Of a DNA stretch of 64,000 nt, positions 1-64,000 are shown one piece after another. The first letter of the stretch is position 1. Each line of letters opens with the position of its first letter. A program made the position numbers and the translations under genes. The notes beneath the pieces are model-generated. The model saw nothing but the letters and a program-made list of their open reading frames with translations, had not been told where the DNA came from and did no database searches. The DNA is from Diadema setosum (lineage: Eukaryota; Echinodermata; Echinoidea; Diadematoida; Diadematidae), in the NCBI RefSeq assembly GCF_964275005.1, contig NC_092699.1, positions 15,848,149 through 15,912,148 of the forward strand, in the 5' to 3' direction.

Positions 1-640
1 GAGACAATTTTAGAAGCCTCAAATTCTTGAGAGGATCGTAAGAACGTCCTAAGTTGTTCACAGAGATTTTTACGGCGTTCATACGAACAACTCGTTGCAT
101 TCATAAGACGCTCGAAAGCTGCTCGTAAGGAGTGCGTACACAATAATGTGCTATTATTTTGGGTTTTATAGGGAGTAGGCCTACTAATCGAAACATGAAG
201 TTCTAATGTTCACTCTCTTCATGGTGTTCGACGGGGAAGCATTTCCTGTTATTGAAATGTGAGACTAAATATCACTTTCAACAGTCATTTTTTGTGCAAC
301 CAGACAAAGTATACACAAATTCCTTAGATTTTCTTACGAACAACTTGAGAATGCCGTGAGTTGCACGTACTACCATCTTGCGACAAGAACAACAACAACA
401 GCAAAAATATATATATCGTAGTATGGCCGTAAGCATGAGGTAATGAGAACTCAAGGCATTCTTGCAAAAAACGTACGAACTCTGAGGCCATTGTATAAAC
501 GAAAATTGCTTCGTTTCCCAATGTTTTAAGTTGTTGTTCTTGCGAATTATGAAACGGCGTTTGTACAGAATTCGTATACGAACAGGGAGATTCGTACAAA
601 CCTTGGTGGCCATAGCTTAACTTTGGATAAGGCTAAAGGT
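1..640. repeat. Diverged inverted-repeat segment upstream of the gene
   Basis: The stretch around 14-45 (TTCTTGAG...CGTAAGAACG) is roughly repeated in inverted orientation around 316-350 (TTCTTACGAACAACTTGAG), and short CGTAAG or CGTACGAA motifs recur up to about 600. This looks like an old fold-back or MITE-type repeat whose arms have drifted. Open frames here are AT-rich and resemble no protein I know, so I do not call a gene. Confidence 0.3.
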
Positions 641-2170
641 TGCGGCCTCACATGCATCTGATATATACACGCAACTTTATATCCTTTTTTATTCGCCCTT
701 TGAACTTGGGACAGGGGGGGGGGGGGCATTGCCCTTTTGGCTACGCATTGGCGTTGATTCACTCTCCAAAACGCGTCCGTGCGGTAGGGTTGTACGAAGA
801 CAGTCCAGGAGGTGGACTAGCTTTGTACGCAGCCATGGGCGTGGCTGTCATAGTCCGTCTATACAATATTTCATTATTGGTACATTACATATGATTATAT
901 TCATATTCATTTTGTGAGTTGGATATAATAATATGGTTAAAATAGTGGAAATTGGTCGATAAGTTATACTTCGTGAACAAAAATGCGGAAAAAATCAAAT
1001 CAAATCAATAATGATGAGGATATCACTGATGATGATAAGAAGAAGATGAAGAAGAGCAATAAAGATACAAGAAGAAGACTTCGAAGAAGAAATCTATTGA
1101 GTGTTAATGATAACACGATAAGATTAACATCAGTAATCACTCACAAGAACAACGACAACAACAACAAAAAAAAAAAAAAAACAAACAAAATATATCCCAA
1201 AACGGGGTGGGGGGGGGGGGGGGGGGCTAATAACAATGTCATCTCCCATTTTGTGAGGTGGGGGATGAATACATCTCCCCCTCCGGCTCTTTCTTCACTC
1301 CTAGCTGGTTACAGACAACAAATGCACATGCACGTAACATGATTTTTGTATAAGTATATCAATGGAAGTTTGCAGAACTTCGAACAGAGAAGCACACTAT
1401 TCTAATTTGATTTCTTTTCTTTATTATTTATTCATAATTCATATGTTAGCTTTTATTGTACTGTTTCCAGGTTCAATAGAACAAACGTTGATAAAAAAAC
1501 AAAAAAAAACTGATACTACTCGTACACTTTCTGTCTAAACCTGAATGCTGTGTGAAACAATAGAAGAGTTTGTTTGCAAAAACCGATAAGTCCATTTTTT
1601 AAGATTTTGAAGTATGGTCTCTGTCATAATGTACAAAATAATACCGTTTAAATGATATATTGGTCACCACATATAAAGGTAAATTTTTGAAGTTATGGTC
1701 AAAAGAAGCAGAAATTTTTTTTATTATTCTCTATATTTTTCTTGACCTTTAATCGCAAATATCTCCATTTGGCAAATAACTCTTTGAGTGCGTGATAGAG
1801 TGTCGATTGGCACAGAATACTGGACACACTGTCCACTGTCCCTATTGTACAGAAAAATATTAAGTATCTTTCTGTCCCAGATACAACACATCAAAATTGT
1901 ATTGACTTTGTTGTTTTATCTATGAATAAAATGTATGGTGTAGATTCTTCGTTTTTTCTCTGCAGAAATTTGTGCACAGCGGTGCAGATGGCACGATGGA
2001 CACACTGATCTAACCACTTCAGAATTTCATATAGGTACCTTTCAATTGGTTCATCACATCGGCATGAGGTGTGTTTAACAATTATTTTTTTTTTTTTTTC
2101 GAGGGAGGTGACGAGACTGAGAGGAAGATAGCAGGTGCGTGCTAATAACTATATGACGTATGAAATGTGC
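641..2170. other. Upstream intergenic DNA, no gene seen
   Basis: The stretch holds guanine runs (about 714-726 and 1207-1226), an A/G-rich low-complexity patch (about 990-1190) and a T run near 2087-2099. The open frames at 640-894 and 983-1342 follow low-complexity sequence and show no domain. I see no second gene. Confidence 0.5.
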
Positions 2171-2173
2171 TGG

Positions 2174-2260
2174 CCAATCAAATCAGAAAACGCAAAAGGC
2201 CAGTCCCGTCGTAGTGAAACGTTTAAAAATCAGACGAGTAGAAGGATCCACCTCATTTCC
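2174..2260 (+). promoter_or_regulatory. Putative core promoter of the HYR gene
   Basis: A CCAAT box lies at 2174-2178 and a TATA-like TTTAAAAA at 2222-2229. About 30 bp past the latter, a pyrimidine-rich CCTCATTT around 2251-2258 could act as initiator. That spacing (CCAAT near -80, TATA near -30) is standard for animal RNA polymerase II promoters, and it would give a 5' UTR of roughly 95 bases before ATG 2350. The motifs are seen; use as the start site is inference. Confidence 0.4.
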
Positions 2261-2349
2261 TTCCTGTCGCGGAGTAGGAGAACAGAACTTAACATTGCTC
2301 ATCCACCTCGTCCTCTTCTCTTCTCAAGAGCGGGAAAACCAGTGACAAG

Positions 2350-2425
2350 ATGAAGTACCCGTTGGGGCTTGCTCTTTTGGCCCTGACAATGCTTGTCCAT
2401 GGCACTCGGGCAAATCTCTTTTCGC
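2350..2425 (+). CDS. Exon 1: start codon and signal peptide
   Basis: The ATG at 2350 opens a short peptide, MKYPLGLALLALTMLVHG followed by TRANLFS: one lysine, a hydrophobic core of about 13 residues and small residues near a likely cleavage point after about residue 18-21. The exon ends at C2425 before GTAAGT (phase 1). Joined to exon 2 this gives a proline codon and keeps the CCP frame open. The start was chosen because it is the only ATG giving a signal peptide in the frame that splices correctly, and it lies about 95 bases after the putative start site. At 25 full codons it would be missed by any ORF-length cutoff. Confidence 0.8.
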
Positions 2426-2473
2426 GTAAGTTGCTGTTCAACTTATTTTGACACTGAATATGGATACATTATA

Positions 2474-2649
2474 CAGTCGACTCCCGTTATAGCGAAATCT
2501 CCTTTTTCTTTCGTTATATCGAAATTTTGTTAAATAACCAAATAAATAAGCAATGAAAAACATAGAGCGGATGCTGTTGTAGCTCAAATTTTGACTTCGT
2601 TGTTACCGGAATTTTGTTAAAACCGTATTCGTTATTTGGGAGTGCACTG
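2474..2649. mobile_element. Pogo-like MITE in intron 1
   Basis: The termini are inverted, CAGTCGACTCCCGTTAT at the left and ATTTGGGAGTGCACTG at the right, with TA dinucleotides on both sides (2472-2473 and 2650-2651). Ends of the form CAGTCGACTCCCGTTAT with TA duplication are typical of pogo/Tigger-type mariner elements in animals. It is 176 bp with no coding capacity, so it is non-autonomous. Confidence 0.6.
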
Positions 2650-2654
2650 TACAG

Positions 2655-4969
2655 GACTCGACATTAGCGGTGGCCCGATGGCCCAACGCCAACAAAAATA
2701 GATGTAGGGCCACTACCGCTTAAGGAAAGATATGTGATGTGGCTCGATTGGCCCGTCAAATTTCATTGTCGACCACCAATGGAAAAAATTAGTGTAGAGC
2801 CTTGCGTTCTCACAACAACGCATGTATCTTTATCACGATATAGCAAACCTACTTTTAAAGGTATTGTTTACCATTGGAAGCAGTGATTTAAAAAATGCAA
2901 TCACCTTTGATGCATATATTATAGTTCAGTTGTATCACAGAACATCCTATCATATTGAAATTTCGCAATAAAGCCTCGAATATACAGAGATATTACTATA
3001 CTTCTCAGTAAACCATAACTGTATAATAGACGGTTAATTCTAGAAGCAATTTTATAACTTTTGTTTACAATTTTGTATCTTCAACAATATTTAACATCCA
3101 TTATACTAATTAACATCTTTACATTGGTTGTTTCTTTCCCGAACTCACATTTTAATGTGCTTCTTTATATACACGTCAAACAGTTCTTTAATCGCCATCT
3201 TGACTATATGCGAGCTGTTAGGATTATACAGAAGCATAGAAACTTGCTCTTTACCAAGTGAATGAAATTAAACCTATTAAATTAAACAGTTCAGAAAAAT
3301 GAAGTTGAACTTGATAAGCAATCGTTTGCCTTCTTTTCGAGTCTATAATACCTTAGCTTTCTTGCGAAGGATATTTCTCTTACTTAAACTACCCATATCA
3401 CAAACCGACATTTTGTATTCTCTTGGCTTTGTTAGTCACATATATATGCATATATATACATATATGTATGTATACTATACATATTTAATGGTATCTTATC
3501 CTTTGGCTTCAACCTGAATCAAAAACCTTTCTTTCAGCTTGATATTGGACATTAGACAGCATTACATTCGCCACGCTATCCCATACTCCATTTTTTGATG
3601 TTTTGCGTATTGTTATATCGTCTTTATCACTTCAGTCAATTTTCATGACAACGTATTCGTTACCCCAAGGTTTCACAATCATATTTTTCTCAATTTGCTT
3701 TGTTTTGATTATGCAACCTTATTCTCTGTTACCGAAGAAAGTGAAATGTTTATGTTCTTTTCGAAAAATGAAATAAAGTTTGTCTGTTCTGCGTCAGAAG
3801 TGCGAAACAACCGATCCCAATACAGCTCACATTCAGCCCGGGCGAGGTACGTCATACCATAAGCGTCGCAAACCTAAAATCTGCCTAATATCTACCCCCG
3901 GCTACTTGAGAGAGAAGATCTTGAACGAACAAATATCCATTCACTCTTTATTTTTAAAAAGAAAAGATGATGTAAACGTTTCCGGTTTGTTTTTAAATTC
4001 TCTTTGTAATTATTGTGTAACATTCAACTCAACAGGCTTATTGTCACAAAGATGTATTGCTGTATATACGCCTAGATCCAAACAACTTCAGAATTTCATT
4101 TTCAGCGATCCTGAATATTTCTCCTTTGTCATAAGTAGTCATCTAGCTACGTTGTGAACAAAAATAAAGTTGTAAGCTTCCGTCTGAATAATAATATATT
4201 CCCCTTGTTGCTGTGCTGTACTGGAATATAAATGATTTTTTTTCTCGACCCTCGACGGTATATTGTTCACTACCATACCTTTAGCAAGCTGTCCATTCGT
4301 GAATATCATTTTAGAGTATTACACAACCTGAAAGTATCTTCTCACCTCCGAAATATAGCAACGATAGCAAATGATGATAATGATAATGATGTCGACGGCA
4401 TAAATGCACATCTGCAACACGCATAAATATCACAATCAACAACGGTTCTGAGAGCCTGCCACGTACCAGAAAAGTTAAACTCAAAGCACAAGAAACAAAA
4501 GTAAAATGAATTTCAATGAGGCGGAATTAAGACTCTCACGTTGTACATTCAAGGTAGGGTGCATGAAACACATCATTTATTTTGTAATAGCTATTTAGGA
4601 TAAGTTTTGTTCCTCATGAGCGAAACAGATGAACGGAAAGTCCTAAAATTTCAGTTTTAATATTCAGTTGTTGTTGTCTTTTTTCTGTGTAGAGAAACCT
4701 CATTGCAGTCAAGCTGTCTGGCTGTGGATGAATAACCTTTGTTATGAAGATATGCACCAAGTTTGAATACACATAATTTCTATGTGTAGGCCCCTGTCCT
4801 GGATGGAGATAAGGTTGAGAACATTCCCGCCAGGAGAATCGCATTTTTGTTCCTTATTTGTCAATTTTAATTTGCCAGTCAGCAGGAAGTGATGTTGAGA
4901 TATTGCCACGTAATGAGATACACATTATGATTTGACACCACCCTTCGCTTGTTTCCTTTCTTATCCCAG
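2655..4969 (+). other. Remainder of intron 1
   Basis: AT-rich intron DNA with an alternating TA/TG microsatellite at about 3438-3485. The open frame at 3780-4157 (125 codons) resembles nothing I know and has no splice partner in the gene. A GGTGGCCCGATGGCCC stretch near 2665 may be part of a further short repeat. A pyrimidine-rich tract and TTATCCCAG at 4951-4969 form the acceptor of exon 2. Confidence 0.5.
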
Positions 4970-5209
4970 CGAAGTGCACCGGCTTCCAGGCCCCTGCGAA
5001 CGCCAAGAGTGTAAAGGTGTACAATGACGCTGGCTTCGTGTCCGACGACTATTCATCCGTAGACTATGGTGATCACGTACTTGTCACATGCAAGCACGGT
5101 TACACAGCCAAACCTGGCATCAAATATTATTGCGCTGGGATCGACTCGAAAGGCCAGTTGGTGTTCCAAACGTCGTCAGGCGTAACAGGGTTGACGCCGG
5201 AATGCATAG
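4970..5209 (+). CDS. Exon 2: Sushi/CCP domain
   Basis: Eighty codons between a CCCAG acceptor and a GTGAGT donor, phase 1 at both ends. Four cysteines sit in the CCP pattern: CTGF near the start, VTCKHGY in the middle, KYYC, and PEC at the end, with a YGDHVLVTC core. The Trp usually found between Cys3 and Cys4 is replaced (LVFQ), so this is a divergent CCP. CCP domains are disulfide-bonded binding modules of complement regulators and matrix proteins. One CCP ahead of HYR repeats matches known animal secreted architectures such as SVEP1-like and SRPX-like proteins. Confidence 0.85.
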
Positions 5210-5283
5210 GTGAGTCATATTCTTTTCCGCCGTAACATGGCATCATGATAAACGTGATGAAAATTTTCTGTAATGTAGAGGTA

Positions 5284-5823
5284 CACTGCAAAAAGCCCGG
5301 TGTTAAATATGAAACACCGAGCTGGTGTTAAATATCCGGTGCTCATTCATGGTGTTAGATTAACACCTCCGGGTGTCATTTCAAAATATAATTTTTTTTT
5401 TTTGTTGAATAGTTTCTTAGTTACTGCACTTCTTGTTAATTTTGAACTTCAACAAGACGATAAAGAATTTTCCGATAAAGTACTTGATTTTTGAAAAAAT
5501 CTGTAAATACATTTACACCACAGTAACACCAGTTGGTGTGGTCCCCTATTGAAGCGACGATGGACAGGTGTTATACCATTGAAATTAACACCACCAATAT
5601 CAAATCAACACCATGCGGTGTCATTATTGAATTAACTCTAGCGCAGTGTCAAAAATATCACCAGCCACAGTGTCAAATTAACACCACGAAGTGCCAGGCG
5701 AACATTTTTTAACACCGTCACAATACATTTCCTACACCTGTGGGTGTGGTCCTCTATTGAAGTTTGGTCGGTGTTAGATTTAAAACCCATGGTGTTAAAT
5801 CTAACACCGATGTTTTTACAGTG
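5284..5823. mobile_element. MITE with GGTGTTA-rich interior, intron 2
   Basis: The ends are CACTGCAAAAA...GGTGTTA and TAACACC...TTTTTACAGTG, inverted, with TA at both flanks (5282-5283 and 5824-5825). The interior repeats GGTGTTA and TAACACC many times in both orientations, so most of the 540 bp can fold on itself. No coding sequence. Family is not assigned beyond a TA-duplicating non-autonomous DNA transposon. Confidence 0.65.
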
Positions 5824-5826
5824 TAA

Positions 5827-6355
5827 CTATGACCACGTACACATATAGGACGAGAACAATGAGATACTAGAGAAGAGTTGCTTCTGTATTGCCTGATTGT
5901 ATCACAAGTAGCCTACACAGGGTCCTGTGTCATAAAACCCTTGTCATCATTTTCAAGATAATCATAATAGTCCCAGTTTTCACAGTAGAACGAAAAGACA
6001 GCCAATACGCTGCGAAAGCTGAGAATACAGGAAAGGTCAATGGTATTGGAGCACGCATCCACATCACCAACAAACCAAATACATAGGTCTTACCCGATGT
6101 GGACTTATTTATCACATGTTCTGGGTCTTTGTAGTAGATGGGGGAAAAGAAAAGGAAATGGTGGGTCATAACCAGGGTACTAGATGCACAGAAGCTCGGG
6201 CTCGCTGAGGTACAGAGAGTAGTGAAATTAAACCGGAGCAACAGCAATTTTGAAAATCAAAAGTAATTAAAAAAAAGGGAGAGAAACTCACTGTGTTGCA
6301 TAAGAAGTTTTTATTTTATTTTTTATTTAATTTTTTTTTTCTACTCTAAGAAAGA
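5827..6355 (+). other. Intron 2 spacer
   Basis: No recognisable element apart from A/T runs at about 6268-6280 and 6312-6341. The overlapping minus-strand frame at 5930-6247 shows no domain. Confidence 0.4.
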
Positions 6356-6359
6356 AGTA

Positions 6360-6625
6360 TAGGTTTTCCCGGTCAATTTCGCACTTTTGTCAGTCCATTT
6401 GATAAAGGTTCATTCAGTTTAGCGAAGATCCTCGTCACTGCACATTTTGTCATTCAAAATTGCAAGTTGGTCGTTCAATCAATGAAATTTGCACATGTGC
6501 CTTTCGAATTCGTAAAACGGTCATTCAAATTCGCCAGCACTGGTCGAAAAGGGTATTTCAGTCATTCAATTTCGCGTATGGGCAGCCAAATTCCAAACAT
6601 GTTCATTAAATTCAAATTAACGTCA
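6360..6625. repeat. Degenerate minisatellite with a CATTCAAATTCG core
   Basis: A motif close to GGTCATTCAAATTCGC recurs about eight times with spacings near 30-35 bp (for example around 6466, 6509 and 6560). The copies are diverged, suggesting an old tandem repeat next to the 3' end of the LINE. Confidence 0.45.
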
Positions 6626-6649
6626 TGTTATGAAAACCTATATCGTAAC

Positions 6650-8862
6650 TTAATTTTTTTTTAAAATAAATTATTATCGAGAGAATTCCAGAATTTTGGT
6701 CCAGAAAAGGAGATATAAAGATTTTGCAAAAACCTTCCTGTATAGTCAAAGACAAATTTTGTTCATAGGATTGACGGGTTTGGATGTGCATGAACAGTTT
6801 CGTTTTTAATAAACATGGCATCAAACACAAAGGGGAGAGAATGGTTGGTGAGTTTATACATAAATTGTCCTAATTGCAAACGATATAAATCATATATTTT
6901 CAAAATATTATTTTCGTCAAATAAATCTTTTGTATGACTTCTCCACGATTCGTGACAATTGATACGAAGAGCTTTTTTCTGTAATGATACTCTTACTGTA
7001 CAAGTAGAAAAAGTATTTCCCCATGCGAGTAATCCCATAATTTAAGTAAGGTAGTATCAAAGTAGAGTATAACATAAAAAGTGCATTTTTGGAAGATAAA
7101 ATTTGATTTTGTTTATAACACCTATATTCCTTGAAATAACACGACATACAGAATTAATATGTAAATCCCAGGTTAGTTTTATTGTCCAGAATCAAGTCTA
7201 GAAATTTGATAGAAGAGACTTCTTTTATGATCGTGTCTTCCAGGGAAATATTTTTCGGTAAATTTTCCAGAGAATTACTGAACATCATAGATTTATTTTT
7301 TTTTTCAGATTAATTGACAGTTTGTTCGCTTTTATCCACCGAAGTAATTTCATTAATTCACTGTTCAAAGTATCAATTAATCGTTCAGAATAAGATAAAA
7401 ACACATTAGTGTTACCCGCAAATGATAAAAAAGAAAGGATGCTTGAAGAATTTGACATATTATCATTGACACAAAGAATAAATAAAAGAGGACCTATAGT
7501 AAGCTTCCTTGAGGAACACCACAGTTGACATTTTGCAAAGTCGATGTGTGACCGTTGATAAATACAAATTGTTTTCAATTAGCAAGGTAACTCCTCGACC
7601 ACTCCAAGGCCTTTCCTCTGATACCACAATGTGATAATTTGTGAAGTACATTGTAGTATGCTGTGGTCTATATAATGCCTTGGAGAGGTCCAGGAAGACT
7701 CCGATAGTATGATGAAATTTATCTATAGCCTTTGAAACCTTATCAAGGAAGGTGTAGGATTGCATGATATGTGCTACGCTTTTGCCGAAACCAAATTGAT
7801 GATCAGAAATAATTTTGTGGATGTCTAAGACCTTGAAAAGCCTTGTGTAGACAACCCTTTCTAATAGTTTCGAAACAGGAGTAAGCAAAGATATTGGTCT
7901 CTAGTTGGAGACATCTTCCTTTTCCCCCTTTCTTATGGCCAGGCATTACTTTGGAAACTTCCTTAACCTCAGGGACAACACCATTACTTATGGATAAATT
8001 TAATACATGTACAAGTGGATCGGCAATATTATTTTTAATACTTTTTAAAATAGCACTATCACTGCCGTCATATCCAGAACTTTTTTTATTTTTTTATTTT
8101 TCAAATTTTGAACTATAACTAATAATTCATTTCTTAAAAAATGCAAAGGCAAAAAGAACAATGAGTTAAGATTGGGGACTTCTAAACAATTTTGAAAATT
8201 CCGATGAGTCTCTGGAATATTTTGGGCAAGATTACTTCCTATTTGTGAAAAATACTGATGGAAGATACCCACTATGAAGGAAACATCATCAACAAAATAA
8301 ATCACCATATTTAATAGATGTAATACGGGGTTTATCCTTATTTTTGTTGATAGCCGTATTAATTACTTTCCAAGTATCTTAATATCATGTTATAAAAAAA
8401 AACTTACAGAAAGACGTAGATACCCATGGAAGTCTAGGGGATCTTTTGTAATTTCTAGATTTTCTTTAAACAATTTTTAACAACAGGAATATGCTTATCC
8501 ATTAGCGAAAGTAAAGTATTCATAAACAAATCACAGGCTTCATTTGTATCTTCGGTTTTATATACAGAAGACCAATGCACATTACCCAGGTCATTTTACA
8601 ACCTCTCTCTATTACCAGGTGTAACCTTCCGGAGAGTTGACGCAGGGTCATTTAAAGTATTTTTTATTTTTTTATAATTTAGGGGAATGTGAGTGAAAAT
8701 AGGGCATTGATCTGATAAATCTGAAAGAACAATACTGGAAACCGGGAAAGGGTTAGTATTACAAAATATATTATTATCAATACGAGATGCCGAATGAAGA
8801 AAAGATTGAGCAGTATTCAAAGTTTGAAACTTAAAAGTTTGAAACTTAGATAAATCTATATG
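6650..8862 (-). mobile_element. LINE (CR1/L2/Jockey-like) fragment, broken
   Basis: Read on the minus strand, protein fragments occur in the order expected of a non-LTR retrotransposon. The tail of the endonuclease is at 8892-8596 (SRIDNNIFCN, VLSDLSDQCPIF), then a linker (8308-8045, FHQYFSQIGSNLAQ). Reverse transcriptase follows at 7888-7463 (KLLERVVYTRLFKVLD, ISDHQFGFGKS, GVFLDLSKAL) and continues at 7578-7285. The C-terminal region is at 7147-6763 (LPYLNYGI, AWGNTF, KKALRINC). Frameshifts separate the parts and the 5' half of the endonuclease is missing, the sequence stopping where a MITE begins at about 8862. An old 5'-truncated copy in intron 2, antisense to the host gene. Confidence 0.8.
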
Positions 8863-9247
8863 AAAGGTGCATGGTCCCGGTGTTTTAGTCAAATGCGTAC
8901 CCGGGCGCAGGAAGTCCGATCACAGTTCGGCTCATGATTCGGCTGAGGGGATGACAGCTTTAGCAAATTTCTTTTGTGATGTCATAATAACAAGCACATA
9001 TGCACGCACCCTGGCATGACTACAGACTGCGCGATGCGCAGAGAAGACAACAAAGGCAACGTTACTTAGCAACACCTACGCACTTTACTCTTGATGACAC
9101 AAAGAGATTTTCCCCAGTGACAGTGGTGGGGAGGAGAAAAATCTCTTTGTGATGACAGCTCAACTTCGGTAATCTTCGTATCAATGCTAACGGTGATCGG
9201 CAGTATCATCAACAGCGCCCTCTACACTACCGGGACTATGCCCCTTT
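8862..9247. mobile_element. MITE copy 1 (AAAGGTGCATGGTCCCGG family)
   Basis: It begins AAAGGTGCATGGTCCCGG at 8863 and ends CGGGACTATGCCCCTTTA near 9246, an inverted pair. The interior matches copy 2 directly downstream (CACAGTTCGGCTCATGATTCGG, then AACAAGCACATATGCACG). It abuts the truncated end of the LINE, so it either inserted there or marks a rearrangement. Confidence 0.55.
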
Positions 9248-9745
9248 AAAGGTGCATGGTCCCGGTGTTTTAGTCAAATGCGTACGCGGGCGCACGGCGC
9301 AAGTTTCCTATAGAGACCTACGCTATTGACTCCTATATCGCTTACGCTTTGGCCCACTTTCCCGAGTCCGAAGAAGTCCGATTCACTGTAGTCAGTGGTC
9401 GGATCACAGTTCGGCTCATGATTCGGCAGAGGGGGATGACAGTTTTAGCAAACTTCTTTTGTGATGTCATAATAACAAGCACATATGCACGCACCCTGGC
9501 ATAACTACAGACTGCGCGATGCGCACAGAAGGCAACAAAGGTAACGTTACTTAGCAACACCTACCCACTTTACTCTTGATGACATGATCATGAGCCGAAC
9601 TGTGATCCGACCACTGACTACAATGGATACGATCGGACTTGGGGAAACGGATCACAGCGTCGATTGCGTAGGTCTCTACAGGAAACTTGCTCCGTGCGCC
9701 CGCGTACGCATTCGACTAAACCACCGGGACCATGTGCCTTTAACG
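9246..9745. mobile_element. MITE copy 2, same family, in tandem
   Basis: The left end AAAGGTGCATGGTCCCGG (9249) continues through GCGTACGCGGGCGCACGG. The right end 9655-9743 is its inverted repeat (CCGTGCGCCCGCGTACGC, then CCGGGACCATGTGCCTTTA). Arms are about 80 bp and the whole about 495 bp. Copies 1 and 2 share a boundary, so one probably inserted at the end of the other or a tandem duplication occurred. Confidence 0.65.
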
Positions 9746-10733
9746 AGCTCAACTTAAAAAAAAAAAAAAAAAAAAAATATCGTACGCGAAGGTATTTGCG
9801 CATGTCCTTCTCAGCACCCGAGTTTTTGCGAGATATTCACAGACGGAGTGCATAGTGGAAGAATTCACTTGTTGACGCGATGAAGATCTACTATCCGTGA
9901 CTAATTGACATGGTTTGTGAATATTTGAAATAAATCACACCCTTTAATGCTTACATCATATAAAATGAACTTATGATACCATTATTCTTATCACTGCATT
10001 CTATTGATATTTTCAAAACGACGTGGAGGCAAATTATAACAAACCTTTCTATTTATTGTTCACCCGACCCTTTCCAAGGTTGAATCACCTCATTCAATGA
10101 TATTCAACGTTATAGAGATTCTTGTTATAATAGCACAGTAGAACTAAATTGGTCCCTCACTTGGAAAACAATAAAAATTGAAAGTCTCGTCGAGTAAAAA
10201 TTGTAGTGTGGCAATTTGAGATACATAAATGATCATGCGCTCCCAGGGTATGATTAGATATATTACTCATTATAAAATGGGTTCAAGAATGTAGTCAATT
10301 GGAAGCGCTGAAATGGGTCACGTGTGCGTGCATTAATTTCTTAGTAAACGCACAAAGAAGAGTCTCTCTTCCACCTCCCTGGCCTGACGTACGTCACAAT
10401 GTTTACACTAGCAGTGCGCACTCAATCAGTTGTTACAAGTGCGTCACGCGCTACTATACGCGCTGTCAATCCTGTAAACAACTTCTAGTTCGGGCCGCGG
10501 GCTGCTACAACAGCCGGCGGCCTTTCTTGTGCATAACACGTGGCGTACGTATACTCTTATACGTACGTACAGTACTTATGTGCGGGATTTCCGAGTGCGA
10601 CGTGCGTATAAGAATGTCTGGGACGAACATCTTCGGACATCTTGACTTTTGAGCGAGTGCTACATGTAGCTGACTGGTATTGGCCCACAAAGGTACGTGA
10701 ATAATGCTGTTAGTTTTCGACCCATTTTATAAA
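9746..10733 (+). other. Intron 2 spacer
   Basis: An A run at about 9757-9777, then unremarkable AT-rich DNA. A CpG-rich patch follows at 10375-10670 with repeated TACGTACGTA-type motifs. Open frames there (10299-10652 and its antisense) show no domain, so no gene is called. Confidence 0.4.
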
Positions 10734-11069
10734 ACAAATGATGCACAGGATTATTTCGTGGCGTTAGTGAAGGTGCGGCGCACTTTCGAGTATTGACAAC
10801 GGTTGCAAACATGCACTCGGCTGCGCCTCGGCATGTCGCACCATTGTCAATAGGGAGCTTTAGATTTTAGACGCGCGGACGTTCTAAGGGAAAAAAAAAA
10901 AACATGGTCTGAGCGTGCGCAGTAACTTGACGTGCGTTACTGCGCACGCTCAGACCATGTTTTTTTTCCCCTTTGAACGTCCGCGCGTCTAAAAATAATC
11001 TAAAGCTCCCTATAACTCTCGAGCGCGCCGCACCTTCACTAACACACTCTATCCTGTGCATCATTTGTA
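10734..11069. mobile_element. Fold-back element interrupted by a palindromic MITE
   Basis: The outer arms are inverted: CAAATGATGCACAGGAT (10735) with GTGAAGGTGCGGCGC, mirrored at 11027-11067. The centre carries CTCGGCTGCGCCTCGG (about 10816). A second palindrome sits inside at 10853-11010. Confidence 0.6.
10853..11010. mobile_element. Palindromic MITE, GGGAGCTTTAGA termini
   Basis: The ends GGGAGCTTTAGATTTTAG and its complement surround an almost perfect hairpin. Inner arms CATGGTCTGAGCGTGCGC and GCGCACGCTCAGACCATG face each other across a short loop. TA flanks both sides (10851-10852 and 11011-11012). It is about 158 bp with no coding capacity and splits the outer fold-back element. Confidence 0.7.
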
Positions 11070-11540
11070 TAGCAATGTAAACAGTGGATTAATATGGAAT
11101 GATTATTGTCATACAACATATAGAGAGCCCCAAGGAACTCATGTGTGTTAGATCTTTTATAATTGATTTATATTCATTAATGGAACAGTTACTGTATCTA
11201 GTTGTGTAAACGAAAGCCAATAAAAACTCGTGTTTTGTACCGCGCTCATCTGTGTACGTGTGAATCCCCCCCCCCCCCCCAATTAGGGTTAACGAGCGCG
11301 CTCAGACACTAACTTGTCATGAACCCTCAGCTGCGCGGCACGCCGTGGGCACGCCTCGCTCTAGCAGAAATGATATAACGCCTGAAGAGATCCTTGTCAT
11401 TTGATTGGTTGTTTGACATTGATCCGTTCTATTGTAAATCATATCTGTGATAAGTGTTTGTAAATAAGTAATTCATAAGTTTGTTCTTTCTTTGAGTGGT
11501 TCACAACATACAAACTTGCTTTCTAGTGGGCCTCTCAGTT
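11070..11540 (+). other. Intron 2 spacer
   Basis: No element recognised. A cytosine run at about 11268-11280. Confidence 0.35.
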
Positions 11541-12720
11541 CTTTTTTTTTTTCTTTCTCAAATTAAGGACGTTCCTCAGTTGAAGTGAAGTCCATGTCAT
11601 TTTCTTCAAACTTTCCATACCGTAACTTTGACTCATCCGAAGCCCAAATAATTATGTAAATAAAGCCATAGGTTCATGTGCTTCATTTTTTTTTTCCTAC
11701 GGGACTTTGAAGAATATGACTAATCTGCCGTCCTGTACCAAAAGATAGCGTTACAGGATCAAGACATGATTGACAACAAAATCTGCAATGACAAACTTAA
11801 ATCCCCATACTTCTTTCAAAATCCACGTTATTTTCTCCAAATTTGCAAGAATTGCAGAAAAGGGTACCCAAAACGAGGAAAACGTTTTAAAGTTAGGGTT
11901 TACACTCTCATTCTTGAGCACGCAGCGCCCTCACGCGGCAGAATACACCGAAATCTCTAAAATCCTTCTCGTCGACGTTTTCTGTTAGGGGTGAGCTAAA
12001 GGAGAAGGTTCATAAAACTTACGCTGTACATTCAAAACCCATGTCATTTTCACGAAACTTGACCAAATTGTAGAAGCTTACTAATTCCAGAAAAAACCCC
12101 AATAAAAAGTGGGGGTTCATGTGCTAGTTTTTGCGCTGGCAGCACCCCCATAGTGATGATAGAAATCATCCTAGGACCCCAAAATCTGGTTATAAACCTA
12201 TAGTGGGTGCCCTGATTAGGTGGGGTTCATAAATGTCATGCTGTACATTCAAAGCCCGTCATTTTTACGAAACTTTATCAAAGTTGTAGAAGAAGGGTTA
12301 CTTAATGCAGAACAATTGAAGGGGTCGGTGCAATATAGTGCTAACCCACACAATAGTCATTTTGAGATAATTGCTGTTGAATATTTGGAAAGTACATACA
12401 TTGTACGTTAATAAAACGTGAATGCATGCATTTTTTACCATCTTATTGGTTGAATTCAAATATGATATTGTCACAGAGGTTAGAATGAAGAGTAAGGATT
12501 ATGAAAATGCATGTAACTCAATTTTGACAAAAGTGTGGGTTAGCACTATATTGCACCGACCCCTTCAATTGTAAAAATGGGGGGTTTGTGTGCTCGTTTT
12601 ACTGCTAGCAGATCCTCCTTGAGACAGAAATCATCGTAACACCCCCAAATCTGGTGAGGAACCAGTGCAGGGATATACCCTGCTAGGATGCATGAATCTC
12701 ATGCTTCACTGAAAACCCAA
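11540..12720. repeat. Diverged tandem repeat, about 220-bp unit
   Basis: The phrase GCTGTACATTCAAA followed by CCCATGTCATTTTCACG and an AACTT-CAAA-TTGTAGAAG stretch recurs around 12028 and 12238. Weaker versions lie near 11590 and 11800. Each copy is followed by a GGGGGTTCATGTGCT-like stretch and an AGAAATCATC phrase. About four decayed units. Confidence 0.45.
12313..12571. mobile_element. MITE with perfect ~40-bp terminal inverted repeats
   Basis: It starts CAATTGAAGGGGTCGG at 12313 and ends with the exact complement at 12571. The inverted match runs on through GCAATATAGTGCTAACCC and CACA at both ends. It is inserted in one unit of the tandem repeat above. 259 bp, no coding capacity. Confidence 0.7.
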
Positions 12721-13065
12721 TTTTTCTTTCTTTCTTTCTTTTTTTTAAAAACAAAAAGCAAAAAACAAAAAAAACGTGTCACAATTATGGCCCATTTCAC
12801 TATGACGTCATCATCCGTGCATTTTTACATCCACATGATTTGGACCATTGCACGCTCGCTGAGAGCCCGGCACACTACGCGTGTAAAACGCTTTCGTTTG
12901 CAGTGTGTGTATGCGACACCCACACAGCGCGCTAGCGTAAAGCGCTCAGTGAGCCTCTCGCGATCTCAGATTTTATCTTGTTTCTATATAAATCAATAAG
13001 ATATCAAATGACAAAAGGATCTATTTTAGGCGTTATATAAAACAAATAATAAATGGTTTTCATTC
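12720..13065 (+). other. Intron 2 spacer
   Basis: T-rich and A-rich runs around 12722-12775, then moderately CpG-rich DNA. The 12688-12999 frame is not protein-like. Confidence 0.35.
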
Positions 13066-13188
13066 GTGCAATGGACAGAATATTTTATTCGGTGAAAGAT
13101 GAAACTTTGCTCCATTCAACTTGGCTGCGCCTCGTTGATTGGATCATTTCATCTTTCACCTCATGAATTAATATTCTGTCCATTGTAC
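13066..13188. mobile_element. Short fold-back MITE
   Basis: Inverted arms GCAATGGACAGAATATT (13068) with GGTGAAAGATGAAA, and TTTCATCTTTCACC with AATATTCTGTCCATTG (ending about 13185), enclose a loop containing TTGGCTGCGCCTCG. The loop resembles that of the fold-back at 10734. Confidence 0.6.
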
Positions 13189-13631
13189 TCATAAACATTC
13201 ATTACTTGTATATTAGAGCACGCACTTCTACAGTGCGCGTATGAAAACCTCAAAAATACGCAGCTTGAACCGGGGCTTGACCTCCACGTTTACTGACCCA
13301 ACCTGTCAAAATATAAAAAATCCTTCATAAAATCCATAAAAAATTTCTGATCACTGCCAAAATGTAATCGTCTTTTTCTTGTGTCATTCTCAACCTTTCC
13401 TGCAAGTCTCATTCAAATTAAATATCTGTGCGCAACTTTTTGAGTTATTTTGCACACGGACAAACGAGCAAACCAACGGTTATGAAAACATAACCTCTTC
13501 CCTTGGTGGAGGTATACAAAACGATGATTATGATAAAATTAGTGCAATTATGATTCATCACGTTTGTGTTATGACTCCATCTACTTTTTACTCTTCCTTA
13601 TATTATTATTATTTTTTTTTTTTGTACACAG
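13189..13631 (+). other. End of intron 2
   Basis: AT-rich. A T-rich polypyrimidine stretch at 13605-13623 and TTTGTACACAG form the acceptor for exon 3. Confidence 0.5.
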
Positions 13632-13720
13632 ACATAGAAGCACCCAAATTGACATGTGCGGATATTGACGTGAGCACCGACCCAGGAAAGAGCACCGCTT
13701 CGATCACTCTTGAGGTGACG
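13632..13720 (+). CDS. Exon 3: first part of HYR domain 1
   Basis: Eighty-nine bases, entered in phase 1 from exon 2 (Asp codon completed) and left in phase 0 at ACG before GTAAGT. It encodes DIEAPKLTCADIDVSTD and PGKSTASITLEVT, the usual HYR opening: D-x-x-A-P-x-L-x-C, then a strand ending in V-T. HYR modules are about 80-85 residues, so the rest must come from the next exon. The long open frame on either side (13379-13810) is mostly intron read-through. Confidence 0.8.
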
Positions 13721-14664
13721 GTAAGTGTTTGTCTCGTTGGAGAATTTTTTGATGTTTTGATAATTATAAACAATAAGGAAAACTTCGATCCTCATTTTAA
13801 GTTTCTTTAAGTTTAGATGAACGACGAAAACGAGGGAAAATTTGGCGAGGGATACAGGAGCTATAACTTTGGCCACCATTACATATTATCAAATTTTGTT
13901 GTTTTTTCTTCTTTATAAATGGTTTTTATGGTCAAATCTTATAATTGAATACATTTTGATTTATAAATGATCCGTCCTGATACTAAACAAACAAGTTGAT
14001 ACGTCAGTCAAAAGAAACATTGACATCATAAAAATGATGTTGGAACCATATCGAGATTTCTCACTTCTCATTACAGTTTTACAATAGTGCAGTGTCCTTA
14101 CGTTCTGTTTGATCTACCCATTAATCCTTGCCCGAGAGTAAGATTTCACTTTCGAAGAAATTTTGAAAAGATCATTAAAAAAAAAAAAAAAAAAAAAATC
14201 GTTTGGTTTCTCATGAGTCGGATCGGAGGAGGGCTCAAAGGCAGGAAAAGCCTGCGAAAACTCGGGAAAGGAAGTTCAGAAAATGCTATTAATCCTCTGT
14301 GGTAAGGAAAATAATATATTCAGATCGTCTGTTTTATTTTCTTATCGAGAGAAATGCGAAGTCACCTAAAAAGTCATTAAAAAAATTTGGAAAGTACTGG
14401 GTTTAGATCGTGCTCCTTTCGCCACAGTGCTTACGCAATATCACTGTCATTCTACTATTGTTGCGAATGTTTATTTTCAAACACTGGATATCTTTCAAGA
14501 TGTCCGCTTTACGTATAGGGTCAGCAAAATATTCAGATTATAAAAGTCGCCTTATCAGAGTGGTCTCGTCTAGGAAATAGACAAACAACAGTAATCTGAA
14601 TCGATATTTTCATCTATTTAGAGCTTGCATTTAAATGATTCCTCCCCCCCCCCCCCCTTACCAG
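13721..14664 (+). other. Intron 3
   Basis: 944 bp, phase 0, GTAAGT donor. It holds an A run at about 14176-14198 and a C run at 14643-14657 just before the acceptor TTACCAG. No element recognised. Confidence 0.5.
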
Positions 14665-14821
14665 TACAATGATGCTGTAGACGGGGATAGCGGCTTGGAC
14701 CTTCAGTGTTCACTACCGACTAACAGTCAGCAGAATGTCACACCGGGGCAAACACACAACTGTAAGGTTGCGGACAAGTCCGGCAATGTGGCTACCTGCA
14801 AATTCACTCTGGTCGTGCGAG
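14665..14821 (+). CDS. Exon 4: second part of HYR domain 1
   Basis: Entered in phase 0 at TAC and left in phase 1 after G14821, donor GTTAGT. The peptide opens YNDAVDGDSGLDLQCSLP and closes with CKVADKSGNVATCKFTL then VVRG. It has the HYR hallmarks: acidic D-G loop, middle cysteine, then C-x-V-x-D-x-SGN-x-A-x-C-x-F-x-L-V-V. With exon 3 it makes one complete HYR of about 82 residues. A single HYR split by a phase-0 intron is unlike every later HYR here, which is one phase-1 exon each. Confidence 0.85.
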
Positions 14822-15202
14822 GTTAGTCGTGGGCAACACCCGTGGGATTTCTCCAAGCATTCCTGACATTTTGATCATCAATAGCAGGATTTACACATAC
14901 GCGATTAGCCAGCACACTTGACTTGATTTTACTTGTGACTGTGATTAACTGTGTGCGTTTGTGTTTTATAGATTATATAAAAATATATAAAACTAAATTA
15001 TTGAATCATAAATTGGCTCAATGTGCCCCATATTATTAATGTAAGATTAATGTTTTATAAATACAAGATGTGGGTTTCATGATAATCTGTGAAGAGTGTT
15101 ATAAAAATTCTCTCTAGCCATGTAGTTATGTAGTTATGATCGAGTTCTAACAACGCTATCTAGGACTTCTCACTGAAATCTCGTTTGTCCTTCCAATTTT
15201 AG
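14822..15202 (+). other. Intron 4
   Basis: 381 bp of AT-rich DNA between GTTAGT and a CCAATTTTAG acceptor. Nothing else recognised. Confidence 0.6.
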
Positions 15203-15457
15203 ACACGGAGAAGCCAGTCTTGACCATAACTGACCCAGAACCTGAATACTGTAATGAGGAGGGAAAGAATTCGGTGGTTATTTCACCAATCCCGACACCG
15301 ACATGCTCAGACAACGTGGATGGGTCAAATATTGACGTGAGTTTGGACTACCCTCCTAATGGTGGTCGTTTTCTCATCGGAAGATGTGACGTCATAGCTA
15401 CTTGTACAGATTCTGCTGGTAACACACAGACCCTCACGTATACCATCGTGGTGAAAG
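15203..15457 (+). CDS. Exon 5: HYR domain 2 (B-like)
   Basis: Eighty-five codons, phase 1 at both ends, donor GTGAGA. It opens DTEKPVLTITDPEPEYC, then has PTPTCSDNVDG, GGRFLIG, ATCTDSAGN and TYTIVVKG. The layout and the three cysteines (near residues 17, 36 and 66-68) match the B exons further downstream, so this looks like their older, single-copy relative. The usual first HYR cysteine after the A/K-P motif is shifted to the EYC position, a feature shared with B exons. Confidence 0.87.
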
Positions 15458-15497
15458 GTGAGATTAATTATTAATTTGTTGATATACAGTAACAGCC

Positions 15498-15600
15498 TTA
15501 AAAAAAAAAAAAATGTGCAGTAAATATTTATCGTGTCCCATGCCAAACATGAAAACAGAACAGAAAAAAAAAAATAATAATAAAAAAAAAAACAAACAAA
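15498..15600. repeat. A-rich low-complexity stretch
   Basis: Poly-A and AAT/AAC-rich runs soon after the exon 5 donor. Apparent minus-strand frames here are homopolymer artefacts. Confidence 0.5.
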
Positions 15601-15714
15601 CCTGTGACTGAAACGCTTTATCGCAGCCAGATACAACGCTGGACACGGGCGCCGGTCCGACGGTTCCAGACCGGTAAAAGTCACTGTCGGGTCAGTAACT
15701 TTTCAGGAATTACT

Positions 15715-16908
15715 GGGCCCTGTTGCTAGAAACTCAAATTGCGTTTAAACGCAACTTCACATCCAACGCAAGTATCGCCCGCAACTTGCGTTTGATTCCT
15801 GCGTTCCGTTGCTAGAAGAGACTTGCGTTTGATTGGAATTTGCGTTTGATTCCGGTTAATTATTTAGATGTAAATCATTGTGGACGAGGATAGTCTGAAA
15901 TTAGCCGAAATAAATCTCTGTAAACAGCAAGTGCATCGTGTATCATCGCAACAAAGGACGGCGGTAAGTATTGAAAAGTATGGTAAAATATGCAAATATA
16001 TGCATGTCCAATACCTTGAATAATGAAGTTTTACAGAATGCTTCTTTAGGATTAGAATGGCTAGGATACCTCAATGTGCGCAAAATTTGAATGAGCTCAC
16101 GTTCATGCCGACTTCAGTCCCAGAAAAGCACATTCTGTGAAATGACATTGAAATTAATAAGTGGGACAATGGGATCATCTAAAGTTGTAAGGAGTTCGTT
16201 GGCAAGGAGTTTTTGCGATCGCGTTGTTATCGCAGCTTGTAGTTTACACTTTGAATAATTCCTGACATAAGTGAATTAAGAGATCTTTATTATATACATA
16301 AATTTGATCGTAAAATACTATGCTACAGTGAGGAAAATATCGCTAATTACGATAGAAAGTGCATGCTTTCAATTTCGCGGGGGTGTCATCGCAAGGTCGC
16401 CTACATGCGGCATTATAGTGTAGTACCTTGCTGTAGCTAGCTGTAGCTACCAGTATACATGCGAGTACAACGTACATAGGCACAAATACGTACGTTTGCG
16501 TAAATGCTATCTTCGTTAGACGACAATCAAGGGGAGGGCCGGGGTGCATTCGTTTCCGCTCAGCTCTGTAAATAGTGTAGGGTTAGGGCTAGCTTATCAA
16601 CCGGCTACATTAAATTTATCAAAATGTAACAAAATGTCGGCATACTGGTGGTGACAATGCATTTCTTGCTACAATGTAAGCAGTTTTACTGACCATTATG
16701 AATCCAACGCAACTTTGCATTTGATCGGAACCAAACGCAAAGTTGCGTTTGATTGCAAAGGACTTGCGTTTAAACGCAACTTTGCGAATAAACGCAAGTC
16801 CTTTCAGCAACAGACTTGCGTTTAAACGCAAAGTTGCGTGAGATTTGAAGGACTTGCGTTTGATTTTTGGAGTTGCGTTTAAACGCAAAGTTTCTAGCAA
16901 CGGGGCCC
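15715..16908. mobile_element. Non-autonomous DNA transposon with GCGTTTAAACGC repeats
   Basis: The ends are GGGCCCTGTTGCTAGAAA and the complement of GGGCCCCGTTGCTAGAAA. Next to the termini, the palindrome TTGCGTTTAAACGCAA and the half-site ACTTGCGTTTGATT recur at least ten times (15740-15850 and 16700-16895). Such subterminal arrays are where transposases bind in many DNA transposons. The ~900-bp middle shows no open frame with a domain. Superfamily not assigned; no clear target duplication was found. Confidence 0.65.
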
Positions 16909-17640
16909 TGGTGCGACTGCATGACCAGTAAAAAATAGCATTGTCGGAGTCAGCAGAAAAAAAAAAAAAGAAGAGAGAGAGCAGACCCTATCAGGGAGAA
17001 ATAAACCCCTCAAAAAAGTACTGCAATTCCAATTTGATTTATCATATTTTCTCTTAATACTACATCATTTCATTCAAATGGGACATCATAAGAAAGCCTG
17101 ATTAATTTTCTTTACAACGACAACTTACTTGTTTACATTATGCATTCCTGGAATGCACAGTACAACTGAGTATGAGGAAAGGTCAAATGTGAAATGTCGC
17201 AAAATAGAGCAGACGTGTTATGTCAAAGAATGTAATTCCCATTTGCTTTGTCGTTTCATGGAAGGAATGTGCTTGAAAAGAATGTATTGTGAGATTATCA
17301 TTAGATTCCAGGCTTCATCCATTGAAAGGTTGACCAAGCAGTCATCTAATGTCTAGGAGATGGGATTTGTTGAAAGTGCTCTCATTTCAGCATTGCTTAT
17401 TCTAGTTGGGTTTTTTCCATCAACACTGTACATTATATTATCAATAGCAGAATTGTTGTGACTTTTCACTTTTGATCTGTCCCCATACTCAGCTGTTTTG
17501 CACATTCCAAGAACACCCAATCATAGCAAGTGAGGTGTCATTTGAAAGATAATTGATAGGATTTCTAATAATGTCATATTTAATGAAGATAATGCGGGTA
17601 TAAGAGAAATATGATGTATAAAATTTTAATTGCAGAACTT
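16909..17640 (+). other. Intron 5 spacer
   Basis: AT-rich with an A run at about 16956-16968. Nothing recognised. The frame at 17129-17356 has no domain. Confidence 0.4.
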
Positions 17641-17689
17641 ATTTTGAGTAGTCGCATCGTTAAACGATACGCAGTTTTCGTTTAAGTGT

Positions 17690-18345
17690 ACAGCTTGTAT
17701 CATCGGGCGGACGGTGAAAACCCCAGAACCCAAGCCCAAATTTGACTTCATAAATGGCACCCAGACTAGTCCCGTCTAATACAGACAAAGTAGCTACTAG
17801 TATACACTGTCCCTCGTATAGAAAATAAAATGGGCGTCCGGTGTGTGTGAGTCACAACTCATGCATGTAAACGATCCCGCTTCATTCATCGCAAAGGGCA
17901 GGGTGCATAACCCGTTGGAGTGGTCCGCCTCGATTAATACACTATCAAACACGTGGTTATGACGGCAGACTTCTGCATTTTTATGTCAAACCGGAAATAA
18001 GTGTCTTGTTGATTTCTTTGAATTCCTTGTATTCATTCAAATACGTTTGAATATACATAATAACACAGCAATGTAAATGTAAATTTCGAGACAAATACCC
18101 CCCCCCCCAAAAAAAAAAATGTTTGAAATTGAGGGAACTGCTAAAAAAGCAGAGCTTGTAGTCTGCATTTCCTTATAGATAATCTAGTTGCAATGATAAA
18201 ACAAGTAAAAAAAAAATAAAAAATAAAGTAAGACAGAGACGAAGTACGCACACACAGACACAAAAACAAACATGAGACAGCTTTCTTGTAAATGAAGAAA
18301 GGGGAAAGGTAAGTACGCGTGGTATGAATGACAGGAAGAGACTAT
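17690..18345 (+). repeat. Decayed copy of the B-to-A intron of the array
   Basis: From about 17728 the sequence follows the later array introns (compare 59170-59830): GACTAGTCCCGTCTAATACAG, TGTCCCTCGTATAGAAAATAAA, AACGATCCCGCTTCATTCATC, GAGTGGTCCGCCTCGATTAATAC, then AGGGAACTGCTAAAAAAGC and GACAGCTTTCTTGTAAATGAAG. Homology stops near 18340 and resumes at about 39490, just before A1. The intron ahead of A1 is therefore an array-type intron broken by the intervening insertions. Confidence 0.7.
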
Positions 18346-18569
18346 GTACATAGTGGACAGAGATAAGAGATAATGAAGAGGAAATGATGGGTCAATCCAT
18401 GTTAAAGAACAGGTGACACATGAGATGTACAGTGTAAGTTCACCGAAATATAGGTAGTGCAAAGAGGAGATTGCGTTAAAAATGGGAATTGAAATTAAGG
18501 ATAACAAAAGTATAACTCATTTTGAACCCTAAAAAGCTCTTCTGTTTTGTTTTGTTTTTTTTTTGTGTT

Positions 18570-19060
18570 TGCTTCTTTTGTATTATTATCAAGAGAATTT
18601 CTTTTGTATTAATATTAAGAGATTTCCAAAATTTTGGACCACAAAAAGAGAACATAGATTTGCCTAAAATAATCCTGGTTAAAGACAAGTGAAATAGGAT
18701 AGGTATTTAGGTAGGATATGAATGGACAGCTTTGAATAGACGAATATAGAGTCGAATACAAGAGGGAGAGAATATATTATGAATTTTGTACATTAAACGA
18801 TACAAATCGTTACTCTTTAGATGTTATCATAGAATAAAACACCAGTATGCAACTGCATGATTCATTACAAATAAAACGAAGGGCGTATTTCTATGATAGT
18901 ATTCTTTCTAAGTAAGAATATGTGTTTCCACAAGCGAGTATGCCATGATTTAAACAAGGTAACAACAAAGTAGAGTATAACGTGGAAAGAGCATTTCGAG
19001 GAAGACAAAATTTAACTTTATTTATAACCCCTATTGAATTCATTGCTCATGTATACAAAT
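18570..19060 (-). mobile_element. LINE 3' fragment, same family as 6650-8862
   Basis: The nucleotide order matches the 3' part of the LINE at 6670-7140: TATTATCAAGAGAATTTC, CCAAAATTTTGGACCACAAA, AAGACAAGTGA, GAGTATGCCATGATTTAAAC, AAGTAGAGTATAACGTGG. It is severely 5'-truncated and carries many changes, so no frame survives. Confidence 0.6.
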
Positions 19061-19924
19061 CCAATAACTTTATAAGTCATTTATCACGTATTGTTAAAAC
19101 ATATCTTAAAGTGACATTAATGTGGTATTCTCATCTAGTGAAAAGATGACCTAAGTGCAACCTGGAAAGTTAGCGATATCATCAAAGAATGAGTAGGTCT
19201 ACGTGAGAAAAAAAAAAGTGATCGCTTGAAAATCAGAAAACAGATTCAGTTCAGAATATCAACGAAAGCACTTTTTAAAAGGTATTTAAACATATCAACA
19301 GCAAAATTATTGCAAAGGATGACTCATTGTTTTCTGAACTACGTGAGGAAATAATGTTCTTTTTTACAAAAATGTGATCTCAAAAATTGAATATCTTTAA
19401 AGTGATTCTTAATTTGAAACTGATAAGACGGTTTGTGTATAAGCTGCTCATAACTAATTATTGATTACCTCTCAAGTACATATTGAATTTCTCTCGTTAG
19501 ACATTTCCCTGACTTGTCAAAGATAGCCAAAGTTACTCCATATATTATGATATACAATTCAATCATATAATGATGTAAAGAAGTCAATAATTGCGTCCCT
19601 ATTTCACTATTACCATACACCTGAAGCAAGAACAAGAGAACTCATGATTTTACGAATTTCGAGTAGATTGCCACCTTGAATATACGAAAATGACAAATTT
19701 TATTCATTTTCATCAAACTCCTACCCATGAATACAAAAGTACCGATGCACAAATTATAAACTAAATCTTTGATATCCACATACGATTATGAAATTGACGA
19801 TTTGAAGACATTTCCTGTTTGAGATAAGTATGGGATGGGTAAATATTCGAATATTTTTCAGTGTGAGAGTCACGGCGACGATCGCGCAGCTTTTCATTGA
19901 GTTAAAGGGAGTAAAACCTAAATA
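19061..19924 (+). other. Intron 5 spacer
   Basis: AT-rich DNA with no element or gene recognised. Confidence 0.35.
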
Positions 19925-20770
19925 TATACACTCAGCAAAAAAAAAAAAAAAAAGTGAACACTTTCAAGTTTATATTTCTCATATAATATTTGGCTAAAAG
20001 GTAATATATAACATACCATATTGAAGGTAGTTTAATTGGTTATCAGCTTGGTAGGTCAATAAAAAGGGAAACTTTAACCCATAAGTGAAGACCTTTATTT
20101 TTCTCTTCCAAGGCACAAAAGCAAAAATTGCAAAAATTAACAGGATTCACTCATGCGTAGCTACTCTTTCATATAACAGACCAGAAGACAAATCTGACAC
20201 AATTAGACAAATCAATTAAGCTGCAAAAATAAATATTTTATCTCTACAATATCTTTGAAGCCCAAAATATCAATAAAGGCCAAAAATAAGGAAGAAAAAT
20301 GAAGAATCTTGGATCAAATCCAAAATCAAATGAAACAAGGGAAGCAATATTAACACAAAATGGTAGAAATTTCAATTTGTTTTCAAATTAAGAAAATTGT
20401 AAATAATTTTTGGTTCTTAAATTTATCTCATGAATCCTTAAATTACGCAATAAAAATTGTTTATTTAATCATCTTTATGGCATTACTCTCTATGTCGTTT
20501 GGAGTTTGATCAGACAGAAAATTTTTACTTTCCCCCTATACTTTCCCACTTTATGTTTGAAGTTATTAAGAGATAAATAGAACAAAAAAATATTATTTTT
20601 GCTATTTAATTCATGTCTCTGATTGTGTTAAACCAATTTTTGTCATTGTTATCTTGAAGGGCATTGCCAAATGAAAGACTACATGTCAAATTTTGCAATT
20701 TTTACTTTTGTGCCTTGGAGTGCAAAAATTAATGTGTTCACTTACGCGTAACTCTAAATTACCTTTAATA

Positions 20771-20870
20771 GAAAGATTAAAGGAGAACTTACCAGTTTGA
20801 AGTTTGATCTTTATTTTATGAGTTGGAGAAAGAATTCACAGTAAGAGCCCGCTCAACGCGCGCGCAATCA
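20771..20870. repeat. DIRS left terminal repeat
   Basis: It holds AGAAAGATTAAAGGAGAAC, CTTACCAGTTTGAAGTTTG and TATGAGTTGGAGAAAG, followed by GAGCCCGCTCAACGCGCG. The last part is inverted at the right end (39066-39090). Confidence 0.65.
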
Positions 20871-20985
20871 TACTTCGTAGCAACAAGATGTGACTTCTGT
20901 CAGAGTGGAAAGATTGAGAACTTATTTGAAGTTGATCTATACATTTTGGGATAATATTCATGAAAGGGAAGGAAAGGAGGGACTG

Positions 20986-21100
20986 TGAATTCTTTCTCCA
21001 ACTCCCTCATAAAATAAAGATCAAACTTCAAACTGGTAAGTTCTCGTTAATCTTTCTATTCAATTTCTTGAGTTTACGCAAGAACTCACAGTGAGATTTT
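20986..21100. repeat. DIRS internal complementary region
   Basis: The first half (GAATTCTTTCTCCAACTC, then AAACTTCAAACTGGTAAG) is the complement of the left terminus at 20771-20840. The second half (GAGTTTACGCAAGAACTC) is the complement of the right terminus at 39096-39122. One internal segment pairing with both ends is the diagnostic DIRS arrangement. Confidence 0.75.
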
Positions 21101-21116
21101 GTGCATAGCACAGAAG

Positions 21117-21800
21117 TCACATTTGTTCCAACTGAACAATCTTAGGCATGCACAATGCATGGCAAGCAAATTGAAGGCTAAAATTACCTGGGTCTGAGGC
21201 CATCATTTCCTCATAATCAGCTGCGACAGACACTTTCCCTCGTCTTATGTCATAGAATTTGCGAAATGTCTGCTCTTTGGACCAGCCTGCTTTTGCGAGG
21301 ATCAGAGGAATAGGTGCATCCGCTCTGTTCGCTGCTGAGCTAGATGTTGCTCGGGTGGAGTGTGCACTGAACATTGTGGTGTCAATGCCAGCGCTAGTCA
21401 TGATTTCCTTGATCCATCGAAAAATTGTGCCGTTACTCTCTTGAAAGGCTTGCGAAAACTAATGAAGAGATGTCGTTCCTCTCCTCGGATCTCTTTAGTT
21501 CTCCGAAGATAGGCCTTAATGTATGTAACTACACACAAACGTCTGTCTGGGGGTACGCTTTCAAAAGTATGTCCAATCCAAAATTGCCAGGTCTAGACTG
21601 CTTAAGATGTTCATTAACTTTGAATGACACCATAGATCGTTTGAGAATCATGTTGTCTAGATTCAGGCAATGCAAAGTCTGTACCCTCTGGGTGGATATC
21701 AAGGCCAGTAACATGCACAGCTTCATCGTTAATTGCTTCAAATTAAGCGAGTTTGCGGGAGCTAATTATAGCATTCTCAAATATTTGAAAACAATATTCA
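21117..21800 (-). pseudogene. DIRS tyrosine recombinase region (fossil)
   Basis: The C-terminal recombinase block is legible: a FSAHSTRATSSSAA stretch, then IPLILAKAGWSKEQTFRKFY. This carries the H-x-x-R motif and the terminal FY tyrosine block of DIRS and Ngaro recombinases. Upstream parts of the enzyme lie in the decayed stretch to about 21800. Confidence 0.75.
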
Positions 21801-22367
21801 CATCCCAAATTTCCGAATACCGCAGCCTTGGGGGCCTGAGCTGGAACACACCTCTCATAAAACGAGAGAGAAGCAGATGAGTGCCGACAGTGAATTGTTC
21901 ATCCTCTAACACTAGAAAGGGAGCAAGTGCACTCCGTGTTGAGTTAATAGCTGAATAGCTATTGGGGGTTCTCTTCATAAAACATGTGCGTAAAAAACTC
22001 CAAAACAAAATTAATCTTGGCACGAAGGTGACTTTCCTTCTTAAGTGTACAAAACTTTTTCCATTTCCTTATATTATGTACAATACTGTCTTTGGGTTGA
22101 TGCCCTCCAAGATGCTGCCAAGATGTCCACCGTTCTGCTGCTCATGCCAGAATTCTCGAACGGCATGGACAGCTTCAAAACCTGCAACAGAACAGATCAA
22201 GGCAAGCATGTAAAGGGTGCGGTTCCCTGGATACTGGTTGCGTAGGCCCCCTAATCAAATTCCCGTGTCTAGGAATAAAGAGTGGTTCATCTTTTAGCAT
22301 TCTCCTCATGCGGGGAAACCACGCTTGCGTCGGCCAGTTTGGGACAATCAAGAGACCATGTGCCTTT

Positions 22368-23130
22368 TCATTTTTTTATTTTTTGGAGACATTTGGGGAT
22401 GAGGCGGAAAGGAGGGAATGCGTAGAAATACAGATCACCCCAATTCAGAGTGAATGCATTCACTGAAACCGCATCTGGGTCTTGCAGCCACGTAACATTA
22501 GCAGGCAGTTGCTTATTGAGTTTGGACGCAAAGAGATCAATTTGGGGAGTACCACATTTTTTTGTGATATCTGTAAAAACTTTCTTATTCAGCATCCAGT
22601 CTGTTCTGTCAGTAAAATGACGAGATCTCCTGTCTGCTTCTGTATAATTGTCACGACCAGGTAAATAGGCTGCTGTGATCCAGATGTTCCTTTCCTTACA
22701 CCAAACCCAAATGTCTCGTGCTGCCCTGTCACAGGCTTGAGATTTAATGCCTCCCATATTGTTCAGGTAGGCTACAGCTGTTATGTTATCAGTTCTAATG
22801 AGCACATGCGTATCATGCAGGTGGCCACAAAACGATTTCAAACCAAGCCCTGCAGCCAATATTTCAAGATAGTTGATTTCATTGTTTTGAGCACGCACTA
22901 TATCCTGATCATCCCATCTACAGCCAGTTTCACAGCTTAAATCAGTGGTACCCCATCCTTGCCCACTGGCGTCTCAGTACGGAACTCTAAAGCTGGTCGA
23001 TCTCGACTCATTAGTGCCAACTGGCAGTAAATGTTATTGAACCACCAAGCTAACTCGTTTTTAGAAGCTTCAAATTCATAGGCCTATCAAAATGCCCTTT
23101 GCTTGATTTCAGTGCAAGAATTTTGTCTCT
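22368..23130 (-). pseudogene. DIRS RNase H region (fossil)
   Basis: Recognisable blocks are NEINYLEILAAGLGLKSF, THVLIRTDNITAVAYLNNMG, WITAAYLPGRDNYTEADRRS, then CGTPQIDLFASKLNKQLP. The E-I-x-A, R-T-D-N-x-T-A-V-A-Y and AYLPG-x-x-N blocks are typical of DIRS-type RNase H followed by the LFAS-x-x-N link. The element at 23135 interrupts it on its N-terminal side. Confidence 0.8.
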
Positions 23131-23433
23131 TTCTTATATATCGTCGACGACCATCCGAACCGTCGTATATGTCAAAATTCAGTAAATTTTTCGAATTTCA
23201 GATTTTGCCGTTTTAAGAAAGCCCAGCACACACTCTTTCTACTCACAAAATTTTGAAACCGGATTTTGTGTTTTTAACAGAGAAATTTGATATACGTCAT
23301 TTTGCCTGAACGCGAATTGGCTAAAGGCGTTCATCCGAACCGACGTATCGCTATACGTCGGTTCGGGTGGCCGCGAAACGTCGAGTCGCGTTCAGAGAAG
23401 GTGTCGTATCGCCAGAACTGGCAGAAGCAGACG

Positions 23434-23465
23434 ATGGAGCGCCAACCAGACCCTCCCCAGGACCG
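23434..23465 (+). CDS. Element gene, exon 1 (first 11 codons)
   Basis: The ATG at 23434 in a good context (GACGATGG) encodes MERQPDPPQDR, with the last codon split before GTGAGT at 23466 (phase 2). Joining to the acceptor at 24740 completes the Arg codon and continues in an open frame, which supports the junction. The transcription start is presumably within the left terminal region. Confidence 0.5.
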
Positions 23466-24740
23466 GTGAGTTTTATAATGAGTAGCTATGAAATCATGCA
23501 ATTTCAAATAAAATGAACATACCCAAGCAAGTTCTATCCGTAAGATTGTTACTTGTCAAGATAAATATGCAGATTGTCGTGGGTTTTTCAAAATATTTCG
23601 TCGCGTTGGTAGGTGTAGTCCTGTGTATAGATAAACATGTGGGTACAAAGGCAGGGATACTCTAGTAGGGTTTAAATCATAGACCCTTTTGTAGTCTAGA
23701 AAACAACGTTCACAATGATCTCGTTGAATTGGCTTTATGTGCTTATGGTGCATATATGGACCTCATACGTAGTGGGTGTGGGCAATGCCAAACTGTTAAC
23801 ACTTCAGGGTGAATTGTTTGGGAATTACCACACAAAAAGTACGAGATTACTAAGACGAGTCCAACATTCACAAGTTACGTATAGTCACAGCCAACAATTT
23901 AGAGCCGCTAATCGCTGGTTCATCATTTAGTGTAGGGCCCTAGAGTTCTGATGATAGGTTCTCCTTACTTATAACATGTATTTATGGCCGATTGAGCCCC
24001 AAGCTTGCAAACACACACAAAGAAAAACACCCAAATCTGAGTGTAATGTATCTCATGTGAATTTGCCAATGTACACTGTAAGCCAAGGATCTAGTAGTAG
24101 TATTAAAGTAGGGCCTATACTGGCTATAGTGAAAATGAATGATTTTACCAACGTCTGTAAATTTATCTGATACTAGGATTCCTAGTACTCTAGGAGTAGG
24201 ATTAGATTATGCTGGCCCTTAAATACATGTGTGTTGTTCAGAGATCTAGCCAACTGCAAATGCTTTGTACCGTACCGTTACTGAGTATGAATTTTTATCG
24301 CATGCATTTTTATGTCGCTGTGAGTGCCAAGTCTCCATAATATTGAAATCACTGCAATGAAGGCTTTAGTGTGTTAAGAGGCCAGAGAGCAGTACTTGAG
24401 TGAGCCCCTCCTGTGATATCTTATAGTAATACGCTGATGTTCCACTACAATTAAAATACATGTATATAATTGAGGTCTAAATGCAATGTTCCAATTGTCA
24501 GATCTAGCCTTGCTAGGCTATAGGTGCCCACACATTCTAGAGAGTAGTTTTGCAGTACCATATGCACAGGGAATCTTCGCCCTCTATCCGTCTATAATAT
24601 GAGTTGAATTGTACTTTGGCATTTTTATGATCAATGTAAAAATAGACCACTAAATAGGCTTGCGGTAAAACATTTCTGCTAGAATTAAAAATATTTTTTA
24701 ATACACTTGTAGTGAATGTTTTGGTTTTTGTTTGTTACAG

Positions 24741-25037
24741 GTCTTTGTCCTCAGAGAAACCAACAGATGTTGAAGTCCTTTGGGACAAAGATAGTACGAG
24801 GAATTCCATAGCTGTTGATCAGCTGAAATTCAGGAAGGGCATGCTTCCCACGACTTGGAGTTTGTGTGTCAATGCGATGGCACAGGAAACTGTGGAAAGG
24901 CACAATTACTGCTGTGTATGGGGGAGAGAATTCTGAAAGCAGTAGCGATGATGGAAACACAAGCACCGCAGACAGCAGTGACGAAGATGATACTTCTGAT
25001 TATGGCGATGATGACAACATTTACCTGGCGAAATTAG
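24741..25037 (+). CDS. Element gene, exon 2 (SH3-fold-like part and acidic tail, frameshifted)
   Basis: After the TTTGTTACAG acceptor the frame reads SLSSEKPTDVEVLWDKD and then NSIAVDQLKFRKGMLP. Protein-like sequence then moves to the next frame: LGVCVSMRWHRKLWKGTITA, followed by VYGGEN and a Ser/Asp/Glu-rich stretch ending NIYLAKLG before GTAAGA. A one- or two-base indel near 24850 therefore breaks this copy. The V-x-V-x-W ... G-x-V-x-x-x-W-x-x-x-x-W-K-G-T-I-x-x-V pattern resembles Tudor or other SH3-fold chromatin modules, but that is a guess from shape. Exit phase is 1, matching the repeated exons that follow. Confidence 0.5.
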
Positions 25038-25885
25038 GTAAGATTGTGCGCACACAAATGAATACATACTTGTAGTAAAAAGTATGGACAGTATACAGTG
25101 TGTGTGTTTATTCAATGCCTCTAATAACTTCGTAACTGTGCTGTAATGTTAGAAGTAGCTTACTCCATACTGTATGAATGCATTTAAGTAGTGCCTGGTA
25201 TACGTGTATTACATTTTCATGGTGTCAACTCATATACAGCACAACCTGATATACCATGTTTTCACAATAAAGACATGAGCGTGTACTTATGTAGCCTTAA
25301 TTCATGTTCATTTGTGTTATGCCTACAAAAAAAAAAAAAAAAACTTTAATGAACAGATTAGACCTTCTATCAGTATCTTTTCTTTTTCTGTGTCACATCT
25401 GCTTGTATTTTGTGTTTCAGTCACTTTTTCCAATTTCATAATGCCCTTGTTTTGCTGCAAAACTGAAGATCTATGTGTGTAACCAGCAAGGCTGAGTTTA
25501 AAAAATTTTGACTTCCTGACCCCATTCCGGTGCCCTATGCGTAACAAAAGAGTTTGTAAGCCTATCAGCAAATGCTATTTTTGTGCCTCACTTCTAATGA
25601 TGTTTTTGTATTCTTCATAAGTACATGCAATTGACTGTGGAAAGAGGATGCATGTACCGCTTGACTGCTTTTGCATTTAATGCAGATCACCAGTCTGTTT
25701 GATCTCTGCTGATGGGCAAAAATAAAAACTCTTTTTTTGTGGACATTTACATAGGGCTATCTGAAAAATGTGGTATTCAAAGGTTAATCTTGATAAAAAC
25801 AAAAATAGATTCAACTTTTAAAAAATTAAGATAGTAACAGTGAAAAATATATGCACTATGTGTATTTTGTTTTCCTCATTTATAG

Positions 25886-26005
25886 TTGCCATAAAAAAGG
25901 ACATCAGCTGCATTCCAGAGATACCAAAGCTAGCATTGAACAGTGAAGGAGCACCGTTAGATCCATCCCAGCAGAATGTCAGCTCTGACCAACTTCTTCT
26001 CAATG
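25886..26005 (+). CDS. Element gene, repeated exon R1
   Basis: Forty codons, phase 1 both ends, TTTATAG acceptor and GTGAGT donor. It encodes VAIKKDISCIPEIPKLAL, then NSEGAPLDPSQQNVSSDQLL and LNG. It belongs to the series R1-R6 sharing I-x-K-D-x-x-C-x-x-x-I-P ... S-Q-Q-N-V-S-S-D-Q-L. No known domain; Pro, Ser and Gln content suggests a flexible segment. Confidence 0.55.
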
Positions 26006-26238
26006 GTGAGTGTTTGTAAAGCCTTAATCTTGTTCAAAAACCCAAGTAGATATGGTTGATTCAATCTTGTTGGAATATCAATTAGTAATCTGGATTAAAT
26101 TATGCTATTGCTGTCATATAATAGCAAATAAAAAGAATGACATCAACTATACACAAGCAAAGAATGTAGCATCCTGGCTAACATGTACCAGTATTATTTG
26201 CAGTTGTCAGAGGTGGGTCAAGGAATTCTGTAAATTGG

Positions 26239-26252
26239 GGGGGGGGGGGGGG
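26239..26252. repeat. G-run in the unit intron
   Basis: A guanine tract placed between AATTCTGTAAATT and ACCACACGCACGTC. Comparable tracts occupy the same place at about 27367-27385, 28219-28242, 28814-28825 and 30167-30178. Confidence 0.6.
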
Positions 26253-26465
26253 ACCACACGCACGTCTGCCAGTTTTTCTCTGTTTCTTTTTTGTTTAAAA
26301 AAAGGGCATCTTAAACCCCATGTGTCCCCGCATGGATCCACCATGGGTTGTAATCTGGATGACAAAGAAATTATAAAGTCAATCTTTCAATAAATATGAT
26401 GGAAACAAATTAAATGTTTATGCACCATGTGTATTTGTTTTTCTTTTTGTTTTCTTCATTTCCAG

Positions 26466-26579
26466 TTGGCATCACCAAGGACATGGACTGCATTCAAGGG
26501 ATACCAATGCCACAATTGAACAACGAAGCACCCGCAGTTTCATCCCAGCAAAATGTCAGCTCTGACCAACTTGTCACTG
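26466..26579 (+). CDS. Element gene, repeated exon R2
   Basis: Thirty-eight codons, phase 1 both ends. VGITKDMDCIQGIPMPQL, then NNEAPAVSSQQNVSSDQLVT and G. Open and in frame. R2, R4, R5 and R6 share the TKDMDC or TKNMDR variant, R1 and R3 the KKDISC variant. R1 and R2 with their introns therefore form a two-exon unit that was duplicated as a block. Confidence 0.55.
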
Positions 26580-27875
26580 GTGAGTGCTTGTAAAGCCTTA
26601 AAGGTAGGGAATCCCATTTGCATGCCCTAAATGAAGAGTTGTATAAATACAGTGGTATGTTGAAGAGAGTATCATTTTAGAAACTCCCATAAAGTTTTGA
26701 AAGTGGAAGGTAACATTTAGTACATTTTTAGTGACTGTTAGATTTTGAATTGAATTTTTTTTTCGGGGCTCACCGTAAATTCCAGTACATTACTAGGCTA
26801 CTTTTGCAGACCCATGCATTGCATGTGTGTCCATCATGTATATTTGTGAAGAAATTTCATCAAAACTTACAAACATTTCTATATACATTCTTGCCACACA
26901 CTCTATATGTTATTACATCAGCTCTTATACTTTTAGATTTGTGTTTATAGATTCAGAAGACAGCAACAAAAAGGCTTAAGTGTGGCTGACACACAGAACT
27001 ACTGAGTAGTTGAGTTTTGTGCATTATTCAAATTGTAGATAACTGTTGACTTCCAAATTTCTCAGCAGTGGCCTAAACAAGTCCCCTGAGGTTCATATTT
27101 AATGTTTTCTACATTTTGGGAGGTCTGTAAAAGGTATCCCCTACCTTTAATCTTGTTGGGAAACCCGACCAGATATAGCTGCATTAATCTTGTTGGAATA
27201 TCCATTAGTAATTAAGATGAAATGATGCTATTGCTGTCTTATACACTTTAATAGCAATTAAAAAGGATCACATAAACTACACACAAGCAAAGAGTGTAGT
27301 ATCCCGGCTACAATGTACCAGTGTTTTTTTCAGTTGTCAGGGGTGGGTCCAGGAATTCTATGAAGTTGGGGGGGGGGGGGGGGGGACCACATGCATGTCC
27401 TCCAGTTTTTCTGTTCATTTCTTTTGTTTAAAAAAAAGACAAAAATAAAGGGTGTCTTACACCTGATGTGCTCCACATGAATCAACCACTGGTTGCAATC
27501 TGGATGTCATGTTATCCTTCTTTTCATGTTGTAGCAAATGGCTAACACACAACTGGAGAATGTAGCTTGTCTGCCAATTGTACCTGGACCTTCCAAGCAG
27601 AGTGATATTTAATCTATGAGCAATTCTCAAATGAGGATGCATGTACCGTTTGACTACTTTCACATTAATGCAGATCACCAATCTGTCCGATCTCTGCTGA
27701 TGGGCAAAAAATACCCTCTTGTTTGTGGACATTTAAATAGGGCTTTCTGAAAATTGTGGTATTAAAAGGTTAATCTTAATATTTAAAAAGAAGATAAATT
27801 CAATCTTAAAAAAAAATCACATAGAAACAATAAAATAAACATAGGCTATGTTTATTTTGTTTTCCTCATTTACAG

Positions 27876-27992
27876 TTGGCATCAAAAAAGACATCAGCTG
27901 CCTTCCTGAGATACCAATGCTAGTATTGAACAATGAAGGAGCACTGTCAGATTCACCCCAGCAGAATGTCAGCTCTGACCAACTTCTCAATG
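27876..27992 (+). CDS. Element gene, repeated exon R3
   Basis: Thirty-nine codons, phase 1 both ends, TTTACAG acceptor and GTGAGT donor. VGIKKDISCLPEIPMLVL, then NNEGALSDSPQQNVSSDQLL and NG. Open; closest to R1. Confidence 0.55.
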
Positions 27993-28459
27993 GTGAGTGT
28001 TAGTACCGCCTTAAACCTTGTTGGGAAACCCAACCAGATATTGCTGAATCAATCTTGTTGGAATATCAATTACCGGTAGTAATCCAGATGAAATGATGCT
28101 ATTGTTGCTATATAATAGCAAATAAAAAGAATGACATCAACTATACACAAGCATAGAATGAAGCACCCTGGCTACCTTGTACCAGTATTATTTGCAGTTG
28201 TCAAGGAATTCTGCAAATGGGGGGGGGGGGGGGGGGGGGGGGACCACACGCACGTCCTCCAGTTTTTCTCTGTTCATTTTTTTGTTTTAAAAAAAAAGGC
28301 ATCTTAAACCCCATGTGTCCCCGCATGGATCCACCATGGGTTGTAATCTTGATGGCAAAGAAATGATAAAGTCAATCTTCCAATAAATATGATTTTACAA
28401 AATGTAGTACTTATGCACCATGTGTATCTTGTTTTTCTTTTTGTTTTCTTCATTTCCAG

Positions 28460-28583
28460 TTGGCATCACCAAGGACATGGACTGCATTCATGAGATACCA
28501 ATACACACTTTGTACCAGAATGAACAACGAAGCACCATCAGATCCATCCCAGCAAAATGTCAGCCCGTACCAACTTCTCACTG
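28460..28583 (+). pseudogene. Element gene, repeated exon R4 (out of frame)
   Basis: The splice sites are intact (TTTCCAG and GTGAGT) but the exon is 124 bases against 114 in R2. An insertion after ATACCAATAC plus a missing T in GAATTGAAC shift the frame, so it no longer encodes the SQQNVSSDQL end. Confidence 0.5.
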
Positions 28584-29312
28584 GTGAGTGTTTGCAAAGC
28601 CTTAATCTTGTTGGGAAATCCAACCAGATATTGCTGCATTAATCTTGTTGGAATATCCATTGGTAATTAAGATTAAATGATGCTGTCTTATACACTTTAA
28701 TAGCAATTAAAAAGGATGACATAAACTACACACAAGCAAAGAATGTAGCATCCTGGCTACCATGTACCAGTGTTTGTGTTGTCAGGGGTGGGTCCAGGAA
28801 TTCTGTGAAAGTTGGGGGGGGGGGGACCACACGCACGTCCTCCAGTTTTTCTGTTTATTTCTTTTGTTAAAAAAAGACAAAAATAAAGGGTATCTTACAC
28901 CTGATGTGCCCCACATGAATCAACCACTGGTTGCAATCTGGATGTCATGTTATCCTTCTTGTCATATTGTACCAAATGGCTAACACACAACTGGAGAATG
29001 TAGCTTGTCTGCCAATTGTACCTGGACCTTCCAAGCAGAGTGATAATTTATGAGCAATTTTCAAATGAGGATGCATGTACGTTTGACTGCTTTGCATTGA
29101 TGCAGATCACCAATCTGTCCGATCTCTGCTGGGCGAAAAAAAAAAATCTTGTTTGTGGACATTTACAAAGGGCTACCTGAAAATTGTGCTATTAAAAGGT
29201 TAATCTTAGTAAAAGAAATTATAAAGTCAATCTTTCAATAAATATGATGGAAACAAATAAAATGTTTGTGCACCATGTGTATTTGTTTTTCTTTTTGTTT
29301 CTTCATTTCCAG

Positions 29313-29425
29313 TTGGCATCACCAAGGATATGGACTGCATTCAAGAGATACCAATGCTAGTATTGAACAATGAAGCACCGTCAGATCCATCCCGCAGAAT
29401 TTCATCTCTGACCAACTTCTCACTG
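29313..29425 (+). pseudogene. Element gene, repeated exon R5 (one base short)
   Basis: Intact acceptor and donor, but 113 bases. The CATCCCGCAGAATTTC stretch lacks a base present in R2 and R6 (CATCCCAGCAAAATG), shifting the frame past that point. The first part reads VGITKDMDCIQEIPMLVL. Confidence 0.5.
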
Positions 29426-29447
29426 GTGAGTGTTTGTAAAGCACTTA

Positions 29448-29955
29448 ACTCTTTATGTGCCACGGTGGAAACCCCCTGTGTGCCACATTATTCTGAGACA
29501 GGAAGGTAGTCATGCTTTGAGAAAGAATTCTGTTTTTCCAATTCCTATAACTTTTACAAATTTTTGTTAAGATGGGCATAATAGCTGGCAAAGGAATGCC
29601 AAGCTTTGTTTCGATATAAATTGTATGACGAATCTTTTTTCAATTTTTCTGTTGAATGACCATGGCACTTGCTACATTACTGTAAAGGCATGACTTTTGC
29701 ACATAAAACTGTAAGAGTAACTTAGAATGTACGAGCAATTCTATTTGGGAACACCGCTTGTATAGTCAATCACCACATAGAATGCAAGTCGTACAGAGAG
29801 GAACAAAAGCACGAGAAACGCTTTCATTGTGCTGCGGGATTAGCAGTGATTAGTGATCTATCGATTGGTTTTGGCGGCTTTGTTTGTTGAGCAGAATATG
29901 CGAAGTTGGCACGCCGTCGACTGAGTCCGACGTGCGAACGTGGCACATAAAGAGT
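29448..29955. mobile_element. MITE, ACTCTTTATGTGCCACG termini
   Basis: Inverted ends ACTCTTTATGTGCCACG and CGTGGCACATAAAGAGT, inserted in the intron after R5. The homologous introns after R1-R4 lack it and read straight through (GTAAAGCCTTAATCTTG). Non-coding, 508 bp. Confidence 0.7.
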
Positions 29956-30415
29956 CAATCTAATCGGGAAACCCAACCAGATATTGCTGACTCAATCTTG
30001 TTGGAATAACCATTAGTAATCCGGAATAAATGATGCTATTGCTGTCATATGATGACAAATAAAAAGGATGATATCAACTATACACAAGCATAGAATGTAG
30101 CATCCTTCTTTTTTTTTTTTTTGCAGTTGTCGGGGGTGGGTCCAGGAATTCTGTAAAGTGTGTGTGTGGGGGGGGGGGACCACACGCACGTCCTCCAGTT
30201 TATTCTGTTGATTTTTTGTTCAAAAAAACAAAAACAATAAGGGCATCTTACACCCCATATGTCCACGCATGGATCCACCATGAGTTGTAAGCTGGATGAC
30301 ATCTTGTCCTTTCAAAGAAATGATAAATTCAGTCTTTTAATAAATATGATGAAACAAATGTAATATTTATGCACCATGTGTATCTTGTTTTCTTTTTTGT
30401 TTTCTTCATTTCCAG

Positions 30416-30669
30416 TTGGCATCACCAAGAACATGGACCGCATTCATGAGATACCAATACCAGAATTGAACAACGAAGCACCATCAGATCCATCCCAGCA
30501 AAATGTCAGCTCTGACCAACTTCTCACTAATTATTGCTTGTCTATGGTGCCTACAGTTGTTTGTGCATGCAAAAGCAATTTAGTCTATGTATTCAAATTT
30601 TTGATAATTTATCACTCCGCACTATCTCCCCACCACTATTCGCCATGTTATGATTTGTCTATTCTATAG
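30416..30669 (+). CDS. Element gene, last repeated exon R6 reading to a stop
   Basis: The first 38 codons are repeat-like (VGITKNMDRIHEIPIPEL ... SSDQLLT). Where the other copies have the donor GGTGAGTG, this one has AATTATTG, so the frame runs on to a stop at 30667-30669. Either this is the natural terminal exon or a donor has been lost. AATAAA-type signals occur downstream (for example near 31293). Confidence 0.45.
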
Positions 30670-32440
30670 CTATTAAATATTCTATGATATCATAATAAGC
30701 TTTGATATTTCTTTAACAATAATTGTCATATTTTTTCATGTGAGAGATGTACATGTAACAGCTTTATTCCTCCTTCCAAATGTGATTTGATTTCTGAAGG
30801 ACCGTTGCGTAGATATTACTGTTATATCGAAATGAAAGTACAATCACAAACATGCACATAATAACAACTCAAATCATACAATGTACTTTTTTTTCAGCCC
30901 TAAGACCTGAGTTATTAGAGATTCACTAGTATTAGGAGGAAGTTGGCCTTCTGCTTTAAGCCATTTCCATCTGATGAATGTTTCAGAATGTTTTTCAATA
31001 TAAACTGTATTGTGTACAATTTTCTCATGTTAAAATCGGTTTAACAATTGATTTAGATCAATATCTATTAAACCAAAGACATTTTGATTTGTACATTTAA
31101 AAATGTTCGAGGAAATGTAACCATTGTATTAAAGGACATGATCATTATCACTGAATTTAAATCAATATTTATTTTACCACAGACATCTTGATCATTCTGT
31201 AAATTCAAAAATTTTTAATGAAATTTTACCATTGTATTTAAGGACATGTTCAATCCTTTTCTTTTCTTTTTGGATGTGAGATATGGATTTTGAAATAAAT
31301 ATTGCTGCATTTTAATGCAGCCTTGTCTCAAGACTCACTTTCTTTGTTTTGTTTTGTTTTTCTCTTATATGTACTGTGATCTCATTATCATGAGGAAATC
31401 ATAATATTATGCACACTAAAATGTCAGCATATATAATTGGAAGTGAAATGATATTCATAGTACTACTTGAATATCATTTAAGTCTGTAGGACAATACACC
31501 TTTTATTATTTGTGTGAACAAGTACAATCCATGTTTGTGTGTGTGGATGTTTCTGCGTAGAAAATCAATTTGCATCTGTTTCAGAGTCCTGAACGTATAT
31601 ATATATATATGTATACTCGTATATATATAAAAAACAATAATGTGAGACAGACGTGTGGCTAAGTAAATTTTTTGCTTGTTATTTCTGATGAGCAAGCTGA
31701 TAATTGAGTTTTACCCAACTGAATGATCATGAATTATGTCTGCCATGCATGTGAGCTGTAAAAGAAAATCTTTATTCATGGGTTAAAATGTACAGTATTC
31801 ATCATGGCAGCTTAGAAAGAATGAAAGTTAGGTCATTACAGTCATGATTGCGGCATGAATTATCACAAAGAATAGCAAGGCTTGGATGTGTGATTTTTGT
31901 TTTTGTTTACAGTATTGGAGAGTGGGAGAGATGGTTAAAGCGTGGCAAGGGAAAGAGAAGAGGTGGAGGAGAGCAGTGAGAAGATGAAATGAGAGGAAAA
32001 AGAAGAGGCAGGCTGCAATGAAAAAACAATAATTCCATAGGCCCCACCTCTTTCACAATACATGTATAACCACTTTTTGCGTGATACAGTAATTAGATAC
32101 AAACTGATCAAAGATAATGTGTCCTTAACATGGAGTGGGTTTTTTGATTGTTTGTCTGTTTGTTTTTTACATCAAAGGAACTCTCGTCTGATGCCTGAAG
32201 CGTAATTCATGTCAAAAAACAAAACAAAACAAAACAAACAAAAAATCTGCACAGGAACCTCCCCCTCCCCTACCAGTGTTTCATCATGCATGCCAAAACT
32301 AGACCTTGGACGTATTTGTACTACATCTTATGAAATTATGACACAGAATAGTTGCATTCACACAACAATATGCGCGAAATCACTCGTTTTACAGATAAAT
32401 ACCACGTAACCATGCATATCGCATAGATGCGCGTGTTATA
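30670..32440. other. 3' part of the 9.7-kb element, non-coding
   Basis: AT-rich DNA with a TA microsatellite (about 31595-31630), a repeated phrase around 31055-31240 (ATCAATATTTATT-like and GACATNTTGAT, two copies) and A/C runs near 32215-32240. No gene recognised. Confidence 0.4.
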
Positions 32441-32446
32441 AGAATA

Positions 32447-32570
32447 GGATACGTCGGTTCGGAGATCGCACTTTCGGTACGCGCGTTCAGCAAACTGACG
32501 TATCACCCCGATACGTCAGTTCGGATGACCGCGCGTACTGAGAGTGCGATCTCCGAACCGTCGTATACCT
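32447..32570. repeat. Palindrome of the element's subterminal motif
   Basis: ATACGTCGGTTCGGAGATCG (32450) pairs with CGATCTCCGAACCGTCGTAT (about 32566). TACGCGCGTTCA pairs with its mirror inside. The same CGTCGGTTCGG words make up the outer termini and the left subterminal patch. Confidence 0.6.
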
Positions 32571-32839
32571 GTTTTTCGACTCTTCCTGTGCGGAGGCCTT
32601 TCTTTTTGTGAACGTAGCATTAGTTTTATTCATACATGATTTTAAATACATATATTATACGAATCGTCTGGAATTTGCCTTTCTTTTCATATAAAAAGAC
32701 CGGGAATAAAAGCAAGAAATTTCTTTACACTAGACTTCAAAGGACCCCCAAACTTCAAACGCGTTTTTCTCGAAAACGTGTTCTCGCACACCGCTGACAG
32801 ATACGACGGTTCGGATGGTCGCCGACGATATATACTATA

Positions 32840-33735
32840 GGCTACGATAGAAGAGGGGGCCATTATTGAATTGCAAGGAAAGTAGCAATCAGTTTCCCAA
32901 TGACCTGCGCCACCTGCCTGATAGTAGGGTTCTGTTTCCCTAGTAATTCCTCACATACTGCCCTGATATTTTGACATTTCTCATGAGGGAGCGTTATGGT
33001 CATGCTTTCCGAATCCAAGATAAGCCCCAAGAATTAGGAGCCGTTGCTGAAGAACTAGGATAGATTTCTCTGAATGAATAACAAAACCAAGATCAGAGAG
33101 CAGTTCTGTGGTTGCTTGCACCGCTTTAGTGCTTGTGATTCAGTTTCACCAATTATGAGTGTCATCTAAATACCCCACAACCAGGTGGCCTGCCTGTCTC
33201 AGTTTTGAGAACACCGGCTTCATAAGTTGGTGAAGAGTCTATAAGGCGCTGTACTGCATGAGGCCATTGGGGAGTACCCTAAATTGCCAACATTTCCCTT
33301 GCCAGACAAATCCCAAATACTTGCGATGTGAGGGGTGAATAGGGACAGAGTAATTGGCATCTCGAAGGTTGACTGAGGCAAGGTAACAACCAAGGGTTGT
33401 AGCTGTATGGATGTTATCCATTATGAAATGCTGTACATTCAGACTGTCATTTAGGTCCGATAAATCTAAGATCAGGCGTATGTCCCCATTTTTCTTTGGG
33501 CGTGTAAAAATATTGGACACAAATTCTCCTGCCACATGTTGGCATTCTTCGATGACGCCTTTCTCGCCCATTTTCGAATTTCAATGTCAATCTTGCTCTC
33601 CTCAGCATTACCCACTCTGTAGTGGTAAGGCGGTTTACCTCTGCGAGGTGGGATATTCGCCTCTTGAAATTCAAGTTTGTAACCGCTAATTGCATCAAGT
33701 ACTAGGTGTTTAAAAAAAACAAACGTTTCCCCACT
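32840..33735 (-). pseudogene. DIRS reverse transcriptase region (fossil)
   Basis: Legible blocks include FVSNIFTRPKKNGDIRLILD, LSDLNDSLNVQHFIMDNIHT, HRKYLGFVWQGKCWQFRVLP and a following NGL. These are the conserved N-terminal RT motifs (P-K-K-x-G-x-x-R-L-I-L-D-L; F-x-W-x-G-x-x-W-x-F-x-x-L-P-x-G-L) as in DIRS elements. Broken; the insertion at 23135-32836 separates it from the RNase H part. Confidence 0.8.
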
Positions 33736-34870
33736 TTTCCAATTCATAAACTATATATCAGATAACACTGTCATTGATATGAGTAATAGCTGAATAGTGT
33801 ACAATTTGGTCGGAGGTGGTTTGAATATGAAAGCATAAATCAGATTCATGAAATCCATGATTAATTTCACAGTTAGGTTCCAGATTTTGCTCTATTTTCA
33901 ACCCTCTGTACAAAATTTCACTTTGCACAGGGGTCAATGGGTGTGCATGGGAGTGTGTGGTTAACACCCTGACAATGGTCCTAAACAATGGTTAGGGTTT
34001 GAATGCTTCATTATTTATTCATGAGAAATTCCCTTATCACAACTAGTCTTTATTCAGCCTCTGGCAGTATCTGTGTAAAGTCAAACGCCTACCGATACTG
34101 TCGTTGGGTCTCGACAGTGCTCTCCCTACTTCTGAAAAACGAAATTACAATGAATACCTTCTGTTCTATCGTAAGCATGGTGACAGGAAGCAAAGAAAAT
34201 CAATTAGAGTATACACTTGTGTAAATGGAGCCTTAAATAAATCTACTGTGAAACATATTGCCCCAATGATAAATGCTGCTGAACTCTTTACCAAAAATGA
34301 TTTCTTTTTATCAAAAGGCGAAAAATTTGTCAGACTATTTAATTAGTAGACAGTTGTATCAAAATGAGGAACTTTAGATCATTTATGCTTATTTATATCC
34401 CAAATTTAGTGATATGTGAAGCAAAAATTGAAAATGATTGCCAGCTGGAATGGAATGTGGTGTTTGCAATCACATGGAAACATGTGCTTCCTTTTTCCAT
34501 GTGCATGCATTTTACCCTTTACCGTGCATGAATCCAGACTAGCAGTGCCCAGGGCAATCCACATGAATTTTGATTAAGCATTCATGTGCCTGGGAGCTAG
34601 AGACTGACGCCTAGTCAACAGGTGGTTAAGGCATGTCCATTGTTCAGGGCCATTGTCAGCGCACACTCACATACACATCATTGGTTCCTGTGCAAGGTTC
34701 AATTTTTGTACAGAGGGTTAAAATTTGACCAAACTCTGAAACCTTATTTAAAAATCAATCTTAGATTTAATGAAACTGATTCATGCTTTCACATTCAAAT
34801 CACCTCCAACCAAATTGTACACTATTCAGCTATTATTTATATCAATGACAGTTTTATCGGATGAATAGTT
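33735..34870. mobile_element. 1.1-kb inverted-repeat element inside the DIRS copy
   Basis: The ~260-bp left arm (33735-34000) is mirrored by the right arm (34615-34870). Paired words include AATAGCTGAATAGTGTACAA with TTGTACACTATTCAGCTATT, and CCCTCTGTACAAAAT with its complement. The middle (34104-34346) has an 80-codon frame without a known domain. It lies between the RT and gag-like regions of the DIRS copy. Confidence 0.6.
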
Positions 34871-35562
34871 TTTTAACTAATGATCAAAATTGGGAAATGT
34901 TTTTTGAAACACCTAGTATGATACTAGGATCAATGGCAATATGATTCCACTGTTTCCTAAAATGCCTCAGTCGACCCCCAACGGGCAGGTCTAATGGGAC
35001 ATCTACATGTTCAATGTCAAAATCTGACTGTGCAGTATGAGTAGATTGTGTATTTCCACAACAAGAGCTAGGCCTGCAACTTACTTCTTTGGGTAGTGCA
35101 GCTACTTTCTCCGTGACAGTGTTTGGCTTCGCTGGGATCACTGAGTAGCTCTGCCTCCCCCCCCCCCCCCCCCCCCGGTTGTGCGCATGTGCTGGAGGTG
35201 GGCGAGTCTGCGTGTGCGGGGCTGAATGTCTGTTTCCCCGCTGTTGGCCTAAAAAAGGCCTGGATGTATCCCCAGCTGCGAGCCAGCCCGCGCTCCGATA
35301 TTGCCTCCGGCTGAATCCACCGCTGGCCGTGCACTTGTATGGGTGGTACGGCTGATGCGTAGATCGCTTAGCCTGCCCTCTAACCACACTAAAGGCAGCC
35401 CTATTCTCTTCTTTGAGATCTTTTACACGTTGTCTTAGGTCGTCACCGAAGAGAAACGCGGTCACTGGCGTTGTAGGCTTGCACAAATGTGCGTAAGCAG
35501 CGTTCATGTCGGGTCTGATAAGCTCATTTCTCAGGCAGTTCATTTCGTAATTGGCGTTACAG

Positions 35563-37365
35563 ATATGGCAAGCCGTTTGTGTAATAAGTCGATAAATACT
35601 GTTTTTAATAAGTCGATAAAAACAGTGTTTATCAACTGATAAACAGAGTTTTTCTTTGATAAACTGAGTTTATCAACTGATAAACACAGTTTTCTGATAA
35701 ACTGTGTTTATCAACGATAAACTCTGTTTATCAATTGATAAACAGAGTTTATAAACTGAGTTTATCACTTGATAAACTGAGTTTATCAGAAAAACAGTGT
35801 TTATCAGTTGATTAACACAGTTTATCAAAGAAAAAAATGTGTTTATCAGTTGATAAACACTGTTTATCAGTGGAAAACAGTGTTTATCAACTGATAAACA
35901 GAGTTTTTCTTTGATGAATTGAGTTTATCAACTGATAAACACAGTTTTCTGATAAACTGTGTTTATCAACGATAAACTCTGTTTATCAATTGATAAACAG
36001 AGTTTATAAACTGAGTTTATCACTTGATAAACTGAGTTTATCAGAAAAACAGTGTTTATCAGTTGATTAACACAGTTTATCAAAGAAAAAAATGTGTTTA
36101 TCAGTTGATAAACACTGTTTATCAGTGGAAAACAGTGTTTATCAACTGATAAACAGAGTTTTTCTTTGATGAATTGAGTTTATCAACTGATAAACACAGT
36201 TTTTCTGATAAACTGTGTTTATCAGCGATAAACTCTTTATCAAGTGATAAACTGAGTTTATCACTTGATAAACTGAGTTTATCAGAAAAACAGTGTTTAT
36301 CAGTTGATAAACACAGTTTATCAAAGAAAAACTGTTTATCAGTTGATAAACACTGTTTTTCATTGATAAACAGAGTTTATCAGTGAAAAACAGAGTTTAT
36401 CTGTTGATAAACACAGTTTTTCTGATAAACTCAGTTTATCAGTTGATAAACAGAGTTTTTCACTTTTGATAAGCAGAGTTATTTATCTCTCCACGAGAGG
36501 GCGTTTTCACTGTTTGATATGTTCTGCTCGTTGTTGTAATAATCGCAGCGCTATGGCGCTAGGCGCTTGCAATGTACGTATCACTGCGCTAGTTAGCTAA
36601 CCGGGCTGGGCCGGGTGTGTTGTGTCTGTAATTCTGGCAACGTTTTCGGTAATCGGTATCTGGTATATGTCTGGTCAGGATAGGAGTGCGTGAGAATACA
36701 CACTTGCACATGTACATGTACATGTAGGCCTACGTATTAACAGAGCAGACGTATTAAATGCTGCTATCTAGCGCCCACTACCGAGAAGGTTTGAACTCTG
36801 CTTTTCTCTGATAAACTGAGTTAATCAAGTGATAAACAGAGTTTATCAGAAAAACTGTGTTTATCAGTTGATAAACTCAGTTTATCACTGATAAACAGAG
36901 TTTATCGGAAAAACTGTGTTTATCAGTTGATAAACACAGTTTTCTGATAAACTCTGTTTTTCTCTGATAAACAGAGTTTTTCTTGAAAAACAATGTTTAT
37001 CAGTTGATAAACAGAGTTTTTCTGATAAACAGAGTTTTTCTGATAAACTGTGTTTATCACTTGATAAACAGTGTTTATCAACTGATAAACACAGTTTTTT
37101 CTGATAAACTCTGTTTATCACTTGATAAACTGAGTTTATCAACTGATAAACAGTTTTTCCGATAAACTGTTTATCACTTGATAAACTCAGTTTTTCTTGA
37201 AAAACAATGTTTATCAGCTGATAAACACAGTTTTTCTGATAAACTGTGTTTATCAGTTGATAAACTCAGTTTATCAAGTGATAAACAGAGTTTGTCAGTG
37301 AAAAACAGAGTTTATCAGTGAAAAACAGAGTTTATCGACTTTTTACACAAACGGCTTGCCATATG
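35563..37365. mobile_element. TU-like fold-back element built of GATAAAC/GTTTATC repeats
   Basis: The ends are inverted: ATATGGCAAGCCGTTTGTG with TAA at left and TTACACAAACGGCTTGCCAT at right. Trinucleotide CAG flanks both sides (35560-35562 and 37366-37368). About 85% of the interior is short palindromic units (TGATAAACTGAGTTTATCA and variants, ~20-25 bp), in two large blocks (35590-36475 and 36800-37340). Between them is a unique ~310-bp centre (36480-36790). Long arms of short tandem units around a unique centre is the architecture published for sea urchin TU elements; membership is inference. No coding sequence. Confidence 0.65.
35590..36475. repeat. Left palindromic tandem block
   Basis: It contains a near-identical direct duplication of about 245 bp: 35635-35870 repeats at 35885-36120 and partly again to 36370. 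It is made of GATAAAC and GTTTATC half-sites, so any frame here reads as repeated SLSTDK or VYQLIN words with no protein meaning. Confidence 0.65.
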
Positions 37366-38174
37366 CAGAGTAAAGCAAGTGCGTCCTGTTGCGCCTCGTT
37401 CAAGTCAGTAGGAAGAGTTTGTAGGAACGCACACAGCCCGAGGGTGAGAGATTTCTGTACTCTCTGCAGTTTAACGTCCCTGCTGCGTGTAGTCTGGGTC
37501 ACATTATCCCAAATCACTGGATTTACTTTAGGGACTAGCAAGTTGGGGCAATTGCTCGGTGCTGGGTAGTTTGCCGATGACTCTTCCATCGATTTTTCCT
37601 CCAGACAATGGGAGATAAGATAATTGGTAGAATTTGCCAATTCGTCATTGATAGGTTCGCCCACAAAGGAGGAGACCGCAAACTTCGCAGCAAAAGATGG
37701 TACCACTGTACTTGCACTGGTCGCCCCGTGTGCTCTGCGGGTGCGTAACCCGCTGCCGCCGCAGGGAAATCGCATTTATCCCCACTGTAGCTGCTGCCGC
37801 TGTGGTCCTGCAGCGTACCGCGTGCTTGCGTACTATCGTCAGTGTCAGCACACGCATCCACATCCCCAAACGGCGGCACACCACCGTGGTCTGCGGTACA
37901 AGCCGTACCAACATGGCCGGCACGTAATTGTTGTTGTTGGATACGATCGAATGGAAAACTCGATCGAGTAGGCTGGGACGGTAGCACTCCCATGACTTTC
38001 TCAAACATGGATTCAAGCTTTGAAAGGCGGGAAAGCACATCCGCGTCCGTCTTCTCTTTAGGGGGCTGCTTCTTTTTTTTATACTTAAGCTGGGTTTCCC
38101 GTCCCCTTCTTTCTTCGACTGAGCCGGCGAACACTTAGGTTCATGATGCGCGGCTGTAGTCACCACGACAGACA

Positions 38175-38779
38175 AAGACCCCGTTTACAGTGCGGGGCGG
38201 GGCCCGGCCGCGGCTCGGCCGCGGCCGAGTCCGGCCTCAATTGCGCGGCCGAGCCTCGCAATTTTGTCCGTTTACACTGCTGGGCTCGGCCGCGCTTTTG
38301 ATTCAAACCTTTCAATATTTTGTCGTAGTGGCGCTCTGCTTGTAAACAAACGCAATTTGGTATTGTCTAGTTTTCAGACCCTTTGCCAAATGAATTCCGT
38401 GGCGACGAAGTCGCCGTTCGGGCAAAGGCCTTTGCCGAAGGAAAAAATCCTTTGCAGGACAAAACCACCTTAAACTACACTAATTTTCGATGTTGAGGGG
38501 GTTAATATCCTGAATAGCGAAAGATACAGGCAGAGGGTTTGGAAGCCAGACTAAAATTGGCCGCGCAATTGGCCGCGCATTTGGCCCAGTTTGCGTTTAC
38601 ACCAAGAAGAGGCAGGGCTCGGCCGCGGCTCGGCCGCGGCCGAGACCACCTCCAGAGCGAGGCCAAATGCGAGGCCAATTTTGGCCTCGCATTTGGCCTT
38701 TTGCGCGTTTACACTGAAGCGGGGCTGGGCTCGGCCGCGGCTCGGCCGCGGCCGAGCCTCCCACTGTAAACGGGGTCTT
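38175..38779. mobile_element. GC-rich MITE in the gag-like region
   Basis: Inverted ends AAGACCCCGTTTACAGTG and CACTGTAAACGGGGTCTT. The interior has four copies of GGCTCGGCCGCGGCTCGG-like palindromes, each next to GTTTACAC. It is about 605 bp and stands out as very GC-rich in an AT-rich region. It sits in the first of two tandem copies of a ~65-bp host segment (TTAGCTGTATGNTGTGGGGC at 38777 and 38828). Non-coding. Confidence 0.7.
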
Positions 38780-39220
38780 AGCTGTATGCTGTGGGGCGCT
38801 CGAACTAGTGGTGCCACCCACGACAGACTTAGCTGTATGATGTGGGGCGGTAAGCGGAATTTCCATCCCGCAACCGTGATGCGGTACTTGAAAAAACACT
38901 AGAATAAAAGTCCTCTTCCGAAGCAAAACACAGCTCAAACTGAGCTACAAATAATAACAATCCACAATTAGATAAGATGGTGCGATGATGCACGGAAAAA
39001 GGGAAGAATATGACTTGATTTCAGACTGCGTGGGGGGAGCTTCCCTCGTGCAACGTGCGAAGCGATATGACTGCGCGCGCGTTGAGCGGGCTCTCACTGT
39101 GAGTTCTTGCGTAAACTCACGAAATAAAATATAAAATACACTGATTTTCATCAAAATCTACTATGAAAAATATGAACTGAAAAAGTGTTTACTTTCCTTC
39201 TTTTTTTTGCTGAGTGTATA

Positions 39221-39226
39221 TGTATA

Positions 39227-39257
<31 letters not shown>

Positions 39258-39896
39258 AACATGTGGGGACATTTAAATATATTTATATATGGATTGACTC
39301 AATGCAGAAACATTGATAGAGGACATCAGTGAAGTTGGGAAAATCGGACAATCCATTCAAAAGTTACTAATCTTCAAACTTTTCTGTTTGTGACAGTGTT
39401 TCCTGTCACACATGGACGAGATAAAAAAAAATACTAGAAGGAATTCAACATATTTTTCATTTTTGATTAATGATGGAGCACATGGCTAACCTCTTTCATA
39501 AGACAGCGATGGGTGAGGGGGGGGGGGGGATAACATCGTCCTGAACAATATATCAGTAACAAGTGGAAAGAATGTGTGCTTTTATATCGCTGTCCATGTG
39601 TGACACCACGAATGGTTGTACTCTTCTTAACCAGCGATTGCGGTACCGAAACGTTAACAAAAATCAGAATTTTGATTTGATAGTCCAAATTTCCTCAAAT
39701 TTCACTGTGTTTTCTCAATTTCTGTTTTCACTAAATGTACATAATAATATTTAGTCTTCATTCTTCTAGAATTGTAGATTTTAAAATACCGGGAGACCCA
39801 ACAATTATTATGGAAATAATGCTTTTTTTTTGTTATTTAACGTATGCAGTTTCCTCTGGCTTTAATACCCAATGTGAATATTTTTCTTTGTTTAAG
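39221..39896 (+). other. End of intron 5, array-type intron
   Basis: A TA microsatellite (39220-39260). From about 39490 the sequence matches the intron ahead of every A exon: GATAACATCGTCCTGA, GCTGTCCATGTGTGACACC, TTGATTTGATAGTCC, TTTTCACTAAATGTAC. A G run sits at 39517-39529. The acceptor is TTTGTTTAAG. Confidence 0.6.
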
Positions 39897-40190
39897 ACTG
39901 CGAGGCGTGTAAGTTGGAAGGCCCCAAGACCATGGAGCTTTTAACAAAGGCAGGAGAACGCTACGCTAACGTCGATTCGAGTTTACCATTTTTCAGCGAG
40001 CTCAAGGCGACTGATAACAGCGATGATGACGTGGAAATTATTTGCAGAATTAATGGCCAAGATGTAGCCAAAAAAGCGGAAAAGATTGACATCAAATCGG
40101 GCAACACACAAGCGACGCTTGACATGACATGTACTGGATACGAGCAGAATCTGCTGAACTGCACTCATACCGTGACAGTCATCGTCAAAG
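39897..40190 (+). CDS. Exon 6: A1, divergent HYR-like module
   Basis: Ninety-eight codons, phase 1 both ends, TTTAAG acceptor and GTATGA donor. Cysteines lie at about 2, 5, 50, 79 and 89 (DCEAC, IICR, DMTC, LNC). The middle reads ELKATDNSDDDVEIICRING and the end NLLNCTHTVTVIVKG. The TDNS acidic loop, strand ending in C, and closing C-T-x-T-V-x-V-x-V fit an HYR fold with an unusual CEAC start and a longer linker. NCT at residue 88 is a possible N-glycosylation site. A1 is the most diverged A copy (PKTMELLTKAG, KKAEKIDIKSGN), so it is the oldest or has escaped homogenisation. Confidence 0.87.
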
Positions 40191-40218
40191 GTATGAAATA
40201 ATGATTGATGGTCATTTA

Positions 40219-40445
40219 CACTCTTAAAACATCCGAGTCAGAACTGACCCGGAACTGGGTCCGTTGGGGTCACACACCGTTCCGGGTCAAAAATGACTTG
40301 GAATTTGGTCATGAAGGCCCCGAATGGGGTCACCCTGAACCAATTCATGACTCTGAATGGGTCATATCTGACCCCATTCCCGGAATGGTGTGTGACCCAA
40401 CGGACCCAGTTCCGGGCCAGTTCTGACTCGGATGTTTTAAGAGTG
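40219..40445. mobile_element. Palindromic MITE in intron 6 with TA duplication
   Basis: The ends CACTCTTAAAACATCCGAG and CTCGGATGTTTTAAGAGTG continue as ~55-bp arms. TA is duplicated (40217-40218 and 40446-40447). The same intron in the later units reads CATTTAGGTG uninterrupted, an empty site that fixes the boundaries exactly. Confidence 0.85.
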
Positions 40446-40469
40446 TAGGTGGTTTCCTTTGTTGTATTT

Positions 40470-40825
40470 GCCAAATATTGGGCCAAGATTAATCTGAAAG
40501 TGAAATGGCCCTTTATGACTTGAAAGGGAACTCGTGATAATGGTTTAAAGCCTGAAGAAGACCTATCTGTACCCAAACGAAATGATATATCTTTCCTTCG
40601 ACATGCAGTAGTCTCCAAAGTTGTTCTAGCATCAGCAATGAAATAATATTTATGTCCAAATATTGGGCCAAGATTTATCTGAAAGTGAAATGGCCCTATA
40701 TAATGCCTTGAAGGGGAACTTGGTGATAATGGTTTATAGCTTGAAGACCTATTACGAGGACCTATTACGAGTCTTTCTTTAAGTTGTTCTAGCATCAGCA
40801 ATGAAATAATATTGATGTCCAATGA
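40470..40825. repeat. ~170-bp tandem duplication within intron 6
   Basis: AAATATTGGGCCAAGATT, TGAAAGTGAAATGGCCCT, GATAATGGTTTA and GTTGTTCTAGCATCAGC each appear twice (from about 40474 and about 40656). The corresponding introns of later units have one copy. Confidence 0.65.
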
Positions 40826-41003
40826 TTATACAATGTTTATACGATAATCATTAAAGGATGAAAGGAAATAATGTCAACTAGAAAACATTGTTTATAGGAT
40901 GATATGTAGTAATACTTTTCTTAGAGTAAGTCAGACGCGGATGACGGTATGACTAACTGTAATCATGTTTCATTTCAAAGTATGTTTTTATAAATCCATA
41001 CAG

Positions 41004-41252
41004 ACAAGGAGGCACCGAGTATGACTGATCCGAACTTGAAAGCTTCCTATTGCACTGACACCGGAAAGGCGACGAAATTGATCGAGGAAGGGATTCTGAC
41101 ACCCACATGTGATGACAATGTTGATGACTCGGTAGAAGCTACAGGAGTGCCATCTGGGGGTGAATTCCGCATTGGAGTAACGAAGTACACTGCTACATGC
41201 ACAGATGGGTCTGGCAACAAAGTGGAAAAAACATATACATTCGAGGTGAAAG
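41004..41252 (+). CDS. Exon 7: B1, HYR module
   Basis: Eighty-three codons, phase 1 both ends, CATACAG acceptor and GTGAGA donor. DKEAPSMTDPNLKASYC, TPTCDDNVDDSVEATG, VPSGGEFRIGVTKYTATC, TDGSGNKVEKTYTFEV. The block GGEFxIGVTxYTATCTDGSGN is classic HYR. Three cysteines (17, 36, 66). B1 differs from B2-B4 at ILTPTC (others LLIPTC) and EFRIG (others EFSIG). Confidence 0.9.
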
Positions 41253-42032
41253 GTGAGATATTGTCAGACTTTAGGGTTGTAGATACCAAAAGTCGTATAA
41301 ATAGAATAATATGAAAGAAGTTTGCAATTTTGTTTGTTTATTTTCTTTTAATGCAAGTCGTCAATGGGCAAATATGATCATACGATAGCGGCATGTTCTT
41401 ATTTCTTATGAACGTGATAGGTTTGGGAGATTTCAGCCGTCGCGTTTTACGAAATAAGAAAATACCTTTGATTTGATAGTCCAAATTTCCTCAAACTGCA
41501 CTGATGTGTTTTCTCTATGCTGGCCTCGGGTTCCTAGGTACCACTAGATCCTATCCAGTCAGCTAACCGCCGTATGCACAATGTACAAGAATAAAATTGC
41601 AGACAGTCGAGTCGAACGTTGCACTCTTGTCTTTATTGAATTCTCCTCCTTGCTGTGCATGCGCGAGCCGAAGTGCGTATGCGCATATGTGACAACGAAC
41701 GGTAAAACTTAAAGTGAAACAATGAATGATACACTGTATGAATATATCAAAATAAGTCTTGAATCAGAGAGGGTTGAGCATACATGTATATAATTCTTCA
41801 TTACACACAAAAAGGTTTGCTTCTTCTGAACAGACAATAGTACACTGTAGTACTGCATCATTATACATACACATTTTGTATCCATGCATATATTCACTAC
41901 ACATCATGAAATGGCATCTCTGTAATGTCATTATCCATCCACTGTTCTGAAACTGTAGCAATGTCAACACATTGTTGCAAGGTCAATTTACTGTCGCATT
42001 GTCAACATGAAAAATAATGTTTAGAGGCCGTA

Positions 42033-43259
42033 GGGTAAAGTGGGGTAAGTGGAACACTAAAGCCTTTATTCGTAAATCAAAAAAAAAATAAATAAATAAA
42101 TAAAACGCGCCAAGAAATATTCAAGCATCACAGTTTGACCATTAACACAATACAAATATGTGATATTGTTTTGGGCAGATATTATTCATAATTAAGTTCA
42201 AGATTACACTTTAGTCATGACTACTCCATTGTTCCACTTACCCTGACGTACTGGGGTAAGTGGAACAGCATTGTACGCATAGGATTGTCTACACAAAATG
42301 AGAAAGGTGAAAGTACAAATTGTACGCAGAACTGACAAAGTCACCAAGCCGTCCATTCATTAATACATGCGTTCCACTTACCCCAACTCCATGGGGTTAG
42401 TGGAACAGCAAATGCTTTAATGCTGCAATTGATGGAATTTAACATTTTTCTCCCCTAATTTTGACAGTTGATTAAATGAAATAGTTCCCTGCAAGAAGTT
42501 TTGGTGAAAAAAGTAGCACCATAAACACGATAAATAATTTTAAAATCAATTTTCAGTAGCGTATGCATCATTTCGATTTTCAAATTTACCGCCCTGACGT
42601 CATGGTCTTATACAGGGCACACGATGCAATTTCTGTGAGTAATTTAGTCCACAAAATTATAATTTTTTACTCAAGAAATAATCTTCTAAAGACTAAAACG
42701 ATTTTCAGGAGTTTTCCGACCTGTAAACTTGTCAATGAAATATTTTGAAGAAATAATAAGCCTAAAATGAGTCTGAATAAAAGAAAGCACTGACAGGAAG
42801 CTCTATCACCTCAATGATGACGTCGCTCTCAACACGCCGTCGATCAATATTTAATCTGAGGAGAAAATGCCCGATATTAAACTAAAAGATAAAGAGAGTT
42901 TTACGTTTTGTTGAACGTCTAGTTACCTGTTGTACAATCTTTCAATCACGACACAAAAATATGCGTTTTAATCAAATAGGACACCAAACACTACCACGTC
43001 TTATCCACTGTTGTTTATAAAATAGTTACGACGCAACATCTTGGAGTGAGGCTGTGGGATGTTCAGGATTTTTGACGATTTTAGCTCTGATCATTCTAAT
43101 TTTTGTCACAATGAAGGCATCTATTTTGTTTCTACGTAATTATTGTTTGTTCGTATTTTTTTTTTTTACTCCACTAATGCCTTCTCCTAAACAATGTACT
43201 TACCCATAATCCTTCAAGTGTTCCACTTACCCCCGTGCTCCAGTTACCCTACTTTACCC
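42033..43259. mobile_element. DNA transposon, GGGTAAAGTGGGGTAAG termini
   Basis: Left end GGGTAAAGTGGGGTAAGTGG, right end the diverged complement (CACTTACCCCCGTGCTCC ... ACTTTACCC). TA flanks on both sides (42031-42032 and 43260-43261). Internal copies of GGGGTAAGTGGAACAGCA and its complement (about 42232-42268 and 42372-42406) form subterminal repeats. No transposase frame; non-autonomous, about 1.2 kb. Confidence 0.7.
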
Positions 43260-43356
43260 TAATATACATGTAAAGACCCTATACCAGACTTACAGACTTG
43301 CGCTCAAAGAGTATAGAAGCTACGCTAAGAGGGTATACTCTTGCGATTTCGCACGC

Positions 43357-43900
43357 AAACGGGTGTAGTACGCCATGGAGCCCCGCGCGCGCCTCATGGA
43401 GCCCAACGGCGGCCATTCTAGTAACAAAACCGCGATCTTCCACTTAACACATGACCCTATGGAGAAAACCGTACCTTCCTTTCATTTTCTTCATTTTAAG
43501 AAAAAAACACAGCGGTAGAATTGCGTTTCAGGCCTCAAAATATCAGAAGTATATTTTCTGTCGATACGTTAAAAAAAATTGAAGAAATGTCATTACTTTT
43601 TAATCTGTAGCCCTTCAAAGATTGTATTTGAGCTGACAAACGCCGTCTACCTCTTTTTCTCTCGGTCTACTTTAGCTCAAACTTTGTGGGACTGCATATT
43701 GGAAAATAAATGACATTTCTTCAATTGCATTTCATGGTTAGACAGGAATGATACTTCTGTATGACAAAACGAAGTCCTAATTACATCTTTTCCCCTGTAT
43801 GCCCCCTAAAAACATCACTACTATAAAATCTGGGTTATGATCACGTAAAATACGCCCTCTATCGGTCATTCAGCTAATGGCGTCAGTTTTTCGCCCATGA
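43357..43900. mobile_element. Probable insertion splitting the left terminal repeat of the 3-kb element
   Basis: It is absent from the matching right terminal repeat, which runs directly from GCGATTTCGCG to TAGTAGTCACTAATCTCC. Weak inverted ends GTAGTACGCCATGG and CCCATGAGCGTACTAC. Family unknown. Confidence 0.4.
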
Positions 43901-44254
43901 GCGTACTACTACCACTGATCTCCCATCTAACTGGATGTGCGGAGCGGTCCGTTGATTGGAAGCCGCTGCGTTCTATTGTCCGCCATGTTTGTTCCCCCAA
44001 GAAGAGCGCGATCTCGTTGCCGACATACTGTACACTTTACTGGACATGTTGTGACGGAGCTGCCTGCAAACTCTCGGAAATCTTCATGGAAAATAAAATA
44101 TAACAACGTTGGAAAACATTCAATCTATCCCTCCCAGCTCTTCTCTATATTTACTCTACTTTTCTTTTTATTCTCTGTAGATCTTTTCTGTTTTTTCCCC
44201 ATCATCGCATATCTCTATCTCGTGCGGTCGATTGCTCTTTTTTGACGTAAATAT

Positions 44255-44540
44255 ACTGTTTTTTTTTTTGTCATCTTCTCACTCTCCGTCTCCCTTTCTT
44301 CAGATTAATACATGTATATCCCTTTCAATATCTATCTCTCTCTTCTCTCCTTATTCCATATCACTCCCTCTTCTTCCCCAGCCTCATCGCTCTTTAGTCT
44401 CTCTCTCTCCCCTATCCCTCTCTCATCCACTTCAAACTCTTTCTTCCCCAATCAATCTCTACCTTTCTTCCCTCCCACCCAACCCCCACTCTCTTTCAGT
44501 CTACCTCTCTCTCTCTCCCTAACCCTCCCTTTCTCAAAAC
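44255..44540. repeat. CT-rich low-complexity tract
   Basis: Nearly pure pyrimidines on the plus strand (TCTCTCTCCC-type). The 96-107 codon frames across it are Ser/Leu/Pro repeats from the composition. Confidence 0.6.
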
Positions 44541-44599
44541 AAACTGTTTACAGTTTCGTTTTAGTCACTCTTTTTTGTAAAAGCATATTTAAACATTCA

Positions 44600-45400
44600 T
44601 TTAACCATACAGTGAACACTTCTGGCAAAGAATGACTTTTTTTTTTCTTTTTTAATTCAAATTTTGACTGAAACAAAACAATTTTCAATATGAAATTTTG
44701 AAACAGATTTTCATTTATGTCGCAATTTCTTATGAATTTTCGCCATCTTCCATAAAACAAACAGAATCTATTTCCAACCGCAACAATGATTTTCAATTAA
44801 GGACCTCAGAGAAATAGGCTTGTAAGTACCCAGAGCATTAAAATGTGAATAAGCTCCAAATTGAATTTCTGTGTAATACTGTTCACATTTCCACTGAGGT
44901 CTTTAATTGAACAGAAGGTTAAAAATCACTTGAATTGCACGTATGTAAAATCAACATAATCATTACACCCAAAAATGACAAATCCAAGATGATAAAATTT
45001 CCAACTAACATCTCCCTACCACATGAACTTTCAAAACATTAATGTAAATCCTTAACTCCTCATTATACAGTGAATCTAAAGCACCCATGAGTTAAGACAA
45101 TGAAATGCATAAAGGTGTAGTCACATTAATCACAGTACAGAACTTCCAAATTGTTCTATTCATTAATGACTAATATCCCTTATTTTTTGAAGGCACATAG
45201 ATGTATTATTGCAATTTTACAGGAACCAACCTGCAGGACAATGCATGACAAACATTTTCATGCAAGGCAAGGATGTAGAGGCAAAAAACAGTAAAACTGA
45301 TGTATTGCATATCTATGTAAAGGATTTACATTGGAAACTAGTGGTAATGACTGGCACTGGTCAAAACTTTGCCTTCTATTGCCCTTGTACCCTTACACAT
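44600..45400. other. Interior of the 3-kb element, no gene
   Basis: AT-rich DNA. GAAATCCTTAATTG-like words around 44800 and 44900 (GACCTCAGAGAAATAGG; CACTGAGGTCTTTAATTG) form a weak inverted pair. No protein recognised. Confidence 0.35.
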
Positions 45401-45409
45401 ATATAATAT

Positions 45410-45595
45410 AGAAATACAGACGGCTATGAGAGTCATGGCTGATTTCATAGGCTCAAGGGGATCTCAGAACCATGCTATGACCCAAGGCGCGCAAGCGCCG
45501 CGGGTCATAGCATGGCTCTGAGATGAGATCCCCGCGAGCCTATTACTAAAATCAGCCATGACTCGAATATCAAAGCAGTCTGTATTTCTTTTATA
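45410..45595. mobile_element. Fold-back hairpin, about 185 bp
   Basis: GAAATACAGACGGCTATGAG, GTCATGGCTGATTTCAT, CATGCTATGACCC on the left pair with GGGTCATAGCATGG, AATCAGCCATGAC, CAGTCTGTATTTC on the right across a GC-rich loop (AAGGCGCGCAAGCGCCGCGG). Arms are about 75-80 bp with small mismatches. Shape and GC loop resemble the fold-backs at 10734 and 13066. Confidence 0.6.
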
Positions 45596-46329
45596 TACCA
45601 AGCAGCAATTACATTCTAAAACATGGATTTTGATTGAATATGCTATCTGATTGGTTGAAAAGAATGTAAAATGTAAGATCGCGTTCAACATGTAATTACG
45701 CGTATTGAATACATGACTGTAATTAACATTATGAGAATCGCAGCGCACAAAAGAGCAATTAAATATTCAGCCTTCAATTCTTGTCATGCAGCACATTAAT
45801 ATTCTAACATTAGTTTACATTAACTTCACATGCTTTTAATTATAATAATGATAATAAACTAGGACACATTAACGGGATATTTTCAATGACTAATTCAAGA
45901 ACGCACACATATTTGAACATATGGGACTGAGAACAAAAATGGTTTTTTTTTTTTTAAATGTTTATCTGTGAAAAGTAACACCTTTTTCTCTGTTCCTACG
46001 GTCATCCCGATTGGAACAACCAAATGCAGCGCATGACGGCATTTTCAACTTCTCATTACATTACACATCCACTTGAAAAATGGAGTAAATGAAGTAAAAT
46101 TAGGAATTCACGGTACAGATCGGCGTGATTAGCGTGTACTTTTCTCCGTCTCCGGATTCGCTTTTGGGGGAACAGACATGGCGACTGTACAACTTCCGGT
46201 GACTTCCGCGCGGAATAGGCCAATCACTGCACGTCCGCACATCCAGTTAGAGGGGAGATTAGTGACTACTACGCGAAATCGCCAGAGTATAGCCCTCTTA
46301 GCGTAGCTTGCAATTCTATACTCGTTGCT

Positions 46330-47160
46330 TGTGCTATTCCAAGCCTAAAAGCTTTACCCTTGTGATCGACGCATTCGGATTGTGATCCTGTCCCAAGCTG
46401 TGAAGTGATGCAATAAATTGCAAAGGTTTATATTAAAAAAAAATCCAAATTGGAAACGTACACTATACACATTACGTGCCTACATGTAGCACTACGCTTG
46501 TCTTCCGATTTCCACAAGGTAAATAATTCTTTCCTTAAGCCAAAAACTGCTTAAAATGCTATAACAACACTTCCTTTCACATAAAAATGTAGAAATGTTT
46601 CAACCGACGTTGTTACAATTATAGGAAGACATACTTACGAGTGTAACACGTAAAGCACGTATAGATTATGTAGTTAAAGCACAAAAACACCAAAGATAGT
46701 CTTTTATTCATACTGACGTCTAAAAGCATTATTTAGACTGGAACTGTTCGCACAGCAAAATTATCACTAGTCTTTATCATAACTTTTAGCATACTGCTAC
46801 TAATTACTAGTATCAAACCCAACCTCATATCTACTTTTGAATCTTCACCTGTAACGTTAGTGTTAAGTCTTACTCAAAAACTGAATTGCTCGACTGTATA
46901 AATCAAACTCTATCTTAGAGGAGTTGTGAATTAATTCTGAACGTATACCACCATATAAACTGAATTCTGAATACTGGTTTACACGTCATATCAACTCACG
47001 GATAAATAATAGCACAAAGAGACAATGCAAGTCTACGGGTAGGCCTAACTGCGACAGCCGCCACACGTAGCGGCGCGGTCTCCGGGGCTACGGGTAGGCC
47101 CTACTACGACGCTCCAACTACTGTAGGCCTACTCAGAAACTCTACACGCAAACAATACAC
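46330..47160 (+). other. Spacer in intron 7
   Basis: AT-rich, then a short CpG-rich patch near 47050-47100. No gene or element recognised. Confidence 0.35.
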
Positions 47161-47161
47161 A

Positions 47162-47928
47162 ATGGGCCGAATGCATAAAACAATTGAGCAATAAATTTGC
47201 TTGTAAGCAATTGCTTCAAGTAAAAGCACAAGCTCGTCTAGCAAAAGGTCTAGCTCAAGCAATTGCTTAAATCCATATGCCAAAGGAACGTCACGCCTGT
47301 GCGAACACAAGAACAAAGGCGAGTGTGGCAGCATGTATTTGAATGTCTGTGTGGAAACTTTCCTGACATAGCAGAAGAGCTATGAAATGCACACACAGAC
47401 ACATACACACACATCTATACACACACACGTATTACTACTGGCTGATTCCCATCACTGCAGCTTACAGTAGCCCGGATCTGCCAGATCGCACGCGGAGGTC
47501 GGTCTCCTTGCTCTCCACCGAAGTCAGACATCCTACCTGTTTTTCATCACATTTTGCTTGCTAACCACTGGAACTTCCTGTTGTTGAAATGAAAAAGTTT
47601 TCTTACCCTACTTATGAGTAATTTCTTGTAGATTTATACCACTTCTTCACAAGTGTGGTCTTTCTTTCATAAATATGAAAAGGATACTTAAAAGGGTACA
47701 TTCCGGTTAAGCAAAAGCTCAAGCTCATTTTACAGATCTTGGAAAATCGTATCGTAAGGAATTGCTAGCAAGAACTAGCAAAAGGTATGTTTTATGCATA
47801 CGTTTTTAAGTAAATGCTTGGTCTCTAAGCAATTGCTTGCTGGCAAAAGCTTCTGCTCGCAAGCAATTGCTTGTTTTTATGCATACGGATTCGAGTAAAA
47901 GACTAGCACAATGCATTCGGCCCAATGC
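47162..47928. mobile_element. MITE, TGGGCCGAATGCAT termini
   Basis: The left end TGGGCCGAATGCAT (47162) has its complement ATGCATTCGGCCCA at the right (about 47914-47927). Subterminal GCAATTGCTT words and GTTTTATGCATACG-like words recur on both sides. About 765 bp, non-coding; a CA-rich stretch lies inside at 47383-47430. Confidence 0.6.
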
Positions 47929-47959
47929 GTAACTATAGACCGTTTCAATTTCGATGGCC

Positions 47960-48145
47960 TATTCACCTACCGCCGCTAGCGGCGCTATAACGGCCGCCAT
48001 AACTGGGGGCCAACGGGGGCTCCCAGCGAGCTAGCTACCCAGCGAGTTGCACTTGCAGCTAGCAGCCCAGCGTACCCATCGCGCATAGTTAGCCGGGCGC
48101 GGCCGCATGCGCCGCCGGCGGCCGCTGGGTCGGCGACCGCCGCGC
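47960..48145. other. GC- and CpG-rich patch
   Basis: GCCGCTAGCGGCGC, GGCCGCATGCGCC and similar words in about 180 bp, unlike the surrounding AT-rich DNA. It may be the end of a GC-rich MITE or a small CpG-dense patch. No ORF with a domain. Confidence 0.35.
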
Positions 48146-48589
48146 TAAAATTGTGATTGTTTTACTCACTGTGAAAAAGTCATTCAGCGGCATTTAATGC
48201 CTTTCTTTTGGACAAATTGAGTAATTCGGACATATCGATCTAAAATTAATGAAAGCTTCAAAGGATCAGAAAAAAAAAACAACACATATTGTGCAGTTGT
48301 TTGGGTGCACAAAATAAAATAACAGGCGCACAAAATAAAATAACAGGCGAGAAAACGGAAATGGAAGCTGCACGTCAGTGTGTGAAATTCAGACAATACT
48401 GATGCATGATGAATATAATATACACTTAAGTGAAACACAGCGGTATAAAAAATGCACAGAATTTTGAAACAAACTTTGGCCAATGCCTAATAGATTCTCT
48501 TGATTAGGCTAAATCACTGCATATTCATATTCGTGAAATAAAGTTGTTCATTTTAGAAGACAGGTTCAGATCAAAGATTTTGAGAATTA

Positions 48590-48605
48590 ATTAAATATAT
48601 ATATA

Positions 48606-48648
<43 letters not shown>
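48590..48648. repeat. TA microsatellite
   Basis: Uninterrupted TA repeat at about 48610-48646 with a preceding imperfect stretch. Confidence 0.8.
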
Positions 48649-48649
<1 letters not shown>

Positions 48650-50025
48650 TGCTTGGTGCAATACTTACAAAAGTTAGAATACACTTCCTGGCTACTAGTA
48701 TACTACATTGTATATGACAAACATTTTAAAGCCTATACAGCCAAATGTATGTTTCAAGATGTGTAAAAAAAAAAAAAAAAAAAAAAATCTTATATTGTAA
48801 ATGTTTACTACTTCACTAAGCGTTCAGCATTAAATTGACCATTGGGCCTGGAACTCTGAATTTGAATTAATTTTTGATAAAGTGATACTTATAGATATTA
48901 AACTGCCATGAATGGTGGCAAACATCCGTTTCATAAGCATAATTCATATCAAGAAAGTTTGATTTGAAAATCGCTTTTGTAGATTATAATTTTAGGCGTT
49001 AGCGCGATGTTAAATGCAAGGTTACTTAGACCTTAAACAGTAGAATGTTTGGTTGTTGACATCAGGCGACGTAAATTAACTTCTTAAGTTTGTACGGCTT
49101 AGAAACGCCTAGATTTGCCTTCAGTTTGGTTTACTTAGTTAGACCTGCCGGAAGTTAGTGACAACTGAAAATGATATAGGATGTAGCTAACATTAGAGGG
49201 TTCTAGGTAGAAGTCAATAGGTCTAGACGGGTCTAACCGGTTAGATCTAGTCTGGACTGTTGCCTAGAATTCTAGACAAGATCTAAAAAACGTTAGACAG
49301 ACTTTACCCCACTGGTCCGAGAAAAGGCAAAAGCCTAAAAAGGTTTAAGTTAACTGATCTTATTAGTTGCTTTGATAGCGCCATATCTACTATCTAGCTC
49401 AAAACTGATTCATTATTTGTATTTAATTATATCCAGTTAACTGCTCAACAGTCTAGGCTTACTATCTAGACGTCTGTCTGCGCGTAGCCATAGTTCTCCC
49501 CAGGTGTTTTTTATCCTCTTACACAAATGTGAATAGATCTAATGGGGGGCTACCACACGCGAGTACCTATACCCAGGTCATCGCAAAAGAAAGAGTCTAA
49601 CGTGTTACAATTCCACTCACGGATCGTACCGATATTTACCTTGAAGTTCAAGTTTTGGCTACAGCCGTATATGCCATCTGCCCATTCGCTCTTAGCCGGT
49701 ATAAGTTGTTTAACTTTATTAATTAGCTAACGAAAAAAAGTAGACGTTAGAGTTGTCACAAATCCAGATGCGTCGATCGCTGCCAGCGCCAGAGATAGCT
49801 AGCTGGCCGGCTGGCGCCGGGTGGTATGGTAAAAGCACTGGCTGTCGCTGGCACCCTTGCCACGCACGCACGGCGCTTGCCGACCCGGCCTGGTTGGCCC
49901 CCAGTAATGGCGTCGCCTTAAGAGGGCGCACTTCCATGAACAGTCACTTGAATCGGTCTATACACAGCCCAGTCGCCGCTGTGGGTCGCGTAGCGTATTA
50001 ACAGCGTCTGGTCGGGCCAGTGCCG
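48650..50025 (+). other. Spacer with short repeats
   Basis: An A run at about 48767-48787. At 49195-49300 GGTCTAGAC and TCTAGAC-like words recur. Near 49968 TCTATACACAGCCCAGTCGC matches the termini of the element at 50540, so an older fragment of that family is present. Confidence 0.4.
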
Positions 50026-50034
50026 CACTGGGTC

Positions 50035-50509
50035 TAGCCTTTAAACAAGGCGACTCGCTCTGCGTGCCCCCGTATAGCGCGTTTACCCCACAAACCTGTT
50101 GGCCGGCGAGTGGAGCGAGCCGCCTTTATCCACTCGTTCAGGGATGTGTACTTTTGTCGTTGTTGTTGCTTTATATTCTTTGACAAATTTGCGTACAAAT
50201 TTGACGCAGAAAATACACACGGCACCAAGGCAACCCGCGCGCGCTTGCTAACAAATTTGTACGCAAATTTGTCAAAGAATATAAATTTGTTAGCAAGCGC
50301 GCGCGGGTTGCCTTGGTGCCGTGTGTATTTTCTGCGTCAAATTTGTAAGCAAATTTGTCAAAGAATATAAAGCAACAACAACGACAAAAGTACACATCCC
50401 TGATGAACGAGTGGATAAAGGCGGCTCGCTCCACTCGCCGGCCAACAGGTTTGTGGGATAAACGCGCTATACGGGGGCACGCAGAGCGAGTCGCCTTGTT
50501 TAAAGGCTA
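50035..50509. mobile_element. Near-perfect palindromic Mutator-like MITE, 9-bp target duplication
   Basis: The left arm TAGCCTTTAAACAAGGCG and the rest (about 230 bp) are repeated inverted to the right end at 50509. The 9-mer CACTGGGTC lies immediately outside both ends (50026-50034 and 50510-50518). Paired words across the arms include TGGCCGGCGAGTGGAGCG, CAACCCGCGCGCGCTTGC and AAATTTGCGTACAAATTT. A 9-bp duplication with arms over 200 bp is the signature of Mutator-like elements. Non-coding; the antisense-identical 86-87 codon frames are mirror artefacts. Confidence 0.85.
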
Positions 50510-50539
50510 CACTGGGTCGGGCTACCCATCCCAATGCGT

Positions 50540-51637
50540 TAAACTATACACAGCCCAGTCGCTGTACGTACGTCGCGACAGGGCTGTACGCGCGCGACCA
50601 CCAACCACTAGGAGAGCGACGTAATCGTATTACGATAGCTTTGAATTTTGATACTTAACATCATTTTTGTCACCTCAAACTCAACGAGTATACTTTTCAA
50701 TATTTACTCTACATCTGATGCTATTAGTATTCAAATGTACGCAATGAAACTTACCGAAATTGATCATCATAATGCCATCCAGCATGTCCACACGGTACAC
50801 AATCTTTCACGCCAGGCCTAACTATACACAGCCCAGTCGCTGTACGTAGTACGTCGCGACGTACATTACCATGTATGGTAGCCCTACTACATATCGACCA
50901 CCCTTATTGAAACCGACCGCGTATAATTCGCGCACTGAACACTTAGTACGCACTTCTCTGCGCGCAAAGCACATAAAAATGGATTGGCTTTGAATGTAGA
51001 TTAGGATGGCGTGGGAAAACGCGATAATTCACTGTTCATTAATGGTTTTAATCAAGGACAAAATTTCGAATGAATATTTTCACCGAATCGTAATGACAGC
51101 ACAATGTAATGTCTATGGAAGTTTCTAAAAGGCTTCTAAAAAGCTTCGTACAACACGGTGTTCAATACAACTCGGTTTACGTGCATTGTCAATGCAAAAT
51201 CAGCGGTCGATCCTAAAAACGCGATTTACCGCGGGGAGCTGAAACGAGGCCACGCAAGTTCGTCGGCGATATTTTTGCACTGAAACTTCGAATCGAAAAG
51301 GGAACAACGGCATTTGATAGAGCTGGATTTTCTCAATCACGTAGGTCAAGTTTTTTACGTGAATTTCAGTGTTAAATATTCTTATCAAGCAAATAAACAT
51401 TAGGCGGTCGATTAGTAGTAGGTCCAACCCTACAGCGTATTTGAATACTGATAGCATCAGATGTAGAGTAAATATTGAAAAGTATACTCGTTGAATTTGA
51501 GGTGACAAAAATGATGTTAAGTATCAAAATTCAAAGCTATCGTAATACGATTACGTCGCTCTCCTAGTGGTTGGTGGTCGCGCGCGTACAGCCCTGTCGC
51601 GACGTACCATGTACAGCGACTGGGCTGTGTATAGTTA
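50540..51637. mobile_element. Mutator-like element with 10-bp target duplication
   Basis: Left terminus AACTATACACAGCCCAGTCG, right terminus its complement. Arms extend about 200 bp (GTCGCGACAGGGCTGTACGC, ACCACTAGGAGAGCGACG, CTCAACGAGTATAC, CATCTGATGCTAT). The 10-mer CCCAATGCGT flanks it (50530-50539 and 51638-51647). A third copy of the terminal words lies inside at about 50818-50860. No transposase frame, so non-autonomous. Confidence 0.8.
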
Positions 51638-52011
51638 CCCAATGCGTAGCTGTCGAACCTACGCTGTACGTCCGTGCATGACCTACACTGGCGGTATACG
51701 CTACAAAAGGCGTTTAAATTCTATCGAGAACTGTGAACAAAACGATAACCGTAAACTTACGCAGAACCATCAGATGAAGGACTCCCATCCGGAAGTCTGT
51801 GAGATAATCTTACATATTTGCTGCATAATTGCTTAGAAGCCCACTAAAGGAGTAAACCGTCTGTTCGTGCGCCATCTTTCTAGCCCATTTGGAAGGCTGA
51901 AAATCACACTACCATCGAAACTCATCCATTGCGCGCGCGCATAGTTTTTAGCCTAGGTAGGTATGAGAAGCCGAAATTGCAAAAACAATTCAGCGCGAAC
52001 AGCACATTCTC

Positions 52012-52165
52012 CATTTCTGTTTTCACTACATGCACATAAAACATTTAAGAACATTTTCCTAGTGACAAATTACAAGGAGACCTAAAAATAATGATGGAAA
52101 TATGATATTTAACGTATGTTTCCTCTGGCTTTAATAACCATTATGAATACTTCTTTTTTTTTAAG
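52012..52165 (+). other. End of intron 7, array-type
   Basis: Matches the 150 bp ahead of the other A exons (TTTTCACTACATG, CAAGGAGACCTAA, TTTCCTCTGGCTTTAATA) up to the TTTTTTAAG acceptor. Confidence 0.65.
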
Positions 52166-52459
52166 ACTGCGAGGCGTGTAAGTTGGAAGGCTCCGAGACC
52201 ATGGAGCTGTTAACAAGGGGAGGAGAACGCTACGCAAACGTCGATTCGAGTTTACCATTTTTCAGCGAGCTCAAGGCGACTGATAACAGCGATGATGACG
52301 TGGAAGTTATTTGCAGAATTGATGGCCAAGATGTAGCCCAAAAACCGAAAAGGGTTGCCATCAAATCGGGCAGCACACAAGCGACGGCTGACATGACATG
52401 TACTGGATACGAGGAGAATCTGCTGAATTGCACTCATACCGTGAAAATCACCGTCAAAG
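52166..52459 (+). CDS. Exon 8: A2
   Basis: Ninety-eight codons, phase 1 both ends, same splice sites and cysteines as A1. Variable positions: YANVD, LPFF, VEVICR, and the patch AQKPKRVAIKSGS. It shares the KPKR patch with A5, but A3 and A4 have KPVQ. Confidence 0.9.
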
Positions 52460-52565
52460 GTATGAAATAGAGATTGATGGTCATTTAGGTGTTTTCCTTT
52501 GTTGTAGTTTCCAAATATTGGGCCAAGAATAATCTGAAAGTGAAATGGCCCTATACAGAGCCTAT

Positions 52566-53835
52566 CAAAAAAAAAAAAAAAAAAAAGGTAATCCAAATTT
52601 GGAGGGCTGCCATTTCTTAATTGTCAGTTATGAAGAGCACAATTCTGGTTGTAAGGAAGGGGGAACTTTTCCTCTTTCCATTCAGAAGCGGATCTAGAGG
52701 GGGGTTGGGTGTTTGCAACCCCCCCCCCCCCCAAAAAAAAAAAAAAAAAAAAAAATCCGGGGACCATTTTTTTTTTATCTTATCTTTTTTTTAAACTTGT
52801 AATTTTATTTTTTTCTATTTATGGCAATGACCTCTATACCAAAAATAGTGGTGTTTTAGATGCAAGAAAACGCCATTTTCACACACAGATTTTCAAAAAT
52901 TCTCCCTACTGTGGGAGGGGGACACCCCCTCCCACACCCTCCCCCCCCCCCCCCCTCGCTCGCTCCGCTCGCTCGGGCTGGGTCGCTACGTTCCCTCGCA
53001 TACCGCCCCAACCCCCTCCTTTATAAAAAGCTAGATCCGCCCCTGCCATTGATACCTAATTATTTTGACGATTGTCATGCATGACCGAGCACATCCGGAC
53101 TTTAAAGACAACAATGACAAATTGCACTTTTTCCAAGTTTGCGTGTAATTGTGAACGAACGAACAATGCATGTCTGACTACATTGATGAGATCTGTCAAT
53201 GAAAGTGGTCAATTAATCATCAGGCCAGCCTGCACGACTGCAGATTCGTGTTTTAGGGTTTCTTCTAACATTTTATGGTTCATAACCTTCAACATGGCCA
53301 CGTCGTCGATATTTAGTCCTTCCCATTAAGGCGAAACCATTACCCATTTTACTCTCTTCATATTCAAGACATGGTTTGCCACTGGGAGCTAATATGTGTT
53401 GAATATGAACAAAGAAAAATGGATTGTGTGGGTTGGCCTCTGTGGGAGCGACCAAGTTTTCGGACAAAACGCCATGTTAAAGGTTATGGACCATAAAATG
53501 TTAGGAGAAAACCTAAACAGAAACCCTAAACACGAAACCTAAACACAAACGTGCATTCGTACAGGCTGGCCTATTTGGCAACTTTCACTGACAGATCTCA
53601 TCCATGCAGTGAGACAAGCATTGTTCTTCGGAAATCACAATAACACGCAAACTTGGAAAAAGTGCCATTTGTCATTGTTGTCTTTAAAGTCCATGTGCTC
53701 GGTCATGCATGACAATTATCAACATAATTAGGTATCAATGAAAAGAGGAAGAGTTCCTCTTTCCTTACAACTAACATTGTGCTCTTCATAACTGACAATT
53801 AAGAAATGACAACCCTCCATTTTTTTTTTATACGC
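52566..53835. mobile_element. Fold-back element with ~400-bp arms in intron 8
   Basis: TTCTTAATTGTCAGTTATG, AGAGCACAATTCTGG, GTCATGCATGACCGAGCAC and AACATTTTATGGTTCATAAC on the left recur inverted on the right (53480-53825). The loop is about 53300-53470. The left arm is split by the element at 52685. Matching introns of other units read CTATATATTGTCTTGAAGG across this position, so this is a clean extra insertion. Confidence 0.75.
52685..53044. mobile_element. MITE with GCGGATCTAG termini nested in the fold-back arm
   Basis: It begins GCGGATCTAGAGGGGGG and ends CTAGATCCGCCCCTG. It contains C runs (52719-52733, 52937-52953) and poly-A/T. The homologous right arm of the host fold-back lacks it. 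The frames across it are poly-Pro/Lys artefacts. Confidence 0.7.
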
Positions 53836-54161
53836 TCTGCATATTGGATTGAAGGGGAACTTGGTGATAATGGTTTACAGCCTGAAGAAGACCTATGACC
53901 AGAACGAAGAGATATATCTTTCTTATTACACGCAATAAACTCTCTAAAGTTGTTCTAGCACGAAAAATTAATTTATGTTTATGTTCAACGATAATACCAC
54001 TTTTAGGCGATGGTCATGAAAGGATGAAAGACACATGAACTAGAAAATATTGTTTATGGGATTATTATGTAATAGTACTTTTAGTAAGTCAGACGCGGAT
54101 GACGGTATGACTGACTGTAATCATGTGTCATTTCAAAGTATGTTTTTATAAATCCACACAG

Positions 54162-54410
54162 ACAAGGAGGCACCGAGTATGACTGATCCGAACTTGAAAG
54201 CTTCCTATTGCACTGACACCGGAAAGGCGACGAAATTGATCGAGGAAGGGCTTCTGATACCCACATGTGATGACAATGTTGACGACTCGGTAGAAGCTAC
54301 AGGAGTGCCATCTGGAGGTGAATTCTCCATTGGAGTAACGACGTACACTGCTACATGCACAGATGGGTCTGGCAACAAAGTGGAAAAAACATATACATTC
54401 GAGGTGAAAG
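54162..54410 (+). CDS. Exon 9: B2
   Basis: Eighty-three codons, phase 1 both ends (CACACAG acceptor, GTGAGA donor). LLIPTC, EFSIG and VTTYTATC variants. The predicted peptide is identical to B4. Confidence 0.9.
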
Positions 54411-55431
54411 GTGAGATATTGTCAGACTTTAGGGTTGTAGATACCAAAAGTCGTATGAATAGAATTATGTGAAAGAAATTTGCAATTTTGTTTGTTTGTT
54501 TCTTTTAATGCAAGTCGTCAATGGGTAAATATGATCATACGATAGCGGCATGTTCTTATTTCTTATGAACGTGATAGGTTTGGCAAATTTCGGCCGTGGC
54601 GTTTTACGAAATAAGAAAATACCTTCGCAAAACGTTGGAAGGCGCTATACTTATCCGTAATAATTATATAAAAGCATGCTCTACCGCTATATCAAGTTAA
54701 TTTTCATTACAACGAGTAAAACTGACTACAAAAGCTTTACCAATTACAGCTGAATTAGAAGTTTTTAAGAGCGCCTTTTCACCAGATACAGGGATATAAC
54801 AATAATTTCCTTGAACAATTGCACCAAAAGTAAAGGAAGCTGTTGAATTTTCGAGAAGTCAATATCTAAAATGAAGAGGGGCATCAGTCTTAAGCACAAG
54901 TGTGGACGAGATGAGGTGACGATGTCACACCGTCACATATCTTATGTTGGTATTGTACTGAACAAATTATTCTAAACAGCAGCTACTTCTCGGCATAAAG
55001 CAACCTTAATTCCCTTTACGGAATGGAACGAGAGTTCAGTTACTGTAACTGATATTTGGAGTCGAGTTTAAGATGCAAGACGGTAATCTTAAATGAGATC
55101 ATTCTTTCAAGAATGTAAACTTAGAAGGAGAGTGTAAGAGCAAAATTGTCAATATCACACACAGACACACACACACACTCACATGTATACATTATGTACA
55201 TGTATGTATCAAGATGTATAACGATGAGCGGCAATGAGGTACCTTTAGAATGAATGTAAATCGTTTGTGATCAACGTAAATTAAAGTGTTGCGGTAATAT
55301 ATGTATATAATATTTATGTTTATTTAGAAGGTGGATTAAGGTTCTTCTAGTTTAAGATCCATTCGAATGCAAGGAACATGCGCTTTATTATCAGCAGTAG
55401 TTAGTGGTCCTGATAACATTATAAAGGGAAG

Positions 55432-55439
55432 TATATAAG
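55432..55439 (+). promoter_or_regulatory. TATA-like motif repeated in each array unit
   Basis: TATATAAG inside GGGAAGTATATAAGTCAGC, also at 59067-59074 and 62215-62222. About 60 bp downstream lies the relic exon. It resembles a core promoter; whether it is active is unknown, since conservation may only reflect recent duplication. Confidence 0.3.
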
Positions 55440-55494
55440 TCAGCACTTTAGGGATTCACTTTACTTCAATCAAACATCTTGTAAGTTTTTCTAG

Positions 55495-55550
55495 ACTGCA
55501 AAACCATGTAAGTTGGAAAGTTTTGAGGCCGTGTTGAAACATGGTTAGGC
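55495..55550 (+). pseudogene. Relic A-type exon start, unit 2
   Basis: After TTTTCTAG the sequence ACTGCAAAACCATGTAAG, TTGGAAAGTTTTGAGGCC follows the first ~45 bp of A exons (ACTGCGAGGCGTGTAAG, TTGGAAGGCTCCGAGACC). It then diverges and meets a stop (GGTTAG). A dead third exon of the ancestral unit. Confidence 0.6.
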
Positions 55551-56536
55551 CCGAAATCTGACTTCGGCACCCGGATTAGTTCGGTCAAGTACAGGCAAAG
55601 TAGCTATTAGTATAAACTGTCCCTCGGATAGAAAAATAAATGGACATCCTGTGTATGAGAGAGTCCGATCTCATGCATATAAACGATCCTGCTTCATTCA
55701 TCACAAAGTGAGGGTACATAACCCGCTGCAGTGGTCCGCCTCGATTAATATATCACTATCAAAAACGTGCCTTTGACGGCAGACTTGTGCATTTTTATCT
55801 CAAACTGGAAATTAGTGTATCGTTGATTTCCTGATATTATTGTATTTGTTCAAATACAACATATGAATATATATACTTTTTCGAAAATGCAAAGGAAAAC
55901 AAACTTGACAAAACTTACCAAATTTTGTAAATTTCTAGACAAACACCGATAGAAAGTTCTTGGAAATTAAAGGGAGTGCTAAAAAAACAGACGTTTTATT
56001 CTGCATTTCCCTCATTAAAAAAAAAAAAAAAAATCTAGTTACAAAAATGATATAACAAGGCAAATAAGTTTAAAAAAGCTTAAACGTAAAGTAAGACAGA
56101 GATCAAGTGTACACGTAAACTCACATAAACAAACACAAGATAGCTTTCTTGTAATTGAAGAAAGGGGAAAAGTAATAAGCGTGGTTTGAATGACAGAAAG
56201 ACAGCGATGGGGGACGAGGAATAACATCGTCCTGAGCAATATATTAGTAACAAGTGGAAGGAATGTGTGCTTTTATATCGCTGTCCATGTGTGACACCAC
56301 GAAGGGTTGTACTCTTCTTATCTAACGATTGCGGTACTGAAACGTTAACAAAAAAATAGACTTTTGATTTGATAGTCCAAATTTCCTCAAATTTCACTGT
56401 GTTTTCTCAATTTCTGTTTTCACTAAATGTACATATAATATTTGGGTCTTCATTCTCCTTTAAGTAAGAAATGCAAATTTTCCAAGTGACAAATTACAAG
56501 GAGACCTAACAATTATTATGGAAATATGTCATTTAA

Positions 56537-57007
56537 TAATAATAGTGAGACTCTTATAAAGCTCACATTTTTAGCGAGTTTGATGAACAGAGATTACGTG
56601 GTGGTTGGTGAAGATGAAGAGTATTTTGAAAGTAGACAAGGGCAAATTTGTGCAATGTACGGTAAACAAGAAGAAGAATCTTGAAGTTAATCCGTTTTTC
56701 TACATGAAGCCAGTGTACGGACCGAAGTATTGTGGTACGGTATGCACACTTTTCTTCTTGAAAGGAAGTAATCTAGCGGCACAATTCTGAAGACGTTGCA
56801 GTTTACTGAGTTCTTTTTGTGGAAGGCTGCAAAACATAGAATTGCAGAAATCTAGACGAGACGAAATAAGAGCATGCATCAGTTTTTCTGCTCCTGATCT
56901 AGTTAAATATCTCCGAATTGAGCCCAGGTTACGCAAATGAAATCTTACAGATTGGGAAACATATGAAATGTGGTCTTTGAACGTCAGATTTGCATCATAA
57001 ACAACAC
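56537..57007 (-). mobile_element. L2/CR1-like LINE 3' fragment
   Basis: The minus strand encodes FKDHISYVSQSVRFHLRNLG, then IRRYLTRSGAEKLMHALISS, RLDFCNSMFCSLP and KLQRLQNCAARLLPF, the conserved C-terminal part of L2/CR1 reverse transcriptases. The 3' tail is an ATT-type microsatellite at the left edge. CATTTAA is duplicated at both flanks (56530-56536 and 57008-57014). Introns 11 and 13 have the empty site (GTCACTTAACG). 5'-truncated. Confidence 0.85.
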
Positions 57008-57066
57008 CATTTAACGTATGTTTCCTCTGGCTTTAATACCCATTATGAATATTTTTCTTTTTTAAG

Positions 57067-57360
57067 ACTGCGAGGCGTGTAAGTTGGAAGGCTCCGAGAC
57101 CATGGAGCTTTTAACAAGGGGAGGAGAACGCTACGCAAACGTCGATTCGAGTTTACCATATTTCAGCGAGCTCAAGGCGACTGATAACAGCGATGATGAC
57201 GTGGAAGTTATTTGCAGAATTGATGGCCAAGATGTAGCCAAAAAACCGGTACAGGTTGCCATCAAATCGGGCAGCACAGAAGCGACGGCTGACATGACAT
57301 GTACTGGATACGAGGAAAATCTGCTGAACTGCACTCATACCGTGAAAATCACCGTCAAAG
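57067..57360 (+). CDS. Exon 10: A3
   Basis: Ninety-eight codons, phase 1 both ends. Distinct residues: LPYFSEL (others LPFF), AKKPVQVAIKSGSTEATAD. Otherwise as A2 and A4. Confidence 0.9.
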
Positions 57361-57792
57361 GTATGAAATAAAGATTGATGGTCATTTAGGTGTTTTCCTT
57401 TGTTATAGTTTCCAAATATTGGGCCAAGATTAATCTGAAAGTAAAATGGCTCTATATATTGTCTTGAAGGGGAACATTGCTGATAATGGTTTACAGCCTG
57501 AAGAAGACCTATGACCAGAACGAAAAGATATATCTTTCTTATGACACGCAATAAACTCTCTAAAGTTGTTCTAGCTTGAGCAATGAATTTATGTTTATGT
57601 TCAACGATAATACCATTTTTAGATGATGATGGTCATGAGAGGATGAAAGGAAATAATGTGAACTAGAAAACATTGTTTATAGGATGGTATGTAGTAGTGC
57701 TTGTCTAAGAGTAAGTCAGACGCAGATGACGATGAATATGACTGACTGTAATCATGTTTCATTTCAAAGTATGTTTTTATAAATCCATACAG
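57361..57792 (+). other. Intron 10 (A-to-B array intron)
   Basis: 432 bp and uninterrupted. With intron 12 (424 bp) it shows the basic length of the A-to-B intron; intron 6 (813 bp) and intron 8 (1.7 kb) are the same intron with insertions. Confidence 0.75.
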
Positions 57793-58041
57793 ACAAGGAG
57801 GCACCGAGTATGACTGATCCGAATTTGGAGGCTTCCTATTGCACTGACATCGGAAAGGCGACGAGATTGATCGAGGAAGGGCTTCTGATACCCACATGTG
57901 ATGACAATGTTGATGACTCGGTAGAAGCTACAGGAGTGCCATCTGGAGGTGAATTCTCCATTGGAGTAACGAAGTACACTGCTACATGCACAGATGGGTC
58001 TGGCAACAAAGTGGAAAAAACATATACATTCGAGGTGAAAG
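57793..58041 (+). CDS. Exon 11: B3
   Basis: Eighty-three codons, phase 1 both ends. Unique residues: NLEASYCTDIGKATRL (others NLKASYCTDTGKATKL) and VTKYTATC as in B1. Confidence 0.9.
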
Positions 58042-60226
58042 GTGAGATATTGTCAGACTTTAGGGTTGTAGATACCAAAAGTCGTATAAATAGAATAATA
58101 TGAAAGAAGTTTCCGATTTTGTTTGTTTGTTTCTTTCTTTTAATGTAAGTCGTGAATGGGTAGGTATGATCATACGATAGCGGCATGTTCTTATTTCTTA
58201 TGAACGTGATAGGTTTGGGAGATTTCAGCCGTCGCGTTTTTACGAAATAAGAAAATACCTTCCAAAACGTTGGAAGGCGATATACGTATCCGTAATAATT
58301 ATGTAAAAACATGCTCTACCGCTATATTAAGTTGATTTTCAGTACAACGAGTAAAACTGACTACAAAAGCTTTACCAATTACAGCTGAATTAGAGATTTT
58401 TAAGAGCGCCTTTTCACCAGATATATGGATATAAAAATAATTTCCTTGAACAATTGCACCAAAAGTAAAGGAAGCTGTTGAATTTTCGAGAGGTCAATAT
58501 CTAAAATGAAGAGGGGCATCAGTCTTAAGCACAAGTGTGGACGAGATGAGGTGACGATGTCACACCGTCACATATCTTATGTTGGTATTGTACTGAGCAA
58601 ATTATTCTAAACAGTAGCTACTTCTCGGCATAAAGCAACCTTAATTCCCTTTACGGAATGGAACGAGAGTTGAGTTACTGTAACTGATATTTGGAGTCGA
58701 GTTTAAGATGCAAGACGGTAATCTTAAATGAGATCATTCTTTCAAGAATGTAAACTTAGAAGGAGAGTGTAAGAGCAAAATTGTCAATATCACACACAGA
58801 CACACACACACACTCACATGTATACATTATGTACATGTATATATCAAGATGTATAACGATGAGCGGCAATGAGGTACCTTTAGAATGAATGTAAATCGTT
58901 TGTGATCAACGTAAATTAAAGTGTTGCGGTAATATATGTATATAAGATTTATGTTTATTTAGAAGGTGGATTAAGGTTCTTCTAGTTTAAGATCCATTCG
59001 AATGCAAGGAACATGCGCTTTATTATCAGCAGTAGTTAGTGGTCCTGATAACATTACAAAGGGAAGTATATAAGTCAGCACTTTAGGGATTCACTTTACT
59101 TCAATCAAACATCTTGTATACTTTTCTAGACTGCCAAACCAAGTTGGAAAGTTTTGAGACCGTGTTGAAACATGGTTAGGCCCGAAATCTGACTTTGGCA
59201 CCCTGACTAGTCCGGTCAAGTACAGGCAAAGTAGCTACCAGTATATACACTGTCCCTCGGCTAGAAAATAAAATGGACATTCTGTGTGTGAGAGAGTCCC
59301 AACTCGTGGTAAACGATCCCGCTTCATTCATCATAAAGAGAGGGTACATAACCCGCTGGAGTGGTCCGCCTCGATTAATACATCACTATCAAAAACGTGC
59401 CTTCGAGATCAGACTTGTGCATTTATATCTCAAACTGGAAATTAGTGTATCGTTGATTTCTTGATATTATTGTATTTGTTCCAATACAACATGTGAATAT
59501 ACATACTTTCTCGACAATGCAAAGGAAAACAAACTTGACAAAACTTACCAAATTTTGTAAATTTCTAGACAAATACCGATAGAAAGTTCTTGGAAATCAA
59601 AGGGACTGCTAAAAACACAGACTTTTTAGTCTGCATTTTCCTCATTGAAAAAAAAAAAAAAAACATCTCGTTACAAAAATGATAAAACAAGGCAAATAAG
59701 TCAAAAAAGTTTAAACATAAAATAAGACAGAGATCAAGTGCACACGTAAACTCACATAAACAAACACAAGACAGAAGCTTTCTTGTAGTTGAAGAAAGGG
59801 GAAAAGTAAGTAAGCGTGGTTTGAATGACAGAAATACAGCGATAGGGGACGAGGGATAGGATAACATCGTCCTGAGCAATATATCAGTAGCAAGTGGAAG
59901 GAATGTGTGCTTTTATATCGCTGTCCATGTGTGACACCACGAATGGTTGTACTCTTCTTATCCAACGATTGAGGTACTGAAACGTTAACAAAAATTAGAC
60001 ATTTGATTTGATAGTCCAAATTTCCTCAAATTTCACTAATGTGTTTTCTTTATTTCTGTTTTCACTAAATGTACATACATTTGGGTCTTCATTCTCCTTT
60101 AAGTAAGAAATTCAGATTTTCCAAGTGATAACTATCAGGAAACCTAACAATTATTATGGAAATATGTCACTTAACGTATGTTTCCTCTGGCTTTAATATC
60201 CATTATGAACACTTTTCTTTTTTAAG
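58042..60226 (+). other. Intron 11 (B-to-A array intron)
   Basis: 2,185 bp, the cleanest copy of this intron. CA microsatellite near 58795-58815, TATA-like motif 59067-59074, relic exon 59130-59185. No transposon seen. Confidence 0.75.
59130..59185 (+). pseudogene. Relic A-type exon start, unit 3
   Basis: ACTGCCAAACCAAGTTGG, AAAGTTTTGAGACCGTG after TTTTCTAG. A 4-base deletion relative to the unit 2 and 4 relics (ATGT missing). Followed by the same stop. Confidence 0.55.
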
Positions 60227-60520
60227 ACTGCGAGGCGTGTAAGTTGGAAGGCTCCGAGACCATGGAGCTGTTAACAAGGGGAGGAGAACGCTACGTAAAC
60301 GTCGATTCGAGTTTACCATTTTTCAGCGAGCTCAAGGCGACTGATAACAGCGATGATGACGTGGAAGTTATTTGCAGAATTGATGGCCAAGATGTAGCCC
60401 AAAAACCGGTACAGGTTGCCATCAAATCGGGCAGCACACAAGCGACGGCTGACATGACATGTACTGGATACGAGGAAAATCTGCTGAACTGCACTCATAC
60501 CGTGAAAATCACCGTCAAAG
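60227..60520 (+). CDS. Exon 12: A4
   Basis: Ninety-eight codons, phase 1 both ends. YVNVD (as A5), LPFF and AQKPVQVAIKSGSTQ: a combination of A5-like N-terminal and A3-like middle residues. Confidence 0.9.
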
Positions 60521-60944
60521 GTATGAAATAAAGATTGATGGTCATTTAGGTGTTTTCCTTTGTTGTATTTGCCAAATATTGGGCAAAGATTAATCTGAAA
60601 GTGAACTGGCCCTATATAGTGCCTTGAAGGGGAACTTGGTGATAATGGTTTATAGCCTGAAGAACACCTATTACGAGTCTTTCCTATGACACGCAGTACA
60701 AGTCTCTAAAGTTGTCATAGCATCAGCAATGAAATAATATGTATGTCCAATGATTATACAATTTTTAGACGATGATCCTTAAAGGATGAAAGGAAATAAT
60801 GTGAACTAGAAAACATTGTTTTTAGGATGATATGTAGTAATACTTGTCTAAGAGTAAGTCAGACGCGGATGACGATGTGACTGACTGTAATCATGTGTCA
60901 TTTCAAAGTATGTTTTTTTTTTTTTTTTTCATAAATCCATACAG

Positions 60945-61193
60945 ACAAGGAGGCACCGAGTATGACTGATCCGAACTTGAAAGCTTCCTATTGCACTGAC
61001 ACCGGAAAGGCGACGAAATTGATCGAGGAAGGGCTTCTGATACCCACATGTGATGACAATGTTGATGACTCGGTAGAAGCTACAGGAGTGCCATCTGGAG
61101 GTGAATTCTCCATTGGAGTAACGACGTACACTGCTACATGCACAGATGGGTCTGGCAACAAAGTGGAAAAAACATATACATTCGAGGTGAAAG
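60945..61193 (+). CDS. Exon 13: B4
   Basis: Eighty-three codons, phase 1 both ends. Peptide identical to B2. The acceptor is preceded by an expanded T run (60912-60929), absent from the other units. Confidence 0.9.
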
Positions 61194-63362
61194 GTGAGAT
61201 ATTGTCAGACTTTAGGGTTGTAGACACCAAAAGTCGTATAAATGGAATGATGAAAGAAATTTACAATTTTGTTTGTTTGTTTCTTTCAATGCAAGTCGTT
61301 AATGGTTAAATATGATCATACGATAGCTGCATGTTGTTATTACTTATGAACGTGATAGGTTTGGAAGATTTCAGCCGTGGCGTTTTACGAAATAAGAAAA
61401 TACCTTCGCAAAACGTTGGAAGGCGCTATACTTATCCGTAATAATTATATAAAAGCATGCTCTACCGCTATATCAAGTTAATTTTCATTACAACGAGTAA
61501 AACTGAATACAAAAGCTTTACCAATTACAGTTGAATTAGAAATTTTTAAGAGCGCCTTTTCACCAGATACAGGGATATAACAATAATTTCCTTGAACAAT
61601 TGCACCAAACGTAAAGGAAGCTGTTGAATTTTCGAGAAATCAATATCTAAAATGAAGAGGGGCATCAGTCTTAAGCACAAGTGTGGACGAGATGAGGTGA
61701 CGATGTCACACCGTCACATATCTTATGTTGGTATTGTACTGAACAAATCATTCTAAACAGTAGCTACTTCTCGGCATAAAGCAACCTTAATTCCTTTTAC
61801 GGAATGGAACGAGAGTTCAGTTACTGTAACTAATATTTGGAGTCGAGTTTAAGATGCACGACGTTAATCTTAAATGAGATCATTCTTTCAAGAATGTAAA
61901 CTTAGAAGGAGAGTGTAAGAGCAAAATTGTCAATATCACACACAGAAACACACACACACTCACATGTATACATTATGTACATGTATATATCAAGATGTAT
62001 AACGATGAGCGGCAATTAGGTACCTTTAGAATGAATGTAAATCGTTTGTGATCAACCTAAATTAAAGTGTTGCGGTAATATATGTATATAAAAGATTTAT
62101 GTTTATTTAGAAGGTGGACCAAGGTTCTTCTAGTTTAAGATCCATTCGAATGCAAGGAACATGCGCTTTATTATCAGCAGTAGTTAGTGGTCCTGATAAC
62201 ATTATAAAGGGAAGTATATAAGTCAGCACTTTAGGTATTCACTTTACTTCAATCAAACATCTTGTAAACTTTTCTAGACTGCAAAACCATGTAAGTTGGA
62301 AAGTTTTGAGACCGTGTTGAAACATAGTTAGGCCCGAAATCTGACTTCGGCACCCGGATTAGTTCGGTCAAGTACAAGCAAAGTAGCTATTACTATAAAC
62401 TGTCCTTCGGATAGAAAAATAAATGGACATCATGTGAGTGAGAGAGTCCGATCTCATGCATGTAAACGATCCTGCTTCATTCATCACAAAGTGAGGGTAC
62501 ATAACCCGCTGGAGTGGTCCGCCTCGATTAATACATCACTATCAAAAACGTGCCTTTGACGGCAGACTTGTGCATTTTTATCTCAAACTGGAAATTAGTG
62601 TATCGTTGATTTCTTGATATTATTGTATTTGTTCAAATACAACATGTGAATATATATACTTTCTCGACAATGCAAAGGAAAACAAACTTGACAAAACTTA
62701 CCAAATTTTGTAAATTTCTAGACAAATACCGATAGAAAGATCTTGGAAATTAAAGGAAGTGCTAAAAAAACAGCGTTTTAGTCTGCATTTCCCTCTTTAA
62801 AAAAAAATCTAGTTACAAAAATGATATAACAAGGCAAATAAGTTTTAAAAAAGTTTAAACGTAAAGTAAGACAGAGATCAAGTGTACACGTAAACTCACA
62901 TAAGCAAACACAAGACAGCTTTCTTGTAATTGAATAAAGGGGAAAAGTAAGTAAGCGTGGTTTGAATGACAGAAAGACAGCGATGGGGGACGAGGGATAA
63001 CATCGTCCTGTGCAATATATCAGTAACAAGTGGAAGGAATGTGTGCTTTTATCTCGCTGTCCATGTGTGACACCACGAAGGGTTGTACTCTTCTTATCCA
63101 ACGATTGCGGTACCGAAACGTTAACAAAAATTAGACTTTTGATTTGATTGTCCAAATTTCCTCAAATTTCACGTACGTGTTTTCTCAATTTCTGTTTTCA
63201 CTACATGTACATACATTTGGGTCTTCATTATCCTTCAAGTAAGAAATGCAGATTTTCCAAGTGATACTTATCAGGAGACCTAACAATTATTATGGAAATA
63301 TGTCACTTTACGTATGATTCCTCTGACTTTAATATCCATTATGAATATTTTTGTTTTTTAAG
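61194..63362 (+). other. Intron 13 (B-to-A array intron)
   Basis: 2,169 bp, colinear with intron 11. CA microsatellite near 61940-61960, TATA-like motif 62215-62222, relic exon 62278-62335. Confidence 0.75.
62278..62335 (+). pseudogene. Relic A-type exon start, unit 4
   Basis: ACTGCAAAACCATGTAAG, TTGGAAAGTTTTGAGACC after TTTTCTAG, then a stop in CATAGTTAGG. Closest to the unit 2 relic. Confidence 0.6.
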
Positions 63363-63656
63363 ACTGCGAGGCGTGTAAGTTGGAAGGCTCCGAGACCATG
63401 GAACTTTTAACACGGGGAGGAGAACGCTACGTAAACGTCGATTCGAGTTTACCATTTTTCAGCGAGCTCGAGGCGACTGATAACAGCGATGATGACGTGG
63501 AAGTTGTTTGCAGAATTGATGGCCAAGATGTAGCCCAAAAACCGAAAAGGGTTGCCATCAAATCGGGCAGCACACAAGCGACGGCTGACATGACATGTAC
63601 TGGATATGAGGAGAATCTGCTGAACTGCACTCATACCGTGAAAATCACCGTCAAAG
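63363..63656 (+). CDS. Exon 14: A5
   Basis: Ninety-eight codons, phase 1 both ends. YVNVD, SELEATD (others SELKATD), VEVVCR and AQKPKRVAIKSGSTQ. The intron that follows (63657 onward) matches the A-to-B intron, so a B5 exon is expected just past the window. Confidence 0.9.
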
Positions 63657-64000
63657 GTATGAAATAAAGATTGATGGTCATTTAGGTGTTTTCCTTTGTT
63701 ATAGTTTCCAAATATTGGGCCAAGATTAATCTGAAAGTAAAATGGCCCTATATATTGTCTTGAAGGCGAACTTGGTGATAATGGTTTACAGCCTGAAGAA
63801 GACCTATGACCAGAACGTGTCTTATGACACGCAACAAACTCTCTAAAGTTGTTCTAGCATGAGCAATGAATTTTTGTTTATGTTTAACGATGATACCATT
63901 TTTAGACGATGGTCATGAAAGGATGAAAGGAAATAATGTGAACTAGAAAACATTGTTTATAGGATGAAATGTAGTAGTTCTTGTCTAAGAGTAAGTCAGA
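63657..64000 (+). other. Start of the next A-to-B intron
   Basis: Colinear with introns 10 and 12 to the window edge (last words GTCTAAGAGTAAGTCAGA match about 57703-57720). The gene continues. Confidence 0.8.

Follow-up and report, generated by a model that had tools for sequence, protein, structure and literature searches.

A non-autonomous DNA transposon family of Diadema setosum most likely keeps the Tudor-like 5′ part of a DUF7869 transposase gene

The analysed stretch (the window, 64,000 nucleotides of contig NC_092699.1 of Diadema setosum) carries an inverted-repeat element of 9686 bp, which lies on the plus strand at positions 23142–32827 and has the exact ends CGTCG... and ...CGACG. 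A sequence-only reading of the window had described an element of about 9.7 kb; it is real, and its ends needed only a small correction. The two 27-bp terminal inverted repeats (TIRs), at 23142–23168 on the plus strand and 32801–32827 on the minus strand, differ at one base and are bordered by an ATAT target site duplication at 23138–23141 and 32828–32831 (unstranded). With one mismatch permitted, the window holds seven CGTCGGTTCGG-like sites, none of them further than about 400 bp from an end of the element and two of them inside the TIRs, a number reached in none of 100 shuffles; the subterminal ones include inverted motifs at 23335–23366 on the left and a cluster at 32452–32563 on the right (both unstranded), and the subterminal arrays reported earlier are thus confirmed. 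The flanks, once joined, read as the RT/RNase H region of a retroelement split by the insertion, so the element sits inside another transposon, as had been stated; the region was named by eye, and the two flank pieces gave no Pfam match at E ≤ 0.01.

The gene remains inside the element are all on the plus strand. Exon 1 (23434–23465), read from the sequence, comprises 10 codons, the ATG included, and 2 further nt, and exon 2 (24741–25037) encodes a putative Tudor-like module, whose predicted fold is taken from the exon of a relative described below, followed by an acidic tail. They are followed by six copies of an R exon at 25886–26005 (120 nt, phase 1), 26466–26579 (114 nt), 27876–27992 (117 nt), 28460–28583 (124 nt), 29313–29425 (113 nt) and 30416–30528. 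As read from the sequence, the R exons have phase 1 on both sides; exon acceptors are AG, and a GTGAGT donor is present on five R exons and absent from the sixth, which runs on to a stop. The exon inventory and the decay described in the sequence-only reading both hold: exon 2 has a frameshift, and the fourth and fifth R exons are out of frame. Pfam found only sub-threshold matches in the element's own sequence, in the acidic tail (Cwf_Cwc_15, CENP-B_dimeris). For exon 2, a Foldseek search with its model gave no match at E ≤ 0.001, and a sequence search of solved structures gave nothing better than E 0.24.

In the genome (912.7 Mb, 102 contigs), the family comprises about 40 near-identical copies. 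A whole-genome search permitting up to three mismatches found the exact TIR in 79 of 100 TIR matches, and the pattern read backwards gave no match. All 40 candidates matched exon 2 as a genome query; such counts are lower bounds (at least 40). We read 21 of the copies in full (the window copy and L009–L028), mostly 8.5–8.9 kb long and 1.9–3.6% distant from the majority sequence. Exon 2 was present in every one of them, and the copies lacking the exons that would have argued against the earlier reading did not occur. Perfect 4-bp duplications flank 20 of the 20 decidable copies, L026 being left out of the count for Ns on one flank; these are ATAT (8), AATT (5), ATTT (4), ACAT (1), ATCT (1) and TATT (1), so that 17 of 20 fit AWWT, compared with 4.0% of the 4-mers in the window. 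Together with the TIRs, the ATAT duplication and the copy number, they establish that the element moved as a unit, as had been proposed. Among copies, substitutions per site amount to 0.020–0.022 at the ends, 0.030 in exon 2, 0.039 in exon 1, 0.043–0.050 in introns and 0.042–0.050 when introns and 3′ sequence are taken together; the lower variation of the ends relative to introns and 3′ sequence is expected if the ends are required in cis, whereas the difference between exons and introns does not prove selection on the protein, because the frame is broken.

The 21 copies contain 74 R exons by a strict splice-signal pattern, which is not chance. In 33 of these 74 the length is not a multiple of three; exons of this kind are present in 18 of the 21 copies. 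Translation from the ATG through exons 1 and 2 meets a stop in all 21 copies; it falls at codons 22–76 in 20 of them, and in L028 it is the final codon, number 110. L018 is without the ATG. The net length of exon 2 leads to an incorrect exit phase in all copies but one (20 of 21). R2 has a length of 112 nt in 12 of the 21 copies, and R5 measures 113 nt in 15 of them; these breaks are common to many copies, and the spreading copies therefore most likely carried a gene that was already broken. Overall, the gene was probably broken before the family spread, and all 21 copies stop within exons 1–2.

No transposase similarity was found in any of the 21 copies read, nothing in the window or in these copies resembles the DUF7869 protein P0001, and in eight copies scanned no stop-free stretch exceeds 159 aa. 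The longest copies have 36–48 kb between their ends. The idea that these are giant autonomous elements was not borne out: samples of 2.4 kb, one from each of two such copies, contained nothing assignable and no transposase similarity at E ≤ 1, and one of the two was minisatellite-like. Three TIR look-alikes were considered as autonomous partners, and tblastn detected neither a transposase nor exon 2 in any of them; L030, about 0.8 kb long, is a MITE, L031 starts with a fusion, about 1 kb long, of the two ends, and the far end of L029 lies beyond the sequence read. The transposase search, in which 67 of 154 candidates were scored, yielded no intact enzyme whose TIRs match closely.

Decayed catalytic remnants, absent from the copies read, persist in two diverged siblings. 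L032 (7372 bp, AATT duplication) is 83% and 90% identical to the window family at its ends and 72–83% in internal pieces, and contains exon 2, a single R exon and, between these exons and its right end, a decayed transposase-like stretch (tblastn E 9.5 × 10−14; genome search E 9.3 × 10−11, with 6 stops), which is only 51% identical over 57 aa to the closest open catalytic exon. L034 is 86–95% identical to L032 in matching blocks and has one R exon, with a transposase-like stretch on the same strand about 13 kb from its left end; since its right end was not found, we infer that this piece belongs to the same element. It seems that the R array grew in the window lineage while the catalytic exon was lost, the order of events being a reconstruction.

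Exon 2 of a sibling, used as a query, matched 38 of 38 candidates, namely 35 main-family copies, the two siblings and, at E 1.85, one other place, on C1. This place, called C1 below for short, holds a complete element of 12,756 bp with CGTCAGCG... ends, an ATAT duplication and 31-bp TIRs with one mismatch. Its TIR agrees with the window TIR at 20 of 27 positions; the right ends of C1 and the family align over 64 bp with a score of 51, compared with a maximum of 27 in 200 shuffles, and the alignment of the left ends is marginal (29 against a shuffled maximum of 25). The C1 gene has, in order, a Tudor-like exon homologous to exon 2, tandem phase-1 exons and a catalytic exon. The tandem exons are six copies of an exon other than R, spaced 541–713 bp apart and of phase 1 as read; the catalytic exon lies within an open stretch of 661 codons and matches Pfam PF25273 (DUF7869) at 30.7 bits, with a cut-off of 26. 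This domain, absent from the window element, also reaches the 26-bit cut-off in five of six other transposases of the genome (L039 equals the cut-off as printed; L041 is below it). The catalytic exon of the relatives is RNase H-like, with D295, D372, E413 and D415 invariant in seven sequences, and the DUF7869 protein is predicted to be an RNase H/DDE-type transposase; Foldseek with the catalytic model gave no match at E ≤ 0.001, and a sequence search with P0001 (the C1 catalytic exon) found no solved structure at E ≤ 1.

The catalytic pieces in the siblings and the complete C1 relative indicate that the approximately 40 copies are a non-autonomous derivative. The earlier statement that the element has no known transposase is correct for the copies read and does not extend to the relatives, which hold one, complete in C1 and as wreckage in the two siblings. 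All copies read, that in the window included, belong to a derivative that lacks the catalytic exon, so that the missing transposase reflects loss and not a new chemistry.

The Tudor-like exon itself has a wider distribution. The C1 exon matches the window family significantly, with a best E of 9.0 × 10−8 (38% over 71 aa), while the window copy's own exon 2 matches it weakly (E 0.035). At eight of 13 strong DUF7869 protein matches, a Tudor-like exon lies 2–9 kb upstream on the same strand; the other five loci have no Tudor-like match upstream. When 150 C1-exon matches were sorted by eye, 31 belonged to the window family, 14 lay beside transposase matches, 91 formed a high-copy set (75-aa-type frame), 10 formed a third set and four belonged to none of these. 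No member of the sets of 91 and 10 is within 12 kb of a listed transposase match. Two of the 91 were fetched and are 97% identical over 1.95 kb with the exon open in both; they show no transposase similarity in 2 kb, and their ends were not reached. These sets are further repeats in which, as far as they were followed, the Tudor-like exon alone is kept.

The sequence-only reading had left two origins for the gene, the protein of an undescribed DNA transposon family or a captured host gene. Its first option is supported in that the gene is the protein gene of a DNA transposon; the exons most likely represent the 5′ portion of a transposase gene that belongs to the family itself. An initial guess that exon 2 came from a BEN-domain host gene was dropped. 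Pack-type (gene-capturing) elements are non-autonomous and have spliced exon remains inside, and the window element resembles them in both respects; it differs in that its exons are most likely the transposon's own and not those of a host gene. Capture of exons from a cellular Tudor-domain gene would account for spliced exons with introns in a non-autonomous element, and the modelled Tudor-like fold does resemble chromatin proteins. We nevertheless consider it improbable: in the one genome searched, the best non-family relatives of exon 2 are found within a complete transposon, where the exon is part of the transposase gene, and upstream of transposase exons, the siblings retain decayed catalytic pieces at the place where they would be expected, and beyond the family, the DUF7869 loci and the two repeat sets only four C1-exon matches are left over, of unassigned origin.

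Still less credible, to the point of being nearly negligible, is that the protein of the Tudor-like and R exons mobilises the element itself, as a novel type of enzyme without a DDE domain. Its gene is the only one seen in the copies read; against this, the reading frame stops within the first two exons in every copy read, most of these copies have an out-of-frame R exon as well, and the relatives carry a separate catalytic exon. Somewhat more room, although we still regard it as unlikely, is left for the view that the 5′ part was kept for a reason, its product acting in trans (for instance as a repressor or an end-binding partner) or its sequence being needed in cis. The two other repeated sets, with the Tudor-like exon far from listed transposase matches and open in two nearly identical copies, fit such retention. 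The frame broken in all 21 copies read of the window family speaks against it, and the other repeats, whose ends were not reached, are not demonstrated transposons of the same kind as the window element.

Our preferred explanation, in which we have high confidence, regards the element as a non-autonomous cut-and-paste DNA transposon carrying the Tudor-like, linker and DUF7869 gene of an autonomous ancestor minus its catalytic exon, most likely of the Sola2 type. Sola enzymes are of the DDD type. The Sola2 section of PMC3627910 gives 4-bp AT-rich duplications of the form AWWT (ATAT, AAAT, ATTT) and short TIRs of 12, 13 and 21 bp, and includes families with most of the transposase deleted. The elements described here agree with that section in their duplications (AWWT in most copies of the window family, AATT in L032, ATAT in C1) and in having short TIRs, of 27 bp in the window family and 31 bp in the C1 relative; the same section speaks neither of a Tudor-like exon nor of linker exons that have been amplified. 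In the part of a Holothuria glaberrima preprint that was consulted, Sola-2 stands at the long end of DNA-transposon lengths (PMC13228809). Judged by duplications and TIRs, the window family works like a Sola2-type element and most likely is one.

According to this explanation, the gene of the autonomous ancestor would have joined three parts: a Tudor-like exon ending in an acidic tail, a series of amplified linker exons of phase 1, and a large exon for the catalytic DUF7869 domain with its predicted RNase H/DDE-type fold. The catalytic exon, gone from the family of about 40 copies, may have been lost by internal deletion. The ends and subterminal repeats are still present, so that a transposase encoded at another locus could bind to these ends, excise the element and insert it at AT-rich 4-bp targets. 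The copies would then have been mobilised in trans, with the subterminal repeats as putative transposase binding sites, and the Tudor-like module may bind chromatin. Movement of the family most likely depended on a transposase from relatives, none of which was found in closely matching form.

A literature search found no paper on DUF7869, and the portion of the literature seen on transposases with tandem exon duplication held none about such an architecture. New here, with the original Sola paper outside the comparison, are a transposase that combines a Tudor-like module with amplified linker exons, the predicted transposase role of DUF7869 and the repeats with the Tudor exon only. It is conceivable, though doubtful, that in this lineage a separate Tudor-like exon of the transposase reads chromatin and helps to choose insertion sites, that the linker grows by exon or peptide duplication, and that several non-autonomous families keep the Tudor exon and lose the catalytic one, with the N-terminal product still acting in trans.

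Taken together, the results link DUF7869, to which Pfam assigns no function, with a complete TIR transposon whose core is predicted to be of the DDE type, and show a transposase domain architecture in which a Tudor-like module is combined with amplified linker exons. The window family offers a concrete case in which about 40 copies spread, most likely without an enzyme of their own, and yet half of the enzyme's gene can still be recognised in them.

The window element sits within a minus-strand retroelement and splits its RT- and RNase H-like sequence into two parts (window 22368-23141 and 32832-33800); a Pfam search of pieces from this retroelement, which we take to be DIRS-like, gave no match. 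The element itself is interrupted in the intron after R5, the fifth of its repeated R exons, by a 506-bp insertion (window 29449-29954) whose ends carry CTCTTTATG as an inverted repeat and whose flanks read TTAA/TCAA. Comparison of copies showed that L010, another member of the family, is without this insertion, which is a TTAA-type MITE.

A dense palindromic minisatellite, with units like AAACAGAGTTTATCA, occupies window 35619-37336. At three genomic loci (C4:40223767-40268075, C12:220037-256497, and C3:46681792-46729395), the ends of the family lie 36-48 kb apart; these are probably copies carrying large insertions or satellite growth.

When the Tudor-like exon of the complete relative on C1 was searched against the genome, 91 of the 150 matches listed, sorted by eye, fell to a high-copy repeat in which a Tudor-like exon is open. 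Two copies of this repeat, L046 (C6:5963700-5965700) and L047 (C15:30072300-30074300), are 97% identical across 1.95 kb, the repeat's ends being outside the intervals taken. A third set, numbering 10 among the matches listed (C9:24141600, C2:30504399, and eight more), shows 57-63% identity to the C1 exon, with at least one stop in every match.

Locus L038 (C10:4752600-4757400) contains an open frame of 1412 codons, in which a 22-aa repeat occurs at least 20 times ahead of a DUF7869 domain, the domain of the relatives' predicted transposase; near the N-terminus there is a sub-threshold match to Transp_Tc5_C (E 0.0014). On C15, three tandem Tudor-like exon matches (8809761, 8811016, and 8812260), spaced by about 1.25 kb, all lie upstream of one transposase locus, where duplication seems to affect the first, Tudor-like module itself.
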